Below, one piece after another: positions 1 to 64,000 of a DNA stretch of 64,000 nucleotides; position 1 is the stretch's first letter, and every line of letters begins with the position of its first letter. Location of the stretch: assembly GCF_014218295.1 (NCBI RefSeq), contig NZ_AP023287.1, forward strand, positions 4,774,001-4,838,000, written 5' to 3'. This stretch comes from Mycolicibacterium litorale (lineage in GTDB: Bacteria > Actinomycetota > Actinomycetes > Mycobacteriales > Mycobacteriaceae). The notes below the pieces were generated by a model. The model saw only the letters and a list, made by a program, of their open reading frames with translations, did not search any database and was not told the origin of the DNA. A program made the translations under genes and the position numbers.

Positions 1-264
1 GAGCTGGTACTTGTCGTTGACGTCGAAGGCGACGTCGACGGTGTTGTCCTCGTTGAGCTTGACCGCCTTGACCGTGCCGACCGGGACGCCGGCTATCCGC
101 ACGTCCTGACCCGCCTTCAACCGTGAGGCCTCGGTGAAGTTGGCGTGATACGAGTTGCCCGAGGCGAACCGGAACTCGCCGAACACCACCACGAGCATGG
201 CGGCGACCAGCAGCATCGCCACGGTGAAGATGCTGACGTTGAGCACTGTCCGATCACGTTTCAT
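1..264 (-). CDS. mce4B: Mce4B, N-terminal part (cut by window start)
   Basis: Second Mce subunit of the Mce4 sterol importer, a cell-envelope protein that forms the substrate channel together with the other Mce4 proteins. The visible 88 residues begin MKRDRTVLNV, followed by one membrane anchor (about residues 8-28, IFTVAMLLVAAMLVVVF) and the start of the MlaD/Mce domain (SRLKAGQDVRIAGVPVGTVK). The ATG at 264 overlaps the stop of a 10-codon mini-ORF that fills the gap after mce4A, so translation is probably coupled. The gene continues past position 1. The assignment rests on the Mce fold and on its place directly downstream of yrbE4A-yrbE4B-mce4A. Confidence 0.93.
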   Translation of the reverse strand, partial: MKRDRTVLNVSIFTVAMLLVAAMLVVVFGEFRFASGNSYHANFTEASRLKAGQDVRIAGVPVGTVKAVKLNEDNTVDVAFDVNDKYQL

Positions 265-278
265 CAGTGCTCTCGCTT

Positions 279-296
279 CTTCGCGCAAGCGCTCAT
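279..296 (-). repeat. 18-bp junction element (mini-ORF), copy 1
   Basis: Minus-strand ATGAGCGCTTGCGCGAAG. Its ATG (296-294) overlaps the mce4A stop TGA (298-296) by one base, and the reading frame runs 10 codons (MSACAKKREH) to a TGA that overlaps the mce4B ATG by one base. An identical 18-mer lies at 19831-19848 and a one-mismatch copy at 16573-16590. The stop/start bridging resembles mycobacterial interspersed repetitive units; equivalence to a named family is inference. Confidence 0.75.
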
Positions 297-1498
297 CAGT
301 ACTCGTCCCTCTCCGCGAAGGCGCCGTTGAACAGGAACTGCAGCGTCGAGGGGGCGTCGAATTGCAGTTCGGTGTTCGGCTGGTACGGCACATAGGCGTT
401 GTCGGTGACCACGAACGGCGTGTGGTACCAGGAGCCGCCGTACTGCTTGTTCGGCGGCTCGGGCAGCCCACGGCAGTTGGGGCCGCCGGAGGCGTTGACG
501 ATCGGCAGGCTCTCCGGATAGGTGTAGGCCGGCGATCCGGGCAGGAAGTTCGACGAGACGAACAGGCCCGGCCGGATACCGCCGATGATCGGGGCGAACC
601 GGTCGATGGCGAACGCGGTGCCCTTGAGCACGCAGCCGATCACCGGCGAGTACTCGCCGGCCACCTTCAGCGGCGCGCGCAGGCGCTGGATCGCCGCGAT
701 GTAGTTGTCGGCCGCCGGTTCCAGCGTCGCCGTGCCGTTGTTGGCCAGGCCGGTCGCGGCCAGCAGCGTCGCGTTCAGGTTGTCCTGCTGGTCGACGACC
801 GTGTTGCTGATCGTGGGGGCGTTGTCGAGGATGCGCGCCAGGCTCGGGCCGGCGTCACCGTAGATGTTGGTCACCACCGCGGTCCGGCGGAAATCCTCCT
901 GCAACGTGGGCAGTTTCGGGTTGAACGCCTGCAGGTACTGGTTGAGCCCGGCCAGCATGGCGCCGAGATCGTCGCCGTTGCCGCGCAACCCCTCACCGAG
1001 CGCGCTGAGCGTGGCGTTGAGGTTGATCGGGTCGATCTTGCCGAGCACGTCGGTCAGCGTCTGGAACAGCGTGTTGACCTCGAGCTGGACATCGGACGCC
1101 TGCACCTCGGCGCCCGGGCGCAACGACGTCTGCTGCGGATCCTCCGGCGGGATGAACTCCACCGCCTTGGCGCCGAACACCGTGGTGCCCGCGATGCGCA
1201 CCGGCGCATTGGCCGGGATGAAGCGCATCTCGTCGCTGCGGATGGCCAACGTCAGCTTCGCCCGGTCCCCGGCGTACTGGATCTCCTTGACCTCGCCGAT
1301 CTGGATCCCGCGGTACTTCACCTTGGCGTCGGTCTCCATGACCAGACCGGCGCGCGGCGAGACGACGGTGACGGTGTCGGTCGAGGTGAATGCCGCGGTG
1401 TAGGACAGGTAGGTGAATACCGTGGCCGCCACCAGGATCGCCGCCAGGATCGCGGCGGCGATGCGTACGTGACTGCGTTTCGCGTCGATGTCTGCCAT
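296..1498 (-). CDS. mce4A: Mce4A, Mce-family sterol import protein
   Basis: First Mce protein of the Mce4 cholesterol/sterol uptake system. The protein has 400 residues, about the usual Mce length. An N-terminal membrane helix (about residues 13-34, IAAAILAAILVAATVFTYLSY) precedes the Mce/MlaD domain, which shows the typical GLVMETDAKVKYRGIQIGEV stretch, and a long helical C-terminal part follows. ATG start at 1498, three bases after the yrbE4B stop. It lies in the operon yrbE4A-yrbE4B-mce4A-mce4B, which is headed by two KstR boxes near 3237 and 3326, so induction by cholesterol metabolites is expected. Confidence 0.95.
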   Translation of the reverse strand: MADIDAKRSHVRIAAAILAAILVAATVFTYLSYTAAFTSTDTVTVVSPRAGLVMETDAKVKYRGIQIGEVKEIQYAGDRAKLTLAIRSDEMRFIPANAPVRIAGTTVFGAKAVEFIPPEDPQQTSLRPGAEVQASDVQLEVNTLFQTLTDVLGKIDPINLNATLSALGEGLRGNGDDLGAMLAGLNQYLQAFNPKLPTLQEDFRRTAVVTNIYGDAGPSLARILDNAPTISNTVVDQQDNLNATLLAATGLANNGTATLEPAADNYIAAIQRLRAPLKVAGEYSPVIGCVLKGTAFAIDRFAPIIGGIRPGLFVSSNFLPGSPAYTYPESLPIVNASGGPNCRGLPEPPNKQYGGSWYHTPFVVTDNAYVPYQPNTELQFDAPSTLQFLFNGAFAERDEY

Positions 1499-1501
1499 TG
1501 C

Positions 1502-2344
1502 TTATCCCGACAGGTTGAAGTTGCCGGAGGCGCCGTAGACGGCGAGCGAGATGAACAGGGTGATCGTGACGACCACGATCAGCGACGTCCGCACCGCCTG
1601 GCCGACGGCGATGCCGACGCCGACCGGGCCGCCGGATGCGTTGTAGCCGTAGTAGGTGTGCACGAGCATGACGGCGATCGACATGACGATGGCCTGGAGG
1701 AACGACCACAGCAGGTCGCTGGGCACCAGGAACGTGTTGAAGTAGTGGTCGTAGAGCCCCGCCGACTGCCCGTTGATGAACACCGTCGTGAAGCGGGCGG
1801 CGAAGAACGCCGCCAGCACCGACAGCGAATACAGCGGGACGATCGCGATCAGCCCGGCCATCAGCCGCGTCGAGACCAGATACGACACCGAGTGCACGGC
1901 CATCGACTCGACGGCGTCGATCTCCTCGGCCACCCGCATGGCACCGAGCTGCGCGGTGGTGCCCGCACCGATGGTGGCGGCCAACGCGATTCCCGCGATC
2001 ACGGGGGCGACGATGCGGACGTTGAGGAAGGCCGACAGGAAGCCGGTCAGCGCCTCGATGCCGATGTTGCCCAGCGACGAGTAACCCTGCACGGCGATGA
2101 CGCCGCCGGAGGCCAGCGTCAGGAAGGCCGCAACGCCGACCGTGCCGCCGATCATCACCAGCGCGCCCGCGCCCATGGTCATCTCGGCGATGAGCCGGAT
2201 GGTCTCCTTGCGGTAGCGGGTCAGCGCATTGGGGATGTAGCGCATGGTCTCGCCGTAGAACAGCGCCTGCTCCCCCACCGTGTCGACGGCGCGGGGCAGC
2301 CCCCGGAACATCCGGCGGAAGCGCAGCGTGACGTCGTAACTCAT
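1502..2344 (-). CDS. yrbE4B: YrbE4B, MlaE-type permease of Mce4
   Basis: Integral-membrane permease subunit (MlaE family) of the Mce4 importer, pairing with YrbE4A and energised elsewhere by the MceG ATPase. The 280-residue protein has several hydrophobic segments (for example ALVMIGGTVGVAAFLTLASG and IVAPVIAGIALAATIGAGTT) and the MlaE hallmark GAMRVAEEIDAVESMAV. Start ATG at 2344 overlaps the yrbE4A stop (TGATG), the usual coupling of YrbE pairs. The Mce4 assignment comes from the neighbouring hsd4A-fdxD-fadE26 genes and the KstR boxes upstream of the operon. Confidence 0.95.
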   Translation of the reverse strand: MSYDVTLRFRRMFRGLPRAVDTVGEQALFYGETMRYIPNALTRYRKETIRLIAEMTMGAGALVMIGGTVGVAAFLTLASGGVIAVQGYSSLGNIGIEALTGFLSAFLNVRIVAPVIAGIALAATIGAGTTAQLGAMRVAEEIDAVESMAVHSVSYLVSTRLMAGLIAIVPLYSLSVLAAFFAARFTTVFINGQSAGLYDHYFNTFLVPSDLLWSFLQAIVMSIAVMLVHTYYGYNASGGPVGVGIAVGQAVRTSLIVVVTITLFISLAVYGASGNFNLSG

Positions 2345-3108
2345 CAGCGCACCAGCACCCGGACGCCGACGGCGGTCATGATCACGTTGATCACGAAGAG
2401 ACAGATGAAGGCGTACACCACGGTCTCGTTCACCGCGATGCCCACACCCTTCGGCCCGCCCTGCACGGTCAATCCCCGGTAGCAGCCCACCAATCCGGCG
2501 ACCACGCCGAACAGCAGCGCCTTGATCTCGGCGAGCACCAGCTCACCGAGGCCGGTCAGGACCGTCAGGCCGTTGATGAAGGCGCCGGGGTTGACGCCCT
2601 GCAGGAAGACCGAGAAGACGTAGCCGCCGGCCAGGCCGATCGCGCACACCAGGCCGTTGAGCAGCAGCGCCACGAACGTCGACGCCAGCACGCGCGGCAC
2701 CACGAGCCGCTGGATCGGGTCGATGCCGAGGACCCGCATCGCGTCGATCTCCTCCCGGATGGTGCGCGCGCCGAGGTCCGCGCAGATCGCCGTTGCACCG
2801 GCACCCGCGACGACCAGCACGGTGACGACGGGACCGAGCTGGGTGATGGTGCCGAACGCGGTGCCCGCGCCGGACAGGTCGGCCGCGCCGATCTCGCGCA
2901 GCAGGATGTTGAGCGTGAAGGCGACCAGGACCGTGAACGGGATGGCGACGAGAAGTGTCGGGATGAGCGACACCCGCGCGATCATCCACGTCTGGTCGAG
3001 GAACTCCCGGAACTGGAACGGTCGCCGGAACATCTTCACGAATGTGTCGATGGACATCTCGACGAAACCGCCGACCGCCCGGGCCGGCGCCGCGAGCTGT
3101 GCGATCAA
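2344..3108 (-). CDS. yrbE4A: YrbE4A, MlaE-type permease of Mce4
   Basis: First gene of the mce4 operon: MlaE-type permease of the sterol importer, 254 residues. The conserved motif GARTIREEIDAMRVLGIDPIQ is present, with four to five hydrophobic segments. The start is a TTG at 3108 (protein MIAQLAAPARAVGGF); this is where the strongly conserved N-terminus of the family begins, and the longer upstream frame has no family similarity. The 262-bp upstream region carries two KstR boxes, making this the regulated promoter for the whole transport operon. Confidence 0.94.
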   Translation of the reverse strand: MIAQLAAPARAVGGFVEMSIDTFVKMFRRPFQFREFLDQTWMIARVSLIPTLLVAIPFTVLVAFTLNILLREIGAADLSGAGTAFGTITQLGPVVTVLVVAGAGATAICADLGARTIREEIDAMRVLGIDPIQRLVVPRVLASTFVALLLNGLVCAIGLAGGYVFSVFLQGVNPGAFINGLTVLTGLGELVLAEIKALLFGVVAGLVGCYRGLTVQGGPKGVGIAVNETVVYAFICLFVINVIMTAVGVRVLVR

Positions 3109-3236
3109 CCTCGGCTCCGTTCTCGGGGCGGGGTGCAGTGAATTCCGGTCGCGGCGAAGATTTGGAGAATTTTCGCCGGGACGGCCTTCCCACCCCTGGT
3201 TCGGACGATGCGCTCAGTGAGCCGGATCATATTAAC

Positions 3237-3250
3237 TAGAACACGTTCGC
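3237..3250. promoter_or_regulatory. KstR box, yrbE4A-proximal
   Basis: TAGAACACGTTCGC, matching the KstR operator core AACNNGTT, 128 bp upstream of the yrbE4A start codon. The right half-site is imperfect (TTCGC instead of TTCTA). Confidence 0.8.
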
Positions 3251-3325
3251 AGTGTCAAAGAACCGCAAAATCCGTCATCGTTGACGTATTTTCGCAGGTC
3301 ATAGCGGGTGTGTTACAAGGCATTC

Positions 3326-3339
3326 TGTAACGTGTTCTA
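3326..3339. promoter_or_regulatory. KstR box, yrbE4A-distal
   Basis: TGTAACGTGTTCTA, identical to the 14-mer in front of kshA at 23720. It sits between the 3' end of hsd4A and yrbE4A and therefore serves the mce4 operon. Two boxes 89 bp apart suggest tight repression or two promoters. Confidence 0.85.
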
Positions 3340-3370
3340 GCACCCGACCGACCCCTGACAACCGAGACTG

Positions 3371-4294
3371 TCAGTCTCGCGACTCCATCAGTGCGGTGGC
3401 CGAGAATCCACGCTCCGGGTCACGGCCAGCAAAGTAGCCACGCAGCGTATCGCTCAGGTCCGCGAGGTCCCACGCGTCGGCGTCCGCGGCGAAGTGCGCC
3501 TCCGCCACGGGTGCCGCCACCAGTGTCACCTTCGGACCGTAGACGATGAACAGCTGTCCGTTGACCGCTTCCGATGCCGGCGACGCCAGGAACTTCACCA
3601 ACGTCACGACGTGGTCGGTCGACAGGGGGTCCACCTGACCGGCGGGCAGGTCGGGTGCGTCCCCGAAGACGCCCGCCGTCATCGCGGTCCTGGCGCGCGG
3701 CGCGATCGCGTTGGCGCGCACGCCGAAACGGTCGAGCGCCCGGGCGGCCGACAGGGTCAGCGCGGTGATGCCGGCCTTGGCGGCGCCGTAGTTGGGCTGG
3801 CCGACCGGACCCGAAAGGCCCGCCTCCGACGAGGTGTTGACGATGCGGCCGTACACCTGCCCGTCGCCGGCCTTCGCCTTGGCGCGCCAGTAGGTCGCGG
3901 CGTTGCGGGTCAGCAGGAAGTGGCCGCGCAGATGGACTGCGATCACCGCGTCCCACTCCTCGTCGGACATGTTGAACAGGATGCGATCCCGGGTGATGCC
4001 GGCGTTGTTGACGACGATGCCCAGGCCTCCGAGACCGTCGGCGGTCTCCACCAGTTCGTCGGCGGTCGAACGCTGGCTGATGTCGCCGGCGACCGCGACA
4101 CCCTTCGACCCGGCGGCGGCGATCGCGTCGAGGACGTCCGACTTGTCGAGCGCGGCGGCCATGTCGTTGACCACCACCGTGGCCCCGGCACTCGCGAGGC
4201 CGATCGCCTCGGCGCGGCCCAGTCCGGCGGCGGCGCCCGTCACGACGGCGACGCGGCCGGACAGATCAGTCAGGTCGTTGCTGGGAGTCGTCAA
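3371..4294 (-). CDS. hsd4A: Hsd4A/ChsB1, hydroxyacyl-CoA dehydrogenase (SDR)
   Basis: Short-chain dehydrogenase orthologous by position and sequence to Rv3502c, which oxidises the 22-hydroxy group of the C24 steroid-CoA during side-chain beta-oxidation. Glycine-rich NAD site VTGAAAGLGRAEA, then NNAG, the catalytic Ser in NTSSEAG and Tyr/Lys in PNYGAAKAG; 307 residues with a C-terminal extension typical of multifunctional-enzyme-type dehydrogenases. TTG start at 4294 with AGAGG upstream. It lies 13 bp after fdxD in the same direction and shares the KstR-controlled promoter at 4605. EchA19 makes its substrate. Confidence 0.9.
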   Translation of the reverse strand: MTTPSNDLTDLSGRVAVVTGAAAGLGRAEAIGLASAGATVVVNDMAAALDKSDVLDAIAAAGSKGVAVAGDISQRSTADELVETADGLGGLGIVVNNAGITRDRILFNMSDEEWDAVIAVHLRGHFLLTRNAATYWRAKAKAGDGQVYGRIVNTSSEAGLSGPVGQPNYGAAKAGITALTLSAARALDRFGVRANAIAPRARTAMTAGVFGDAPDLPAGQVDPLSTDHVVTLVKFLASPASEAVNGQLFIVYGPKVTLVAAPVAEAHFAADADAWDLADLSDTLRGYFAGRDPERGFSATALMESRD

Positions 4295-4307
4295 TTTATG
4301 AATACCT

Positions 4308-4499
4308 CTAGTCTCTGCGAATCAGCGCGGCCCGCGGGCATTCGGCGATCGACTGCTCGGCCACGTCCTCCATGTCGGCGGGTACCGGGTCGTGCTTGAC
4401 CACGGCGTAGTCCTCGTCGTCCAGATCGAACAGGTCCGGTGCAATTCCCACGCAGACCGCATTGCCCTCACAGCGATCCCGGTCGACTTCCACGCGCAT
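4308..4499 (-). CDS. fdxD: FdxD, small ferredoxin
   Basis: 63-residue single-cluster ferredoxin (Rv3503c type). Cysteines in DRCEGNAVCVG and AECPRAAL fit a 3Fe-4S-type ferredoxin in which the second Cys of the usual 4Fe-4S CxxCxxC motif is replaced (C-E-G-N-A-V-C). ATG at 4499 is chosen because AGGAGG sits eight bases upstream and the frame upstream has no ferredoxin similarity. The likely role is electron delivery to the cytochromes P450 of the regulon (CYP125, CYP142) or to KshA; the partner is inference. First gene of the leftward KstR operon with hsd4A. Confidence 0.9.
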   Translation of the reverse strand: MRVEVDRDRCEGNAVCVGIAPDLFDLDDEDYAVVKHDPVPADMEDVAEQSIAECPRAALIRRD

Positions 4500-4604
4500 G
4501 ACAACCTCCTCGCGAGACCTGTCCGGACCGCCCGCCCGAACTTCGGGGTCAGAATACGACCCGCCGGGACGGCATGCGTGCAACACCGCCCTGGACCCCA
4601 AGAC

Positions 4605-4618
4605 TAGAACGTGTTACA
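4605..4618. promoter_or_regulatory. KstR box, fdxD/fadE26 divergent promoter
   Basis: TAGAACGTGTTACA between the divergent fdxD (start 4499) and fadE26 (start 4680). The long open frame of fadE26 begins inside this operator, which argues for the downstream ATG as true start. The same 14-mer occurs at 12419. Confidence 0.9.
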
Positions 4619-4679
4619 ACCGGGTGGAGCAAGCGGGGCGCCGAGCCCTGGTCAGAAGCGGCACAGTGAGGACGACGCG

Positions 4680-5858
4680 ATGCGGATCGGCTACAGCCCC
4701 GAGCAGGAGGAGTTGCGCCGCGAATTGCGGTCGTACTTCGCCAAACTCATGACGCCCGAGCGGGCCGAGGCGCTGGCGTCGGGCGACGGCGAGGTGGGGC
4801 GCGGCACCGTCTACCGCGACACCGTCGCCCAGATGGGCAAGGACGGCTGGCTGACCCTGTCGTGGCCCAAGGAGTTCGGCGGTCAGGCCCGCCCGCCGAT
4901 GGACGGGCTGATCTTCAACGACGAGGCCGCGATCGCCAACGTGCCGGTGCCGTTCCTGACCATCAACAGTGTCGCGCCGACGATCATGGCCTTCGGCACC
5001 GAGGAACAGAAGAAGTTCTTCCTACCCAAGATCGCCTCGGGAGATCTGCACTTCTCGATCGGCTATTCCGAACCCGGCGCGGGTACCGACCTCGCGTCGC
5101 TGCGCACCACCGCGGTGCGCGACGGCGACGAGTACGTCATCAACGGCCAGAAGATGTGGACCAGCCTGATCGCCTACGCGGACTACGTGTGGCTGGCGGT
5201 GCGCACCAACCCCGAAGCCAAGAAGCACCGCGGCATCTCGATGCTGATCGTGCCGACCACCGCCGAGGGCTTCTCCTGGACGCCGGTGCACACGATGTCC
5301 GGGGTGGACACCAGCGCCACCTACTACCAGGACGTCCGGGTGCCGGTGTCGAATCTGGTCGGCGAGGAGAACGCCGGCTGGAAACTGGTGACCAACCAGC
5401 TCAACCACGAGCGGGTCGCGCTGGTATCGGCGCAACCCATCTTCACCGCGCTCGACGGCGTCCGCGAGTGGGCGCAGAACACCAAGGACTCCCACGGCAG
5501 GCGGCTGATCGACTCCGAGTGGGTGCAGCTGAACCTGGCCCGCGTGCACGCCAAAGCCGAAGTCCTCAAACTGATCAACTGGGAACTGGCCTCCACCGAG
5601 GCGGCGCCCTCACCGGCCGACGCGTCGGCGGCCAAGGTGTTCGGCACCGAGCTGGCCACCGAGGCCTACCGGCTGCTGATGGAGGTGCTCGGCACAGCCG
5701 CCACCTTGCGGCCGAACTCACCGGGCGCGCTGCTGCGCGGCCGCGTCGAGCGAATGCACCGGTCCTGCCTGATCCTCACATTCGGCGGCGGCACCAACGA
5801 GATCCAGCGCGACATCATCGGCATGGTGGCGCTCGGCCTGCCCCGGGTCAACCGGTAA
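4680..5858 (+). CDS. fadE26: FadE26 (ChsE4), steroid acyl-CoA dehydrogenase subunit
   Basis: 392-residue acyl-CoA dehydrogenase. With FadE27 it forms the heterotetramer that dehydrogenates the C8 (27-carbon) cholesterol side-chain CoA ester. The flavin/substrate motifs IGYSEPGAGTDLASLRT and NGQKMWTS are present, as is the C-terminal FGGGTNEIQRDII. ATG at 4680 (MRIGYSPEQEE) matches the family N-terminus; an upstream in-frame GTG at 4611 lies inside the KstR box and is rejected. First gene of the rightward operon fadE26-fadE27-fadD17. Confidence 0.94.
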   Translation: MRIGYSPEQEELRRELRSYFAKLMTPERAEALASGDGEVGRGTVYRDTVAQMGKDGWLTLSWPKEFGGQARPPMDGLIFNDEAAIANVPVPFLTINSVAPTIMAFGTEEQKKFFLPKIASGDLHFSIGYSEPGAGTDLASLRTTAVRDGDEYVINGQKMWTSLIAYADYVWLAVRTNPEAKKHRGISMLIVPTTAEGFSWTPVHTMSGVDTSATYYQDVRVPVSNLVGEENAGWKLVTNQLNHERVALVSAQPIFTALDGVREWAQNTKDSHGRRLIDSEWVQLNLARVHAKAEVLKLINWELASTEAAPSPADASAAKVFGTELATEAYRLLMEVLGTAATLRPNSPGALLRGRVERMHRSCLILTFGGGTNEIQRDIIGMVALGLPRVNR

Positions 5859-5866
5859 GGAGCATC

Positions 5867-6970
5867 ATGGATTTTTCGACCACCGAAGCCGCGGACGACC
5901 TCGCAGGCCTGGTCCGCACCATCACCGAATCGGTGTGCACCCCCGAACACCAGCGTGAACTCGACGGACTCGAGCAGAGGTTCGACCGCGAGCTGTGGCG
6001 CAAGCTGATCGACGCCGACGTGCTGTCCACGACGGCCCCGGAGGCCTTGGGCGGCGGCGGGTTCGGAGTGCTCGAGGAGGTGGCGGTGCTCGTGGCGCTG
6101 GGCCGCCAGCTCGCCGCGGTGCCGTACCTGGAGTCGGTGGTTCTCGCCGCCGGCGCACTGGCGGAGTCCGGATCCACTGACCTGCAGCGTGATTGGGCGA
6201 CCCCGGCCGTCAGCGGTGAGAAGGTGCTGACCGTCGCGCTCGAGGGTGAGATGGGACAGGGACCGGTGCAGGCCACGTCGGGGGCCGACGGCAGCGGCTA
6301 CCGGTTGACGGGGTCGCGCACGCTGGTCCCCTACGGCCCGGTGGCCGATGCGTTCCTGGTGCCCGCCGAGACCGGGGACGGGGTGAAGGTGTTCCTGATC
6401 GCCGCCGACGACGCCGGCCTGACGGTCACCGCGCTGGACACGACGGGCCACGGAAGTGTCGGGCACCTCGAGCTGTCCGGCGTCGAGGTGGACGCCGGCC
6501 GCATCGTCGGTGACGCCGAGGCGTCGAGCCGGCTGACCACCCGTCACCACCTCGGCCGCGCGGCCTACCAACTCGGCGTGCTGGACCGGGCCCTGGAACT
6601 GACCGCGACGTATGCCCGGGAACGTGAACAGTTCGACCGGCCCATCGGCAGCTTCCAGGCGGTGGCGCAGCGGCTCGCCGACGGCTACATCGACATCAAG
6701 GGTCTACGGATGACGCTGACCCAGGCGGCATGGCGGGTGTCGGAAGGACTGCCCGCCGACATCGACGTCGCCAGCGCGGCGTTCTGGGCCGCCGAAGCCG
6801 GTCACCGCGTCGCGCACACCGCGGTGCACGTGCACGGCGGAGTCGGCATCGACACCGACCACCCGATCCACCGGTACTTCCTGGCGGCCAAGCAGACCGA
6901 ATTCGCGGTCGGCGGCGCGACCGGCCAGCTGCTGCGCATCGGCCGCGAGCTGGCCGACACCCCGGTGTGA
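5867..6970 (+). CDS. fadE27: FadE27 (ChsE5), steroid acyl-CoA dehydrogenase subunit
   Basis: 367-residue second subunit of the FadE26-FadE27 heterotetrameric steroid acyl-CoA dehydrogenase. It has a divergent acyl-CoA dehydrogenase fold with the C-terminal domain (REREQFDRPIGSFQAVAQRLAD, then AAEAGHRVAHTAVHVHGGVGI). Start ATG at 5867 lies eight bases after the fadE26 stop with AAGGAG in front. Its 3' end overlaps the fadD17 GTG by four bases (GTGA). Substrate assignment follows the characterised M. tuberculosis orthologues. Confidence 0.93.
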   Translation: MDFSTTEAADDLAGLVRTITESVCTPEHQRELDGLEQRFDRELWRKLIDADVLSTTAPEALGGGGFGVLEEVAVLVALGRQLAAVPYLESVVLAAGALAESGSTDLQRDWATPAVSGEKVLTVALEGEMGQGPVQATSGADGSGYRLTGSRTLVPYGPVADAFLVPAETGDGVKVFLIAADDAGLTVTALDTTGHGSVGHLELSGVEVDAGRIVGDAEASSRLTTRHHLGRAAYQLGVLDRALELTATYAREREQFDRPIGSFQAVAQRLADGYIDIKGLRMTLTQAAWRVSEGLPADIDVASAAFWAAEAGHRVAHTAVHVHGGVGIDTDHPIHRYFLAAKQTEFAVGGATGQLLRIGRELADTPV

Positions 6971-8475
6971 CGGTGGGCCAGGATCCGACCGTCGCAAACC
7001 TGTTGGCGCCGTTGGCCGACGTCGACGACCGCGGGGTGCACGCCGACGGAGATTTCACCAGCTGGCGAGAACACATCCGGTCGGCCGCGGCGGTCGCCGC
7101 GGCACTGCGGGCGCGGCTGAACCCGGACCAGCCGCCGCACGTGGGGGTGCTTCTGGGCAACACCCCGTTCTTCTCCAGCGTGCTGGTCGCGGCCGCACTC
7201 GCCGGTCTGGTGCCGGTCGGGCTCAACCCCACCCGCCGCGGCGCGGCGCTGGCGCGCGACATCGCCCGCGCCGACTGTCAGCTGGTGCTCGCCGACGACG
7301 GCGCCCAGGTACCGGACGGCGTCGAGTACATCGACGTCGAATCCGCCCAGTGGGCGGACGAATTGGCCGCCCACCGCGACGCCCCGGTGCGGTTCGGCAG
7401 TCCCGATCCCGACGACCTGTTCATGCTGATCTTCACCTCCGGGACGAGCGGCGAGCCGAAGGCGGTCCGCGTGACGCACGAGAAGGTGGCGTTCCCGGGG
7501 CGTATGCTCGCCGACCGCTTCGGGCTCGGACCGTCGGACACCTGCTACCTGTCGATGCCGCTGTTCCACTCGAACGCGGTGATGGCGGGCTGGGCGGTCG
7601 GCGTGGCGGCCGGCGGTTCGCTCGCGCTACGACGCAAGTTCTCTGCGTCGCATTTCATCCCGGACGTCCGCCGGTACGGCGCCACCTACGCCAATTACGT
7701 CGGTAAGCCGCTGTCGTACATCCTGGCCACCCCGCCTCGCGACGACGATGCGGACAATCCGCTGAAGATCCTGTACGGCAACGAAGGTGCACCGCGTGAC
7801 ATCGACCGGTTCGCGCGCCGGTTCGGCGTCGTCGTCGTCGATGGTTTCGGTTCGACCGAGGGTGGGGTGGCGATCGCCCGGACGCCCGACACCCCCGAGG
7901 GGTCCCTCGGTCCGCTCACCGATGACATCGCGATCGTCGACGTCGACACCGGCGCGCGGTGCGCCCCGGGCCAGGTCGGCGAACTGGTCAACCCCAACGG
8001 CCGCGGGCAGTTCCGCGGCTACTACAACGACGAGGCCGCCGAGGCCGAGCGGATGGCGGGTGGGGTGTACCACAGCGGTGACCTGGCCTACTGCGACGAG
8101 AACGGCTTCATCTACTTCGCGGGCCGGCTCGGCGACTGGATGCGGGTGGACGGGGAGAATCTGGGCACCGCGCCGATCGAACGGATCCTGCTGCGACACA
8201 ACGACATCGTCGAGGCCGCGGTCTATCCCGTCCCCGATCCGGCGGTGGGCGACCGGGTGATGGCGGCGCTCGTGCTGAGGCCGGGAGCCGAGTTCGACGC
8301 CGAGAAGTTCCAGGCGTTCCTCGCCGAGCAGTCCGACCTGGGACCCAAACAGTGGCCGTCGTACGTCCGGGTCAGCGACGCCCTGCCGCGCACCGAGACG
8401 TTCAAGGTGCTCAAGCGGCACCTGTCGGCCGAAGGCACCGACTGCGCCGATCCGGTGTTCGAGTTCCGGCCCTGA
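6967..8475 (+). CDS. fadD17: FadD17, steroid side-chain acyl-CoA ligase
   Basis: AMP-forming acyl-CoA synthetase, 502 residues. Motifs: P-loop FTSGTSGEPKAV, FGSTEGG (A5-like), YHSGDLAY and the GRLGDWMRVDGENLG hinge. M. tuberculosis FadD17 activates C5 (C24-steroid) side-chain acids. GTG start at 6967 is chosen because it overlaps the fadE27 stop and precedes the first conserved residues; the frame extends further upstream only as a shadow of fadE27. Third gene of the KstR-controlled fadE26 operon. Confidence 0.9.
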   Translation: MTVGQDPTVANLLAPLADVDDRGVHADGDFTSWREHIRSAAAVAAALRARLNPDQPPHVGVLLGNTPFFSSVLVAAALAGLVPVGLNPTRRGAALARDIARADCQLVLADDGAQVPDGVEYIDVESAQWADELAAHRDAPVRFGSPDPDDLFMLIFTSGTSGEPKAVRVTHEKVAFPGRMLADRFGLGPSDTCYLSMPLFHSNAVMAGWAVGVAAGGSLALRRKFSASHFIPDVRRYGATYANYVGKPLSYILATPPRDDDADNPLKILYGNEGAPRDIDRFARRFGVVVVDGFGSTEGGVAIARTPDTPEGSLGPLTDDIAIVDVDTGARCAPGQVGELVNPNGRGQFRGYYNDEAAEAERMAGGVYHSGDLAYCDENGFIYFAGRLGDWMRVDGENLGTAPIERILLRHNDIVEAAVYPVPDPAVGDRVMAALVLRPGAEFDAEKFQAFLAEQSDLGPKQWPSYVRVSDALPRTETFKVLKRHLSAEGTDCADPVFEFRP

Positions 8476-8527
8476 CGACGCTGCCGCACCTTCCAGAAGC
8501 GTCATACCTGACCGCTACGTTCGGGGT

Positions 8528-9241
8528 GTGACCTACCGGGAGATGCCCCCACCGCAGCCGCTGGCCGGGCTGGTGGAGTGCCTGTGGACGGCGTCCGGGC
8601 CGCGCCGGTCCCACGTCCTTCCCGACGGCTGCATGGATCTGATCGACATGGACGGCGCCGTGCTGGTCGCGGGACCGGACACGAAAGCGTTTCTCAGCGA
8701 ACACCGCTGTGAGCGCGTCTTCGGCATCCGGTTCCGCCCCGGGGTCCTGCCGCGGCTGCTGGCTGTGCCCGCCGCCGAACTGCGCGACCAGCGCGTCGCC
8801 CTGCCGGAGCTGCGCCCCGAGGCCGCCGGGAAGACGGTGCTGGGCGCCGCAGTCCACCTACTCGCCGAGGCACCCACTCGGGAGACCGCACCATGGCCGG
8901 TGGCGCAGCTGCATGCGATGACCGCCCGGCTGGCCGACGGCGCCGCGGTGGCCGACCTCGCCCGGGACTCGGGCTGGTCGCCGCGCACCCTGCAGCGCCA
9001 GTGCACCGCGGTGTACGGCTACGGACCCGCCATGCTGCGGCGGATCCTGCGGTTCCGGCGGGCGATGCGACTGCTCGGCGAGGGTCTGCCCGTGGCGGAG
9101 GCCGCGGCCCGCGCCGGTTACGCCGACCAGCCCCACCTGTACCGCGAGGTCCGCGAGTTCTCCGGTGTGCCGCTCGCTCAGCTCCGCAGCGGCGCGAACA
9201 GATCGACCGATGTGCCGTCGGGATCGGTGACGGTCGCATAG
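8528..9241 (+). CDS. AraC-family transcriptional regulator
   Basis: 237-residue regulator with a C-terminal AraC helix-turn-helix pair (about residues 140-220: VADLARDSGWSPRTLQRQCTAVYGYGPAMLRRILRFRRAM, then AAARAGYADQPHLYREVREFSGVPLAQLR). The N-terminal about 110 residues resemble the DUF6597-type sensor domain (VLPDGCMDLIDMDG, FGIRFRPGVLPRLL). GTG start at 8528, 52 bp after fadD17. Its 3' end overlaps the convergent VOC gene by 64 bp, a pairing often seen when the regulator controls its neighbour. Ligand unknown; no similarity to known sterol regulators is evident. Confidence 0.85.
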   Translation: MTYREMPPPQPLAGLVECLWTASGPRRSHVLPDGCMDLIDMDGAVLVAGPDTKAFLSEHRCERVFGIRFRPGVLPRLLAVPAAELRDQRVALPELRPEAAGKTVLGAAVHLLAEAPTRETAPWPVAQLHAMTARLADGAAVADLARDSGWSPRTLQRQCTAVYGYGPAMLRRILRFRRAMRLLGEGLPVAEAAARAGYADQPHLYREVREFSGVPLAQLRSGANRSTDVPSGSVTVA

Positions 9242-9573
9242 CGCTGGCCCCAGGGTGCGTCGAACGGTTCCAGCGGTCCGGGATAGCCTGCGCCGGTGAG
9301 CCGTTCGAACAGCGCGTCGACCTGCTCAGGGGCGGCCACGCCGAAGGCGATCGCCACCCGACCGCCGCCGTCGGGGGCCGTCCACCCGGGGTGCATCCCG
9401 GCGATGACCTCCTCGGTGTCGAAGGCCAGCCGGTTACCGCCGGGAAGTTCGATCTCGACGTGAGGTCCCTCGGCCGCGGGCACCGTGAGCCCGAGCAGCC
9501 GGTAGAACTCCAATGAGCGGTCGATGTCCTTCGCGACGATCTCGACGACCGTCGACGTCACCTGTATGTCCAT
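9178..9573 (-). CDS. VOC-family (glyoxalase/bleomycin-resistance fold) protein
   Basis: 131-residue single VOC module: beta-alpha-beta-beta-beta repeats beginning VTSTVVEIVAKDIDRSLEFYRLLGL and ending YATVTDPDGTSVDLFAPL. VOC proteins bind metals or small hydrophobic ligands and range from dioxygenases to drug-binding proteins; the reaction here cannot be deduced. ATG at 9573. It converges on, and overlaps by 64 bp, the AraC-family gene. No KstR box lies near it, so it is probably not part of the sterol regulon. Confidence 0.8.
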   Translation of the reverse strand: MDIQVTSTVVEIVAKDIDRSLEFYRLLGLTVPAAEGPHVEIELPGGNRLAFDTEEVIAGMHPGWTAPDGGGRVAIAFGVAAPEQVDALFERLTGAGYPGPLEPFDAPWGQRYATVTDPDGTSVDLFAPLRS

Positions 9574-9634
9574 ACCCCGAACGGTAGGCGCGGCCTCACC
9601 TCGGAGTCGTGAACGGATCGGACACTGCCCGCGA

Positions 9635-10756
9635 TCAGCCCTCGCGGATACGGTCCAGCCGGGTGCTCGCCGCGTCGAAGCCCGACACCAGTTCGGCGAT
9701 GATGTCGGCGACCGGCCGGATCTCGTTCATCCGGCCGACGATCTGACCGACCGGCATCGACACGGTGTCCGGGTTGTCGGACTCGTTCATCCGCTGGTGA
9801 GCTTCGCTGACGAGGATGTTCTGCAACGGCATCGGCAGTGGCTCCGGCGCGTCTGGGGCGTCCCAGGCCTCGGTCCACTTGGTCTTCAGCAGGCGGGCGG
9901 GCTTGCCGGTGTAGATGCGCCGCCGCACGGTGTCACTGGAGGTCGCCCGCAGCATCGCCTCCTGGATGGTCGACACCCCGCTCGGCTTGCGGTGTCCGAG
10001 ATCGTATTCCGCCGACGTCAGGAACGCCGAACCAATCCACACCCCGGACGCGCCGAGCGCGAGCGCCGCGGCGACCTGGCGGCCGGTCCCGATGCCGCCG
10101 GCGGCCAGCACCGGCGCCCTGCCGTCGAGCGCGTCGACGATCTCCGGCCACAGCACCATCGAGCCGATCTCACCTGTGTGCCCACCGGCCTCGTGGCCTT
10201 GGGCAACGACGATGTCGACGCCGTTGTCGACATGTCGCTGCGCATGTTTGGCGCTGCCGGCGAGTGCCGCGACGGGCACCCCGGCTTCGTGCACCTGGTC
10301 GATGACGTCCTTCGGCGGGGAACCCAGCGCGTTGGCGATCAACTTGATCGGATGCTTGAGCGCCACCTCGACGTGGCTGCGCGCCACCGAGTGCAGCCAG
10401 CCCAGCACACCCTCGTTGCGGTCCTCGTCCTCGAGCAGTGGCGGGACACCGAGGTCGGCGAGCGTCTTGTCGACGAATTCGCGGTGGCTCTGCGGGATCA
10501 GCTTGTTGATGTCGACCGCGGTGCCCTCGGTCGGGATCTTCGCCGGCATCACGACGTCGACGCCGTACGGTTTGCCGTCGGTGTTCTCGTCCATCCACTG
10601 CAGCACGTTCTCGAGGTCGTCGGCGTCGTTGAACCGCACACAACCCAGCACACCCATGCCACCGGCGCGGGTGACGGCGGCGGCCACCTTCTCCGACGGG
10701 GTGAAGACGAAGATCGGGTAGTCGATTCCGAAGCGGTCACACAGTTCGGTACGCAT
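9635..10756 (-). CDS. Nitronate-monooxygenase-like flavoprotein, coupled to fadD19
   Basis: 373-residue FMN-binding TIM-barrel protein of the nitronate monooxygenase / 2-nitropropane dioxygenase family. Visible are GGMGVLGCVRF near the N-terminus, VVAQGHEAGGHTGE (the phosphate/flavin region with the conserved His) and VLAAGGIGTGRQVAAALALGASGVWIGSAFL. Its ATG at 10756 begins two bases after the fadD19 stop, so it is very likely translated from the KstR-controlled fadD19 mRNA. It resembles the IpdC family of steroid-ring flavin enzymes. A sterol-CoA substrate is inferred from the operon; the reaction is unknown. Confidence 0.85.
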   Translation of the reverse strand: MRTELCDRFGIDYPIFVFTPSEKVAAAVTRAGGMGVLGCVRFNDADDLENVLQWMDENTDGKPYGVDVVMPAKIPTEGTAVDINKLIPQSHREFVDKTLADLGVPPLLEDEDRNEGVLGWLHSVARSHVEVALKHPIKLIANALGSPPKDVIDQVHEAGVPVAALAGSAKHAQRHVDNGVDIVVAQGHEAGGHTGEIGSMVLWPEIVDALDGRAPVLAAGGIGTGRQVAAALALGASGVWIGSAFLTSAEYDLGHRKPSGVSTIQEAMLRATSSDTVRRRIYTGKPARLLKTKWTEAWDAPDAPEPLPMPLQNILVSEAHQRMNESDNPDTVSMPVGQIVGRMNEIRPVADIIAELVSGFDAASTRLDRIREG

Positions 10757-10758
10757 GG

Positions 10759-12408
10759 CTATTTGACTCCAACATGATTGGCATGGGTCTCGTCGGCCGG
10801 ACGGGATTCGGTGTGGGCCTTGGCCCACCGGTAGTCGGGTTTGCCTGCGGGCGTGCGCTGGATCTCGTCGGCCCACCAGATCTTGCGCGGCACTTTGTAT
10901 CCCGCGATCTCCTTGCGCACGAACGCATCCAGTTCGGCCAGCGACGGGGTGGCCCCCTCGCGGCGCTGGATCACGGCGGCCACGCACTGGCCGTAGCGCT
11001 CGTCGGGGACGCCGACGACCAGCGCATCGAAGACGTCGTGGTGGCCCTTGAGAGCACCCTCGACCTCTTCGGGGTAGATCTTCTCGCCGCCGCTGTTGAT
11101 CGACTGCGAACCGCGCCCGAGCATCGTCACACTGCCGTCGGCCTCGACGGTGGCGTAGTCACCCGGGATCGCGTACCGCACACCGTTGATCGTGCGGAAT
11201 GTCTCGGCGGTCTTCTTCTCGTCCTTGTAGTAGCCGACGGGGATGTGACCGCGTTTGGCGATCATCCCCCGCACTCCGCTGCCCGGCTTCACCTCGTTGC
11301 CGTCGTCGTCGATGACGACGACGTTCTTGTCGATGGTGACGCGCGGGCCGCCGGTGTGGGTCTGCCCCTTGGTCACGACGCTCGAGCCGCCGAAGCCGGT
11401 CTCCGACGAACCGATGGAGTCGGTGATGATCCGGTTGGGCAGCAGTTCGAGCAACTGGTCCTTGAGCGCGGGCGAGAACAGCGCCGCGGTGCTGGCCAAC
11501 AGGAACAGGTTGGACAGATCGAACTCCTCGCCCTGCTCCTGGTGGGCCACCAGCGCGTCGAGCAGCGGGCGGGCCATCGCGTCACCGGTGAAGAACAGCA
11601 GGTTCACGTTGTGCTTCGCGCAGGTGCGCCACACCTCTTCGGGATCGAACTCGGGTACCAGGACCACGGTCTGCCCGGCGAACAGCGCCATCCAGGTGGC
11701 CGACTGCGTCGCGCCGTGGATCATCGGCGGGATCGGGTAGCGCACCATCGGGGCGTTCTCGGCGGCCTGCCTGGCCAGGCCGTACTCGTCGGCGATCGGC
11801 TCGCCGGTGGCGAAGTCGGTGCCGCCGAACAACACCCGGTAGATGTCCTCGTGGCGCCACATCACGCCCTTCGGGAAGCCGGTGGTGCCGCCGGTGTAGA
11901 GCAGGTAGATGTCGTCTTCGCTGCGCGGGCCGAAATCGCGCTCGGGCGAGCCCTGCTCCAGTGCGGTGTAGAACTCCACACCGCCGTAGCCGGAGAAGTC
12001 CTCGCTGCTGCCGTCCTCGATGACCAGCACGGTCTCGAGCCCGGGAATGTCGGGCAGCACGTTGGCGACCCGGGGGCTGTACTGGCGCTCGTGGATCAGC
12101 GCCACCATGTCGGAGTTGTCGAACAGATAGCGCAGTTCGCCCTCGACGTAGCGGAAGTTGACGTTGACCGCGATGGCGCCGGCCTTGACGATGCCGACCA
12201 TGCCGATCACGATCTCGATGCGGTTGCGGCAGTACAGGCCGACCTTGTCGTCCTTCTTCACGCCCCGGTCGATCAGGTAGTGCGCCAGGCGGTTGGCCTT
12301 CTCCTCGAGTTCGCCGTAGGTCAGCGTCTCGTCGCCGCTGATGATGGCGACACGGTCAGGCACGGCGTCGATGGCGTGCTCGGCAAGATCGGCAATGTTC
12401 AGGGCCAC
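10759..12408 (-). CDS. fadD19: FadD19, steroid C8 side-chain acyl-CoA ligase
   Basis: 549-residue AMP-forming ligase. The FadD19 family activates 3-oxo-cholest-4-en-26-oate and related long side chains, the first step of cholesterol side-chain beta-oxidation. P-loop LLYTGGTTGFPKGV, IGSSETGFGGS, and the hinge MLGRGSQSINSGGEKIYPEEVE are intact, as is the C-terminal Lys region AGYKVPRKIW. The start is GTG at 12408 (MALNIADLAEHAID). Divergent from echA19 across a KstR box at 12419, only 11 bases upstream of its start codon. The NMO-like gene follows after two bases. Confidence 0.94.
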   Translation of the reverse strand: MALNIADLAEHAIDAVPDRVAIISGDETLTYGELEEKANRLAHYLIDRGVKKDDKVGLYCRNRIEIVIGMVGIVKAGAIAVNVNFRYVEGELRYLFDNSDMVALIHERQYSPRVANVLPDIPGLETVLVIEDGSSEDFSGYGGVEFYTALEQGSPERDFGPRSEDDIYLLYTGGTTGFPKGVMWRHEDIYRVLFGGTDFATGEPIADEYGLARQAAENAPMVRYPIPPMIHGATQSATWMALFAGQTVVLVPEFDPEEVWRTCAKHNVNLLFFTGDAMARPLLDALVAHQEQGEEFDLSNLFLLASTAALFSPALKDQLLELLPNRIITDSIGSSETGFGGSSVVTKGQTHTGGPRVTIDKNVVVIDDDGNEVKPGSGVRGMIAKRGHIPVGYYKDEKKTAETFRTINGVRYAIPGDYATVEADGSVTMLGRGSQSINSGGEKIYPEEVEGALKGHHDVFDALVVGVPDERYGQCVAAVIQRREGATPSLAELDAFVRKEIAGYKVPRKIWWADEIQRTPAGKPDYRWAKAHTESRPADETHANHVGVK

Positions 12409-12418
12409 GAACCCAAAT

Positions 12419-12432
12419 TAGAACGTGTTACA
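12419..12432. promoter_or_regulatory. KstR box, fadD19/echA19 divergent promoter
   Basis: TAGAACGTGTTACA in the 68-bp gap between the divergent fadD19 and echA19 start codons; identical to the box at 4605. Confidence 0.9.
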
Positions 12433-12476
12433 TTTCCTGACAAGTCTGTGGCATCGATGCTGGAAGGCGGACACTT

Positions 12477-13277
12477 GTGACTGAGCCGGAGAAGGGCCCC
12501 GACGCACTCGTTGAACAGCGCGGACACACACTCGTGGTGACGCTGAACCGGCCCGAGGCGCGCAACGCACTGTCGACTGAGATGCTCTCGATCATGGTCG
12601 AGGCGTGGGACCGCGTCGACAGCGATCCGGAGATCCGCTCGTGCATCCTCACCGGGGCCGGCGGCTACTTCTGCGCCGGGATGGACCTCAAGGCCGCGAC
12701 GGCCAAACCGCCGGGCGACTCGTTCAAGGACGGCAGCTACGACCCGTCGCGCATCGACGGTCTGCTCAAGGGGCGCCGGCTGACCAAACCGCTGATCGCC
12801 GCCGTCGAGGGCCCCGCGATCGCGGGTGGCACCGAGATCCTGCAGGGCACCGACATCCGCATCGCCGGTGAGAGCGCGAAATTCGGAATCTCCGAGGCGA
12901 AGTGGAGCCTGTATCCGATGGGCGGATCGGCGGTGCGGTTGGTCCGCCAGATCCCGTACACCATCGCCTGCGATCTGCTGTTGACCGGACGCCACATCAC
13001 CGCGGCCGAGGCGCTCGAGTACGGGCTGATCGGTCACGTCGTTCCGGACGGCACCGCACTGGACAAGGCGCTCGAGATCGCCGAGGTGATCAACAACAAC
13101 GGCCCGCTGGCGGTGCAGGCGATCCTGCGGTCGATCCGCGAGACCGAGGGTCTGCACGAGAACGACGCGTTCAAGATCGACACCAAGATCGGTATCGAGG
13201 TGTTCCTCTCCGAAGACGCCAAGGAGGGCCCGCGGGCCTTCAAGGAGAAGCGGGCGCCGAACTTCAAGATGAAGTAG
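12477..13277 (+). CDS. echA19: EchA19, steroid enoyl-CoA hydratase
   Basis: 266-residue crotonase-fold hydratase. Oxyanion-hole segments [12 protein letters not shown] and AIAGGTEI are present, with the acidic residues around [21 protein letters not shown]. The M. tuberculosis orthologue hydrates the C22-C23 double bond of 3-oxochol-4,22-diene-24-oyl-CoA, giving the substrate of Hsd4A/ChsB1. GTG start at 12477; KstR box at 12419. The following 15 bp lead directly into a 56-bp palindromic repeat. Confidence 0.93.
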
Positions 13278-13291
13278 GGGTGGTTCCCCGC

Positions 13292-13347
13292 CGAACGTGC
13301 GGTGAATGCGACTTTTCGCCCGATTTCTCGCACTGAGCGCACGCTCG
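13292..13347 (+). repeat. 56-bp palindromic element, left copy
   Basis: Begins CGAACGTGCG and ends CGCACGCTCG. The outer 20-base arms pair at 16 of 20 positions, so it can fold as a long imperfect hairpin. It aligns without gaps to the reverse complement of 14210-14265 at 45 of 56 positions, including a fully conserved GATTTCTCGC core. It lies between echA19 and the DUF559-type gene. Confidence 0.85.
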
Positions 13348-13381
13348 ACGCGCTGTCGGTACCCCTCGGCACACTCCCCGC

Positions 13382-14218
13382 ATGGGGGAGCCATTCATCG
13401 GCAGTGAGGCCATCGCGTCGGGCGCGCTGACGCCCTACGCGCTGCGCAGTCGTTTCCGCGCGATCTACCCGGACGTCTACGTGCCGCCGGACCTCGAAGT
13501 GACAGCGACCCAACGCGCTGAGGCAGCGTGGCTGTGGACGCACCGCCAGGGCGTGGTCGCCGGCCGGTCGGCGGCGGCGATGCACGGCGCGAGATGGGTC
13601 GACGCCTCGAAGCCGGCCGAGGTGCTGTGGCCCAACCGCCGCCCGCCGCCCGGCCTGCGGACGTGGTCGGACCGCGTAGGCGACGACGAAGTCGAGATGG
13701 TCGACGGTGTCCGGGTCACGACACCGGCCCGCACCGCACTCGACATCGCGGCGCGATACCCGTTCGGCCGGGCGGTCGCGGCGATCGACGCGCTCGCCCG
13801 CGCCACACACCTCAAGGTCCCCGATGTCGAACTCCTGGCCGAGCGGTACCGCGGCCGCCGCGGAATCCGCAACGCGCACAACGCCCTCGGCCTCGTCGAC
13901 CCGGGCGCCGAATCCCCCAGGGAGACGTGGCTGCGGCTACTGGTCGTCCGCAACGGCTTCCCTGCCCCGCAGACCCAGATCCCGGTGTACGACGGATACG
14001 GCCAACTCGTCGCCGTCGTGGACATGGGCTGGCAGGACATCAAGGTGGCCCTGGACTACGAAGGCTCCCACCATCTCGGGCCGGACCGGTTCAACAAGGA
14101 CATCCATCGCCACGAGGCAATCACCGAACTCGGGTGGATCGACATCCGGGTCACCTCACGCGACACCGAGGGCGGCATCATCGCCAGGCTGAGATCCGCA
14201 TGGCGCCAGCGAGCGTGA
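13382..14218 (+). CDS. AbiEi/DUF559-like protein with nuclease-fold C-terminus
   Basis: 278 residues. The N-terminal about 60 residues look like the winged-helix found in AbiEi-type antitoxins (SGALTPYALRSRFRAIYPDVYVPP). The C-terminal about 100 residues resemble the DUF559 / Vsr-like PD-(D/E)xK fold: E177 and E181, D214 in AVVDMGW, then the KVALDYEGSHH strand with E227, and GWIDIRVT. Two inverted 56-bp palindromes bracket it, and the right one supplies its stop codon. No paired toxin gene is next to it. Function unknown; a nuclease role is inference from fold motifs. Confidence 0.8.
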   Translation: MGEPFIGSEAIASGALTPYALRSRFRAIYPDVYVPPDLEVTATQRAEAAWLWTHRQGVVAGRSAAAMHGARWVDASKPAEVLWPNRRPPPGLRTWSDRVGDDEVEMVDGVRVTTPARTALDIAARYPFGRAVAAIDALARATHLKVPDVELLAERYRGRRGIRNAHNALGLVDPGAESPRETWLRLLVVRNGFPAPQTQIPVYDGYGQLVAVVDMGWQDIKVALDYEGSHHLGPDRFNKDIHRHEAITELGWIDIRVTSRDTEGGIIARLRSAWRQRA

Positions 14219-14265
14219 GCCCACTGCGAGAAATCCGGCCGAAATTCGCAGTGGGCGCACGTTCG
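14210..14265 (-). repeat. 56-bp palindromic element, right copy (inverted)
   Basis: Reverse-complement partner of 13292-13347. Its inner arms GCCCACTGCGA and TCGCAGTGGGC are perfectly complementary; the outer 20-base arms match at 18 of 20. The DUF559-like gene's TGA stop (14216-14218) lies inside it. The element abuts the 3' end of the small secreted-protein gene (14275). Confidence 0.88.
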
Positions 14266-14274
14266 GGGTGAACG

Positions 14275-14553
14275 TCAGCGGTAGTGGCCGTGGAACACGT
14301 AGGGCCGCGGCGCGAACCAGGGGCCGTAGTGCGGCCGCGGGCCGTGGAACGGGTGACCCGGGTGAAACCAGGGACGGTACTCGGCGAATCCGGTGTCCAC
14401 CGCCGCGACGTGGGCTGCGGACACGGCCGTCGGGGCCGGCACCGCCGCCTGCGCCGCCCCACTCCCCATGCCGACCGTCACGGCGAGCACGCCGCCGCAC
14501 AGCATCGCACCACCGACCGACCGACGCACACGGTGCGTATGACCGACATTCAT
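14275..14553 (-). CDS. Small secreted His/Pro-rich protein
   Basis: 92-residue protein with a Sec signal peptide: positively charged start MNVGHTHRVRR, hydrophobic core GAMLCGGVLAVTVGMGSG and a likely cleavage after AAQA (about residue 36). The mature part is rich in His, Pro, Trp and Tyr (WFHPGHPFHGPRPHYGPW), which might bind metal. ATG at 14553 is supported by AAGGAG eight bases upstream. Unrelated to the flanking catabolic genes and of unknown function. Confidence 0.7.
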   Translation of the reverse strand: MNVGHTHRVRRSVGGAMLCGGVLAVTVGMGSGAAQAAVPAPTAVSAAHVAAVDTGFAEYRPWFHPGHPFHGPRPHYGPWFAPRPYVFHGHYR

Positions 14554-14645
14554 GTCTTGCTCCTTCATCGCTGATGAACAGTCGATGACAACAAGCTTCG
14601 GCTCCCACCGTGCGGCGGGAGTGGGAAAGGAGTGGGAGGTGGCTG

Positions 14646-15857
14646 TCAGTCGAGAACGCGCTTGGTCGGCGTGAACACCACCGGCATCGATTCTGGGCCG
14701 CTGACGAAGTTCGCCGGGCGCAGCGGCACCGCGGCGTCGTCGGCGAGCCGTAGATCCGGCAACCGTTGCAACACCTTCGTCAGCATCAGCCGAAGCTCCA
14801 ACCGGGCCAGCTGGTTGCCGAGGCAGAAGTGGGTGCCGAAGCCGAAGGCCACGTGGCTGTTGGGGTTCCGGTCGATGTTGAAGGACTCGGGGCTGTCGAA
14901 TACAGCTTCGTCGAAGTTCGCCGACTCGAACATCAGCATGATCTTCTCGCCCGAGCGCAACTCCGTGCCGTGGAACTCGGTGTCGGCGGTGAGCGTGCGG
15001 CACATGTTCTTCACCGGCGACGTCCAGCGCAGCATCTCCTCGATGGCCCCCGGCAACAGGTCCACGTCGGCGACCAACCGCTCCCACTGATCGCGGTGCC
15101 GCAGGATCTGCTCGGTGCCGCCGGACAGCGTGTGCCGTGTCGTCTCGTCGCCGCCGATCAGGATGAGCAGCGTCTCGAACACGATCTCGTCGTCGGTCAT
15201 CCGCGAACCCTCGACCTCGGCGTTGACGAGCACCGAGAACAGGTCGTCGGTCGGTTCGGCCCGCCGCTTGGCGATGACATCCATCGTGAACGCGGTGTAG
15301 GCGGCGAACGTGTCCATCAGCTTCTGGATCACCAGTTCGTCGACGTGCGAACTCAATCCGCACACCAGGTCGTCGGACCAGGTGAGCAGCATCTCGCGCT
15401 CCTCGGGCAGCACGCCCAGCATGTCGCCGATCACGGCCATCGGCAGCGGGGCGGCGATGTCGCGGACGAAGTCGCACTCCCCGCGCTCGCACACCGCATC
15501 GATCAGCGTGTCGCACAACCGCTCGATCGAGGGCACCTTGTCCATGACCCGCTTACGGGTGAACCCGGAGTTGACGAGTTTGCGCCGCAACAGGTGCGCG
15601 GGGTCGTCCATGTCGATCATGTACGGCATCCCGGGCTGGTCGGGCCGGATACCGCCGGTCGACGAGAAGAGCTCGGGGTTGCGCTCCGCGTCCAGCACGG
15701 CCTGATACGTGGTGGCCGCCGCCAGCCCGTTGCGGTCGCGGAACACCGGCTGGTTGGCCCGCATCCAGCGGTAGGCCTCACGTGCGGCCGGCCCGTCGGC
15801 GTAGAACGTGCCGTCGGTCAGGTCGACGTCCGGTTTGGTGCTCAACGTCTGCGTCAT
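14646..15857 (-). CDS. cyp142: CYP142, steroid C26/C27 monooxygenase
   Basis: 403-residue cytochrome P450. I-helix GGDETTRHT, ExxR in the EEMLRW region upstream of SPVKNMCR, and heme loop FGFGTHFCLG with the Cys ligand. CYP142 oxidises the terminal side-chain carbon of cholesterol/cholestenone and is partly redundant with CYP125, also in this window. ATG at 15857 overlaps the upstream Rv3519-like stop by four bases (ATGA), so both are translated from the KstR-regulated message starting at about 16620. Confidence 0.93.
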   Translation of the reverse strand: MTQTLSTKPDVDLTDGTFYADGPAAREAYRWMRANQPVFRDRNGLAAATTYQAVLDAERNPELFSSTGGIRPDQPGMPYMIDMDDPAHLLRRKLVNSGFTRKRVMDKVPSIERLCDTLIDAVCERGECDFVRDIAAPLPMAVIGDMLGVLPEEREMLLTWSDDLVCGLSSHVDELVIQKLMDTFAAYTAFTMDVIAKRRAEPTDDLFSVLVNAEVEGSRMTDDEIVFETLLILIGGDETTRHTLSGGTEQILRHRDQWERLVADVDLLPGAIEEMLRWTSPVKNMCRTLTADTEFHGTELRSGEKIMLMFESANFDEAVFDSPESFNIDRNPNSHVAFGFGTHFCLGNQLARLELRLMLTKVLQRLPDLRLADDAAVPLRPANFVSGPESMPVVFTPTKRVLD

Positions 15858-16615
15858 CGAATCTCCTGTGCATCACCGAATGTCATCTCGACATTGGCAG
15901 ACGCCTGGCTGGCGATGGCCCGTTTCGGTAAACCCAGTGCGGCGAGTTCCCGGGCATAGGGGTGGTCCCCCAGCCGCAGACGCGCCCCGCCGAGCCGCGC
16001 CGACATCCCGGTGTTGCGCATCTCCCAGGGGATCTCACGCGTGACGCCGTCGAGACAGCTGTAGGTCCTGAGCACCTGCGGTCGCGCGGTGAGCGCCGAC
16101 GGGATCGGCACGCCGCGACCGAACTCGATCCCCGCCACGAGTTTGCCGTCGACGGTGACGTCGAAGTCGAACGTCGGCGTCTCGCGGACGCGGAAGTCGG
16201 CCATCACCTTCGGGAAGCCCCAGATGCGCCGGCCCGCCTCCAGCGTGAAGGTCTGGTCGACGGGCAGGTGGTGGATGAACGCCGCCGCGGAGGCGAGTGC
16301 CCGAGGCCCCTTGGCCGACGAACCCGGCGGGTTCACCATCACCGCCGTGCCGAATTCGTGGTACTGCCCGAGGTCGCCGTCGACGTAGCGCACCAGCATC
16401 AGCATGACGACCGTGCGGCCGGGCAGGTATTCGCACACCGGCAGGCCGGAGTAGTCGATCATGCGCTGCGCCGCGGACGCGGCGACGGAGAACATCGCGA
16501 CGTGGGTGTTGGCTTTACGGATGCGCACCGGCATGGTGAGCACGGTGTCTTGGATCGTGTGTTGCGAGGTGGATGAGCGCTCGCGCGAAGACCCTGAGGC
16601 GGTGGTATCCGTCAT
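15854..16615 (-). CDS. Acetoacetate-decarboxylase-like protein (Rv3519 family)
   Basis: 253 residues. Most of the protein (from about residue 30, MPVRIRKANTHVAMFSV) is an acetoacetate decarboxylase-like beta-cone, with RRIWGFPKVMADF matching the segment that precedes and carries the family Lys. The reaction in sterol degradation is unknown. ATG at 16615 lies ten bases from a perfect-arm KstR box. The N-terminal SSRERSSTS stretch is encoded by an inverted copy of the 18-bp junction element (16573-16590), so this extension may be recent and non-conserved. Operon with cyp142. Confidence 0.83.
   Translation of the reverse strand: MTDTTASGSSRERSSTSQHTIQDTVLTMPVRIRKANTHVAMFSVAASAAQRMIDYSGLPVCEYLPGRTVVMLMLVRYVDGDLGQYHEFGTAVMVNPPGSSAKGPRALASAAAFIHHLPVDQTFTLEAGRRIWGFPKVMADFRVRETPTFDFDVTVDGKLVAGIEFGRGVPIPSALTARPQVLRTYSCLDGVTREIPWEMRNTGMSARLGGARLRLGDHPYARELAALGLPKRAIASQASANVEMTFGDAQEIR
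16573..16590 (+). repeat. 18-bp junction element, copy 2 (inside a CDS)
   Basis: ATGAGCGCTCGCGCGAAG, one mismatch to the copies at 279-296 and 19831-19848. Here it lies antisense within the first codons of the Rv3519-like gene rather than between two genes. Confidence 0.65.
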
Positions 16616-16624
16616 CCGGTCAAT

Positions 16625-16640
16625 CTAGAACGTGTTCTAG
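16625..16640. promoter_or_regulatory. KstR box, Rv3519-cyp142 promoter
   Basis: CTAGAACGTGTTCTAG: 7-bp perfect arms around the central GT, the most symmetric KstR site in the window together with 34277-34292. It is ten bases upstream of the Rv3519-like ATG, in the gap that also contains the 3' end of the LLM gene at 16659. Confidence 0.93.
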
Positions 16641-16658
16641 ACAACTCGCAAGAAGTGT

Positions 16659-17690
16659 CTACACGAGGTCGGCGAGCTCGCGGACCTGCTCGGCCGAGCG
16701 TGCACTCACGACCATCATCGTCACGCCGGCCGCCTCCCAGACCTTGATCTGCTCGCGGACGTAGTCGGCGTCGCCGACGATCGCGGCGTCGTCGACGAGC
16801 TCGTCGGGAATCACCTTGGCCGCCTCGTCCTTGCGGTTGCTGCGGAACAGCTTCGTGACGTCCTCGACCACCTCGGCGTAGCCCATCCGGCGGTAGACGT
16901 CGGCGTGGAAGTTGGTGTCCTCGGCGCCCATCCCGCCCATGTAGAGCGCGAGGAACGGCTTCATCATCTCGAACGTCGCGGGCCGGTCGTCGGTGATGAC
17001 GACCTGGGCGGTCGCGCAGATCTCGAAGTCCTCACGGCTGCGGCGCGCGCCCGGGCGGGCGAAGCCCTCGTCGAGCCAGGAGTTGTAGGTGTCGGCCATG
17101 CGCGGGGTGTAGAAGATCGGCAGCCAGCCGTCGCAGATCTCGGCGGCCAGCGCGACGTTCTTCGGACCCTCGGCGCCCAGCATGATCGGGATGTCGGCGC
17201 GCAGCGGATGGGTGATCGGCTTGAGCGCCTTGCCCAGCCCGGTGGTGCCCTCACCGGTCAGCGGCAGCGGATAGTGGGGGCCGTCGCTGGTCACCGGCGC
17301 CTCGCGCGCCCACACCTGACGCAGGATGTTCACGTACTCGCGGGTGCGCGCCAAGGGTTTGGGGAACTTCTGGCCGTACCACCCCTCCACCACCTGTGGC
17401 CCGGACACCCCGAGGCCGAGGATGTGGCGGCCACCGGACAGGTGGTCGAGGGTCAGCGCCGCCATCGCGCAGGCGGTGGGGGTACGCGCCGAGAGCTGGA
17501 TGACCGACGTGCCCAAACGCATCCGCTGCGTGGCCGAGCCGAGCCATGCCAGCGGGGTGTAGGCGTCCGATCCCCACGCCTCCGCGGTGAAGACGGTGTC
17601 GAAGCCCGCCTCCTCGGCCGCCGCGACGAGTTCGGCGTGATTGGTCGGCGGCTGCGCTCCCCAATACCCGAGCTGGAGTCCGAGCTTCAT
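16659..17690 (-). CDS. LLM-class F420-dependent oxidoreductase (Rv3520c family)
   Basis: 343-residue luciferase-like monooxygenase of the F420-dependent type: MKLGLQLGYWG start, AEEAGFDTVFTAEAWGSDAYTPL and LGLGVSGPQVVEGWYG motifs. The reaction is unproven; the conserved place in the KstR regulon suggests oxidation or reduction of a sterol intermediate. ATG at 17690. Divergent from the DUF35 gene over a KstR box at 17735. A second LLM gene, sharing the family fold, follows ltp3 at 21032. Confidence 0.88.
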   Translation of the reverse strand: MKLGLQLGYWGAQPPTNHAELVAAAEEAGFDTVFTAEAWGSDAYTPLAWLGSATQRMRLGTSVIQLSARTPTACAMAALTLDHLSGGRHILGLGVSGPQVVEGWYGQKFPKPLARTREYVNILRQVWAREAPVTSDGPHYPLPLTGEGTTGLGKALKPITHPLRADIPIMLGAEGPKNVALAAEICDGWLPIFYTPRMADTYNSWLDEGFARPGARRSREDFEICATAQVVITDDRPATFEMMKPFLALYMGGMGAEDTNFHADVYRRMGYAEVVEDVTKLFRSNRKDEAAKVIPDELVDDAAIVGDADYVREQIKVWEAAGVTMMVVSARSAEQVRELADLV

Positions 17691-17734
17691 TGCTGTGCCT
17701 TCCTCGCCTGTCAGACGGTCCTTGAAACCGTTCT

Positions 17735-17748
17735 TAGAACCTGTTCTA
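17735..17748. promoter_or_regulatory. KstR box, Rv3520c/Rv3521 divergent promoter
   Basis: TAGAACCTGTTCTA, a perfect 6-bp-arm palindrome around CT, ten bases before the GTG of the DUF35 gene and 45 bases from the LLM gene start. Confidence 0.92.
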
Positions 17749-17757
17749 CTCTGTGCT

Positions 17758-18747
17758 GTGACCGCCAGCCAAAGCAGCCCGGCGCTGATCGAGACGCATG
17801 AACCGCCCCTCTCGGCGCCCTTGAAGTTGTCCTTCGACTACACCCGTTCGGTCGGGCCACTGCTCGGCCAGTTCTTCACCGCCCTGCGCGACAGACGCAT
17901 CGTCGGCGTCCGGGGCTCCGACGGTCGGGTCCACGTGCCGCCGGCCGAATACGACCCGGTGACCTACGAACGGTTGACGGAGATCGTACCGGTGGCCGCC
18001 GTCGGAACCGTGGTGTCGTGGACGTGGCAACCACAGCCGCTGGAGGGCCAGCCGCTGCAGCGGCCGTTCGCGTGGGCGCTCATCAAACTCGACGGCGCCG
18101 ACACCCCACTGCTGCACGCCGTGGATGCAGGTGAGTCCGACAAGATCAGTGCCGGGACGCGGGTGCACGCGCACTGGGTCGACGAACCCGTCGGCGCGAT
18201 CACCGACATCGCGTACTTCGCACTGGGCGAGGAGGCGGAACCCGAAGGTGAACCCTCCGACAAGGATCCGGTGACGATGCTGGTGGTGCCGAGCGCCATC
18301 GAGATCCAGCACACCGCGTCCGCGCCGGAGAGCACGTTCCTGCGCGCCCTGCAGGAGGGCAAGCTGCTCGGTGCCCGCACCGGCAAGGAGGGCAAGCTCT
18401 ATTTCCCGCCGCGGGAAGCCGATCCGGCCACCGGCCGGCCCACCACCGAGTTCGTCGAGCTGCCGGACAAGGGCACCGTCACGACGTTCGCGATCATCAA
18501 CATCCCGTTCGCCGGTCAGCGCATCAAGCCGCCCTACGTCGCGGCCTACGTGCTGCTCGACGGCGCCGACATCCCGTTCCTGCATCTGGTCACCGAGATC
18601 GAGGCCGACCAGGTGCGGATGGGTATGCGGGTCGAGGCGGTGTGGAAGCCCCGCGAGGAATGGGGCCTGGGCATCGACAACATCAGCCATTTCCGGCCGA
18701 CGGGTGAGCCCGACGCCGAGTACGACACCTACAAGCACCACCTGTAG
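17758..18747 (+). CDS. Double DUF35 (OB-fold) protein, Rv3521 family
   Basis: 329 residues containing two DUF35-like OB-fold units in tandem, each with a matching pattern: FTALRDRRIVGVRGSDGRVHVPP ... GTVVSWTW in the first, FLRALQEGKLLGARTGKEGKLYFPP ... GTVTTFAI in the second. DUF35 proteins are obligate partners of thiolase-like Ltp enzymes (as in ChsH2-Ltp2), so it probably assembles with Ltp4 and Ltp3 encoded just downstream. GTG at 17758 (MTASQSSPALIE) is chosen because the longer frame crosses the KstR box. Confidence 0.88.
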   Translation: MTASQSSPALIETHEPPLSAPLKLSFDYTRSVGPLLGQFFTALRDRRIVGVRGSDGRVHVPPAEYDPVTYERLTEIVPVAAVGTVVSWTWQPQPLEGQPLQRPFAWALIKLDGADTPLLHAVDAGESDKISAGTRVHAHWVDEPVGAITDIAYFALGEEAEPEGEPSDKDPVTMLVVPSAIEIQHTASAPESTFLRALQEGKLLGARTGKEGKLYFPPREADPATGRPTTEFVELPDKGTVTTFAIINIPFAGQRIKPPYVAAYVLLDGADIPFLHLVTEIEADQVRMGMRVEAVWKPREEWGLGIDNISHFRPTGEPDAEYDTYKHHL

Positions 18748-18760
18748 AGAGGCTCTTTCC

Positions 18761-19834
18761 GTGACCGATATTGCAGTGGTGGGCTTCGCGCACGCCCCGC
18801 ACGTGCGCCGCACCGAGGGCACCACCAACGGCGTCGAGATGCTGATGCCGTGTTTCGCCGAACTCTACGCCGACCTGGGCATCACCAAGGCCGACATCGG
18901 CTTCTGGTGTTCCGGGTCGTCGGATTACCTTGCTGGCCGGGCGTTCTCGTTCATCTCCGCGATCGACTCCATAGGCGCCGTGCCGCCGATCAACGAATCG
19001 CACGTCGAGATGGACGCCGCCTGGGCGCTCTACGAGGCCTACATCAAGATCCTCACCGGCGAGGTGGAGACCGCGCTGGTGTATGGGTTCGGCAAGTCCA
19101 GCGCGGGCACACTGCGCCGCGTGCTTGCGTTGCAGACCGATCCCTACACCGTCGCCCCGCTGTGGCCGGATTCGGTGTCGATGGCGGGCCTGCAGGCACG
19201 ACTGGGTCTGGACGCCGGCAAGTGGACCGCCGAGCAGATGGCGCAGGTCGCGCTGGATTCGTTCGCGGTCAGTGAGCGCACGGACAGCGAGAAACCGGCG
19301 ACGAGCGTCGACGAACTGCTCGAACGTCCATATTTCGCCGAACCCCTGCGCCGCCACGACATCGCGCCGATCACCGACGGGGCGTCGGCGATCGTGCTGG
19401 CCGCCGGCGACCGGGCCCGTGAGCTGCGCGAGAACCCCGCGTGGATCACCGGTTTCGAGCATCGCATCGAGACGCCGATCCTCGGCGCCCGCGACCTGAC
19501 CACCTCACCGTCGACCGCCGCGTCCGCGCAGGCGGCCACCGGCGGTGACACCGGCTCCATCGACGTCGCCGAGATCTACGCGCCGTTCACCCACCAGCAC
19601 CTGATCCTCAAAGAGGCAATCGGCCTGTCGGATGCGACGATGATCAATCCGTCCGGCGGCACACTGGCCGCCAACCCGATGTTCTCGGCCGGCCTGGAGC
19701 GGATCGGCTTCGCGGCCCGCCACATCTTCGACGGCTCGGCTCAGCGGGTACTGGCGCACGCCACCAGTGGGCCTGCGCTGCAACAGAATCTGGTAGCGGT
19801 CCTCGAGGGACGAAACGGCAAGAACGGCCGATGA
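18761..19834 (+). CDS. ltp4: Ltp4, thiolase-like lipid-transfer protein / aldolase
   Basis: 357-residue SCP2-thiolase-like protein (Rv3522). The usual nucleophilic Cys of Claisen thiolases is not present; the equivalent stretch reads INESHVEMDAAWALYEAY. The C-terminal thiolase motifs are kept in altered form (DVAEIYAPFTHQH, NPSGGTLAANP). Such Ltp proteins act as retro-aldolases that cleave branched steroid side chains with a DUF35 partner, here the gene 13 bp upstream. GTG start at 18761. The stop TGA overlaps the ATG of the 9-codon mini-ORF leading to ltp3. Confidence 0.9.
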   Translation: MTDIAVVGFAHAPHVRRTEGTTNGVEMLMPCFAELYADLGITKADIGFWCSGSSDYLAGRAFSFISAIDSIGAVPPINESHVEMDAAWALYEAYIKILTGEVETALVYGFGKSSAGTLRRVLALQTDPYTVAPLWPDSVSMAGLQARLGLDAGKWTAEQMAQVALDSFAVSERTDSEKPATSVDELLERPYFAEPLRRHDIAPITDGASAIVLAAGDRARELRENPAWITGFEHRIETPILGARDLTTSPSTAASAQAATGGDTGSIDVAEIYAPFTHQHLILKEAIGLSDATMINPSGGTLAANPMFSAGLERIGFAARHIFDGSAQRVLAHATSGPALQQNLVAVLEGRNGKNGR

Positions 19835-19848
19835 GCGCTTGCGCGAAG
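19831..19848 (+). repeat. 18-bp junction element (mini-ORF), copy 3
   Basis: ATGAGCGCTTGCGCGAAG, identical to the mce4A-mce4B copy. Its ATG overlaps the ltp4 stop by three bases (ATGA), the frame encodes MSACAKRRR, and its TGA at 19858-19860 overlaps the ltp3 start codons at 19857/19860. The extension GAGGAGAAG also provides the ltp3 ribosome-binding site. Confidence 0.75.
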
Positions 19849-19859
19849 AGGAGAAGATG

Positions 19860-21035
19860 ATGGCGAAGAACAAGGCAGCCGTGCTGGGCACCGGGCAGAC
19901 CAAATACGTCGCCAAGCGCCAGGACGTGTCGATGAACGGCCTGGTGCGCGAGGCCATCGACCGGGCGCTGGCCGATTCCGGCATGACGATGGACGACATC
20001 GACGCGGTCGTCGTCGGCAAGGCGCCCGACTTCTTCGAGGGCGTCATGATGCCCGAACTGTTCCTCACCGACGCCGTCGGCGCCACCAACAAGCCGCTGA
20101 TCCGTGTGCACACCGCCGGATCGGTCGGCGGGTCCACCGGCGTGGTGGCGGCGAGCCTGGTGCAGTCCGGCAAGTACCGCCGCGTGCTGGCGATGGCCTG
20201 GGAGAAGCAGTCCGAATCGAACGCCATGTGGGCGTTGAGCATTCCGGTGCCGTTCACGAAGCCGGTCGGGGCGGGGGCGGGCGGCTACTTCGCCCCGCAC
20301 GTGCGCGCCTACATCCGCCGGTCGGGCGCGCCGGAGCACATCGGTGCGATGGTGGCGGTCAAGGACCGGCTCAACGGGGCGAAGAACCCGCTGGCCCACC
20401 TGCACCAGCCCGACATCACGTTGGAGAAGGTGCTGGGCTCGCAGATGCTGTGGGATCCGATCCGCTTCGACGAGACCTGCCCGTCATCCGACGGTGCGTG
20501 TGCACTGGTGATCGGTGACGAGGAGACCGCCGACCGCCGGGTCGCCGACGGCCATCCGGTGGCGTGGATCCACGCCACCGCGCTGCGCACCGAACCACTC
20601 GCCTACGCCGGGCGCGATCAGGTCAATCCGCAGGCCGGCCGCGACGCCGCCAAGGCGCTGTGGGCGGCGGCCGGGATCACCAGCCCGATCGACGAGATCG
20701 ACGTCGCCGAGATCTATGTCCCGTTCTCGTGGTTCGAGCCGATGTGGTTGGAGAACCTAGGATTCGCCGCCGAGGGTGAGGGCTGGAAGCTCACCGAGGC
20801 CGGTGAGACGGCGATCGGCGGGCGGCTTCCGGTCAACCCGTCGGGCGGTGTGTTGTCCTCGAACCCGATCGGCGCGTCCGGCATGATCCGCTTCGCCGAA
20901 GCCGCCATCCAGGTGATGGGCAAGGCCGGTGAGCATCAGGTCGAGGGCGCCCGTAAGGCGCTCGGCCACGCCTATGGCGGTGGTTCGCAGTACTACTCGA
21001 TGTGGGTGGTCAGCTCCGACAAGCAGACCACGTGA
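19860..21035 (+). CDS. ltp3: Ltp3, thiolase-like lipid-transfer protein / aldolase
   Basis: 391-residue SCP2-thiolase-like protein (Rv3523). The canonical Cys position is replaced (RVHTAGSVGGSTG), in line with retro-aldol rather than thiolytic chemistry. DVAEIYVPFSWFEP and NPSGGVLSSNPIGASG are the retained C-terminal motifs. Start ATG at 19860 (MAKNKAAVLG; an adjacent ATG at 19857 is possible), six bases after AGGAG. In the operon Rv3521-ltp4-ltp3-LLM. In Rhodococcus, Ltp3/Ltp4 orthologues are linked to C24-branched phytosterol side chains; the same role is inferred here. Confidence 0.9.
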   Translation: MAKNKAAVLGTGQTKYVAKRQDVSMNGLVREAIDRALADSGMTMDDIDAVVVGKAPDFFEGVMMPELFLTDAVGATNKPLIRVHTAGSVGGSTGVVAASLVQSGKYRRVLAMAWEKQSESNAMWALSIPVPFTKPVGAGAGGYFAPHVRAYIRRSGAPEHIGAMVAVKDRLNGAKNPLAHLHQPDITLEKVLGSQMLWDPIRFDETCPSSDGACALVIGDEETADRRVADGHPVAWIHATALRTEPLAYAGRDQVNPQAGRDAAKALWAAAGITSPIDEIDVAEIYVPFSWFEPMWLENLGFAAEGEGWKLTEAGETAIGGRLPVNPSGGVLSSNPIGASGMIRFAEAAIQVMGKAGEHQVEGARKALGHAYGGGSQYYSMWVVSSDKQTT

Positions 21036-21919
21036 CGATGAAGTACACGGTCAGCATCGCGATGGGCCCCATCGATCAGTTGGTGGAGCTGGCGAGATGC
21101 GCCGAAGAGGTCGGTTTCGACGCGATCGCGCTGCCGGACTCGCTGTTCTACATGGAGAAGCAGGCGGCCGACTATCCGTACACGCCCGACGGCTCGCGGA
21201 TGTGGAACGCCGACACGCCGTGGGTGGACCCCCTGATCGCCGCCGCGGCGATGGGTGCGGTGACGTCGACGCTGCGGTTCTACACCAACGTGATGAAGCT
21301 GGGTTCGCGCAACCCGCTGCTGCTGGCCCGCCAGGTCGGCTCGGTGGCGAACCTGACGAACAACAGGTTCGGATTCGGCGTCGGGATCGGCTGGGCGCCG
21401 GAGGAATTCGAGTGGTGCGGGGTGCCGTTCGCGCGGCGCGGCAAGCGGGTCGACGAGATGATCGAGGTGATCAAGCGTGTACTCGCCGGCGGCATGGTCG
21501 AGTTCCACGGCGAGTTCTTCGATTTCGACCGGCTGCAGATGAGTCCGGCACCGTCGGAGCCGGTCCCGTTCTACGTCGGCGGGCACACCGATGTCGCGCT
21601 CAAGCGCGCGGCGCGCGTGGGTGACGGCTGGACCAGCGCCATGATGACCGGTGCGCAACTCGCCGAGACGATCGGAAAGCTCAACACGTTGCGGGCCGAA
21701 TTCGGCCGCGAGGGTGAACCGTTCGAGTTCCAGGCGGTGTGCATCGACAAGTTCGGGGTGGACGGCCATCGGGAACTCGCCGAGGCCGGTGTCACCGACA
21801 ACATCGTGATCCCCTGGCTGTTCGACGGATTGAGCTTCGATGCTCCGCTGGACAAGAAGAAGGACTCGATGAAGCGGTTCGCCGACACCTACATCCGTTC
21901 GGGGTGGCAGCAGCGCTAG
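21032..21919 (+). CDS. LLM-class F420-dependent oxidoreductase after ltp3
   Basis: 295 residues, TIGR03619-type F420-dependent oxidoreductase: ELARCAEEVGFDAIALPDSLFY, FGFGVGIGWAPEEFEWCGVPFARRG and FYVGGHTDVALKRAARVGDGW. GTG at 21032 overlaps the ltp3 stop (GTGA); an ATG at 21038 (MKYTVSIAMG) is an equal alternative. Being the last gene of the KstR-driven Rv3521-ltp4-ltp3 operon points to a role in branched side-chain oxidation. The protein is distinct from the 343-residue LLM protein at 16659. Confidence 0.87.
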   Translation: MTMKYTVSIAMGPIDQLVELARCAEEVGFDAIALPDSLFYMEKQAADYPYTPDGSRMWNADTPWVDPLIAAAAMGAVTSTLRFYTNVMKLGSRNPLLLARQVGSVANLTNNRFGFGVGIGWAPEEFEWCGVPFARRGKRVDEMIEVIKRVLAGGMVEFHGEFFDFDRLQMSPAPSEPVPFYVGGHTDVALKRAARVGDGWTSAMMTGAQLAETIGKLNTLRAEFGREGEPFEFQAVCIDKFGVDGHRELAEAGVTDNIVIPWLFDGLSFDAPLDKKKDSMKRFADTYIRSGWQQR

Positions 21920-21922
21920 CCG

Positions 21923-22903
21923 CTACCGGGCCAGCCGGCTCACCGCGGTCGTGGCGAGTCCGAACACCATGCGCTTACCGCGCTTCGCCGCATCGGCGAG
22001 CAGGCGTCGGCCGGGCGCCGTCAACGCCACCTCGTCGCCGACGGCGGCGGCCCCACCGGACTCGACCCAGCAGTAGCTGCCCAGGCACCGGTTCGCCCGG
22101 TCGGCGACCGCCCTGGTGATCCTGCGGTCCACGTCCAGGCCGGGTTGCGCCCGGCTCGGCACCACACAGCGGATCGTCGGCATGGTCACCTCGAGCACCG
22201 CTGTACCCATCCTCAGGTGTCCGCCCGTCCAGTGGGACTCCGGGAGCCCATCGTGCGTGTCGACCTCGGCCAGAAGCACATTGGGGCGGAAGCGACGGAC
22301 GTCGACGGAGGCCTCCCCCATCTCGGCGGCGATGGTGCCCAGGCTGGCTCGCGTCATCACGTGGACGGGTGCGAGGTCGACGAACATCCCCGGCGGCGTC
22401 GAGTAGCGGGCGAGCAGCGTCAGGTCGGAGAAGCGCATCATCGACAGATCGGGCAGCCTCTCCCCGTCGGCGATCCCGAAGTCGGAGCGCAGTGAGGCGA
22501 TCGGCGAGTGATTGCGGTCGGTCAAGCCGAGGCGGTGCAGGCTGGTGTCCGACGCCGGCGGCAGCGCGGTCAACCGCACCTCGCGCCCGGCGAGTTCGGA
22601 CAGTTCGGCGTGGATCGCGGGATCGTCGGAGCGCCGCACCGTGCCGTTGGGGAAGGTGATCTCGACGTCGGGCACCCGTCCGGGACCGGCGTCGCCGGGG
22701 ACAGGCGCGCAGTAACGGGCGGTCGCGGTCAGCAAGGCCGGCAGCCGGCGCGCGCTCGCGGTGATGTCGCGCTCGACGTCGCGCACCGCCCACAGCCGGT
22801 CGCCGTGGACCCCGCGCGGCCCGAACTCCACTCGCTCGACGGGTTCACCACCGAGCGATTTGACGGGATAACGCCACAGCTCCGCCACGTGTCCGACTCG
22901 CAT
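21923..22903 (-). CDS. MOSC domain protein (YcbX-like)
   Basis: 326 residues: N-terminal MOSC beta-barrel (VGHVAELWRYPVKSLGGEPVERVEFGPRGVHGDRLWAV) and C-terminal MOSC domain (TRASLGTIAAEMGEASVDVRRFRPNVLLAE ... PTIRCVVPSRAQPGLD). The Cys in RCVVPSR is the expected molybdenum/sulfur ligand. Likely a molybdenum-cofactor-dependent reductase or sulfur carrier; substrate unknown. ATG at 22903 is chosen because YcbX proteins begin with this beta strand. Convergent with the LLM gene (three-base gap) and divergent from the lipoprotein gene. No KstR box. Confidence 0.85.
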   Translation of the reverse strand: MRVGHVAELWRYPVKSLGGEPVERVEFGPRGVHGDRLWAVRDVERDITASARRLPALLTATARYCAPVPGDAGPGRVPDVEITFPNGTVRRSDDPAIHAELSELAGREVRLTALPPASDTSLHRLGLTDRNHSPIASLRSDFGIADGERLPDLSMMRFSDLTLLARYSTPPGMFVDLAPVHVMTRASLGTIAAEMGEASVDVRRFRPNVLLAEVDTHDGLPESHWTGGHLRMGTAVLEVTMPTIRCVVPSRAQPGLDVDRRITRAVADRANRCLGSYCWVESGGAAAVGDEVALTAPGRRLLADAAKRGKRMVFGLATTAVSRLAR

Positions 22904-22987
22904 CGTCCTACCGTAGGCCGAGAACACGCCGGGAACGACGATTCCCCGACGCAATCCGCGGGTATGGGCGGTACCGGGGTCATCGAA

Positions 22988-23644
22988 GTGAACACAAGCC
23001 GCTGTCACGCAGCGATGAGGTCGTTGTCCGCCGCCGCGCTGGCGGCGTGGACGTGCACGGCGCTGGTCGGCTGCCAAACACCGCCGGCGCCGTCTGGAGG
23101 CGGCCAGTCGGTGTCCACCGCCCCACCGTTGACCGCGGCGCCGACCACGTCGCGGACCGAATCAGAAAGCGCCGAAAGCGACGAGGTCGACTACAGCCAC
23201 CTCCTGCTGACGGCCTCCGACATCAGCGACAACGAGGACGTGTTCGCGGTGCGGTCCACCACGCGGGATCCCGGCGGCCTGCCAGGCGCCAGCGCGCTGT
23301 TCGTCAACGCCGACGACACCCGCGCGGTCTCCGACACCATCGCGATCTATCCCGACGCCGCGACCGCGACCAGCACACTGCGCCGGGCCCTGTCCGAGGT
23401 GGGCAAGGTCGTCGTCGGCGGCGCTCCGCGTCGGGCGCCGGTCGGCACCGACGGCACGATCGTCGTGGGCACGTCCGCGGACGGTACCAAGGCCGCCACT
23501 CTGCTGCTGTTCACCGAAGGTCCGGCGCTGGCCAGGCTGCAATTCGAGAGCGCTCCCGGCGACGTGCCCACCGAGGAGTACGTCATCGCGGTCGGGAAGA
23601 TGCAGCAGATCGCGCTGCGCACAGGATTGCGGTCGCCGGAATGA
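22988..23644 (+). CDS. Secreted lipoprotein, unknown function
   Basis: 218 residues from GTG 22988, or 209 from ATG 23015 (MRSLSAAALAAW); both keep the signal sequence. The lipobox is ALVGC (LAAWTCTALVGCQTPPAPSG), followed by a Ser/Thr/Pro/Glu-rich linker and a compact domain (LLLTASDISDNEDVFAVRSTTRDPGGLPGASALFVN...) that resembles mycobacterial LpqN/DUF-type lipoproteins in layout only. Divergent from the MOSC gene and 132 bp before kshA. No function can be assigned. Confidence 0.72.
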   Translation: MNTSRCHAAMRSLSAAALAAWTCTALVGCQTPPAPSGGGQSVSTAPPLTAAPTTSRTESESAESDEVDYSHLLLTASDISDNEDVFAVRSTTRDPGGLPGASALFVNADDTRAVSDTIAIYPDAATATSTLRRALSEVGKVVVGGAPRRAPVGTDGTIVVGTSADGTKAATLLLFTEGPALARLQFESAPGDVPTEEYVIAVGKMQQIALRTGLRSPE

Positions 23645-23719
23645 CGGCTGTTCAGAAGTCCCACGCAGGGGGTATGCCGCAGCTCACGTGCGAATTATTG
23701 CGATACCGGCGGGCAAAAC

Positions 23720-23733
23720 TGTAACGTGTTCTA
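23720..23733. promoter_or_regulatory. KstR box of kshA
   Basis: TGTAACGTGTTCTA, 43 bases upstream of the kshA GTG and identical to the mce4-distal box at 3326. Confidence 0.9.
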
Positions 23734-23776
23734 GTTAGAGGGCCAGAACTCGAGGCCAGGACTTTGGAGGCGCCAG

Positions 23777-24934
23777 GTGACCACCGACACCGCCCACAGC
23801 GGCATCCGCGAGATCGACACCGGAACCCTGCCTGACCGTTACGCCAGGGGATGGCACTGCCTCGGCCCGGTGACGGACTACCTCGACGGCAAACCGCACT
23901 CCATCGAGGCGTTCGGCACCAAGCTCGTGGTGTTCGCCGATTCGAAGGGCGACGTCAAGATCCTCGACGGCTACTGCCGCCACATGGGTGGTGACCTGTC
24001 CCAGGGCACCATCAAGGGCGACGAGGTGGCCTGCCCGTTCCACGACTGGCGCTGGGGCGGCGACGGCAAGTGCAAGCTCGTGCCCTACGCCAAACGGACG
24101 CCGCGCTTGGCCCGCACCCGCGCCTGGACCACCGACGTGCGTAGCGGTCTGTTGTTCGTCTGGCACGACCACGAGGGCAACCCGCCCCCGCCGGAGGTCC
24201 GCATCCCCGACATCCCGGAGTTCGCCAGCGACGACTGGACCGACTGGCGGTGGAATTCGATCCTGATCGAGGGCGCCAACTGCCGCGAGATCATCGACAA
24301 CGTCACCGACATGGCGCACTTCTTCTACATCCACTTCGGACTGCCGACGTACTTCAAGAACGTCTTCGAGGGCCACATCGCCAGCCAGTACCTGCACAAC
24401 GTCGGCCGGCCCGACGTCAACGACATGGGCACCACCTACGGGGAGGCGCACCTCGACTCGGAGGCGTCGTACTTCGGCCCGTCGTTCATGATCAACTGGC
24501 TGCACAACAACTACGGCGGATACAAGGCCGAATCCATCCTCATCAACTGCCACTACCCGGTGACGCAGGATTCGTTCGTGCTGCAGTGGGGCGTCATCGT
24601 CGAGAAGCCCAAGGGCATGGACGAGAAGATGACCGACAAGCTGTCGCGCACCTTCACCGACGGTGTGAGCAAGGGCTTCCTGCAGGACGTCGAGATCTGG
24701 AAGCACAAGACCCGCATCGACAATCCGCTGCTGGTCGAGGAGGACGGCGCGGTCTACCAGCTGCGGCGCTGGTATCAGCAGTTCTACGTCGACGTCGCCG
24801 ATGTGACGCCCGAGATGACCGACCGCTTCGAGATCGAGGTCGACACCACCGCGGCCAACGAGTACTGGAACAGTGAGGTCGAAGAGAACCTCAAGCGCCG
24901 CGAAGCCGAGAAAGCCGAACAGCCGACGTCATGA
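23777..24934 (+). CDS. kshA: KshA, 3-ketosteroid 9-alpha-hydroxylase oxygenase
   Basis: 385-residue Rieske oxygenase component of 9-alpha-hydroxylase. Together with KstD it opens steroid ring B; the reductase KshB is not in this window. Rieske ligands C67-x-H69 (YCRHMGG) and C86-x2-H89 (CPFHDW); mononuclear iron site N175, D178, H181 and H186 in NVTDMAHFFYIHFG. Length is as in characterised KshA. GTG start at 23777 with GGAGG close upstream. The downstream cysteine-rich gene overlaps its stop by four bases (ATGA). Confidence 0.96.
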   Translation: MTTDTAHSGIREIDTGTLPDRYARGWHCLGPVTDYLDGKPHSIEAFGTKLVVFADSKGDVKILDGYCRHMGGDLSQGTIKGDEVACPFHDWRWGGDGKCKLVPYAKRTPRLARTRAWTTDVRSGLLFVWHDHEGNPPPPEVRIPDIPEFASDDWTDWRWNSILIEGANCREIIDNVTDMAHFFYIHFGLPTYFKNVFEGHIASQYLHNVGRPDVNDMGTTYGEAHLDSEASYFGPSFMINWLHNNYGGYKAESILINCHYPVTQDSFVLQWGVIVEKPKGMDEKMTDKLSRTFTDGVSKGFLQDVEIWKHKTRIDNPLLVEEDGAVYQLRRWYQQFYVDVADVTPEMTDRFEIEVDTTAANEYWNSEVEENLKRREAEKAEQPTS

Positions 24935-25401
24935 CCTCACCCGAGGAGCAGGACGCCGAGGTCGACCGGTTGGCCCGGTCGATGCTCCTGCTGCACGGCG
25001 CCCACGAAGACGACGACCACCACCATCCGGAACCGTCGACCGGTGGCCGCAAGAGCTGGTCGAAGGCGCCGACGTTCCCCGACGACGACCCGCGGGCGGT
25101 CGCGGTGCGCGAAGCCACGCGCCGCGACCGCGAACGCTATCTGAACTCCGGTCTGGTGTCGGTGGACTGCCGGTTCTGCCACGTCTCGGTCATGGTCAAG
25201 AAGCTCGGGCGTGGACACACGTCGGTGCAGTGGAACTCCGAGGCGTCGCAGCGGTGCGCGCACTTCAGTGAGATCCGCGAGGCCGGCGGGCAGCCGGCGC
25301 GCACCAAGGCCTGCCCGAAACTGGCGGACAGCATCAAACACGCGGTGGCGGAGGGCTGTCTGGAGGAGAACTCCACCGCCCCCTCCCCCGGTGACGGCTG
25401 A
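24931..25401 (+). CDS. Cysteine-rich protein of the kshA operon (Rv3527 family)
   Basis: 156 residues, co-translated with kshA (ATG at 24931 overlaps the kshA TGA). N-terminal part acidic with His-rich HEDDDHHHPEP; C-terminal part with C80-x2-C83-H84, C109-x-H111, C128 and C143, a pattern that suggests zinc or Fe-S binding. It matches Rv3527 by position. No function is known to me; a role tied to the Rieske oxygenase (electron transfer, assembly) is inference from coupling. Confidence 0.82.
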   Translation: MTSPEEQDAEVDRLARSMLLLHGAHEDDDHHHPEPSTGGRKSWSKAPTFPDDDPRAVAVREATRRDRERYLNSGLVSVDCRFCHVSVMVKKLGRGHTSVQWNSEASQRCAHFSEIREAGGQPARTKACPKLADSIKHAVAEGCLEENSTAPSPGDG

Positions 25402-26101
25402 GCGCGTCGTCCGCAGCCTCGGTGTCGTGCTGGCGGTCCTCGTCACCGCCGCGTGCACCTCACAGCAGCCGCTGATCGACGAGACCTTCAGCGGCACAGA
25501 CGGTCCCGTCGTGACGCAGGACTGGGTGGTCACCAGCGGCTCGTTGTTCCGCGACCACGAGGAAGGCTGGACGGGGGTACCCGACGCAGGCGGGTCGGCG
25601 GGCGACACCGGATCGGCGGTGTTCCGGATGGCCGGTACGCGCCGTGATCTCACCGACATCGACATGTCGCTGCGGCTCGACGTGGAGCGGTTGGTCATCA
25701 CCGAGCGGACACCGGCACGCGCCTACGACGGCGCCCACATCTGGGTGCGCTACCAGTCCGACCGGCAGCTGTACGCAGTCAGCGTGGACCGCCGGGACGC
25801 GACGATGGTCATCAAGAAGAAATGCGCGGGAGGCGAATCCAACGGCGGCCGCTACGTCGATCTCGGCGCCGCCGTGCCGGACACGCCGATACCGCTCGGC
25901 CGCTGGCAGCAGATCTCGGTCGCGGTCCGCAACCAGCCGGACGGCTCGGTGACGATCTCGGCGGACCGCGATGGCCACACCGTCGAAGCGGTCGACCGGG
26001 GTACCGGGTGTCCACCGCTGCGCGAAGGCGGCGTCGGGATCCGCGGTGACAACGCCGAATTGCGGTTCGACGACATCCGCGTGGTCAACACCACCGGCTG
26101 A
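25391..26101 (+). CDS. Lipoprotein with LamG/DUF1080-like beta-sandwich
   Basis: 236 residues from GTG 25391, overlapping the previous gene by 11 bp. Lipobox VTAAC after a hydrophobic stretch (SLGVVLAVLVTAACTS). The mature part looks like a concanavalin-type sandwich: DETFSGTDGPVVTQDWVVTSG at the start, AHIWVRYQSDRQLYAVSVDRRD and RWQQISVAVRNQPDGSVTISADRDG in the middle, GGVGIRGDNAELRFDDIRVV at the end. Such domains bind or hydrolyse glycans. It converges six bases from the polysaccharide deacetylase, whose C-terminus has a related layout, so it may belong to that surface-glycan module. Confidence 0.72.
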   Translation: MTAERVVRSLGVVLAVLVTAACTSQQPLIDETFSGTDGPVVTQDWVVTSGSLFRDHEEGWTGVPDAGGSAGDTGSAVFRMAGTRRDLTDIDMSLRLDVERLVITERTPARAYDGAHIWVRYQSDRQLYAVSVDRRDATMVIKKKCAGGESNGGRYVDLGAAVPDTPIPLGRWQQISVAVRNQPDGSVTISADRDGHTVEAVDRGTGCPPLREGGVGIRGDNAELRFDDIRVVNTTG

Positions 26102-26107
26102 GCCTCG

Positions 26108-27721
26108 TCAGGGCCGAGCGGGAAGCCCCACACCGCCGCGCACCGTCGGCGAGTCCCGGCCGGCGGTGATCGACAGGTCGGTGAACACCGGCCACGGCGC
26201 GGCCTCCGTCATACGTGAGCTGGTCAGCCCGATACCGCCGTAGGCGCCAGGCCCGCCGTCCGACGGAACCGTCAGCCGCACCGAACCGTCGACGACGATG
26301 TCGGTCGCGGTGGGCTTCACCGTCATCGACACGGTATGGGAGTCACGGGGTTTCAGCGGCAGTTGCCTGACCACCTTCGGCTTGGCGCCCAGCCCGATCG
26401 ACACTCTCAGATAGCCGGAGCTCACCTGGGTCGAGATCTCCTCGCCGGTACCGACCCGGGTGACCAGGGCGGCGTTCTCCACCCCGCGCGCGGCCAGTCC
26501 CCTCATGGTCGCCGATGCCGTATAGGCCGCCCAGTCCGCAGTGGCCTGGCGGCCGTAGGCGACGCCGATCCATCGGCCGGGGCCACGCATCCTCACCTCG
26601 TCGCCGGTGGCGCGCACGGGTGCCGGAGTGTCGTCGCTCATCTCCGTCCACAGGTCGGGGCGTCGGGACGGCGGCGCCTGCGCCGGGGTGACGGGAGTGT
26701 GTGCGCGCACTCCGGTGAGCAGGTCGTCGACCGTGGAGTCGAGGGTGAGCTCGATCCGTCCGGTCATCCCGACGGCCGCGGCGCGCGCGCCCGCGGGCAG
26801 CGGTTGCGGGGGTGCGTTGTTGAACGCTCCGGCGAACAGTTCACGGATCACCGTCATGGCGACAGCCGCGGCCTGCGGATCGGTCGATTCGGCGTTGTCG
26901 TTGTATCCCTCGGAGAACGGAAACGCGAACAGGGTGGGGCGGGGCAGCCCGTGGTCGACGATGTCCTGGACCGACCCCTGCAGATCCTTCCTGATCTTCG
27001 TCTCGAATTCGTCGAGGGTTTCGAGTCGGTTCTTCTCGGAAAGCCAACGGCGGTGCGTCATCTCGGAGGCCAGCGTCCCCGCGGCGTCGACCGGCATCCG
27101 GGCGTGCATCTTGCGGGTGTGCGACTGGAAATCCCACCGGCCAGACTCCGCCATGCGCTCGATCTCCTGCCAGGACAGGTAGTACGGCCGGTTGGCGCCG
27201 ACGTTGCCGGTGATGAGGAACGAGACGGCGTGCATCCCGTGGCGTTCGAGGATCTTGTCGGCGTGCGTCCACAGGCCGTGCGTCCCGTCGTCGAACGTGA
27301 TGAGAACCGACCGTTCGGGCACCTCCCCGCCGGCGAGGTAGTCGACGTACTGGTCGGAGGTGATGGAGGTGTAGCCGGCGGCCCGCAGGGCGGTGAGTTG
27401 GGCGTCGAACGCCTCAGGGGTGACGACGAAGTGGTGGCGCGCTTCGGCCGCGGGGTCGGGGTGTCGCTCCGTCACCACCATCGGCCGCACGTCGTGGTAG
27501 GCGAGTACGACCGGCGGCGTCCGCCGCGGCAGCTGGGAGTGCACCGTCCGCGCGAAGGCTTGCTCATCGGCGGGCAGCACGACGGCCGCGGTCGAGAATT
27601 GTTCGCTCACCTGCAATCCCAGCACGTGGAGGTACCACGCCACCCCGAACGGGGTGGCTATCAATGCGGCCGTCAGTACCGCGAACAGGACGCGCACCGA
27701 CGTGCGCCGGATCCCGGTCAC
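26108..27721 (-). CDS. Membrane-anchored polysaccharide deacetylase with sandwich domain
   Basis: 537 residues from GTG 27721. An N-terminal membrane helix (VLFAVLTAALIATPFGVAWYL) is followed by an extracytoplasmic NodB-type deacetylase domain with the metal/catalytic motifs LAYHDVRPM, ITFDDGTHGLW and DFQSHTRKMH (HxxxH-like), about residues 90-340. The C-terminal about 170 residues form a glycan-binding-like sandwich (DLWTEMSDD ... GGIGLTSSRM ... PVFTDLSIT). Likely N-deacetylates an amino-sugar polymer made by the glycosyltransferase upstream, as PgaB or IcaB do for poly-GlcNAc. The start codon overlaps the stop of the 33-residue peptide. Confidence 0.83.
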   Translation of the reverse strand: MTGIRRTSVRVLFAVLTAALIATPFGVAWYLHVLGLQVSEQFSTAAVVLPADEQAFARTVHSQLPRRTPPVVLAYHDVRPMVVTERHPDPAAEARHHFVVTPEAFDAQLTALRAAGYTSITSDQYVDYLAGGEVPERSVLITFDDGTHGLWTHADKILERHGMHAVSFLITGNVGANRPYYLSWQEIERMAESGRWDFQSHTRKMHARMPVDAAGTLASEMTHRRWLSEKNRLETLDEFETKIRKDLQGSVQDIVDHGLPRPTLFAFPFSEGYNDNAESTDPQAAAVAMTVIRELFAGAFNNAPPQPLPAGARAAAVGMTGRIELTLDSTVDDLLTGVRAHTPVTPAQAPPSRRPDLWTEMSDDTPAPVRATGDEVRMRGPGRWIGVAYGRQATADWAAYTASATMRGLAARGVENAALVTRVGTGEEISTQVSSGYLRVSIGLGAKPKVVRQLPLKPRDSHTVSMTVKPTATDIVVDGSVRLTVPSDGGPGAYGGIGLTSSRMTEAAPWPVFTDLSITAGRDSPTVRGGVGLPARP

Positions 27722-27819
27722 CAGAACGTCCCGTTCGTCAGCACGACGAGGAAGATCAGCACGCCGGCGGTGACGTACAGCAGGTCGACGATGCGGTTCT
27801 TCAGTCGGCGGATCGTCAT
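27718..27819 (-). CDS. 33-residue single-pass membrane peptide
   Basis: A basic N-terminus (MTIRRLKNR) is followed by one hydrophobic helix (about residues 10-29, IVDLLYVTAGVLIFLVVLTN). Its ATG (27819) overlaps the glycosyltransferase stop (ATGA) and its TGA overlaps the deacetylase GTG (GTGA), so it is locked between the two in a coupled operon. Such small peptides often stabilise processive synthases (PgaD and BcsF play this role elsewhere); that function is inference. Too short for most gene finders but strongly supported by context. Confidence 0.7.
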   Translation of the reverse strand: MTIRRLKNRIVDLLYVTAGVLIFLVVLTNGTFW

Positions 27820-29279
27820 TGTGCACCTCGCGCCCACGTGCCCTTGCGGATGGTGGCCAGGGAGTACGGCAGCAGCCAGGACAGCAGAAGCGATCCGAGC
27901 GCGGCCATCAGCAGGCGGTAGCGCCAGAGCGGGTTGCCCGGATTCGAGAGTTTGAACGCAACGGCCCATGCGAACCCTTTCGTCAGCACACCGCACAGGT
28001 AGAGCAGGGTGAGGAAGTACAGACCGTGCGCGGGCGCCCAGACGAGGTGACGCACCGCCATCAGCGGCGCCACCGCCACGAAGAGCACGTGCCCGTAGAA
28101 CAGTGCGGCGGCTCCGGGGCCGCGCCGCCACATGAACGACCCGGTGAAGCACAGGTTCCGGATGAAGCTCTTCTTCCACCGCACCTGCTGTTTGAGGAAC
28201 GGGCGGAAACGGGCGGGCACCGTCGTCCACACGTGCGCCGACCGCACGTAGCCGACCCGCCACGGGCGTTCCGCGCAATCATGGTCGGCGACAAGCGGAT
28301 CGTCGGCGTAGCGGCGTTTGAGCTCGCGTCCCTTCCACACCTGTCCGAGCACGTAGCCGGTGAGTTGCCGGTCGGTGGCGAACCGGAATTCGCGGCCGAG
28401 GAACGTGTCGTTGGCCCACGCCGGCAGGTAGTTCACGATCGCGTCGCGGCGGAACACCGCGAGCGGCCCCGACACGCAGGTGACGCTGCCGAACGTCGCC
28501 TCCGCGGCCTTGGCCACCCGGAACTGGCCGTCATACCAGGTGTCCTGCGCACGGGTCAGCACTGTGTCGTCGGCGTTGAGAGCGCGGGCGTGACCGCTGA
28601 CCGCCCCGAGTTGAGGGTTGTCCACCAGCGCCCGCACGCAGCGCGCCAGCGCGTCAGGGGCCAGGATGCAGTCGGAGTCGGTGAACGCCAGGATGTCACC
28701 CGAGGCGATCCGCACCCCGTCGGTGAGCGCGTGCTTCTTGCCCTGGTTGACCTGCTTGTAGATGACGGTGACGTCCAGTTCCGACGCCAGCCGACGCAGC
28801 ACGTCGGGGGTGCCGTCGGTCGACGCGTCGTCGATGACGATCACTTCCAGGTTCGGATAGTCGGAGCCGACCATGGTGCGCACACACTGCTCGATACCGT
28901 CGCGCTCGTCGCGCACGGCCACGAGCAGGCTCACGGTCGGCTGCGCGGGTAGCGCGGGGAAGTTCTCTGCCCGAGAGACTTTCATCGGGTGCACGCTGGG
29001 GTCCTCGTAACGGGCAAACCCGAGGTACATCATCGAGACCGTGGCGGTGAGGACGAGCATCCCGTAGCCGAGCAGCACGGTCCCCTGAGGCAGCAGCGGT
29101 GCCTGGACCGCCAGCAGCACGATCAACGGCATCAGCGCCGCGAGGACCAGCACCCGCCGCAGACCGCGCCGCACCTCGGCCGGTTTCGCATCGAGCCACT
29201 GGGCGAATGCGATGGTCCGGGGTACCCGCTGATCCGGATCCGTTGCCGCCGAAAGAGATACCGGGGCGACTGTGCTCAA
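27816..29279 (-). CDS. Processive family-2 glycosyltransferase (polysaccharide synthase)
   Basis: 487-residue GT2 synthase of the hyaluronan/poly-GlcNAc type. Two N-terminal membrane helices (VLVLAALMPLIVLLAVQAPLL and VLLGYGMLVLTATVSMMYLG), then the catalytic domain with VIDDASTDGT, the DxD site FTDSDC, ANDTFLGREF and the processivity motif QQVRW, then three to four C-terminal helices. TTG start at 29279 overlaps the dehydrogenase stop (TTGA). It probably polymerises a UDP-sugar, perhaps using the uronic acid supplied by the upstream dehydrogenase, and exports the chain. Confidence 0.87.
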   Translation of the reverse strand: MSTVAPVSLSAATDPDQRVPRTIAFAQWLDAKPAEVRRGLRRVLVLAALMPLIVLLAVQAPLLPQGTVLLGYGMLVLTATVSMMYLGFARYEDPSVHPMKVSRAENFPALPAQPTVSLLVAVRDERDGIEQCVRTMVGSDYPNLEVIVIDDASTDGTPDVLRRLASELDVTVIYKQVNQGKKHALTDGVRIASGDILAFTDSDCILAPDALARCVRALVDNPQLGAVSGHARALNADDTVLTRAQDTWYDGQFRVAKAAEATFGSVTCVSGPLAVFRRDAIVNYLPAWANDTFLGREFRFATDRQLTGYVLGQVWKGRELKRRYADDPLVADHDCAERPWRVGYVRSAHVWTTVPARFRPFLKQQVRWKKSFIRNLCFTGSFMWRRGPGAAALFYGHVLFVAVAPLMAVRHLVWAPAHGLYFLTLLYLCGVLTKGFAWAVAFKLSNPGNPLWRYRLLMAALGSLLLSWLLPYSLATIRKGTWARGAQ

Positions 29280-30595
29280 AGCACCCTCCGCTGCGGCAGC
29301 TCGGGCAGCCCGTAGGCCGCGTCGAGGAGCAGCGGGACCGTGGCCAGCCAGGCATGGTCGGCCGAGGGGTGCAGCGTGTGGGCGATGACGAGATCCCATT
29401 CCTGCCGGGCAGGGTCCGCCTCACGCGTCAGCTGACCCATGGAGGTCCACACGCTGTCCACCATGTCGTCGGTGAAGGCGACGTCGGCGCCGCGGCGGTG
29501 CAGTTCCTCGATGATGTGCAGGGCCGGTGACTCCCGCACGTCGGCCACCGCCGGTTTGTACGCGACCCCCACGACGAGGATCCGCGATCCGGCGAGTGCG
29601 CGGCCGCTGTTGGCCAGCAGCTCCTGCGCCCGGTTGACGACGGCCTGTGGCCGCGACGCGATGGACGCCATGGCGGCCTCGGTCACCGGTGACGGCAGTT
29701 TCGTGGCCTTGAGCTGCCAGAGCAGATAGTGCGGATCGCATGGGATGCAGTGTCCGCCCACGCCCGGCCCGGGACGGAACGGCATGAACCCGTACGGCTT
29801 GGTGGCGGCGGCCGAGATCACCTCCATCACGTCGATCTCGAAATTACTTGCCACGTCCGAGAACTCGTTGGCAAGCGCGATGTTGACGGCGCGGAAGGTG
29901 TTCTCGAGCAGTTTGGTCAGCTCGGCGGCTTCAGGGGACGACACCTGGTGGACCGAGGCGGCGGACCTGATCAGCGTCTCGGTTGCGCGGACGGCGCACG
30001 CTTCGGTCACGCCGCCGACGACCCGCGGCGTCTCCTCCGGCAGATGCGCGGGCGAGCCCGGGTCGATCCGTTCCGGGCTGAAGGCCACGAACACGTCCTG
30101 ACCGGCGACGAGACCACGCCGCTGCAGCGGCTCGACGAGCAGTTCGCGGGTGCAGCCGACATATGTCGTGGACGTGAGCACGATCGTCTGACCGGGGCGC
30201 GCCGCGTCGACCACGGTGGCGCACGCCGCGCGCAGCGCGGTCAGGTCCGGAACGAGATGGGTGTCGACCGGTGTGGGAACGCAGATCAGCACCGCGTCGA
30301 CGTCCGACAGTCCGGTGGCCTCGGTGGTGAAGTCGAGCAGATCGGTGTCGAGCAGCCGATCGAGACTGACGAGCTTGTCGTGCAGCAGGTCGACCTGACC
30401 GGACTTGATCGCCGCGATCCGCGATTCGCTGATGTCGCAACCCAGGACCGCGACGCCGGATTCGGCGATCGCGAGTGCGGTGGGCAGTCCGACATAACCC
30501 AGGCCGACGATGCCGACCCGGCGGAGAGTCTGCGCCGCCTCGGTACCGATCGTCACGTCGATGGCGGGGAGTTCGTAGGTGGTCGGCATTTTCAT
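29276..30595 (-). CDS. Nucleotide-sugar (UDP-HexNAc/glucose) dehydrogenase
   Basis: 439-residue UDP-sugar 6-dehydrogenase. NAD site VGIVGLGYVGLPTALAIAESG; STTYVGCTRELLVEPL; active-site Cys in GVGGHCIPCDPHYLLW; C-terminal UDPG-MGDH domain with VGVAYKPAVADVRESPALHI. The TviB/WecC-like layout suggests UDP-GlcNAc/ManNAc rather than UDP-glucose, but this cannot be decided by eye. ATG at 30595 (MKMPTTYEL) has GAAGG upstream. First gene of the four-gene polysaccharide operon, preceded by a 0.5-kb non-coding region. Confidence 0.88.
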   Translation of the reverse strand: MKMPTTYELPAIDVTIGTEAAQTLRRVGIVGLGYVGLPTALAIAESGVAVLGCDISESRIAAIKSGQVDLLHDKLVSLDRLLDTDLLDFTTEATGLSDVDAVLICVPTPVDTHLVPDLTALRAACATVVDAARPGQTIVLTSTTYVGCTRELLVEPLQRRGLVAGQDVFVAFSPERIDPGSPAHLPEETPRVVGGVTEACAVRATETLIRSAASVHQVSSPEAAELTKLLENTFRAVNIALANEFSDVASNFEIDVMEVISAAATKPYGFMPFRPGPGVGGHCIPCDPHYLLWQLKATKLPSPVTEAAMASIASRPQAVVNRAQELLANSGRALAGSRILVVGVAYKPAVADVRESPALHIIEELHRRGADVAFTDDMVDSVWTSMGQLTREADPARQEWDLVIAHTLHPSADHAWLATVPLLLDAAYGLPELPQRRVL

Positions 30596-31136
30596 CCTTC
30601 GGGAGCCGTGAACGGTTGGAGACAACCTCGTCGGGTCACCACCGGGAGCGGGAGTCTCGAGGTTCACCGCGCACACCTTCTTCGAGTGCACCGCAACCCC
30701 CTGCCGAACCCCTGACCCGGCTCGACCTGGCTACAGGTGAGCACATCGTCACCACTTTCCTGGAACTCGTGGCGCCTGACGCGGATCGGACGCTACCACC
30801 CGTCAATGGCGGGGTCAAGCAATCCTTCGAGGGTTTCTAAGAGACTTCGTCGGCCGTGACCCACGGCACGTCGATGTGACGCAGAACATCGCGGATTTCG
30901 CGCTTTTACCTGCTATGACATCGAGTCAGTCTGATCGCCATCGTCATCGCGGTCGTCCCGATCCGGAATGTTCTGCACATATATGAGCAGTTCCAGCAAC
31001 GTCATTGAAAACCGGAGCACCTGGTCAGCGCATCGTTCTGCAAATGCGTAAATTTTTGCCCTCGACAGAGACGCAAACGTGATACGACAAGCGCAGGTGA
31101 CCGGGAGCCCCACAGTCGGGCCACTACGCGCCACAA
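30596..31136. other. 541-bp non-coding region upstream of the polysaccharide operon
   Basis: The only long intergenic stretch of the window. It is visibly richer in A and T than its surroundings, notably 30940-31090 (ATATATGAGC, AAATTTTTGCCC), as expected for promoter DNA or acquired DNA. The short frames crossing it (for example 30913-31134, minus) have no RBS or recognisable family. It should contain the promoter of the minus-strand dehydrogenase operon. No KstR box seen. Confidence 0.55.
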
Positions 31137-31168
31137 CGAAAAAGGGACGCGGTGGTCACCCGCGTCCC
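31137..31168 (-). terminator. Intrinsic terminator of the Rv3529c operon
   Basis: On the minus strand a 9-bp perfect stem (GGGACGCGG/CCGCGTCCC, 31144-31168) is followed by TTTTTCG, a proper U-tract, 39 bp past the sulfotransferase stop codon. It is one of very few classical terminators in this GC-rich window. Confidence 0.8.
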
Positions 31169-31172
31169 TATT

Positions 31173-31190
31173 CGCGGGTGGTCACCCGCG
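31173..31190. terminator. Second hairpin, tandem to the terminator
   Basis: CGCGGGTG GT CACCCGCG, an 8-bp perfect stem with a two-base loop, 17 bp after the sulfotransferase stop. It shares the 16-mer GGTGGTCACCCGCGTC with the neighbouring terminator hairpin, suggesting origin by local duplication. No U-tract of its own. Confidence 0.5.
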
Positions 31191-31206
31191 TCTGTGCACC
31201 GCTGAA

Positions 31207-32349
31207 TCAGAGACCCGCGAAGCGCTCCTTGACCTGTTCGGCGGTCAACCCGTAGTCAGCCAGTGAGTACGTGTGTTTGGGGGCCCGGGGTCCCTTCTGG
31301 CTGTCCGCGTGACTGGCGGTCATCGCATCCCGGGCGGCGTCGGTGTAGGGCAGACCGAAGTGGCGGTAGATCCGCTCCACCTCGGCGACCGGATCGTTGA
31401 TGAACTCGAAGTAGTCCATATCGTAGAACTGGGCCGGATCCCGTTTGGCGCGCTCGGCGGTGAACCGCTCCAGACCCCGCGACCAGGTCTCCATCGAGTC
31501 GGCGCCGATCTGGGCACCGACGAACGTGTTCGACCACCCGGCGGTGGTGTGCTGGGCCAGTGAACACATCGACGCCATGATCGTCTCCGCAGGGCGGTGG
31601 CACTGGATGACGAGCGCATCGGGGTAGGTGGCGAACAACGCGTCGAGCGCGAACAGATGGCTGGGATTTTTGAGAACCCAACGCTTCCCGGCATCGTTGA
31701 GGCCGATCAACTGCAGGTTTCGCCGGTGCCTCTGATACGGCTTCGTCCAGTCCTGCCGGGCCAACCACTGCGAGTACGTCGGCACGTGGGCGAGCGTCTC
31801 GTAGGACACCGAGTGCAGCGACTGCCGCAGCAACTGCCAGCACTCCTCGACCTCGTCCGCGGTCATGTAGTGCAGACCCGTGTAATCGGGGTTCTCCTCG
31901 TGAGCCTTCTTGAACCGGGAGTCCAGCTCAACGAAAACGGGGTTCTGCGACCAGGATTCGCGCGGCGGGCGGGGCTGCGGGAACTCGGCCAGCCACAGTT
32001 CCAGACCCTGATGGGCGGGGTCGGCGGACAACAGCCGGTGCAGCGCGGTGGTGCCGGTGCGGGGCAGGCCGGTGACGAACAGCGGCCGCTCGATCACGAC
32101 GTCGGCGTGTTCTGGATGCTGCTTCCACGCCGCCTCCGACAGTAGACGGGCGACCAGCGCATTGCGCAGGAAGAACCGCGACATCTTGCTGCCGATCTCG
32201 GTGAGGTCCGCGTCACGGGCGTACGAGTCGAGCAGTACGCCGAGCGCTTCCCGATAGTTGTCGTCGTCGGTTCCGAAGTCGTCGAGTCCGCAGGCCTTGG
32301 TCGCCGAGGCGTGCAGATCCTCGACGGTGCCCACGTCGGTGCGCGTCAC
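31207..32349 (-). CDS. Sulfotransferase-family protein (Rv3529c)
   Basis: 380-residue sulfotransferase-fold protein. PAPS 5'-phosphosulfate loop VTGLPRTGTTALHRLLS and the 3'-phosphate region VLKNPSHLFALDALFATYPDALVIQCHR are recognisable. GTG start at 32349 overlaps the upstream SDR stop (GTGA). It is the last gene of the operon Rv3531c-Rv3530c-Rv3529c, headed by a perfect KstR box, so its substrate is probably a sterol or its breakdown product; this is not shown. A strong terminator follows. Confidence 0.88.
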   Translation of the reverse strand: MTRTDVGTVEDLHASATKACGLDDFGTDDDNYREALGVLLDSYARDADLTEIGSKMSRFFLRNALVARLLSEAAWKQHPEHADVVIERPLFVTGLPRTGTTALHRLLSADPAHQGLELWLAEFPQPRPPRESWSQNPVFVELDSRFKKAHEENPDYTGLHYMTADEVEECWQLLRQSLHSVSYETLAHVPTYSQWLARQDWTKPYQRHRRNLQLIGLNDAGKRWVLKNPSHLFALDALFATYPDALVIQCHRPAETIMASMCSLAQHTTAGWSNTFVGAQIGADSMETWSRGLERFTAERAKRDPAQFYDMDYFEFINDPVAEVERIYRHFGLPYTDAARDAMTASHADSQKGPRAPKHTYSLADYGLTAEQVKERFAGL

Positions 32350-33140
32350 GCCTTGTACTCCCCACAGTTCACGTCGAGGGTCTGTCCGGTGATCCCGCTG
32401 GACAGATCGCTGGCCAGGAACAGGATCGCCGAGGCGACCTCGTCCTCGGTGGGCAGCCGCTTGAGGTCGGACGCCGCCGCCGTCGCCCGGTAGATCTCCT
32501 CGATGGTCGTCCCGTACTTGCCGGCCTGATGGTTGAAGTAGCTCTTCAACGTCTCACCCCAGATGTACCCCGGTGCAACGGAATTCACTCGGATACCCTG
32601 CTCTCCGAGTTCGGTGGCCAGCGATTGTGACATCGCCAGCAGGGCCGACTTGGCCATCTTGTAGGCGCCGTACTTGGCCTGTGAGTGCCGGATGACCATC
32701 GAGTTCACGTTGACGACCGAGCCGTTCACGTCGGCCAGCGCGGGAGTGAAACCCTGGGTCAACCGCAGCGCGCCGAGCACGGTCAACTCGATCGCCTCGC
32801 GGATGTGCTCGAAGGTGGTGTTGGCCAACGGTTTCATCGACGGCACCCGGAAGGCGTTGTTGATCAGCACGTCGACCCTGCCGTACGCCTCCAGAGACCG
32901 CTCGACGAGGTTGGCGACCTGCGCGTCGTCGGTGATGTCGGTGCCGACGGCCACCGCGCGCCTGCCGAGGTCCGTGACCTGCTTGGCGACGTCCTCGAGC
33001 CGCTCGACGGTGCGTGCGGCCAGCACCACATCGGCGCCGGCCTCCGCGCACCGCCGCGCCAACGTCGTGCCCAGCGCCGGCCCGACGCCGCTGATGACGA
33101 CGACGCGATCCTTCAGCAGCCCGTTCAGCGCACCGCTCAT
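32346..33140 (-). CDS. SDR-family oxidoreductase (Rv3530c)
   Basis: 264-residue short-chain dehydrogenase: VVVISGVGPALGTTLARRC cofactor loop, VLINNAF, catalytic Ser in VVNVNSMVI, Tyr/Lys in KYGAYKMAKSALL, C-terminal GITGQTLDVNCGEYKA. ATG at 33140 overlaps the stop of the DUF1214 gene (TGATG). A longer upstream frame is a shadow of that gene. KstR-controlled; the substrate within sterol catabolism is unassigned. Confidence 0.9.
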   Translation of the reverse strand: MSGALNGLLKDRVVVISGVGPALGTTLARRCAEAGADVVLAARTVERLEDVAKQVTDLGRRAVAVGTDITDDAQVANLVERSLEAYGRVDVLINNAFRVPSMKPLANTTFEHIREAIELTVLGALRLTQGFTPALADVNGSVVNVNSMVIRHSQAKYGAYKMAKSALLAMSQSLATELGEQGIRVNSVAPGYIWGETLKSYFNHQAGKYGTTIEEIYRATAAASDLKRLPTEDEVASAILFLASDLSSGITGQTLDVNCGEYKA

Positions 33141-34267
33141 CAGCCCACCATCCTGTTCTGGATCTGCTGTTGGCGCAGGGCGATCCGCGCCCGCCAGTCC
33201 TCGTCGGAGATCTTGTTCGAGTCGTGATGCGGAAGCCTGGCGGCGACCTCGTCGACGCCGACGACCTCGGCCGTCGGGCCGTCGGCCTCGGTGAGCTCCC
33301 GCGACAGCCGCTGCCAGCGGAACTGCAGATACCCCTTGCGGTGGCCCAGCGTCTCGACCCAGTTCGTCACACCGGGGTTGGTGTCGGAGACGACGATGCG
33401 GATCTTGCCGTCCGGATCCGACTGGGCCTGCGTGCCGTTGAGCGAGGTCTGGTGGTTGATGTAGTCCAGCGAGATGTACCAGAGGCTGCCGAGCTGGAAC
33501 CCCATGTAGGGCGCGTCGCCGACCGGCACCGTGATGATCATGGCCTGGTCGGGGGTGAGGTCGAAGTGCCCGACCGCCGAGTACTGGGTCGCCAAGCCGC
33601 CGGGAGTGAGCCGCGGTGCGGTGAGGGTGTTCACGGGCAGCGTGTTGTAGAACCACTGCGGGAACTGCAGCCAGGTCTTGACCCGCTGCACCAGCTGCTT
33701 GCCCGCGACGGCGTACCGCTTCTCGATCAGCTCCCTGGTCAGCGGTGGCGGGGCGGTGCCCGCGGTGTCGGTCCGCGCGATGCTGATGTAGCCGCGCTGG
33801 GCCGACCAGTCGTTGTAGACCTCCCGCACCACCAGTTGCGACGGGCTGCTCGGCGTGACGCGCCACTCGTAGGTGCCGTCGTCGGCGATGTCGAGTTCGC
33901 GGTCGTCGAACGCGACCTGACTCGGCGGGACGTTGTCGTCGGTGTACTCGCCGCCGAGCATCTGGAAGGCCAGGTCGGTGGTGGTGCCGCGCTTACCGGT
34001 GACGACGTACTCGTGACCGGGCTGGACGCGGGTGCCGAAGTACAGCGCATCCGGGTTGTCGAGCCCCATCTTGGTGAACGGGCCCGTACCGGACTGCATG
34101 AACGGATGGTCACGGTCGTAGTCGAACGCCAGGTGCGTACACGCCGCGACGCAGCCGGCGAGGTACTGCAGGCCCTCGAGGAGATCGGCCTCGGATTCGA
34201 TGAACGGTGCTTCGGTGACGAGGCGTTCGGCTTCGGCGATCGCATCGGCCAGGTGCTGGGAGTACAC
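33140..34267 (-). CDS. DUF1214-family protein (Rv3531c)
   Basis: 375 residues with a DUF1214-like second half (RYAVAGKQLVQRVKTWLQFPQWFYNTLP ... QYSAVGHFDLTPDQAMIITVPVGDAPYMGFQLGSLW). No catalytic motif can be named. GTG start at 34267, ten bases from a perfect-arm KstR box. Leads the operon with an SDR and a sulfotransferase. The role is unknown; membership of the sterol regulon is the only clue. Confidence 0.83.
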   Translation of the reverse strand: MYSQHLADAIAEAERLVTEAPFIESEADLLEGLQYLAGCVAACTHLAFDYDRDHPFMQSGTGPFTKMGLDNPDALYFGTRVQPGHEYVVTGKRGTTTDLAFQMLGGEYTDDNVPPSQVAFDDRELDIADDGTYEWRVTPSSPSQLVVREVYNDWSAQRGYISIARTDTAGTAPPPLTRELIEKRYAVAGKQLVQRVKTWLQFPQWFYNTLPVNTLTAPRLTPGGLATQYSAVGHFDLTPDQAMIITVPVGDAPYMGFQLGSLWYISLDYINHQTSLNGTQAQSDPDGKIRIVVSDTNPGVTNWVETLGHRKGYLQFRWQRLSRELTEADGPTAEVVGVDEVAARLPHHDSNKISDEDWRARIALRQQQIQNRMVG

Positions 34268-34276
34268 GCCATGAAA

Positions 34277-34292
34277 CTAGAACCCGTTCTAG
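34277..34292. promoter_or_regulatory. KstR box of Rv3531c operon
   Basis: CTAGAACCCGTTCTAG, arms perfect over seven bases. Ten bases upstream of the GTG of the DUF1214 gene; 60 bases from the divergent iclR-type gene. Confidence 0.93.
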
Positions 34293-34319
34293 TGGTAGTC
34301 AACATGCTGACCGGCTTGT

Positions 34320-34331
34320 TCCATATATGGA
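34320..34331. promoter_or_regulatory. Palindrome TCCATATATGGA, likely IclR operator
   Basis: Perfect 12-bp palindrome with an AT-rich centre, 20 bases before the ATG of the divergent IclR-family gene and 28 bases from the KstR box. Autoregulation is inferred from position and symmetry. Confidence 0.6.
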
Positions 34332-34351
34332 CCAGCGGTACCGTGCCGGGC

Positions 34352-35257
34352 ATGGTCAGCCCCGAGTCGACCGGCCGGACGTCGCCCCCGACCGAGCGCG
34401 TCGTGCGCATCCTCGACTTCCTCGCGGGCCGCCCCGACCAGCGGTTCGGGGTCTCCGACCTCGCCCGCCGGGTCGGCGTGAGCAAGCCGACCTGCCTCGG
34501 CATCCTGACCGCGCTCTCCGAAGCGGGATACCTGGTGCGCGACGCGGACAAGACCTACCGGCTGGGACCGTCGCTGATCACCCTCGGCCACAAGGCGCAG
34601 GAATCCATGCGGGTCAGCCCGGCGGCCCGCGAGGAGTTGCGCCGGCTCTCCGTGCGCTTCGGCGTCACCGTGGCCCTGTCCGCGGTGATCGACGACCGGA
34701 TCACGCTGCTCGACCTCGTGGCACCCGCCGGCGCCCGCCCGGGTGTGGAGGTCGGCCAGAGCTATCCGTTCGCCCCACCGGTCGGTCTGATGTTCGTGCT
34801 GTGGGACGACGAAGCGACCCGCGCCTGGCTGGCCAAGGAACCGACACTGCCGCTGCGCACCGACACCGACCGGCTCGACCGCATGATCACCGAGTGCCGG
34901 GCCGACGGCTACCTGGTCGAACGGCTCACCCCGGGAGGGCGGCGGCTCTACTCGCTGATGGCCGGCATGTCGGCCAACCTCCCCGACGAATTGCGGGCAC
35001 TGCTCGGCGAACTGGTGTCCGACATCGGTGAGCGCGTGTATCTGCGCAGCGAGAACAGCAGCGGACGCACGCGACACGACATCAACGTCATCTCCGCACC
35101 CGTGTACGACCACTACCGGCGCCAGGTGATGGTCGCCTCGATGCACATCGGAACCTCGCTGACCGACAACGAGATTCACGATCGGGCCCGCGCCCTGGTC
35201 GCCACCGCCGACGCGGTGACGGCGCAACTCGGCGGCGCCGCACCGACGTTCAGCTGA
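34352..35257 (+). CDS. IclR-family transcriptional regulator
   Basis: 301 residues. N-terminal winged helix (TERVVRILDFLAGRPDQRFGVSDLARRVGVSKPTCLGILTALSEAGYLVRD, about residues 14-65) and the IclR effector domain (about 90-290). ATG at 34352 (MVSPESTGRT) is preferred; the frame stays open far upstream only as a shadow. Divergent from the KstR-controlled Rv3531c operon, with its own palindrome at 34320, so it may respond to a metabolite made by that operon. It overlaps the recQ stop by eight bases. Confidence 0.85.
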   Translation: MVSPESTGRTSPPTERVVRILDFLAGRPDQRFGVSDLARRVGVSKPTCLGILTALSEAGYLVRDADKTYRLGPSLITLGHKAQESMRVSPAAREELRRLSVRFGVTVALSAVIDDRITLLDLVAPAGARPGVEVGQSYPFAPPVGLMFVLWDDEATRAWLAKEPTLPLRTDTDRLDRMITECRADGYLVERLTPGGRRLYSLMAGMSANLPDELRALLGELVSDIGERVYLRSENSSGRTRHDINVISAPVYDHYRRQVMVASMHIGTSLTDNEIHDRARALVATADAVTAQLGGAAPTFS

Positions 35258-37328
35258 CAGCGGCCAGCGCGAACGGCAGCACCTCCGGCGCGCCCGCCGC
35301 CCGGACCACCCGCGCCGCCATGGTGAGCGTCCAGCCGGTGTCGGCGAGATCGTCGACCAGCAGCACGGGGCCGGCCACCCCGTCGAGACCCGGCGTCTCC
35401 CACGAATCGTGCAGTGCCGCAACACGATACGCGGAGTTCGCGGCGGTCACGGGTTTGCGGTCCGGCCGGTACCGCAACGTGCCGAGGTCGGCGAGCCGGC
35501 CGAGGTGGGCGAGCCGGGCGGCCAGGGAGCGGATCAGCACCGGGTGGGTGTCGGAATCCATCGCGAGCACCGCGACCGGGCGCGTCTGCCACTCCCATGC
35601 GGCCAGCACGTCGACGGCGGCGCGCACCACGTCGTCGCTGACCTCGCCGTCGGGTTCGTCGAGCATCCGGCGCAGCCGGGCACCCCAATCCAGGTCGGTC
35701 AGCCTGCCGATCACCCGGCCGGTCGCCGGACCGTCGTTGATCCGGCCGCTGAGGTCGAGACCGAGTTTGGCCAGCCCCGAAGGCCATTGCTTGCGCGGGC
35801 TGAGCTCGACCCCTGGTCGCATCAGCCTGCGCCGGGTGTCCTCGGCCGCGTCGGTGTCGACCTCCGCCGACAGCCGGGTGCCGGTGCAGTTGTCGCACCG
35901 CCCGCAGCGGTCGCCCTCGCGCAACTCGGGATCGTCGAGCTGGCGGCGCAGAAAGGCCATCCGGCAACCATCGGTGCGCTGGTAGTCGAGCATGGCCTGC
36001 TGTTCGCGGCGCCGGGCCTCGTCGAGTTTGCGGTAACGCTGCTCGTCATAGCTCCACGGCTGACCGGTGCTGACCCACCCACCCTTGACCCGTCGCACGG
36101 CACCGTCGACGTCGAGGACCTTGAGCACCATCTCGAGCCGGCTGCGGTTGAGGTCGACGAGCGGTTCGAGTGCCGGGGTGGACTGCGGACGATCGGTCTC
36201 GAGGGCGCCGATCACCGTGCGCACCATGGCTTCCGACGGGAACGCGACCGACGCGAAATACCGCCAGACCTCCTGGTCCTCGCGGCCGGGCAGCAACACC
36301 ACCTCGGCCGACGACGTCGCACGCCCGGCACGCCCCACCTGCTGGTAGTAGGCGATCGGAGAGGATGGCGCACCGAGGTGGACCACGAACCCGAGGTCGG
36401 GTTTGTCGAACCCCATTCCCAGCGCTGACGTCGCGACGAGCGCCTTGACCCGGTTGGCGAGCAGGTCGGCCTCGAGCTGTTCGCGTTCGGTCGGATCGGT
36501 CGAACCCGTGTAGGCCGCGACGGCGTGGCCGTGCTCGCGCAGCAGTGCGGCGATGTCGTGGGCCTGCGCGACGGTGAGCGTGTAGACGATGCCCGAGCCC
36601 GGCAGCTCACCGAGGTGCGTGGCGATCCACGCGGCGCGCTGCGCCGGATTGCCGGCCTCGACGACCGACAGCCGCAGCGATTCGCGGTCCAGGCCGCCGC
36701 GCAGCACGAGCGTGTCGCGCCCACCCACCCCGAGCTGGCTGGCGACGTCGTCGACGACGCGGTCGTTGGCGGTGGCGGTGGTGGCCAGGACGGGGATGTC
36801 CTGACCCAGCTCCGCGATCAGGGTGCGGATGCGCCGGTAGTCGGGCCGGAAGTCGTGTCCCCAGTCCGAGACGCAGTGCGCTTCGTCGACCACCACCAGC
36901 CCGGCGTCGGCCGCGAGGGCGGGCAGCACGTTGTCGCGGAAGTCGGGGTTGTTCAGCCGCTCGGGGCTGACCAGCAGCACGTCGAGGTCGCCCTGCTGTA
37001 CGCGCGCGTGGATGTCGTCCCACTCCGCGACGTTGCCGGAGTTGATGGTCGCCGCCCGCACGCCGGCGCGCTCCGCCGCGGCGACCTGGTTGCGCATCAG
37101 TGCCAGCAGCGGCGAGACGATGACGGTGGGCCCGCGGCCGGCGGCCCGCAGCAGTTTGGCGGAGATGAAGTACACCGCGGACTTGCCCCAGCCGGTGCGC
37201 TGTACGACGAGCGCCTGGCGGCGGTGGACGACCAGTGCCTCGATCGCCGTCCACTGGTCGTCGCGCAGGGTGGCCTGCGGTCCTGCGAGTTGTTCGAGCA
37301 GCGCCTGGGCGTCGTCACGGGTCGGCAT
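35250..37328 (-). CDS. recQ: RecQ-family helicase with C-terminal phosphoribosyltransferase-like domain
   Basis: 692 residues. Superfamily-2 helicase core: QRTGWGKSAVYF (Walker A), VVVDEAHCVSDWGHDFRPDY (DEAH), LATTATANDRV, ATSALGMGFDKPD and YYQQVGRAGR. A RecQ zinc-binding region follows (CRMAFLRRQ ... CGRCDNC). Instead of an HRDC domain the last about 100 residues look like a type-I phosphoribosyltransferase, with the PRPP loop VLLVDDLADTGWT. ATG at 37328. M. tuberculosis lacks recQ, so this is an environmental-mycobacterium gene. Role: DNA repair or fork processing; what the tail does is unknown. Confidence 0.87.
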   Translation of the reverse strand: MPTRDDAQALLEQLAGPQATLRDDQWTAIEALVVHRRQALVVQRTGWGKSAVYFISAKLLRAAGRGPTVIVSPLLALMRNQVAAAERAGVRAATINSGNVAEWDDIHARVQQGDLDVLLVSPERLNNPDFRDNVLPALAADAGLVVVDEAHCVSDWGHDFRPDYRRIRTLIAELGQDIPVLATTATANDRVVDDVASQLGVGGRDTLVLRGGLDRESLRLSVVEAGNPAQRAAWIATHLGELPGSGIVYTLTVAQAHDIAALLREHGHAVAAYTGSTDPTEREQLEADLLANRVKALVATSALGMGFDKPDLGFVVHLGAPSSPIAYYQQVGRAGRATSSAEVVLLPGREDQEVWRYFASVAFPSEAMVRTVIGALETDRPQSTPALEPLVDLNRSRLEMVLKVLDVDGAVRRVKGGWVSTGQPWSYDEQRYRKLDEARRREQQAMLDYQRTDGCRMAFLRRQLDDPELREGDRCGRCDNCTGTRLSAEVDTDAAEDTRRRLMRPGVELSPRKQWPSGLAKLGLDLSGRINDGPATGRVIGRLTDLDWGARLRRMLDEPDGEVSDDVVRAAVDVLAAWEWQTRPVAVLAMDSDTHPVLIRSLAARLAHLGRLADLGTLRYRPDRKPVTAANSAYRVAALHDSWETPGLDGVAGPVLLVDDLADTGWTLTMAARVVRAAGAPEVLPFALAAVS

Positions 37329-37354
37329 GTGCCCATCGTGCCCGCACGGTCCGA

Positions 37355-38050
37355 CTACTGGACCACCAGCCAGATGGCGGCGAAGTGGCAGATCGCCGCG
37401 GCCGCGGTGAACGCGTGGAAGAACTCGTGGTGGGCGAAGGTGTTCGGCCACGGATTCGGCCAGCGGGCGCCGTAGAAGACCGCGCCCACGTTGTAGAGCA
37501 CGGCGCCGGCGATCAGCAGCGCGACGACGGTGAACCCGGCACCGATCAGGAGGGTCTCGGCGAACAGGACCGCCACGTAGCCGAGCATCAGGTAGAGCGG
37601 TACACCGACCCAGCGGGGCGCGGACGGCCACAGCATCTTCACGGCCACGCCGGCCGCCGCCCCCGTCCACACGACGACCAGCATCCGGAATCCCAGGTGC
37701 GGCGGCATCGCCAGCAGCGCGAAGGGGGTGTACGTGGCGGCGATGAACAGGAAGATCACCGAGTGGTCGAGCCGCATCATCCACTTCTGCGCGGCCGGCG
37801 ACGTCCACCGCACGCGGTGATAGGTCGCGCTCACGCCGAACATCGCGACGATCGCGGTCGCGTAGACGAGTGCCGCCCAACCGGCCCGCGACGACTCCGC
37901 ACTGCTCCACGCCACCGGGACCAGCGCCGCACCCGCCACCACGGCGACGACCGCCGAGACGAGATGGATCATCCCCCGTGCCCGGGGGCGACCGATCTCT
38001 GTCACTGGGTCGTTCAGGGCATCTCCGATGTCGCGGTTGGGCCGAACCAA
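37355..38050 (-). CDS. Hemolysin III / PAQR-like membrane protein
   Basis: 231 residues from TTG 38050 (216 from GTG 38005); the start is uncertain because longer frames cross non-conserved sequence. Seven hydrophobic segments begin with GMIHLVSAVVAVVAGAALVPV. PAQR/HlyIII hallmarks are visible: the early His-containing helix FGVSATYHRVRW, LDHSVIFLFIAATYTPF, and the C-terminal metal-type motif HHEFFHAFT. The family comprises putative metal-dependent membrane hydrolases. Follows recQ's start by 26 bp, divergent from DedA. Confidence 0.85.
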   Translation of the reverse strand: MVRPNRDIGDALNDPVTEIGRPRARGMIHLVSAVVAVVAGAALVPVAWSSAESSRAGWAALVYATAIVAMFGVSATYHRVRWTSPAAQKWMMRLDHSVIFLFIAATYTPFALLAMPPHLGFRMLVVVWTGAAAGVAVKMLWPSAPRWVGVPLYLMLGYVAVLFAETLLIGAGFTVVALLIAGAVLYNVGAVFYGARWPNPWPNTFAHHEFFHAFTAAAAICHFAAIWLVVQ

Positions 38051-38177
38051 CGTCCGGCGCCTTCGCGGAAACGACGGCGCCGCTTCAGCGTACCGGCGCG
38101 CGACCGCGGTGCCGTGCCGCAGCGCCGCCGACGACGGCGAACGTTTGCTGACCAGCCGCTTATCTATTGTCGGAGTC

Positions 38178-38819
38178 ATGGAGTTCACGGCAATCGCCAA
38201 CGAAGCTCAGGAGGTCGGAGGTGTCGCCGGGTGGGCGGTCCAGTTGATGGAACGGCTCGGCGGCATCGGCGCGGGCGTGGCGATCGCCGCCGAGAACCTG
38301 TTCCCTCCCATTCCGAGCGAGATCATCCTGCCGCTGGCCGGATTCGCCGCCGCCCGCGGTGACATCACGCTGGTCGAGGCGATCAGCTGGACCACCGCGG
38401 GTTCCGTCGTCGGTGCGGTGTTGCTGTATCTCGTCGGTGTCCTCTTCGGACGCGACCGGCTCTACCGGGTGGCCGAACGGGTGCCACTGTTCTCCCCCGA
38501 CGATCTGGCCAAGAGCGAGGACTGGTTTCACCGCCACGGTTCGAAGGCGGTGCTGTTCGGACGGATGATCCCCGTCGTGCGCAGCCTCGTCTCGGTGCCG
38601 GCCGGCCTGCAGCGCATGCCCGTGCTCCGGTTCGTCGCGCTCACCGCGCTGGGTAGCGCGATGTGGAACAGCCTCCTGGTGCTCGCCGGCTACCACCTGG
38701 GCGGGCAGTGGGAGGCCGTGTCCGGTTGGGCGTCGCGCTACCAGGTCGTCGTCTTCACCGCGGTCGGTGTGGCGATCGCCGTGTGGCTGTTCCGCCGGGT
38801 GCGCGCCCGCTCCACCTAG
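38178..38819 (+). CDS. DedA/SNARE-associated family membrane protein
   Basis: 213 residues with the DedA signature: [22 protein letters not shown], then [20 protein letters not shown] and a Gly-rich [20 protein letters not shown]. Members act as lipid-carrier (undecaprenyl-phosphate) flippases or maintain proton-motive force; the specific role here is not known. ATG at 38178 has GGAG in front. Its TAG overlaps the convergent hsaF stop by three bases. Confidence 0.9.
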
Positions 38820-39874
38820 GGGGTCGCGGCGGTGTCCTGTTCGCGCTTGATCTCCAGCGCGATGTCGATGAGCTGATCCTCCTGACCGCCGATCAGCTTG
38901 CGCTGGCCCGCGCGGTGCAACAGCTGATGGGCGGGTACGCCGTAGCGCTCGGACTGCCGGATCGCGTGCTTGAGGAAGCTCGAGTAGACACCCGAGTAGC
39001 CCATGATGAGCGCGTTGCGGTCGAGCAGACATTCGGCGGGCATCGCCGGTGCGACGACTTCCTCTGCCGCGTCGGCGATGTCGAAGAAGTCGATGCCGGT
39101 CTTGACGCCGATCTTGTCGAACACCCCGATCAACGCCTCGACCGGCGCATTGCCGGCTCCCGCACCGAAGCGGCGGCACGATCCGTCGATCTGCTTGGCG
39201 CCCGCGCGCACCGCCTCGACCGAATTGGCCACGCCGAGACCGAGATTCTCGTGGCCGTGGAAACCGACTTGAGCATCCGATCCGAGTTCCGCGACGAGTG
39301 CCGCCACCCGGTCGCGGACGCCCTCGAGTACCAGCGCGCCCGCGGAGTCGACCACGTAGACGCACTGGCAGCCCGCGTCGGCCATGATGCGGGCCTGTTT
39401 GGCGAGCTTCTCCGGCGGGATGGTGTGGCTCATCATCAGGAAGCCGACGGTCTCCAGGCCGAGTTCGCGCGCGAGCCCGAAGTGCTGGATCGACACGTCG
39501 GCTTCGGTGCAGTGGGTGGCGATGCGGCAGATGGAGCCGCCGTTGTTCTGCGCCTCCTTGATGTCCTCCTTCGTGCCGACCCCCGGCAGCATCAGGAACG
39601 CGATCTTGGATTCCTTGGCGGTCTCCGCGGCCAGCTTGATGAGTTCCTGCTCGGGTGTTCTGGAGAACCCGTAGTTGAAGCTCGACCCGCCGAGCCCGTC
39701 GCCGTGGGTCACCTCGATCACCGGCACCCCCGCCGCGTCCAGCGCGGCCACGATGGCGCCGACCTCGTCCTTGGTGAACTGATGCCGTTTGTGGTGCGAT
39801 CCGTCCCGCAGGGACGTGTCCGTCATCCGGACGTCCCAGACCGGGTTGAAGTAGATCTCCTCCGTGACGCTCAT
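38816..39874 (-). CDS. hsaF: HsaF, 4-hydroxy-2-oxo acid aldolase
   Basis: 352-residue DRE-TIM metallolyase that cleaves 4-hydroxy-2-oxohexanoate (from rings A/B) to pyruvate and propanal. [19 protein letters not shown] carries the catalytic Arg/Asp and His; [14 protein letters not shown] carries the metal-binding HxH. Substrate channels to HsaG. ATG at 39874 overlaps the hsaG stop (ATGA). Orthologue of Rv3534c. Operon hsaE-hsaG-hsaF from the KstR box at 41644. Confidence 0.94.
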
Positions 39875-40788
39875 GCCTGGCCTCCTGCCTGGACCGTCAA
39901 CGACTCCTTCGCGATCTCCTCGCCCACCTTGGCCGCCGCGGCGGTCATGATGTCCAGGTTTCCAGCGTAGGGCGGCAGGTAGTCGCCCGCACCCTCCACT
40001 TCGATGAAGGTCGTGACGACGTGGTTGCCGCCGTTGACCACCGACGGCTCGTCGAACTGCGGTTCGTTGAGCAGCCGGTACCCCGGTACGTAGGTCTGCA
40101 CCTCGGCCACCACATCCTTGATGGACTGGGTGATCGCCGCGTGGTCGGCATCCTCGGGGATGGCGCAGAAGATGGTGTCGCGCATGATCATCGGCGGTTC
40201 GGCCGGGTTGAGGATGATGATGGCCTTACCGCGCTGGGCGCCACCGATGTTCTGCACACCCGCGCTGGTGGTCTTGGTGAACTCGTCGATGTTGGCCCGC
40301 GTACCCGGCCCCGCCGACGCCGACGACACCGACGCCACGATCTCGGCGTAGGGCACCCCGACGACACGAGACACCGCGTAGACGATCGGGATCGTCGCCT
40401 GCCCACCGCAGGTCACCATGTTGACGTTCGGCGCGTCCAGGTGTTCGCGCAGGTTCGCCGGCGGGATCACCCCCGGCCCGATGGCGGCCGGGGTCAGGTC
40501 GATCGCGCGGATGCCCGCCTCGGCGTAGCGCGGTGCGGCGTCGCGGTGCACGTAGGCACTCGTGGCCTCGAAGACCATGTCCGGCTTCTCATCCTGGGCC
40601 AGCAGCCAGTCCACCCCTTCGTGCGAGGTCTCCAGCCCGAGCTTGCGTGCCCGCGCGAGCCCTTCGCTCTCCGGGTCGATGCCGATCATCCAGCGCGGCT
40701 CGAGCCATTCCGAACGCAACAACTTGTAGAGCAGGTCGGTGCTGATGTTGCCCGAACCCACGATCGCCACAGACGCCTTGTCAGGCAT
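39871..40788 (-). CDS. hsaG: HsaG, acylating propionaldehyde dehydrogenase
   Basis: 305 residues; partner of HsaF, oxidising the channelled propanal to propionyl-CoA with NAD and CoA. NAD loop [14 protein letters not shown]; active-site Cys in [14 protein letters not shown]; conserved [22 protein letters not shown] at 40788 ([11 protein letters not shown]) with GAGGG upstream; the longer frame is not supported. Eleven bases after hsaE. Orthologue of Rv3535c. Confidence 0.94.
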
Positions 40789-40799
40789 GGCACTCCCTC

Positions 40800-41585
40800 T
40801 CACTCGAAATCGAGTCGTACTGAACCTAACCCGGCGAAGTCGGCGACGAAACGGCTTCCCGGTGGTGCATCTATCGCACGGGTGCACGAACCGGGCAACA
40901 CGATGTCGCCGGCCCGCAGCCGCACACCGAATCCCTCCACCTTGCGCGCCAACCAGGCCACCGCGGTCACCGGATTGCCCAGCACCGCATCGCTTCGGCC
41001 CTCGGCGACCGTCTCACCGTTGTTGGTCAGCACGGCGTCGATCGCGGTGATGTCGATGTCCTTCGGCGACACGCGCGCCTCGCCGAGCACCCAGCCCGCA
41101 GACGACGCGTTGTCGGCGATCGTGTCGCACAGCTTGATCTTCCAGTCGGTGATGCGGGTGTCGATCAATTCGATCGCCGGAGCGAACGCCGCGGTGGCGG
41201 CGAGCACGTCCGCTTCGGTGCAGCCCGCCCCGGGCAGATCGTCGGCGAGAATGAAGCCGACCTCCACCTCCACACGGGGATAGAGGTAATCGGCCGATTT
41301 GACCGGGGTGTCCTCGTAGACCTGCATCTCGTCGAGGAGGTGGCCGTAGTCGGGTTCGTCGACACCCATCATCTTCTGCATGGCCTCCGACGACAGCCCC
41401 ACCTTGTGGCCGATCACCCGGGCGCCCTCGGCGACCCGCTGGCGGATGTTGATCAGCTGGATCTCGTAGGCGTCGACCACGTCGATGTCGGGGTGGGCGT
41501 CGGTGAGGGGTTTCATCGGCGTCTTACTGCGCTCGGCGTGCGCGAGTTCGGCGGCCAACTGCTCACGCACCTCGGAACTGAGCAT
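40800..41585 (-). CDS. hsaE: HsaE, 2-hydroxyhexa-2,4-dienoate hydratase
   Basis: 261-residue 2-oxopent-4-enoate hydratase-type enzyme (fumarylacetoacetase-like fold), making 4-hydroxy-2-oxohexanoate for HsaF. Visible: [39 protein letters not shown] (metal-binding Glu residues) and [17 protein letters not shown] at 41585. Divergent from kstD over one KstR box. Orthologue of Rv3536c. Confidence 0.94.
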
Positions 41586-41643
41586 CTACGTGAAGTCCCC
41601 TCGTTTCGTCGACCGGCGCAGTTGTGGGTCGGCCGGGCAATTC

Positions 41644-41657
41644 TATAACGTGTTCTA
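41644..41657. promoter_or_regulatory. KstR box, hsaE/kstD divergent promoter
   Basis: TATAACGTGTTCTA, ending one base before the kstD ATG (41659). The operator therefore covers the promoter immediately upstream, and the kstD transcript is probably leaderless. Confidence 0.9.
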
Positions 41658-41658
41658 C

Positions 41659-43341
41659 ATGACCGGACAGGAGTACGACGTCGTCGTGGTGGGCAGCGGC
41701 GCCGCCGGCATGGTCGCCGCCCTCACCGCAGCTCACCAGGGTCTCTCGACGATAGTCGTTGAGAAGGCTCCGCACTATGGGGGTTCCACTGCGCGGTCAG
41801 GTGGTGGCGTATGGATCCCGAACAACGAAGTCCTCGAGCGCGACGGGGTCAAGGACACCCCCGAGGCGGCCCGTCAGTACCTGCACGCGATCATCGGCGA
41901 CGTGGTCGAACCGGAGCGGATCGACACCTACCTCGACCGCGGACCCGAGATGTTGTCGTTCGTGCTGAAGCACTCCCCGTTGAAACTGTGCTGGGTGCCC
42001 GGGTACTCCGACTACTACCCCGAGACACCGGGCGGTAAGGCGACGGGACGGTCGGTGGAGCCGAAACCGTTCGACGCGAAGAAACTCGGCGCCGACATGG
42101 CCGGTCTCGAACCGCCGTACGGCAAGGTGCCGATGAACATGGTGGTCATGCAGCAGGACTACGTCCGCCTCAACCAGCTCAAGCGCCATCCGCGCGGCGT
42201 GCTGCGCAGCCTCAAGGTCGGTGTGCGCGCGACATGGGCCAAGGCCACCGGCAAGAACCTCGTCGGGATGGGCCGGGCGCTGATCGCTCCGCTGCGTATC
42301 GCGTTGCGCGAAGCCGGGGTTCCGGTTCTGCTCAACACCGCGCTGACCGATCTGTACGTCGAGGACGGTGTCGTCCGCGGTGTCTATGTCCGCGATATGA
42401 CGGCCCCCGAGAGCAGTGAACCCCGGCTGATCCGCGCGCGCCGCGGGGTGATCCTGGGTTCCGGCGGTTTCGAGCACAACGAGCAGATGCGGGTCAAGTA
42501 CCAGCGCGCGCCGATCACCACCGAGTGGACCGTGGGCGCGAAGGCGAACACCGGCGACGGCATCCTGGCCGCCGAGAAGCTCGGCGCGGCGCTCGATGTC
42601 ATGGAGGACGCGTGGTGGGGGCCGACCGTGCCGCTGGTCGGCGCCCCGTGGTTCGCGCTGTCGGAGCGCAACTCCCCCGGCTCGATCATCGTCAACATGT
42701 CCGGCAAGCGGTTCATGAACGAGTCGATGCCGTATGTCGAGGCCTGCCACCACATGTACGGCGGTCTCTACGGCCAGGGCCCCGGACCGGGCGAGAACAT
42801 CCCGGCGTGGCTGGTGTTCGACCAGCAGTACCGCGACCGCTACATCTTCGCCGGACTGCAACCGGGACAACGGATTCCGAGCAAGTGGCTGGAGTCCGGG
42901 GTGATCGTCAAGGCGGACAGCCTCGGCGAGCTGGCGCAGAAGGCCGGCTTGCCCGCCGATGCGCTGGCCGCGACGATCGAGCGATTCAACGGCTTCGCGC
43001 GCACCGGCGTCGACGAGGACTTCCATCGCGGGGAAAGCGCCTACGACCGCTATTACGGCGACCCGACGAACAAGCCGAACCCCAACCTCGGCGAGATCAG
43101 CCACGGCCCGTTCTACGCCGCCAAGATGGTGCCCGGCGACCTCGGCACCAAGGGTGGCGTGCGTACCGATGTGCACGGCCGGGCGCTGCGCGACGACGGT
43201 TCGGTGATCGAAGGGCTTTACGCGGCGGGCAATGTCAGCGCACCGGTCATGGGGCACACGTATCCGGGCCCGGGCGGGACGATCGGTCCCGCCATGACGT
43301 TCGGGTATCTGGCGGCGCTGCACCTGGCTGGTAAGAAGTAA
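41659..43341 (+). CDS. kstD: KstD, 3-ketosteroid delta-1-dehydrogenase
   Basis: 560-residue flavoprotein introducing the 1,2-double bond into ring A of 3-ketosteroids. N-terminal FAD loop VVVVGSGAAGMVAALTAAHQG with VEKAPHYGGSTARSGGGVWIPN; substrate-side residues within PYVEACHHMYGG; C-terminal YAAGNVSAPVMGHTYPGPGGTIGPAMTFGYLAA closing the flavin site. ATG at 41659 is chosen because the KstR operator lies directly upstream. Followed by the MaoC hydratase gene after four bases. Confidence 0.95.
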   Translation: MTGQEYDVVVVGSGAAGMVAALTAAHQGLSTIVVEKAPHYGGSTARSGGGVWIPNNEVLERDGVKDTPEAARQYLHAIIGDVVEPERIDTYLDRGPEMLSFVLKHSPLKLCWVPGYSDYYPETPGGKATGRSVEPKPFDAKKLGADMAGLEPPYGKVPMNMVVMQQDYVRLNQLKRHPRGVLRSLKVGVRATWAKATGKNLVGMGRALIAPLRIALREAGVPVLLNTALTDLYVEDGVVRGVYVRDMTAPESSEPRLIRARRGVILGSGGFEHNEQMRVKYQRAPITTEWTVGAKANTGDGILAAEKLGAALDVMEDAWWGPTVPLVGAPWFALSERNSPGSIIVNMSGKRFMNESMPYVEACHHMYGGLYGQGPGPGENIPAWLVFDQQYRDRYIFAGLQPGQRIPSKWLESGVIVKADSLGELAQKAGLPADALAATIERFNGFARTGVDEDFHRGESAYDRYYGDPTNKPNPNLGEISHGPFYAAKMVPGDLGTKGGVRTDVHGRALRDDGSVIEGLYAAGNVSAPVMGHTYPGPGGTIGPAMTFGYLAALHLAGKK

Positions 43342-43345
43342 AGCC

Positions 43346-44206
43346 ATGCCGATCAACCTGGACGAGGCGCTCGGCGCCGAACTGCCCCCGGCCGAATTCT
43401 CGTGGACCAGCAGCGATGTGCAGCTGTACCACCTCGGGCTGGGCGCGGGTGTGGACCCGATGGACAAACGCGAACTGCGCTACCTGGTGGACAACACCCC
43501 GCAGGTTCTGCCCACCTTCGGCAACGTGGCGCAGAGCTTCCACATGACCGAACCCCCGTCGGTCAAGTTCCCCGGTATCGACATCGAGCTGTCGAAGGTG
43601 CTGCATGCCAGCGAGGCGGTGAACGTGCCGGGTCCGATCCCGCCGTCGGGCACCGGAACCGCGGTCACCCGGTTCACCGACATCTGGGACAAGGGCAAGG
43701 CCGCGGTCATCTGGTCGGAGACCACGGTCACCGATCCGGACGGCACGCTGCTGTGGACGCAGAAACGGTCCATCTTCGCCCGCGGTGAGGGCGGCTTCGG
43801 TGGCGAGCGCGGTCCGTCGACCTCGGTGGAACCACCCGACCGCGCCCCCGACGCCGAGATCGCGTTGCCGATCCTGCCGCAGCAGGCGCTGCTCTACCGG
43901 TTGTGCGGTGACCGCAACCCGCTGCACTCGGATCCGGATTTCGCTGCGGCAGCCGGCTTTCCGCGACCCATCCTGCACGGTTTGTGCACCTACGGCATCG
44001 CGTGCAAGGCGATCGTCGACGAGTTCCTCGACGGTGACGTCTCCCGGGTGCGGTCCTACGGCGCGCGGTTCGCGGGCGTGGTGTTCCCGGGTGAGACGTT
44101 GCGCGCGAACGTCTGGAAGGCCGACGACAGACTGGTCGCCACCATCACCGCGCCCAGTCGCGACGACGCCGTGGCGCTGTCGGGTGTCGAGTTGGTCCCG
44201 GCCTAG
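43346..44206 (+). CDS. chsH3: ChsH3 (Hsd4B-type), MaoC-like enoyl-CoA hydratase
   Basis: 286-residue double hot-dog (R)-specific hydratase, orthologue of Rv3538. The second hot-dog carries the hydratase motif YRLCGDRNPLHSDPDFAAAAGFPRPILHGL with catalytic Asp and His. The enzyme hydrates a steroid side-chain enoyl-CoA with stereochemistry opposite to EchA19 in M. tuberculosis. ATG at 43346 with TAAGAAGTAAAG upstream; same operon as kstD. The convergent GntR gene overlaps its last four bases. Confidence 0.9.
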   Translation: MPINLDEALGAELPPAEFSWTSSDVQLYHLGLGAGVDPMDKRELRYLVDNTPQVLPTFGNVAQSFHMTEPPSVKFPGIDIELSKVLHASEAVNVPGPIPPSGTGTAVTRFTDIWDKGKAAVIWSETTVTDPDGTLLWTQKRSIFARGEGGFGGERGPSTSVEPPDRAPDAEIALPILPQQALLYRLCGDRNPLHSDPDFAAAAGFPRPILHGLCTYGIACKAIVDEFLDGDVSRVRSYGARFAGVVFPGETLRANVWKADDRLVATITAPSRDDAVALSGVELVPA

Positions 44207-44859
44207 AGCTGGTCGATCAGCGGCGACAGGGTCTGCCAGTTGCGTTCGGTGGCGGATGACGCCGCACCCGCGTCGCCCTCGCGGCACGCTTCGATGATCT
44301 GCTCGTGCTGAGCGATCGACTCGCGCCCCGACAGCGACGAGAACCGCAGGTGTTCCAGGCGGCGCAGGACCGGCGTGACCTGTTCGAGCACCCGGCCGAT
44401 CACCTCGTTCTCACAGGCCACCACCGCCACGTGGTGGAAGTCGTCGTCGCTGCGGATCGCCGCTTCGGCGTCGCCGCGTGACAGCGCCTCGGCGAACCGC
44501 TCGTTGGCGCGCGTCATCGCGGCGAAGTCGCTGTCGCCCATCAACGGCACCGCGGTGCGTACGGCGAGCGCGTGCATCGCGGCGGCGACGCTCTGAGCGT
44601 TGAGCACCGCCTGCCGTTCGATCGACGACACGACCGTCGACCGGCCGGGTGTGGTGTGCACGAGACCGGCGGCCTCCAGGCGGGCGAGCGCCTCCCGGAT
44701 GGGTGTCCGGCTGATCCCGAGCCAGTCCTCGAGTTCGGGGTCGCGCAGTTTCTCACCGGGCGCCAGCGTTCCGTTGACGATGGCGTCGCGGATCGACACG
44801 TACGCCTGGTCACGCAGCAACGAACGCGAGTGCTTACCCCGCTCCACCGGCACCGGCAT
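44203..44859 (-). CDS. GntR-family regulator (FCD/VanR type)
   Basis: 218 residues. Winged helix (LRDQAYVSIRDAIVNGTLAPGEKLRDPELEDWLGISRTPIREALARLEAAGLV, about 15-70) followed by an all-helical FCD domain with metal-binding-type residues DDDFHHVAVVACEN and QHEQIIEAC. ATG at 44859. It lies 25 bp after the GMC oxidoreductase in the same direction and could regulate it. FCD regulators usually sense carboxylic acids; ligand here unknown. No KstR box. Confidence 0.87.
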   Translation of the reverse strand: MPVPVERGKHSRSLLRDQAYVSIRDAIVNGTLAPGEKLRDPELEDWLGISRTPIREALARLEAAGLVHTTPGRSTVVSSIERQAVLNAQSVAAAMHALAVRTAVPLMGDSDFAAMTRANERFAEALSRGDAEAAIRSDDDFHHVAVVACENEVIGRVLEQVTPVLRRLEHLRFSSLSGRESIAQHEQIIEACREGDAGAASSATERNWQTLSPLIDQL

Positions 44860-44884
44860 GCAAAGTATCGTATGTCACCCCTGG

Positions 44885-46411
44885 TCAGCGGCTCGTACGG
44901 ATCAGATCGGCGGCCTTCTCACCGATCATCAGCGTTGCGGCGTTGGTGTTGACCGGCACGATCCTCGGCATGACCGAGGCGTCGGCGACCCGCACACCCC
45001 CCAGCCCGTGCACCCGCAACTCCGGGTCGACCACCGCGTCCGCACCGGTGCCCATCGCACAGCTGCCGACCGGGTGGTAGTAGGTACTGGTGGCTTGGGC
45101 GAGGAAAGCCCGCAGCCCCGACTCGTCGGTGACGTGCGGGCCGGGCAGCACCTCGGCGCCGCGCCAGGGGTCGAACGGCGCGCTGGCGGCGATCTCGCGT
45201 GCGACGGTCACGCCGTGGATCATCCGGTGCACGTCCGACTCGGTCCCGAGGTAGTTGGGATCGATCAGCGGCGCCGTCGCCGGGTCCGGGCCCGCGAGCC
45301 GGATGCAGCCGCGCGCGTCGGGCACCGTCGCGACCGCCAAGGTGAAGCTGTTCGCGGGTGCGTCCAGATGGGCGGGATGGAACGGCACGTGGATGAACAT
45401 CAGCTGCATGTCCGGGCCGGTGAGCGTCTCGTCGCTGCGCCACAGCATCGACGTCTCGGCGTGGTTGGTGCGCCCGGCGGGGATCGGCACGGCCGCCTCG
45501 TAGATGACCCCACACAGCGGGTGGTCGTGCAGGTTGCGGCCGACGCCGGGCAGATCGTGCACCACCTCGACTCCGACGGCCTCCAGTTCGGCGGCCGGCC
45601 CGACTCCGGACAGTAACAGCAACCGGGGCGAGTCCACCGCGCCCGCGCTGATCACCACCTCGACGTCGGCGTAGGCGGCCACCGACCTGCCGTCACGGCG
45701 GAATCGCACTCCGAGGCAACGGTTTCCGTCGACGATCAGCTGGTGTGCGCGAGAGCCGGTCGACACGGTCAGATTCGGCCGGTGCCCGACGATCGGGTGC
45801 AGGTACGCCGCCGCCGCGCTCTGGCGGGCGCCCGAGCAGATCGCCAGGTCGTGCCAGCCCGCACCCTCGGCGGTGGCCCCGTTGAAATCGTCGGTCAACG
45901 GAAACCCGGCCGCGGCAGCACCGTCGAGGAAGACCTGCGACAGCGGGTTGGCGTCGACCGCGGAGGCGGGTGCGGGCGTCAACGGCCCGTCGGTACCGCG
46001 GTAGCGCGGATCACCGTCGGTGACCGTCTCCATCCGCCGGAAGTACGGCAGGACCGACGCGTAGTCCCAGCCGGTGCACCCGGTTTTCGCCCAGTGGTCG
46101 AAGTCGTCGGGGTGTCCACGCAGGTGCACCATGGCGTTGATGCTGCTGCTCCCGCCGAGCGTGTGACCGCGCGGCCAGTTGTGCGCGAGGTCTGCGGTGC
46201 CGGCCTGCGGCACCGTGCTGTAGGCGTAGTCCACCTCGGTCCCCCACAGCGTCGGCCATGCCGGCGGCGCGGCGATCTCGGGAAGTGTGTCCGCCCCGCC
46301 CGACTCGAGGAGCAGCACTCGGGCAGAGGGGTCCTCGGACAGCCGGGCGGCGAGTACGCAACCGGCCGACCCGGCGCCGACGACCACGTAGTCGTGATAG
46401 GTGGATTCCAT
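44885..46411 (-). CDS. GMC-family flavin oxidoreductase (choline dehydrogenase-like)
   Basis: 508 residues. FAD site DYVVVGAGSAGCVLAARLSEDP, GMC signature 1 region (RGHTLGGSSSINAMVHLRGHPDDFDHWA), signature 2 (VISAGAVDSPRLLLLSGVGP), and the catalytic His region YYHPVGSCAMG with a downstream Asn (PVNTNAATLMIGEKAAD). Oxidises an alcohol; the substrate is not predictable. ATG at 46411. Appears co-transcribed with the upstream 40-residue gene and the downstream GntR gene; absent from the equivalent M. tuberculosis region, so accessory. Confidence 0.9.
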   Translation of the reverse strand: MESTYHDYVVVGAGSAGCVLAARLSEDPSARVLLLESGGADTLPEIAAPPAWPTLWGTEVDYAYSTVPQAGTADLAHNWPRGHTLGGSSSINAMVHLRGHPDDFDHWAKTGCTGWDYASVLPYFRRMETVTDGDPRYRGTDGPLTPAPASAVDANPLSQVFLDGAAAAGFPLTDDFNGATAEGAGWHDLAICSGARQSAAAAYLHPIVGHRPNLTVSTGSRAHQLIVDGNRCLGVRFRRDGRSVAAYADVEVVISAGAVDSPRLLLLSGVGPAAELEAVGVEVVHDLPGVGRNLHDHPLCGVIYEAAVPIPAGRTNHAETSMLWRSDETLTGPDMQLMFIHVPFHPAHLDAPANSFTLAVATVPDARGCIRLAGPDPATAPLIDPNYLGTESDVHRMIHGVTVAREIAASAPFDPWRGAEVLPGPHVTDESGLRAFLAQATSTYYHPVGSCAMGTGADAVVDPELRVHGLGGVRVADASVMPRIVPVNTNAATLMIGEKAADLIRTSR

Positions 46412-46441
46412 TGTCGTCCAATCTGTTCGGTCGGTCAGTAG

Positions 46442-46564
46442 TCAGCGGGCCGGCTGCAGCACGAAGTCGTACGCCTGCATCAGATCGGCCATCCGCGGAT
46501 CGCGCGCCGTGCCCCAGCGCGCCACGGCGCGGTCGATCACCGCTTCCCCGGTCACCGAGGACAT
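46442..46564 (-). CDS. 40-residue small protein upstream of the GMC gene
   Basis: MSSVTGEAVIDRAVARW followed by GTARDPRMADLMQAYDFVLQPAR. ATG at 46564 with AAGGAAGG about seven bases upstream. Lies 30 bp before the GMC oxidoreductase on the same strand and downstream of the MerR operator, so probably expressed. No membrane helix or signal peptide. Function unknown; it could be a small subunit or a leader. Confidence 0.5.
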   Translation of the reverse strand: MSSVTGEAVIDRAVARWGTARDPRMADLMQAYDFVLQPAR

Positions 46565-46607
46565 GTCCCGACCTTCCTTTCGCGATATAACGCATCTCGT
46601 ACTGTGT

Positions 46608-46628
46608 GGCCTCCCGGAAGGGGAGACC
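46608..46628. promoter_or_regulatory. MerR-type operator dyad
   Basis: CTCCC-GGAAG-GGGAG (46611-46625) flanked by GG and CC, the symmetric layout of BmrR/TipA-like MerR operators. It lies 22 bases before the merR-type ATG and 44 bases before the divergent small gene. Confidence 0.6.
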
Positions 46629-46649
46629 GTCGAAGGAGGAAGCCCCGCC

Positions 46650-47465
46650 ATGCGACCCGGACTGACCATCGGGGAGTTCGCCGCGTTGACGCGCCTGAGC
46701 GTGCGGACCCTGCGCCGTTACCACGAGGCCGGGCTCCTCGAGCCCGCGACGGTGGACCCGTTCACGGGCTACCGGTACTACCAGCCTGAGCAGATCCCCA
46801 CCGCCCAGGTCATCCAGCGACTCCGGGAACTCGACGTGCCGTTGGCCGAGGTGCGGGTTGTCCTCGCCACCGAAGACCCGCGGGAACGGGCTGAGGTGAT
46901 CACCGGTCATCTCCACCGGTTGGAGGCCGAGTTGAACCGCACCCGCGCCGCCGTCGTCTCGCTGCGCCGACTGACACAGCCGGAACCGGCGGACGTCGAC
47001 GTCGAACTGCGTACGGTGCCCGCGCGCACCGTTGCGGCGATCACCGGCCACGTCACCCTCCACGAGTCGCTCGCCTGGTATGACGCCGCGATGGCCGAAC
47101 TCGATTCGGCATTCCCGCCCGCCGAGCGCACCGGGCCACCCGGCGGCCATTACGCGAACGAACTCTTCACCGAGGGCGAAGGTGCGTTCACCGTGTTCCG
47201 CCCGGTCCGCACGCCGCGCCCGACGGGGCGCGTCCGGGTCGTCGAGCTCCCGCCCGCCGATCTCGCCGTCACCGTCCACCCCGGACCGCACGACGACATC
47301 GACGTGACCTACGGCCGCCTCGGCGCCTGGGTCGTCGAACACGCGCTGGCCGTGGCCGGACCGATCCACGAGACCTACCTCGTGGGCCCGCGGGACACCG
47401 AGGAACCGTCGCAGTGGCGCACCGAGATCGGTTGGCCCGTCTTCCATCTGGCGACGACGGAGTGA
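46650..47465 (+). CDS. MerR-family regulator with GyrI-like effector domain
   Basis: 271 residues. N-terminal MerR helix-turn-helix and wings (LTIGEFAALTRLSVRTLRRYHEAGLLEPATVDPFTGYRYY), coiled-coil linker (about 75-110) and a C-terminal GyrI-like/BmrR-type ligand domain (RTVPARTVAAITGHVT ... VVELPPADLAVTVHPGPHDD). ATG at 46650 preceded by AAGGAGGA. Divergent from the 40-residue/GMC/GntR operon with an operator dyad between. BmrR relatives sense lipophilic or cationic compounds. Confidence 0.9.
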   Translation: MRPGLTIGEFAALTRLSVRTLRRYHEAGLLEPATVDPFTGYRYYQPEQIPTAQVIQRLRELDVPLAEVRVVLATEDPRERAEVITGHLHRLEAELNRTRAAVVSLRRLTQPEPADVDVELRTVPARTVAAITGHVTLHESLAWYDAAMAELDSAFPPAERTGPPGGHYANELFTEGEGAFTVFRPVRTPRPTGRVRVVELPPADLAVTVHPGPHDDIDVTYGRLGAWVVEHALAVAGPIHETYLVGPRDTEEPSQWRTEIGWPVFHLATTE

Positions 47466-47475
47466 CCCCGCCGCA

Positions 47476-48288
47476 TCAGGTGGTGGTCGCCCCGGCGGCC
47501 GTGTCGATCAGGTCGGCGACCGCCTGCGGCTGCGACACCGTGACGGCGTGCGACGCGTCGATCTCCACGTTCTGCGCGTTGGCCCGTTGCCCCATGTAGC
47601 GCATCGACTCGGCGGGGATGGCGAGGTCCTCGGTGGTGACCAGGTTCCACGAGGGAATGGTCTTCCAGGCGGTCCTGGTGGCCGGATCCTCCAGTGCCGC
47701 AGCGGCGATCGGGCGCTGGGTCGCCGCCATCAGAGCGGCGACGTCGGCGGGGACGTCGGCGGCGAAGACACGTTGGAACTCCTCCGGCCTGATGTAGAGG
47801 TCGTCGGCCATCCCGCCGCCGGGAAGCGGGTACTTCACCGTGCGCAGCGCGGGACCCAGTTCCGCTCCGGGGTACTTGCCTGCCAGCTCACCGGTGCTCT
47901 CACCCTGTTCGAGGATGAAGCTGGCGACGTACACCAGCGCCTTGACGTTCGGCTGGCCGTCGGCCGCCACGCTCATCACCGAGCCGCCGTATGAGTGGCC
48001 GGCCAGCACCACCGGGCCCGCCACCCCGTCGAGCACGCTGCGCACGTAGTCGGCGTCGGCCTGCAGGCCGCGCAGCGGATTGGCTGCGGCGATCACCGGA
48101 TAGCCGTCGGCCTCGAGGATCTTGATCACGCCATTCCAGCTCGAGGAGTCGGCGAAGGCACCGTGGACCAGCACCACCGTGGGTTTGTTCTCCGCCGCGG
48201 CGGGCTGTTCGGCCGCCGCGCCACCGCAGCCCGCCGTCATGGCCGCCGCCGCGAGCAGGCCCAGGCTCGCGAGTACCGATCTGTTCAT
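47476..48288 (-). CDS. Lipoprotein alpha/beta-hydrolase
   Basis: 270 residues. Signal peptide with lipobox MTAGC (ASLGLLAAAAMTAGCGG), then an alpha/beta-hydrolase: VVLVHGAFADSSSWNGVI (oxyanion), nucleophile elbow GHSYGGS, catalytic His in DASHAVTVSQP. Likely a surface esterase or hydrolase of the small-molecule type; substrate unknown. ATG at 48288 (MNRSVLASLG) is preferred over the upstream frame, which would put 17 charged residues before the signal. Convergent with the MerR gene. Confidence 0.87.
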   Translation of the reverse strand: MNRSVLASLGLLAAAAMTAGCGGAAAEQPAAAENKPTVVLVHGAFADSSSWNGVIKILEADGYPVIAAANPLRGLQADADYVRSVLDGVAGPVVLAGHSYGGSVMSVAADGQPNVKALVYVASFILEQGESTGELAGKYPGAELGPALRTVKYPLPGGGMADDLYIRPEEFQRVFAADVPADVAALMAATQRPIAAAALEDPATRTAWKTIPSWNLVTTEDLAIPAESMRYMGQRANAQNVEIDASHAVTVSQPQAVADLIDTAAGATTT

Positions 48289-48324
48289 AGGTGTCGCCTT
48301 TCGTCGTTTCGCTCTCTCGATATG

Positions 48325-48334
48325 CAATATATTG
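48325..48334. promoter_or_regulatory. Palindrome CAATATATTG upstream of the hydrolase
   Basis: Perfect 10-bp AT-rich palindrome, 37 bases before the lipoprotein hydrolase start. In such GC-rich DNA it probably marks a promoter or operator; the binding protein is unknown. Confidence 0.4.
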
Positions 48335-48374
48335 GACATGGCTGCGCTTCGCCAGGGGTCACCTGGCGGCGGCG

Positions 48375-49217
48375 CTAGCCGCGTGGGAAGTCGGCACCCC
48401 GCGACAGCGCCTCGTGTGCGCGCAATTCGGCCAGCGTGCTCTCGAGCGTCGCGGCCACGACGTCGAAGCCGTCGTTGCCCAGGACGAGTCGCCGCGGCGG
48501 CGGGTCCTCGGCCATGGCGGCGACGACCGCACGGGCACCGCGCTGCGGGTCACCGGGCTGCAGCCCGTCCTGCGCCACCATCGCGGCGCGCACGCCTTCG
48601 AGGACGGACTCGTATCCTGTGACCGATTCGGCCACCGGTTCGTCGGCGAAGCCGGAGTACGCGCGGGTGCGGAACGCTCCGGGCTCGACCGCCATCACCT
48701 GGATACCGAACGGCGCCACCTCCTCGCGCAACACCTCGGTGACGGCTTCGACGGCGAATTTGCTTGCGCTGTAGTAACCGAACCCGGTCTGACCGCGCAG
48801 ACCCGCGACCGACGAGATGTTGACGATCCACCCGCTGCCGCGGGCCCGCATCCCCGGCAGCACGGCCCGGATGACCGAGAGCACGCCGAAGAAGTTGAGC
48901 TCGAACATCTTTCGCACGTCGGCGTCGGGCATCCCCTCGATCGATCCGTACCATCCGCGGCCGGCGTTGTTGACCAGGACGTCGACGCCTCCGAAACGCG
49001 TTTCCACTGCCGCCACCGCCTCTCGCACCTGCTCGGCATCGGTCACGTCGAGGGGTACGACCAGCACCCGGTCGCCGTGCGCGCGTGCCCAATCGGCCAG
49101 CTCGGCGGGCCTGCGGGCGGTGAGCGCCACCCGGTCCCCGATCTCGAGCGCCGCCTCCGCGAAGGCCATCCCGAACCCACCCGGCGTCCCGCCGGTGATG
49201 AACCAGTTCCTCGCCAT
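48375..49217 (-). CDS. SDR-family oxidoreductase
   Basis: 280 residues, classical SDR: cofactor loop ITGGTPGGFGMAFAEAA, LDVTD, NNAGRG, catalytic Ser in VNISSVAG and Tyr/Lys in GYYSASKFAVE, then EPGAFRT. The substrate-binding C-terminus is typical of broad-range carbonyl reductases. ATG at 49217. Close to a SnoaL-like gene four bases upstream, so they are probably co-transcribed. Not part of the known sterol gene set. Confidence 0.9.
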   Translation of the reverse strand: MARNWFITGGTPGGFGMAFAEAALEIGDRVALTARRPAELADWARAHGDRVLVVPLDVTDAEQVREAVAAVETRFGGVDVLVNNAGRGWYGSIEGMPDADVRKMFELNFFGVLSVIRAVLPGMRARGSGWIVNISSVAGLRGQTGFGYYSASKFAVEAVTEVLREEVAPFGIQVMAVEPGAFRTRAYSGFADEPVAESVTGYESVLEGVRAAMVAQDGLQPGDPQRGARAVVAAMAEDPPPRRLVLGNDGFDVVAATLESTLAELRAHEALSRGADFPRG

Positions 49218-49221
49218 CGGA

Positions 49222-49590
49222 CTACGGCTCGATCACCAGTCGGCTGATGAGCGCACCGTCCAGCGTGAACCGGAAGTGGAGGTCGGCCTCGCCGCCGGGG
49301 AAGTTCCCCGCCAGGTGCTGCAGCACGTCGACGCTCGAGGCGCCGATCGTCGTCGTCTCGATGAACTCGGTGGTGTAGGTGTACTCGCCCCCGGCGGCGC
49401 CCAGCCATGCCGCGATCTCGTCACGCCCGCGATGGGTGCGCCCTTCGTCGGTCACGGCGGCATCGTCGGTGAACCTGGTGAGCGCCGCCGTCACGTCGCG
49501 ACTGCGGTGGGCGACGAGGTAGGTCCTCACCGCGTCCGGAAGGTCGTCCCACGCCGTTCTGATCTCCCTGTTGCTCCTGTCGACTGTCAT
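49222..49590 (-). CDS. SnoaL-like / NTF2-fold protein
   Basis: 122 residues with an NTF2-like pattern: VRTYLVAHRSRDVTAALTRFTDDAAVTDEGRTHRGRDEIAAWLG, then beta strands (TTEFIETTTIGASSVDVLQHLAGNFPGGEADLHFRFTLDG). A small polyketide-cyclase-like or binding fold; reaction unknown. ATG at 49590. First gene of a pair with the SDR. A 7-bp-stem hairpin lies between it and the ESX-type genes upstream. Confidence 0.82.
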   Translation of the reverse strand: MTVDRSNREIRTAWDDLPDAVRTYLVAHRSRDVTAALTRFTDDAAVTDEGRTHRGRDEIAAWLGAAGGEYTYTTEFIETTTIGASSVDVLQHLAGNFPGGEADLHFRFTLDGALISRLVIEP

Positions 49591-49605
49591 GACTCGAGCG
49601 TGGGG

Positions 49606-49622
49606 TCTCCCCCGAGGGGAGA
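49606..49622. terminator. Hairpin after the ESX-type gene pair
   Basis: TCTCCCC CGA GGGGAGA, a 7-bp perfect stem with a three-base loop, 11 bases past the stop of the minus-strand gene at 49634. No U-tract follows, so its terminating strength is doubtful. Confidence 0.4.
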
Positions 49623-49633
49623 GTCAAGCGGCG

Positions 49634-50323
49634 CTACAGCATCCGGCGCGCGAGGTCCTCGATCTCGGCGTCCGTCGCGGGCGCCTGCGGCGGGACGGGA
49701 ACCGCACCGTTGTTCGGCCGGTCCTCCTGCGGCCCCGCGCCTTCGGCATGCTGCAGCGGTGTGCGGCGTTCCTCGTCGCGGGTGCGCTCGTCGGCCCGTT
49801 CGGGCTCGCGGTGCGGCTCACTCTCTCGCACCTGCGGCGCGGGCGGCGGAGCGGCCCCGGGCGCGGGTTGACCGCCCGGAGCGGGCGGCGGGGCACCGCC
49901 CGCACCCTGCGCGCCGCCACCCTGGCCGCCGAACTGCTGCGCCGCCTGCATCGCCTGCTGCATCAGCGATCCGAACATCCCGCCGCCCTGGCCTCCGCCA
50001 CCGGCCTGTCCGGCCGAACTCGCCGCCTGGCCGCCCATCTGCCCGAGCTGGCCGAGCATGCTGGTGATCTGGCCGACCGCCTGTCCGCCGGAGTCGTCGG
50101 CGTTCTGGTAGGCCGACTGCGCGGCGACCAGCTTGCCGGAGAACATGCCCTCTTTCGCCTGCAGCGCAGCGACGTTCGCGATCAGCGGTGCCGCCAGTGT
50201 GGGCAGCACCGCTGAGATGGTCGCGCTCATCGCATCCTCGCCCGGCGGGATCATCGGCATCTCGGGCAGTTGCACCGTCGCCGCGTTCCACGAGATTCCC
50301 TCGGGTTTCTTCAGCGGATCCAT
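49634..50323 (-). CDS. Probable ESX-secreted partner protein (YxxxD motif)
   Basis: 229 residues. The N-terminal about 80 residues are helical and end in Y72-QNA-D76, the YxxxD/E secretion motif of type VII substrates, placed as in PE/EspC proteins. The rest is Gly/Gln/Ala-rich (GQAGGGGQGGGMFG), then Pro-rich and charged. ATG at 50323, 21 bp downstream of the WxG-type gene, the usual spacing for substrate pairs although in reversed order. Family assignment is by motif, not by strong similarity. Confidence 0.6.
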   Translation of the reverse strand: MDPLKKPEGISWNAATVQLPEMPMIPPGEDAMSATISAVLPTLAAPLIANVAALQAKEGMFSGKLVAAQSAYQNADDSGGQAVGQITSMLGQLGQMGGQAASSAGQAGGGGQGGGMFGSLMQQAMQAAQQFGGQGGGAQGAGGAPPPAPGGQPAPGAAPPPAPQVRESEPHREPERADERTRDEERRTPLQHAEGAGPQEDRPNNGAVPVPPQAPATDAEIEDLARRML

Positions 50324-50344
50324 CAGGCTCCTTCTGCCGACATG

Positions 50345-51487
50345 TCACCACTCATCGTCGACGTCCTCGTCGAGGTCGTACTCCAGTGGCGGTGGGCCGG
50401 ACAGGCCGGCGGTGGTGCTGCCGCCGGTCGAACCGCGGCCGCCCATCATGCCCATCGGGGCGCCCATGCCACCCATGCCGCCCATCGGCCCGGCGGCGAC
50501 CGGCGCCACGCCGCCGACCGCGGCCGACCCGGCGAGCACCTCGGCCGGTGCGACGGAGACGGCATTGGTCCCCACCAGACCGGCCATCAGCGGCGTCTGC
50601 GCGGAGACACCTCCTGAGCCGGGCAACGACGCGGCGCGCATCATGCCGCTGCCGCCACTGGCCCCCGACCCCCCGGCCAGCGGATGGTTGGAGAAGGACG
50701 AGAACGGCAGGCCCGCCGCGCCGAGGGAGTCCGCCTTGCCGCCCTGACCGAACATCGACGTCAGTTGCTGCAGCGGCTGGGACAGTTGCTGCAGCGGCTG
50801 CATCAGCTGCTGGGGCGCCTGGCTGACCATCTGCCCCAGCTGCTGGGGAAGTTGGGCGGCCATCGACGCCATCTGCGTCATCATCTGCATACCCTGCTGT
50901 GACCCCTGCCCACCGGCCTGACCACCCTGCTTGGCGGCGTCCTGCGCCGCCTGTTGCCCGGGAACCGTGGGCGGGACGCCGGGAGCGGGGATGCTGGGCG
51001 GCACGCCGAACGCGTTGGCCAGCTCGGTGGAACTGGCCGTGACCTGGGCGATGTTCTGCGAAAGCCCCATCTTGATGCGGCTCTGCACCAGCTGCTGGGT
51101 GTTGCTGAACGGTAGCGCCTGGATCGCCTCGCACTCGTGCTGGGTTTCCTGCGCGACGGTGTTCACCAGCGTCTTGGTGCGGACGACGGCGACCTCCATC
51201 TCCCGCAGTTTGGCCGCGATCGCGGTCGCGTGCGCCGCGTTCGCCTCGTGCCCGCCGATGATCGTGCTGGCCTCCCCGGTCGCGGCCACGGCGCCGCCGC
51301 CCTCCCAGGCGTCGGACAGCTTCATCATCTGCCCCTGCTGTTGCGGCACGACGGATCCACTGAGGTTCGCCGCGAGCGCCTCGTACGAGGCGGCGGCCGC
51401 CGCCAGAGTCTCCTCGTCGACGTTCGGCCACCCGGGACCCGTGACGGTCTGCGAGCCGTACGGGCTGGTGTCGGGCATGATTCCCAC
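50345..51487 (-). CDS. PPE/EspB-like WxG protein, probable ESX substrate
   Basis: 380 residues. Helical N-terminal domain with W61-E-G63 (WEGGG) between helices, as in PPE and EspB proteins. A Gln/Met-rich middle (QQLGQMVSQAPQQLMQPLQQ) includes two 21-bp tandem repeat units at 50762-50800; the tail is Gly/Met-rich and the last 11 residues are acidic (YDLDEDVDDEW), with Y370-x3-E374. GTG at 51487 has GGGGG upstream; ATG 51478 is an alternative. M. tuberculosis has PPE63 at this position, but this protein is not a close match to classical PPE. Confidence 0.62.
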   Translation of the reverse strand: MGIMPDTSPYGSQTVTGPGWPNVDEETLAAAAASYEALAANLSGSVVPQQQGQMMKLSDAWEGGGAVAATGEASTIIGGHEANAAHATAIAAKLREMEVAVVRTKTLVNTVAQETQHECEAIQALPFSNTQQLVQSRIKMGLSQNIAQVTASSTELANAFGVPPSIPAPGVPPTVPGQQAAQDAAKQGGQAGGQGSQQGMQMMTQMASMAAQLPQQLGQMVSQAPQQLMQPLQQLSQPLQQLTSMFGQGGKADSLGAAGLPFSSFSNHPLAGGSGASGGSGMMRAASLPGSGGVSAQTPLMAGLVGTNAVSVAPAEVLAGSAAVGGVAPVAAGPMGGMGGMGAPMGMMGGRGSTGGSTTAGLSGPPPLEYDLDEDVDDEW

Positions 51488-51570
51488 GCGCGCGGCCCCC
51501 TTCTCGGCGCAATCGACGACAACCTGCCAGCAAACTCTACCGCGTAGCTGGCGGGAGCACCGGCGGGAAT

Positions 51571-52746
51571 TCAGCCGAGGATCAAGCCAGAGGTCGGGAC
51601 GCCCGTGCCTGCGGTGACGAGGACATGCTCGACGTCGTCGACCTGGTTGACCGACGTGCCGCGAAGCTGTCGCACCCCTTCGGCGATGCCGTTCATCCCG
51701 TGGATGTACGCCTCACCGAGCTGGCCCCCGTGGGTGTTGACGGGCAGGCGACCGCCGATTTCGATGGCGCCGTCGGCGATGAAGTCCTTGGCCTCGCCCC
51801 TACCGCAGAACCCGAGCTCTTCGAGCTGGATGAGGGTGTACGGCGTGAAGTGGTCATAGAGCACCGCCGTCTGGATGTCAGCGGGTGACAGACCGCTCTG
51901 CTGCCACAGTTGGCGGCCCACCAGACCCATCTCCGGCAGCCCGAGCTCGTCGCGGTAGTACGAGTACATGGTGAACTGATCGGCGCCCGCGGCTTGGGCG
52001 GCCGCCTCGATGAGCGCCGGCCGGTGCTTGAGGTCCCTCGCCCGCTCGGGCGTGGTGACCACGATGGCGACTCCGCCGTCGGTCTCCTGGCAGCAGTCGA
52101 GCAGCCGCAGCGGCTCGGCGATCCACCTCGAGTTCTGATGGTCCTCGAGCGTGATGGGCTTGCCGTAGAAGTGCGCCTTCGGGTTGTTCGCGGCGTGTTT
52201 GCGGTCGGCCACCGAAACGGCGCCGAAGTCGGCGCTGGTGGCGCCGTACTCGTGCATGTAGCGGCGGGCGATCATCGCGACGGACGCGGCGGGCGTGCTC
52301 AGGCCGTGGGGGTAGGACCAGCTGTACTCCACACCGCGGGAGTCGGCGTTGACGGTCAGCCCGGTCATCACCTGACCGAACCGGTGCTCCGAGCGCTCGT
52401 TGAACGCGCGGTAGGCGACCACCACCTCGGCGACGCCGGTGGCGACCGCCAGCGCCGCCTGCTGCACGGTGGCGGCGGCGGCCCCTCCCCCGTAGCCGAT
52501 CTGGCTGAAGAACGTCAGCTCGCCGATCCCGGTGGAGCGCGCGACGGCGGTCTCCAGGTTCGAGTCCATCGTGAACGTCACCAGACCGTCGACGTCCGAG
52601 GGTGCCAGGCCCGCGTCGTCGAGCGCGTCGAGCACCGCCTCGGCGGCCAGCCGCAGTTCGCTGCGGCCGGAGTTCTTGGAGAAGTCCGTCGCGCCGATCC
52701 CCGCGATCGCCGCCTTTCCGGAGAGCTCCGCCTTTCCGGAGAGCAT
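51571..52746 (-). CDS. ltp2: Ltp2, thiolase-like retro-aldolase
   Basis: 391-residue SCP2-thiolase-like protein (Rv3540c) that, with the DUF35 domain of ChsH2, releases propionyl-CoA from the last side-chain intermediate of cholesterol. The classical nucleophilic Cys is absent (IGYGGGAAAATVQQA), in agreement with retro-aldol chemistry. LPVNTHGGQLGEAYIHG is the C-terminal signature. ATG at 52746; the first 12 residues contain a 17-nt sequence repeated with period 18. Last gene of the igr operon; its ATG overlaps the chsH1 stop. Confidence 0.94.
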   Translation of the reverse strand: MLSGKAELSGKAAIAGIGATDFSKNSGRSELRLAAEAVLDALDDAGLAPSDVDGLVTFTMDSNLETAVARSTGIGELTFFSQIGYGGGAAAATVQQAALAVATGVAEVVVAYRAFNERSEHRFGQVMTGLTVNADSRGVEYSWSYPHGLSTPAASVAMIARRYMHEYGATSADFGAVSVADRKHAANNPKAHFYGKPITLEDHQNSRWIAEPLRLLDCCQETDGGVAIVVTTPERARDLKHRPALIEAAAQAAGADQFTMYSYYRDELGLPEMGLVGRQLWQQSGLSPADIQTAVLYDHFTPYTLIQLEELGFCGRGEAKDFIADGAIEIGGRLPVNTHGGQLGEAYIHGMNGIAEGVRQLRGTSVNQVDDVEHVLVTAGTGVPTSGLILG

Positions 52747-53147
52747 CAGTGGTCCCCCAATGCCAGTGTCGCCGTGGCGATGACGTGGTTGCCGAGACTG
52801 TTGGCGCCGACCACCTTCACGGTGGCGACGCCGTCGTCGACGGCGGTGACCTCACCGGTGAACGTGATCGTGTCGTAGGCGTACCACGGCACACCGAGGC
52901 GCAATCCGATCGACTTGATCCGTGCCGTCGGGCCGGCCCAGTCCGTCAGGTAGCGCTGCACCAGACCGGTGTCGGTGAGGATGTTGACGAAGATGTCCTT
53001 GGACCCCTTCGCCTGTGCTTTGTCCCGGTCGTGGTGCACATCCTGATAGTCGCGGGTCGCGATGGCCGTCGAGACGATGAACGTCGGGTCGCCGTAGATC
53101 TTGAGTTCGGGCAGCGTGGCGCCGACCTCGAGGGTGGGGGCGCTCAC
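52746..53147 (-). CDS. chsH1: ChsH1, hot-dog steroid enoyl-CoA hydratase subunit
   Basis: 133-residue single hot-dog MaoC-like protein (Rv3541c). It carries the hydratase motif IATRDYQDVHHDRDKAQA with catalytic Asp/His and pairs with ChsH2 to hydrate the C3 side-chain enoyl-CoA. GTG start at 53147 overlaps the chsH2 stop (GTGA); the frame upstream is a shadow. Fourth gene downstream of cyp125 in the igr operon. Confidence 0.94.
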   Translation of the reverse strand: MSAPTLEVGATLPELKIYGDPTFIVSTAIATRDYQDVHHDRDKAQAKGSKDIFVNILTDTGLVQRYLTDWAGPTARIKSIGLRLGVPWYAYDTITFTGEVTAVDDGVATVKVVGANSLGNHVIATATLALGDH

Positions 53148-54094
53148 CGGGCCGGCTCCCACGCGTACAGCGTCCACGCGGGACTGACGTCGCTGTCCGG
53201 GAAGTCGATGTACGTTGCGCGCACCGGCAATCCGATCTGCACGTCACCGGGGTCGATGTCGCGTAACTCGCCGAGCATCCGCACACCCTCCTCCAGTTCG
53301 ACCAGAGCGATCACGAACGGCAGGCTGCGGCCCGGCACCTTCGGCGCGTGGTGCACGACGTAGCTGTAGACCGTGCCGTTACCGGACGCCACGACGTAAT
53401 CGATCGGAGCGTCCTTGTCCTGCCAGACGGCGGGCACCGGCGGATGCTGCAGGGTTCCGTCGGGGCGGCGCTGAATTCGCAACTCGTGGGCGTTGACGCC
53501 GTCCCAGAAGAACTGGGTGTCCTTCGACGAGGCCGGCCGCATCAGCTTGTCCGGGTCGAGATCATCGGGCACGGCCGGCTTCTCATCGGCACGCGGCTTG
53601 AACTTCATGATGCGCCAGTTCATCTCGGCGACCGTCTCACCGCCGGGAACCGTCCACGTGATGAGCTGGTTGATGAAGTAGCCCTCGCCCAGTGCGGTCT
53701 GCTTGGGACCCACCACATCGGTGATGTCGGCGTGGATGGTGAGCTCTTCGCCCGGGCGCAGATACCGGTGGTAGGTCTGCTCACAGTTCGTGGCGACCAC
53801 TCCGACATAGCCGGCGTCGTCGAAGAGCTTCATCATCTTCGACAGCGGGTCGTCGTCCGAACGGCCCTCACCGAGCCCGCCCATCGTCCACACCTGGATC
53901 ATCGCCGGCGGCGCGACGATACCGGGGTGCCCGGCGGCCTTGGCCGCCTCCTCGTCGACGTAGATCGGGTTCTTGTCGCCGATCGCGTCCACCCAGTGGT
54001 GAATCATGGGCTGGTTCACCGGATCCCGGCCAGCGCGCGGTTCGCTCCTGCCCTCCGCCTTGATCTTCTCGATATCGGGCTGTAGGTCGGTCAC
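53144..54094 (-). CDS. chsH2: ChsH2, MaoC-DUF35 fusion subunit
   Basis: 316 residues in two parts: an N-terminal MaoC-like hot-dog (about 1-180; WVDAIGDKNPIYVDEEAAKAAGHPGIVAPPAM) forming the hydratase with ChsH1, and a C-terminal DUF35 OB-fold (about 190-316; PPVPAVWQDKDAPIDYVVASGNGTVYSYVVHHAPKVPG) that docks Ltp2. Orthologue of Rv3542c. GTG at 54094 overlaps the fadE29 stop. The very long upstream open frame is a GC-rich shadow. Confidence 0.94.
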   Translation of the reverse strand: MTDLQPDIEKIKAEGRSEPRAGRDPVNQPMIHHWVDAIGDKNPIYVDEEAAKAAGHPGIVAPPAMIQVWTMGGLGEGRSDDDPLSKMMKLFDDAGYVGVVATNCEQTYHRYLRPGEELTIHADITDVVGPKQTALGEGYFINQLITWTVPGGETVAEMNWRIMKFKPRADEKPAVPDDLDPDKLMRPASSKDTQFFWDGVNAHELRIQRRPDGTLQHPPVPAVWQDKDAPIDYVVASGNGTVYSYVVHHAPKVPGRSLPFVIALVELEEGVRMLGELRDIDPGDVQIGLPVRATYIDFPDSDVSPAWTLYAWEPAR

Positions 54095-55254
54095 CGCGGA
54101 ACCCTCGGCACCTTGAGGCCCGACGCCGCGATCATCTCGCGCATGACCTCGTTGACCCCGCCGCCGAAGGTGATGACGAGGTTGCGCTTGGTCTGGCTGT
54201 CCAGCCAGCGCAGCAGTTCGGCCGTATCCGGTTCGGCGGGGTTGCCGTAGGCGCCGACGATCTCCTCGGCGAGCCGGCCGATCCGCTGGATCCGTTCTGT
54301 CGAGAAGACCTTCGTGGCGGCCGCGTCGGCGACCGCGATGGTCTCCCCCGCCGCGGCGACCTGCCAGTTGAGCAGTTCGTTGATCCGCCACACGGCGCGG
54401 ATCTCCCCCAGCGCCCTTCGGACGTTGTCGTTCTCGATCGGTGTCACCCCGTTGGACCCGGGCTTCGACGCCCAGGCATGCACGCGGTCGTAGATGCCGG
54501 CGACCTTGCCTGCCGGTCCGAGCATGACCCGCTCGTGGTTGAGCTGGGTGGTGATCAACTTCCAGCCCGCGTTCTCCTCGCCGACGAGCATGTCGGCGGG
54601 GACGCGGACGTCGTTGTAGTAGCTGGCGTTCGTGTGGTGGGCGCCGTCGGACAGGATGATCGGCGTCCAGGAGTAGCCCGGATCCTTGGTGTCGACGATC
54701 AGGATCGAAATGCCTTTGTGTTTGGCGGCTTCCGGATCGGTGCGCACGGCCAGCCAGATGTAGTCGGCGTCGTGGGCACCGGTGGTCCAGATCTTCTGAC
54801 CGTTGACGATCCATTCGTCACCGTGGCGGACCGCCGAGGTCCGCAGCGACGCCAGGTCGGTGCCGGCCTCGGGTTCGGAGTAGCCGATCGCGAAGTGCAC
54901 CTCACCGGCGAGGATCGCCGGGAGGAACTTCTTCTTCTGTTCCTCGGTGCCGTACACCTGCAGCGTCGGACCGACCGTCTGCAACGTCACCGCGGGCAGC
55001 GGCACGTCGGCGCGGGCAGCCTCGTTGACGAAGATCGACTGTTCGACGGGACCGAAGCCGAGCCCGCCGAATTCCTTGGGCCATCCGACGCCGAGCTTGC
55101 CGTCGGACCCCATCCGCTTGATCACCGCACGGTAGGCCTCGTTGTGCCGGTCGGTCTCCATCGCCTCGCGCTCTTCGGGCGAGATCAGCGTCGAGAAGTA
55201 CTGTCGCAGTTCGGCTTGCAGTTGCCGCTGCTCAGGCGTCAGGTCGATGAACAT
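54091..55254 (-). CDS. fadE29: FadE29 (ChsE2), steroid acyl-CoA dehydrogenase subunit
   Basis: 387 residues; with FadE28 forms the heterotetramer dehydrogenating the C3 (2'-propanoyl-CoA) side chain. Flavin motifs IGYSEPEAGTDLASLRT and NGQKIWTTGAHDADY; C-terminal FGGGVNEVMREMI. ATG at 55254 (MFIDLTPEQRQLQ) overlaps the fadE28 stop (TGATG); the longer frame crosses fadE28. Orthologue of Rv3543c. Confidence 0.94.
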   Translation of the reverse strand: MFIDLTPEQRQLQAELRQYFSTLISPEEREAMETDRHNEAYRAVIKRMGSDGKLGVGWPKEFGGLGFGPVEQSIFVNEAARADVPLPAVTLQTVGPTLQVYGTEEQKKKFLPAILAGEVHFAIGYSEPEAGTDLASLRTSAVRHGDEWIVNGQKIWTTGAHDADYIWLAVRTDPEAAKHKGISILIVDTKDPGYSWTPIILSDGAHHTNASYYNDVRVPADMLVGEENAGWKLITTQLNHERVMLGPAGKVAGIYDRVHAWASKPGSNGVTPIENDNVRRALGEIRAVWRINELLNWQVAAAGETIAVADAAATKVFSTERIQRIGRLAEEIVGAYGNPAEPDTAELLRWLDSQTKRNLVITFGGGVNEVMREMIAASGLKVPRVPR

Positions 55255-56270
55255 CAAACTCCCACCAGGTCGAGCCGATGCGACGGGCCGCCCAGCAACC
55301 GGGACAGGTCCTTGATCGTCGAGTAATAGCGATTCATCGGGTAGGTGATGTCCATACCCATACCGCCGTGCAGGTGATGGCAGGTCTGCATGACCGGCGG
55401 CGCCTGTGAGGTCAGCCAGTAGCCCAGCACCTCGAGGTCGTCTCGGGTCTGCGGGTCGGCGTCCCGGCCCTCGGAGAGCCGCCACACCACCGAGGTCGCC
55501 GCCAGATCCAATGTGCGCGAGGCGATGTACACCTCGGCCAACTGGGCCGCCACAGTCTGGAAGGTCGACAGCGGCCGGCCGAACTGATGGCGGTTGGCGA
55601 CGTAGTCCGCGGTCAGCCGCAGCGCCCCGGCGACCAGGCCGGCCGCGAAGGCCCCGGTGGCCGCCAGCGCCAGCTCGTTGACCCGCTGCGCGGTCGCACC
55701 GGCCAGCACGTCGGCGTCGTCGACGGCCACGTCGCTGAACGTCACCGCGTACTCGTCACCGCCGTTGGACGTCGGCGTCTCGGTCAGCTGCACACCGTCG
55801 GCCTTCGCGGACACGACGGCGACGCCGGAGTCCGCGGTCACCAGGATCCACTCCGCCGCTGCGGCGTACGGGACACCGACCTTCGTCCCGTTGAGGCGGC
55901 CGCCGGTGAGCGTGGTCGCCGGCCGGTCGGGCAGCGCCGCACCCGGTTCGTTGAGCGCCGCCGTGAGGATCGCACCCTTGGCGACGTCCGCCAGGTAGCG
56001 GTCCTGCTGGGCGTCCGACGCCAGGTCGAGCAGCGGCACCAGCGCGAGGCCGAGCGTGGCGAGCGCCGGGCTGATGGTGCCGTGCCTGCCGATCTCGGTC
56101 AGCGCGGTGGCGAGTTCGGCCAACCCGACCCCGTCGCCGCCGAGTCGTTCCGGTACGCCGAGCGCCGTGACGCCACCGGAAACCAAAGCGTCCCAGCTGT
56201 TGTCACGCTCGAGCACCGACGTCACCACATCGGCGACAGCCTGCTGCCCCTCGTCTGGACTGAAATCCAC
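55254..56270 (-). CDS. fadE28: FadE28 (ChsE1), steroid acyl-CoA dehydrogenase subunit
   Basis: 338-residue second subunit of the FadE28-FadE29 dehydrogenase. Shorter and more divergent than FadE29; recognisable are RHQFGRPLSTFQTVAAQLAEVYI and the end segment CHHLHGGMGMDITYPMNRYYSTIKDLSRLLGG. ATG at 56270 with AAGGAGGATTC upstream. Thirty-one bases downstream of cyp125, so part of the igr operon. Orthologue of Rv3544c. Confidence 0.93.
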   Translation of the reverse strand: MDFSPDEGQQAVADVVTSVLERDNSWDALVSGGVTALGVPERLGGDGVGLAELATALTEIGRHGTISPALATLGLALVPLLDLASDAQQDRYLADVAKGAILTAALNEPGAALPDRPATTLTGGRLNGTKVGVPYAAAAEWILVTADSGVAVVSAKADGVQLTETPTSNGGDEYAVTFSDVAVDDADVLAGATAQRVNELALAATGAFAAGLVAGALRLTADYVANRHQFGRPLSTFQTVAAQLAEVYIASRTLDLAATSVVWRLSEGRDADPQTRDDLEVLGYWLTSQAPPVMQTCHHLHGGMGMDITYPMNRYYSTIKDLSRLLGGPSHRLDLVGV

Positions 56271-56301
56271 CCGAATCCTCCTTGATCCCGGGAGTTGTGC
56301 G

Positions 56302-57576
56302 TCAGTGGCTGACCGGGCACTGTGCCGGGTCCGCAGGCCCGCCCGCGCCGGTGTAGTCCACCCGCCAGTGCTTGATGCCGTTGAGCCAACCCGACCGTAG
56401 CCGCTCGGGCTCGCCGATCGGCTTGAGATCGGGCATGTTGTCGGCGACGGCGTTGAAGATCAGGTTGATGGTCATCCTGGCCAGGTTCGCCCCGATGCAG
56501 TAGTGCGCGCCCGTACCACCGAAGCCGACGTGCGGGTTCGGGTTGCGCAGGATGTTGAACGTGTGCGGGTCCTCGAAGACCTCTTCGTCGAAATTGGCCG
56601 AGCGGTAGGACATCACCACCCGCTGCCCCTTCTTGATGGTGACGCCGCCGAGTTCGACGTCCTCGAGGGCGGTGCGCTGGAACGCCGACACGGGCGTCGC
56701 CCAGCGCACGATCTCGTCGGCGGCCGTCTCCGGGCGCTCACGCTTGTAGAGCTCCCACTGTTCGGGGTTGTTCGAGAACGCGATCATGCCGTGGGTGATC
56801 GAGTTGCGGGTGGTCTCGTTACCGGCCACCGCCAGCATGATCACGAAGAAGCCGAACTCGTCGTCGGAGAGCTTCTCGCCCTCGATGTCGGCCTCGATCA
56901 GCTTGGTCACGATGTCGTCGGTCGGGTTCTTGCTGCGCTCCTCGGCCATCTTCATGGCGTAGGTGATCAGCTCGAACGACGACATGGCCGGGTCGATGTC
57001 GGCGTACTCCGGATCCTCGCCGCCGGTCATCTCGTTGGACCAGCGGAAGATCTTGTCGCGATCGTCCTGCGGCACGCCGAGCAGTTCGGCGATGGCCTGC
57101 AGCGGCAGTTCGGCGGAGACCTGCTCGACGAAGTCGCCCTCGCCGTTGGCCAGGGCGGTCTTGGCGATGTTCTGCGCCCGCTGGTTGAGCTCCTCTTCGA
57201 GGCGGCCGACCGCACGCGGGGTGAAACCGCGCGAGATGATCTTGCGCAGCCGGGTGTGCTGGGGGGCGTCCATGTTCAACAGCACATTGCGCTGCAGGTC
57301 GATGGCGTCACGCGTCATCTCCTGCGGCCACACCGGGATGGCGCCGTCGGGTGAGCTGCCGAAGACGTCGCTGCGCTTGGAGACCTCCTTGACGTCGGCG
57401 TGCTTGGTGACGAGCCAGTAGCCCTTGTCACCGAATCCGCCGGTTCCGCCCGGGACGTCCACCCAGTGAATAGGCTCGGACTTACGCAGTTCGGCGAGCT
57501 CCTCGACGGGCAGCGCCTTGAGATTCACATCGGGGTCGAGAAAGTCGAAGTTCTGGGGAAGATTCGGGCAGGCCAT
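56302..57576 (-). CDS. cyp125: CYP125, cholesterol C26/C27 monooxygenase
   Basis: 424-residue P450 that oxidises the terminal side-chain methyl of cholesterol/cholestenone to the acid. I-helix MLAVAGNETTRNS, ExxR in DEIVRW, heme loop FGGTGAHYCIGANLAR. ATG at 57576 with GGAGCTCC upstream. First gene of the igr operon (cyp125-fadE28-fadE29-chsH2-chsH1-ltp2), divergent from fadA5 with one clear and one weak KstR box between. CYP142 in this window gives redundancy. Confidence 0.95.
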   Translation of the reverse strand: MACPNLPQNFDFLDPDVNLKALPVEELAELRKSEPIHWVDVPGGTGGFGDKGYWLVTKHADVKEVSKRSDVFGSSPDGAIPVWPQEMTRDAIDLQRNVLLNMDAPQHTRLRKIISRGFTPRAVGRLEEELNQRAQNIAKTALANGEGDFVEQVSAELPLQAIAELLGVPQDDRDKIFRWSNEMTGGEDPEYADIDPAMSSFELITYAMKMAEERSKNPTDDIVTKLIEADIEGEKLSDDEFGFFVIMLAVAGNETTRNSITHGMIAFSNNPEQWELYKRERPETAADEIVRWATPVSAFQRTALEDVELGGVTIKKGQRVVMSYRSANFDEEVFEDPHTFNILRNPNPHVGFGGTGAHYCIGANLARMTINLIFNAVADNMPDLKPIGEPERLRSGWLNGIKHWRVDYTGAGGPADPAQCPVSH

Positions 57577-57594
57577 GAGTGGAGCTCCTCAATA

Positions 57595-57608
57595 CACAAC
57601 GTGGTCTA
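57595..57608. promoter_or_regulatory. Weak KstR-like box near cyp125
   Basis: CACAACGTGGTCTA, 18 bases before the cyp125 ATG. It keeps AAC and CTA but has GGT instead of GTT in the second half. May be a second, weaker operator serving cyp125. Confidence 0.5.
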
Positions 57609-57683
57609 GTGCCGATTGCGACCATTCAAACATGCCTTCTGCGCAGATCAAAGGCACGGATACATCGTCGCTTGTCAGACTAA

Positions 57684-57697
57684 TGAAACGTGTTCTA
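57684..57697. promoter_or_regulatory. KstR box, cyp125/fadA5 divergent promoter
   Basis: TGAAACGTGTTCTA, ending ten bases before the fadA5 ATG. The left half-site deviates from TAG. Confidence 0.85.
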
Positions 57698-57698
57698 G

Positions 57699-58871
<1,173 letters not shown>

Positions 58872-58928
58872 GCCGTCGAGGCGACAACCCACGGCCACAG
58901 GGTGTTTCGAGGCCGCGGTGGCTCGCGG

Positions 58929-59315
58929 CTACCCGGCCTCCCGCCGGAGCGCCGGGCGGATCCGCGCCCGGATGTGGTGGATCCGGCCGTCGGACGCCGG
59001 GATGAGGAACGTCTCGTCGACGTGGGCCACCACGCGACGACCCGCGATCCGCGCCTTGGTGACCACGGTGAACGTGGCGTGTACCTCGTCGCCCGCGACA
59101 CGGAACGTCCGGTCGGTGGTGGCGGCGATGACCTGGTACTGCGGACCGCGAGTGAGGCTGCGCCGCAGATGATCCGCCGAGAATCCGGTCTTGACACCCA
59201 CTTCGAAGCGGACGCAGTCCGCAGCGAACGGGACGTTACGCGCGTCGTGTGTGGCAAGCGCATCGATATAGGCGTCGGCCGCGGCGACGCGGTCGGTATC
59301 CGGAACCGTGTCCAT
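58929..59315 (-). CDS. SnoaL-like / NTF2-fold protein
   Basis: 128 residues resembling the NTF2-like group (DRVAAADAYIDALATHDARNVPFAADCVRFEVGVKTG then four beta strands ending IRARIRPALRREAG). ATG at 59315. Divergent from ddn with 22 bp between the start codons, so they share a promoter region. Function unknown; such folds include steroid isomerases, but no catalytic pattern is clear here. Confidence 0.8.
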   Translation of the reverse strand: MDTVPDTDRVAAADAYIDALATHDARNVPFAADCVRFEVGVKTGFSADHLRRSLTRGPQYQVIAATTDRTFRVAGDEVHATFTVVTKARIAGRRVVAHVDETFLIPASDGRIHHIRARIRPALRREAG

Positions 59316-59328
59316 TCAGCGAGCATAG

Positions 59329-60301
<973 letters not shown>

Positions 60302-60304
60302 TGC

Positions 60305-61210
60305 TCAGGCGCCGTAGACCGGCACCGGCGGACGCGCTTTGGCGAGCAGATCCTTGACGACCGGACCGAGTTCGGCGGGATCCCAGCGGGCACCCTTGTC
60401 GACCTGCGGGCCGTGCGCCCAGCCTTCGGCGACGCGGATCTTGCCGCCCTCGACCTCGAAGACCTTCCCGGTGACGTCACGGGCCTCGACGCTGCCCAGC
60501 CAGACCACCAGCGGGGAGACGTTCTCCGGTGCCATCGCGTCGAAATCCTGGTCCTGCGTCGACATCATCTCCGCGAACACCGTCTCGGTCATCCGGGTGC
60601 GGGCCGACGGCGCGATCGCGTTCACCGTCACCCCGTAGCGGCCCATCTCGGCGGCGGCCACCAGCGTCATGGCTGCGATACCGGCTTTGGCGGCGCTGTA
60701 GTTGGCCTGCCCGACACTGCCCTGCAGTCCCGCACCGGAGCTGGTGTTGACGATCCGGGCGTCCACGGTGTTGCCCGCCTTGGACTGTGCGCGCCAGTAC
60801 GCCGCGGCATGCCGCATGGTCGCGAAGTGACCCTTGAGGTGGACGGCGATGACCGCGTCGAATTCCTCTTCGCTGGTGTTGGCGAACATTCGGTCGCGCA
60901 CGATGCCGGCGTTGTTGACCAGGACGTCGAGCCCGCCGAAGGAGTCGACCGCCGTTTGGATCAGGCCCTCGGCCTGCGCCCAGTCGGCGACGTTGGCGCC
61001 GCTGGTGACGGCTTCGCCGCCGGCGGCCGTGATCTCGTCGACGACGCTCTGCGCCGCGCTGCCGCCACCGGCGGGTGACCCGTCGAGGCCGACGCCGATG
61101 TCGTTGACCACCACGCGTGCACCTTCGGCGGCGAATGCCAGCGCGTGCGCGCGGCCGATGCCGCCGCCCGCACCCGTCACGATGACCACGCGGCCGTCGA
61201 GCAGTCCCAT
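60305..61210 (-). CDS. SDR-family dehydrogenase (Rv3548c)
   Basis: 301-residue SDR: VIVTGAGGGIGRAHALAFAAEGARVVVNDIGVG, NNAGIVRDRMF, catalytic Ser in NTSSGAGL, Tyr/Lys in ANYSAAKAGIAA. It resembles the 17-beta-HSD4/Hsd4A type, which has the same length. ATG at 61210. 15 bp downstream of Rv3549c in the same operon, which starts at the KstR2 box, so it belongs to the later ring-C/D steps. Substrate not proven. Confidence 0.9.
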   Translation of the reverse strand: MGLLDGRVVIVTGAGGGIGRAHALAFAAEGARVVVNDIGVGLDGSPAGGGSAAQSVVDEITAAGGEAVTSGANVADWAQAEGLIQTAVDSFGGLDVLVNNAGIVRDRMFANTSEEEFDAVIAVHLKGHFATMRHAAAYWRAQSKAGNTVDARIVNTSSGAGLQGSVGQANYSAAKAGIAAMTLVAAAEMGRYGVTVNAIAPSARTRMTETVFAEMMSTQDQDFDAMAPENVSPLVVWLGSVEARDVTGKVFEVEGGKIRVAEGWAHGPQVDKGARWDPAELGPVVKDLLAKARPPVPVYGA

Positions 61211-61225
61211 ATGTGTTGTCTCCTC

Positions 61226-62002
61226 TTACTTCTTGATGTCTGCAGTGGTGGTCGACAGGTAGTGCGGGGGTTCGCCGCCGCCGTGGACCTCGAGGGAGGC
61301 GCCGCTGATGTAGGACGCCGCGTCCGAGGCGAGAAACGCCGCCGCCCAGCCGATGTCGGCGGGTTTGGCGAGCCGGCCGAGCGGGACGTTGCGGGAGATC
61401 GCGGCGATCGAGTCCGCGTCACCGTAGAACAGTTCGGACTGTTCGGTCTCGACCATGCCGACCACGACGGAGTTGACCCGCACCTTGGGCGCCCACTCGA
61501 CGGCGAGGGTGGTGGTCATGTTCTCCATCCCGGCCTTGGCCGCACCGTATGCGGCGGTACCCGGGGTGGGCCGCCTGCCGCTGACGCTGCTGATGTTGAC
61601 GATCGCACCGCCCGAATCCTGGTGCTGCATGACCGCGTTGGCGTGTGTGGAGACCGACAGCGCGCCGAGGAGGTTCAGCTCGACGATCTTGCGGGTGAAC
61701 TTCGCCGACGCCTCGGCGGCGAGCACGTACGGCGAACCACCTGCATTGTTGACCACGACGTCGAGGCGACCGTGCGCGTCGACGATGCCGTCGATCAGTG
61801 CCTTGACCGAGTCGTCGTCGCGGATGTCGCAGGAGTGGAATTCGTACGGGCTGTCCTCGACCGGCCGGCGCGCACACGTCACCACGGTGGCGCCCTGCGC
61901 GGCGAACACGGCGCTGATTCCGGCGCCGACACCACGGACGCCGCCGGTCACGAGAACCACGCGCCCGTCGAGTCCGAGTTTGATTCCAGCGGCGTCGGTC
62001 AC
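61226..62002 (-). CDS. SDR-family dehydrogenase (Rv3549c)
   Basis: 258-residue classical SDR: VVLVTGGVRGVGAGISAVFAAQGA, CDIRDDD, NNAGGSPYVLA, catalytic Ser in NISSVSGRRPTPG and Tyr/Lys in AAYGAAKAGM, C-terminal YISGASLEVHGGGE. ATG at 62002. Divergent from echA20 with the KstR2 palindrome between, so part of the KstR2 regulon acting on indanone-propionate intermediates. Reaction unassigned. Confidence 0.9.
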   Translation of the reverse strand: MTDAAGIKLGLDGRVVLVTGGVRGVGAGISAVFAAQGATVVTCARRPVEDSPYEFHSCDIRDDDSVKALIDGIVDAHGRLDVVVNNAGGSPYVLAAEASAKFTRKIVELNLLGALSVSTHANAVMQHQDSGGAIVNISSVSGRRPTPGTAAYGAAKAGMENMTTTLAVEWAPKVRVNSVVVGMVETEQSELFYGDADSIAAISRNVPLGRLAKPADIGWAAAFLASDAASYISGASLEVHGGGEPPHYLSTTTADIKK

Positions 62003-62016
62003 TGTGCTAGCGTACC

Positions 62017-62032
62017 AAGCAAGTGCTTGCTT
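62017..62032. promoter_or_regulatory. KstR2 box, Rv3549c/echA20 divergent promoter
   Basis: AAGCAAGTGCTTGCTT, perfect 7-bp arms around TG, matching the KstR2 operator pattern (CAAGnnCTTG). KstR2 is released by HIP-CoA. It sits between the divergent start codons at 62002 and 62057. Confidence 0.93.
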
Positions 62033-62056
62033 AGGTAGCCACCCCAGGAGCCGTCA

Positions 62057-62812
62057 ATGACGATCACGTCCAAGACAGTGGAACCGGGCATCGTCTCGGT
62101 CACCGTCGACTACCCGCCCGTCAACGCGATCCCCTCGCGCGGTTGGTTCGAACTCGGTGACGCCATCACCGCCGCCGGCCGCGACCGCAGCACCCACGTG
62201 GTGATCCTGCGCGCCGAGGGCCGGGGCTTCAACGCCGGTGTCGACATCAAGGAGATGCAGAACACCGAGGGTTTCACCGCGCTCATCGACGCCAATCGCG
62301 GCTGCTTCCACGCCTTCCGGGCGGTCTACGAGTGTGAGGTCCCCGTCGTCGCGGCGGTCAACGGCTTCTGCGTCGGCGGCGGCATCGGTCTGGTCGGCAA
62401 CGCAGACGTGATCGTCGCCTCCGACGACGCCACGTTCGGGCTGCCCGAGGTCGAGCGCGGCGCGCTCGGTGCCGCGACTCATCTGTCGCGGCTGGTGCCC
62501 CAGCACATGATGCGCCGACTGTTCTTCACCGCGGCGACCGTGGGCGCGGACACCCTGCACCACTTCGGTTCGGTGCACGAGGTGGTGCCGCGGGCCGATC
62601 TCGACGAGGCCGCCCTGCGGGTGGCCCGTGACATCGCCGCCAAGGACACCCGGGTGATCCGCGCTGCGAAGGAGGCCCTCAACCTCATCGACGTCCAGCG
62701 CGTCAACTCCAGTTACCGCATGGAGCAGGGTTTCACGTTCGAACTGAACCTCGCCGGGGTGTCCGACGAGCATCGCGACGCGTTCGCGGGGACGGACAAG
62801 GGATCGAAATGA
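62057..62812 (+). CDS. echA20: EchA20, steroid ring-D hydrolase (crotonase fold)
   Basis: 251-residue crotonase-family enzyme (Rv3550) that hydrolytically opens ring D of HIP-derived CoA thioesters. FNAGVDIKEMQN and GFCVGGGIGLVGNADVI form the oxyanion region; GLPEVERGALGAATHLSRLVP follows. ATG at 62057; its stop overlaps the ipdA ATG (ATGA). First gene of the operon echA20-ipdA-ipdB under KstR2. Confidence 0.93.
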   Translation: MTITSKTVEPGIVSVTVDYPPVNAIPSRGWFELGDAITAAGRDRSTHVVILRAEGRGFNAGVDIKEMQNTEGFTALIDANRGCFHAFRAVYECEVPVVAAVNGFCVGGGIGLVGNADVIVASDDATFGLPEVERGALGAATHLSRLVPQHMMRRLFFTAATVGADTLHHFGSVHEVVPRADLDEAALRVARDIAAKDTRVIRAAKEALNLIDVQRVNSSYRMEQGFTFELNLAGVSDEHRDAFAGTDKGSK

Positions 62813-63696
62813 GCGACAAGACAACCACACTCGACGAGGCAGTCGCGTCGATCGAGAGCGGGATGACCATCGGCATCGGCGGCTGGGGCTCACGCCGCAA
62901 ACCCATGGCTTTCGTCCGGGCGCTGCTGCGCACCGACGTCACCGACCTCACCGTCGTCACCTACGGGGGACCCGATCTCGGGCTGCTGTGCTCGGCGAAC
63001 AAGGTCAAGCGGGTCTACTACGGGTTCGTCTCGCTGGATTCGCCCCCGTTCTACGACCCGTGGTTCGCCAAGGCGCGCACCAGCGGATCGATCGAGGCCC
63101 GGGAGATGGACGAAGGCATGCTGCGGTGCGGTCTGCAGGCCGCCGCACAACGACTTCCGTTCCTGCCGATCCGCGCCGGCCTCGGCAGCGACGTCCGCGC
63201 GTTCTGGGGTGACGAACTCAAGACCGTGCGCTCGCCCTACCCGACGGGCGACGGCTACGAGGAACTCATCGCGATGCCGGCGCTGAACCTCGACGTCGCG
63301 TGCGTGCACATGAACCTCGGTGACGCCCAGGGCAATGCGGCCTACACCGGCATCGACCCCTACTTCGACGACCTGTTCCTGATGTCGGCCCGGAGGCGGC
63401 TGTTGAGCGTCGAGCGGGTGGTGTCCACCGAGGAACTCGTCAAAGCCGTTCCGCCGCAGGCTCTGCTGGTCAACCGGATGATGGTCGACTCCGTCGTCGA
63501 AGCCCCCAACGGCGCCCACTTCACCACCGCGGAACCGGATTACCGCCGCGACGAGAAGTTCCAGCGGCACTACGCCGAGGCCGCCGGATCCGAGGAGTCC
63601 TGGGCCGAGTTCGTCAGCACGTACCTGTCGGGCAGCGAGGACGACTACCAGGCCGCCGTCCGCAGGTTCGCAGAACAGCAGGGAGCCGCGAAATGA
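62809..63696 (+). CDS. ipdA: IpdA, COCHEA-CoA hydrolase alpha subunit
   Basis: 295-residue alpha subunit of the CoA-transferase-like enzyme that hydrolyses ring C of the last bicyclic steroid metabolite. MTIGIGGWGSRRKPMAFVRALLR carries the CoA-binding glycines, and CSANKVKRVYYGFVSLD, FWGDELKTVRSPYPTGDGYEE and NLGDAQGNAAYTGIDPYFDDL are typical of the family. ATG at 62809; overlaps ipdB by four bases. Orthologue of Rv3551. Confidence 0.94.
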   Translation: MSDKTTTLDEAVASIESGMTIGIGGWGSRRKPMAFVRALLRTDVTDLTVVTYGGPDLGLLCSANKVKRVYYGFVSLDSPPFYDPWFAKARTSGSIEAREMDEGMLRCGLQAAAQRLPFLPIRAGLGSDVRAFWGDELKTVRSPYPTGDGYEELIAMPALNLDVACVHMNLGDAQGNAAYTGIDPYFDDLFLMSARRRLLSVERVVSTEELVKAVPPQALLVNRMMVDSVVEAPNGAHFTTAEPDYRRDEKFQRHYAEAAGSEESWAEFVSTYLSGSEDDYQAAVRRFAEQQGAAK

Positions 63697-64000
63697 CCGA
63701 TCCGACCCGTGCCGAGGTGTGCGCCGTCGCGTGCGCCGAACTGTTCCGCGACGCCGGTGAGATCATGGTCAGCCCGATGGCGAACATGGTGTCGATCGGC
63801 GCCCGCCTCGCGCGTCTGACGTTCTCCCCCGACATCCTGCTGACGGACGGGGAGGCCCGTCTGCTGGCGGACACTCCGGCGCTGGGTGGCACGGGCGCCA
63901 TCGAGGGGTGGATGCCGTTCGGCCGCGTCTTCGAGACGCTGACGTGGGGACGGCGCCACGTCGTCATGGGGGCCAATCAGATTGACCGCTACGGCAACCA
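63693..64000 (+). CDS. ipdB: IpdB, COCHEA-CoA hydrolase beta subunit (cut by window end)
   Basis: First 102 codons of the beta subunit: CAVACAELFRDAGEIMVSPMANMVSIGARLARLTFSPDILLTDGEARLL, PALGGTGAIEGWMPFGRVFETLTWGRRHVVMGANQIDRYGN. Pairs with IpdA. ATG at 63693 overlaps the ipdA stop (ATGA). The 3' part, and ipdC expected after it, lie outside the window. Orthologue of Rv3552. Confidence 0.93.
   Translation, partial: MTDPTRAEVCAVACAELFRDAGEIMVSPMANMVSIGARLARLTFSPDILLTDGEARLLADTPALGGTGAIEGWMPFGRVFETLTWGRRHVVMGANQIDRYGN

Follow-up and report, generated by a model that had tools for sequence, protein, structure and literature searches.

Introduction

As described in PMC6006769 and PMC3733652, each palindrome type of a REPtron (TnpA-REP) belongs to a single gene that its copies flank, and a genome has several such types; solo palindromes lie in intergenic regions and the gene is mostly stationary. 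According to PMC6006769, the Actinobacteridae in its sample have tnpA-Y1 genes of subclass 1.1 only.

Here we analysed a stretch of DNA of 64,000 nucleotides (the window), comprising bases 4774001-4838000 of the 5.63-Mb single-contig genome of Mycolicibacterium litorale (G000). It contains a gene for an AbiEi-like/nuclease protein enclosed by two palindromic elements. With modest confidence, we favour the reading that the gene and its two flanking palindromes are one unit of a large actinobacterial family, and that the protein is matched to its own palindrome type, which it would recognise, cut and spread. Among the papers listed in searches of one open-access library, none, judged by title and the opening lines of the abstract, describes genes of this kind together with palindromes of their own; a description may exist elsewhere.

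A nuclease-like gene enclosed by two palindromic elements

A repeat search of the window detected two 57-nt arms, at 13291-13347 and 14210-14266, which are 81% complementary and lie 862 nt apart. Both are T1-type elements, imperfect palindromes that follow the scheme CGARCGTG-N4-CACTGCGA-N16-TCGCAGTG-N4-CACGYTCG, and neither is assigned to a strand. Compared to shuffled sequences, the right element forms a strong hairpin (z -5.2 on the + strand and -4.8 on the - strand), and the left element, whose two half-sites (CGARCGTG-N4-CACTGCGA) are degenerate, forms a weaker one (z -1.2 on + and -3.1 on -). Between them lies one complete ORF on the + strand (13382-14218, 278 aa), and its TGA stop codon (14216-14218) falls within the right element, which overlaps the gene end. 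The original prediction, made from the letters of the window, had described an inverted 56-bp pair agreeing at 45 of 56 positions, each member an imperfect hairpin, around one complete gene whose stop codon comes from the right element, and all of these features were recovered.

Three of the four neighbouring ORFs encode an enoyl-CoA hydratase (called echA19 in the original prediction), a cytochrome P450 and an AMP-binding enzyme; the fourth is small and has no Pfam match. No AbiEii nucleotidyltransferase toxin gene and no intron or mismatch-repair gene was found among these four. A small secreted-looking ORF of 92 aa without a Pfam match lies at 14275-14553 on the - strand and separates the unit from the P450 gene. 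Unlike in the window, the P450 follows at most 95 bp behind the unit in the 27 other echA19-adjoining units with a P450 match. Sub-threshold matches to the Rfam family Ms_IGR-8 were observed at 14217-14278 (-) and 14200-14258 (+).

The protein and its relatives

A Pfam scan of the 278-aa protein gave AbiEi_1 just above the cut-off, MTES_1575 below the cut-off and a weak SbcD_C match; neither Y1_Tnp nor DUF559 was among the matches. In the earlier label "DUF559/AbiEi-like", the name DUF559 is the original prediction's own. No NCBIfam family matched the protein and a profile search of solved structures returned no match, and the PADLOC AbiEi models did match. In the predicted fold, residues 1-173 (13382-13900, +) resemble an AbiEi antitoxin and constitute a putative DNA-binding part, and residues 177-278 (13910-14215, +) resemble Vsr and the catalytic domain of I-Bth0305I and carry E181, D214, D225, E227, H231 and D240. 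The best fold match was the homing endonuclease I-Bth0305I, an EDxHD enzyme; the EDxHD enzymes are described as a family of homing endonucleases. Position 214 was D in 139 of 140 homologues, position 227 was E in 70 and D in 68, and E181, D214, H231 and D240 were present together in 128/140. Both residues named in the original prediction (D214 and E227) are thus present, in a model of the nuclease-like type that it expected. Overall, the model joins an AbiEi-like half to a nuclease of the Vsr/I-Bth0305I type with conserved residues.

Homologues were detected at E<=1e-10 in all 118 genus genomes searched, paralogues counted. G000 itself holds 11 matches, which are 31-57% identical to the protein, itself excepted. 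A class-wide profile search at E<=1e-15 detected the protein in 132 of 197 genomes and in 73 of 90 genera, and at least 5029 homologues scored E<=1e-5 among the 7999 candidates scored; most of the 120 homologue names listed read "hypothetical protein". A phage or plasmid vehicle was rejected: 50,697 phage records gave a single partial match and plasmid records gave five distant matches (32-36% identity) on replicons of 0.29-11.9 Mb typed as non-mobilizable.

The best fold match and the PADLOC matches would also fit a selfish homing or defence system, with a nuclease directed at foreign or empty alleles and palindromes that shield or label its own. We consider this very improbable, because an AbiEii-like gene is absent among the four neighbouring ORFs, distant solo palindromes would not be expected and phages yielded only the one partial match.

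Matched palindromes flank homologous genes

To compare flanks, homologous loci were chosen by protein alone; the units come largely from the best protein matches and are not a random sample. Palindromes with 20-bp arms (>=16/20 paired) were present upstream of 48 of 78 homologous genes and at the gene end in 38 of 78, compared to 8 of 1836 control stretches, a few of which may overlap a unit. When repeats of one locus were removed, the counts were 46/75 upstream and 37/75 at the gene end. Among 140 full-ORF units, 138 had enough flank for a direct comparison of the two sides (partial loci such as L056 and L115 were excluded). The upstream and downstream repeats matched (>=28/40) in 104 of these 138 mycobacterial loci, compared to 94 of 1099 mixed pairs and none of 138 gene-interior controls; a convincing pair was missing (<26/40) in 26 of the 138. 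These results bear out two expectations of the original prediction, namely that gene and repeats form one unit and that the element is enriched at this gene family.

In the 95 best-matched units, the downstream element overlapped the stop codon in 70 and the upstream matched stretch started 71-130 bp before the start codon in 84. The repeats were clearly direct in 25, clearly inverted in 22 and undecided in 48, so the inverted arrangement seen in the window is not general.

Matched flanks were also observed beyond the mycobacteria. The best matches of the class-wide profile search and seven further loci gave 27 loci, of which L371 was dropped for its short flank, and the flanks matched (>=28/36) in 20 of the remaining 26, compared to 5 of 650 mixed pairs. 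The named loci with matched flanks include those of Aeromicrobium, Knoellia, Tsukamurella and Arthrobacter. The flanks of the Nonomuraea locus do not match; hence four of the five plasmid-record matches have matched flanks. Two loci looked different: a homologue in G081 (L234) lies between the arms, at -219 and +108, of a perfect inverted repeat of 52 nt that is unlike the usual elements, and a homologue at G000:C1:4374500-4375234 (L051, L053) is matched in two stretches, has repeats that agree weakly and is possibly a decaying unit.

That unrelated terminator hairpins lie beside the gene by accident is hardly credible. The left element does rise barely above shuffles on the + strand (z -1.2), and solo copies often stand directly after stop codons. 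The control rates for palindromes, for flank matches and for other genera nonetheless exclude chance, the copies share sequence and not merely hairpin shape, and the co-divergence reported below contradicts it too.

Palindrome type follows the protein

The sequence of the element differs widely between units. The T1 type (CGARCGTG..CACTGCGA) was found in the clade of the window, a GCCAGTAACGC.. type in L139-L141, and a T5 palindrome, GAGACTACGGAAGTTGAC, flanks another unit of G000 (L049); double palindromes such as GTCACGCTAGCGTGAC lie beside some units. When the left element of one unit was compared with the right element of another (>=28/40), 92% of 52 pairs matched at 85-100% protein identity and about 1% of 500 sampled pairs matched below 50% protein identity, compared to 75% within units. 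Each unit's own pair was then set against the pair formed with its nearest neighbour of <70% identity: the own pair won in 99 cases, lost in 27 and tied in 12 (n=138; Wilcoxon p about 1e-13). By these comparisons palindrome type co-diverges with the protein, which is what matched protein-DNA pairs would give.

The main alternative explanation is that the palindromes are operators and terminators of the gene: the AbiEi-like half would repress its own gene through them, regulator and operator would co-evolve, the nuclease would have an unrelated role and other machinery would have spread the solo copies. In Streptococcus, AbiEi binds inverted repeats and regulates its own expression, and such autoregulation would account for the co-divergence; the AbiEi_1 match just above the cut-off, the AbiEi-like fold of residues 1-173 and the upstream stretch 71-130 bp before the start codon (84/95 units) agree with it as well. 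An operator would leave unexplained the second matched copy at the far end of the gene, over the stop codon in 70/95 units, the dispersed solo copies whose presence varies between relatives, and the coincidence of unit borders with palindromes in three compared pairs. On this evidence we regard the operator explanation as unlikely.

Solo palindromes lie at intergenic sites

The original prediction had anticipated further copies of the element, and these were found. G000 has 23 copies of the T1 half-site CGARCGTGNNNNCACTGCGA (<=1 mismatch), of which 20 lie beyond the unit, and none of the reversed pattern. At least one copy was present in 94 of 118 genomes. The median count was 9 in the 41 genomes with a close protein (best E about 1e-105 or better) compared to 1 in the 77 others (p about 1e-8). 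T5 half-sites occur 17 times in G000, four in the T5 unit and 13 outside it; elsewhere G058 has 15, G044 has 6 and G055 has 5, and the other 46 of the 50 genomes have at most 2 (reversed controls 0-1, and 0 in G000). Sixteen solo places, in 15 stretches of G000, were viewed: both half-sites were present at 13, one at 2 and none at 1. The solo copies commonly lie directly behind stop codons, and their numbers are low, tens at most.

Two search patterns were discarded. The T2 half-site GTAACGCCACGGCGG matched in 47 of 50 genomes, with reversed controls often equally high, and was not used as evidence (G062 and G018 stand out among the 50 genomes); a looser pattern for scanning the genome was too unspecific. 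Two local arrangements were also recorded. In G111, which has the closest protein, three tandem T1 palindromes about 80 bp apart lie upstream of the unit (L287). In G000:C1:4563600-4568000 (L316), about 960 bp separate a T1 from a T5 solo palindrome, and the stretch between the two holds no convincing nuclease homologue.

Four relatives were searched for ten of the solo sites of G000, and five gave an alignment across the join. At one of these five the palindrome is common to G000 and G111, and G058 and G044 are cleanly without it. At another it is common to G000 and G058, G044 and G009 are without it, and G111 has a different palindrome, GCGATTTCGGCGCG..., instead. The GCGATTTCGGCGCG... palindrome is present in relatives at two further sites of G000 T5 copies, and at one of them G009 has neither. 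At the fifth aligned site, G111 and G044 are without the T5 copy of G000. No target-site duplication was seen at the five aligned sites, and no cut site was identified. Presence or absence and exchange of palindromes at aligned sites indicate that palindromes come and go at intergenic sites and that families share sites. A palindrome of the form GATTTCGGCGCG...CGCGCCGAAATC was noted at intergenic sites of G000 T5 copies in L335, L339, L343 (G111) and L341 (G044).

The solo copies do not fit the present units in every genome. G044 carries 13 T1 half-sites, yet its unit palindrome has diverged, and G055 has T5 copies, yet no T5-type protein above 47% identity. Thirteen other genomes have a T5-type protein at least 60% identical, and several T5 half-sites are found only in G058 and G044, where the palindromes beside the T5-type genes have drifted from the T5 sequence. 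Across 44 genomes, the cognate trend between solo copies and the present unit was modest (rho -0.32, p 0.03).

The unit mostly stays in place

Of the 61 close units (>57% identity), echA19 lies no more than 200 bp upstream in 30 and 1.1-2.3 kb upstream in five. Of the remainder, two are flipped at the echA19-P450 locus (L071, L126), one has the P450 side only and 23, two of them with short flanks, have neither neighbour. In total 38 of the 61 are at the echA19-P450 locus, and judged by this distribution the window unit is old there and not a recent arrival. The refuting outcome named in the original prediction, one shared place for the unit in all relatives, is thus borne out in part. Since the window unit has been kept at one locus in many relatives, movement of the whole unit is rare.

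Some echA19 loci are without a unit. A survey of 29 genomes, mostly picked because their unit seemed to be elsewhere, gave a match in 28, and in 8 of these 28 loci the P450 follows 25-107 bp behind echA19 with no unit between. A different palindrome lies there in at least four of these eight loci. The empty sites expected by the original prediction therefore exist, but not all of them are clean. In G125, the echA19 locus has a solo T1-like palindrome and no P450 match. Palindromes of the GAGCAGACGC/GCGTCTGCTC type, one copy of which differs, were observed just behind echA19 and before the P450 at L289, L290, L305 and L311, in genomes without the unit; they are possibly another family with its own gene.

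We compared flanks in 153 unit pairs with at least 75% protein identity. Both flanks were shared in 111, one in 19, and both crosswise, as in flipped units, in 8; the 15 pairs that share neither flank involve 13 units and were scored by DNA similarity only, so divergence may inflate their number. For three pairs of units situated at different places, the similar stretch extends to the palindromes' outer ends and stops there; the one exception is a unit without a left palindrome, where similarity begins at the palindrome's inner edge.

Borders of this kind could also belong to a small transposon, with the palindromes as its terminal repeats and the solo palindromes as MITE-like relics, and the 15 pairs sharing neither flank in either orientation and the loci without a unit would be consistent with it. 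We think a transposon distinctly improbable: 38 of 61 close units sit at one locus, direct repeats are about as frequent as inverted ones, an odd arrangement for terminal inverted repeats, the few sites that were aligned show no target-site duplication, and G000 has several unlike homologues (11 matches, 31-57% identity) rather than many copies of one.

A proposed mechanism of palindrome spread

Together, the sequence comparisons suggest a REP-RAYT analogue run by an unrelated enzyme, whose binding, cutting and movement of palindromes we infer. The N-terminal half would recognise the cognate palindrome, which might be folded into a hairpin or cruciform or might be a duplex to which a dimer binds, and the nuclease half would cut at or near the palindrome borders. 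Repair or re-joining would then copy or move the palindrome to other intergenic sites, or maintain existing copies, and the same processes would occasionally flip or move the whole unit. Cutting without strand transfer would make the spread dependent on host repair, which is the weakest step of the proposal.

A RAYT was considered as the mover. The RAYT-type profile Y1_Tnp has no match in G000, and it was found in 10 of 50 genus genomes. Since G000 and 40 of the 50 genus genomes are without it, a RAYT is not the likely mover here. In our proposal this protein, and not another enzyme, would cause the dispersal. The chances are only slightly better than even for the broader proposal, that actinomycetes disperse palindromes through a class of systems of their own, where a fusion of AbiEi and nuclease, and not a transposase, recognises and spreads its cognate palindrome.

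If this is correct, these units would be a second, unrelated solution to the problem solved by REP-RAYT systems, widespread in the class and taking the place held by RAYTs in other bacteria. A very large protein family, mostly "hypothetical protein" among the names listed, would gain a role, and there would be an explanation for intergenic palindrome families, including one that is perhaps listed as an sRNA. The units would also offer nucleases already matched to their DNA in a natural series, whose recognition could be read from sequence and tested directly.

Comparison with known systems

The catalogued Mycobacterium sRNA Ms_IGR-8 (RF02470) exceeded its cut-off in 4 of 41 genomes compared to 0 of 14 control genomes, and the right element of the window matches it below threshold on both strands. 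Ms_IGR-8 is catalogued as an sRNA; matches on two strands fit a DNA palindrome equally well, and it may be a copy of such a palindrome type.

The Vsr-like fold with conserved catalytic residues that is predicted here is shared with EDxHD enzymes and Vsr. In contrast to I-Bth0305I and Vsr, the nuclease forms one protein with an AbiEi-like half and has a link to palindromes, and no intron or mismatch-repair gene lies among the scanned neighbours. By fold and Pfam match, the N-terminal half resembles AbiEi antitoxins of type IV toxin-antitoxin systems, and Rv2827c. It differs from AbiE in the added nuclease domain and in the absence of a toxin partner among the scanned neighbours in the window.

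In the TIRtrons of PMC3733652, long repeats, which exist as families too, likewise stand on both sides of a gene, but that gene is a Y1 transposase. The closest likeness is to REP-RAYT systems as described in PMC6006769 and PMC3733652: one stable gene, flanking palindromes, dispersed solo copies and one palindrome type per protein. Here, too, the gene is flanked by a dispersed, gene-specific palindrome family, with an imperfect fit of the solo copies to the present unit. The differences are that the enzyme is an AbiEi-Vsr-type nuclease fusion and not an HUH Y1 transposase, and that the palindromes are about 55-65 nt long with no GTAG at the hairpin foot; by eye, the feet of T1 and T5 are mostly CGCCGA/TCGGCG, and the GTAG of T5 lies within the stem and not at the foot. 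Since defining features of REP-RAYT and of AbiE toxin-antitoxin systems are both lacking, we class the system under neither. More cautiously, it could be described as a variation on the REPtron theme. By analogy, the system probably works like REP-RAYT.
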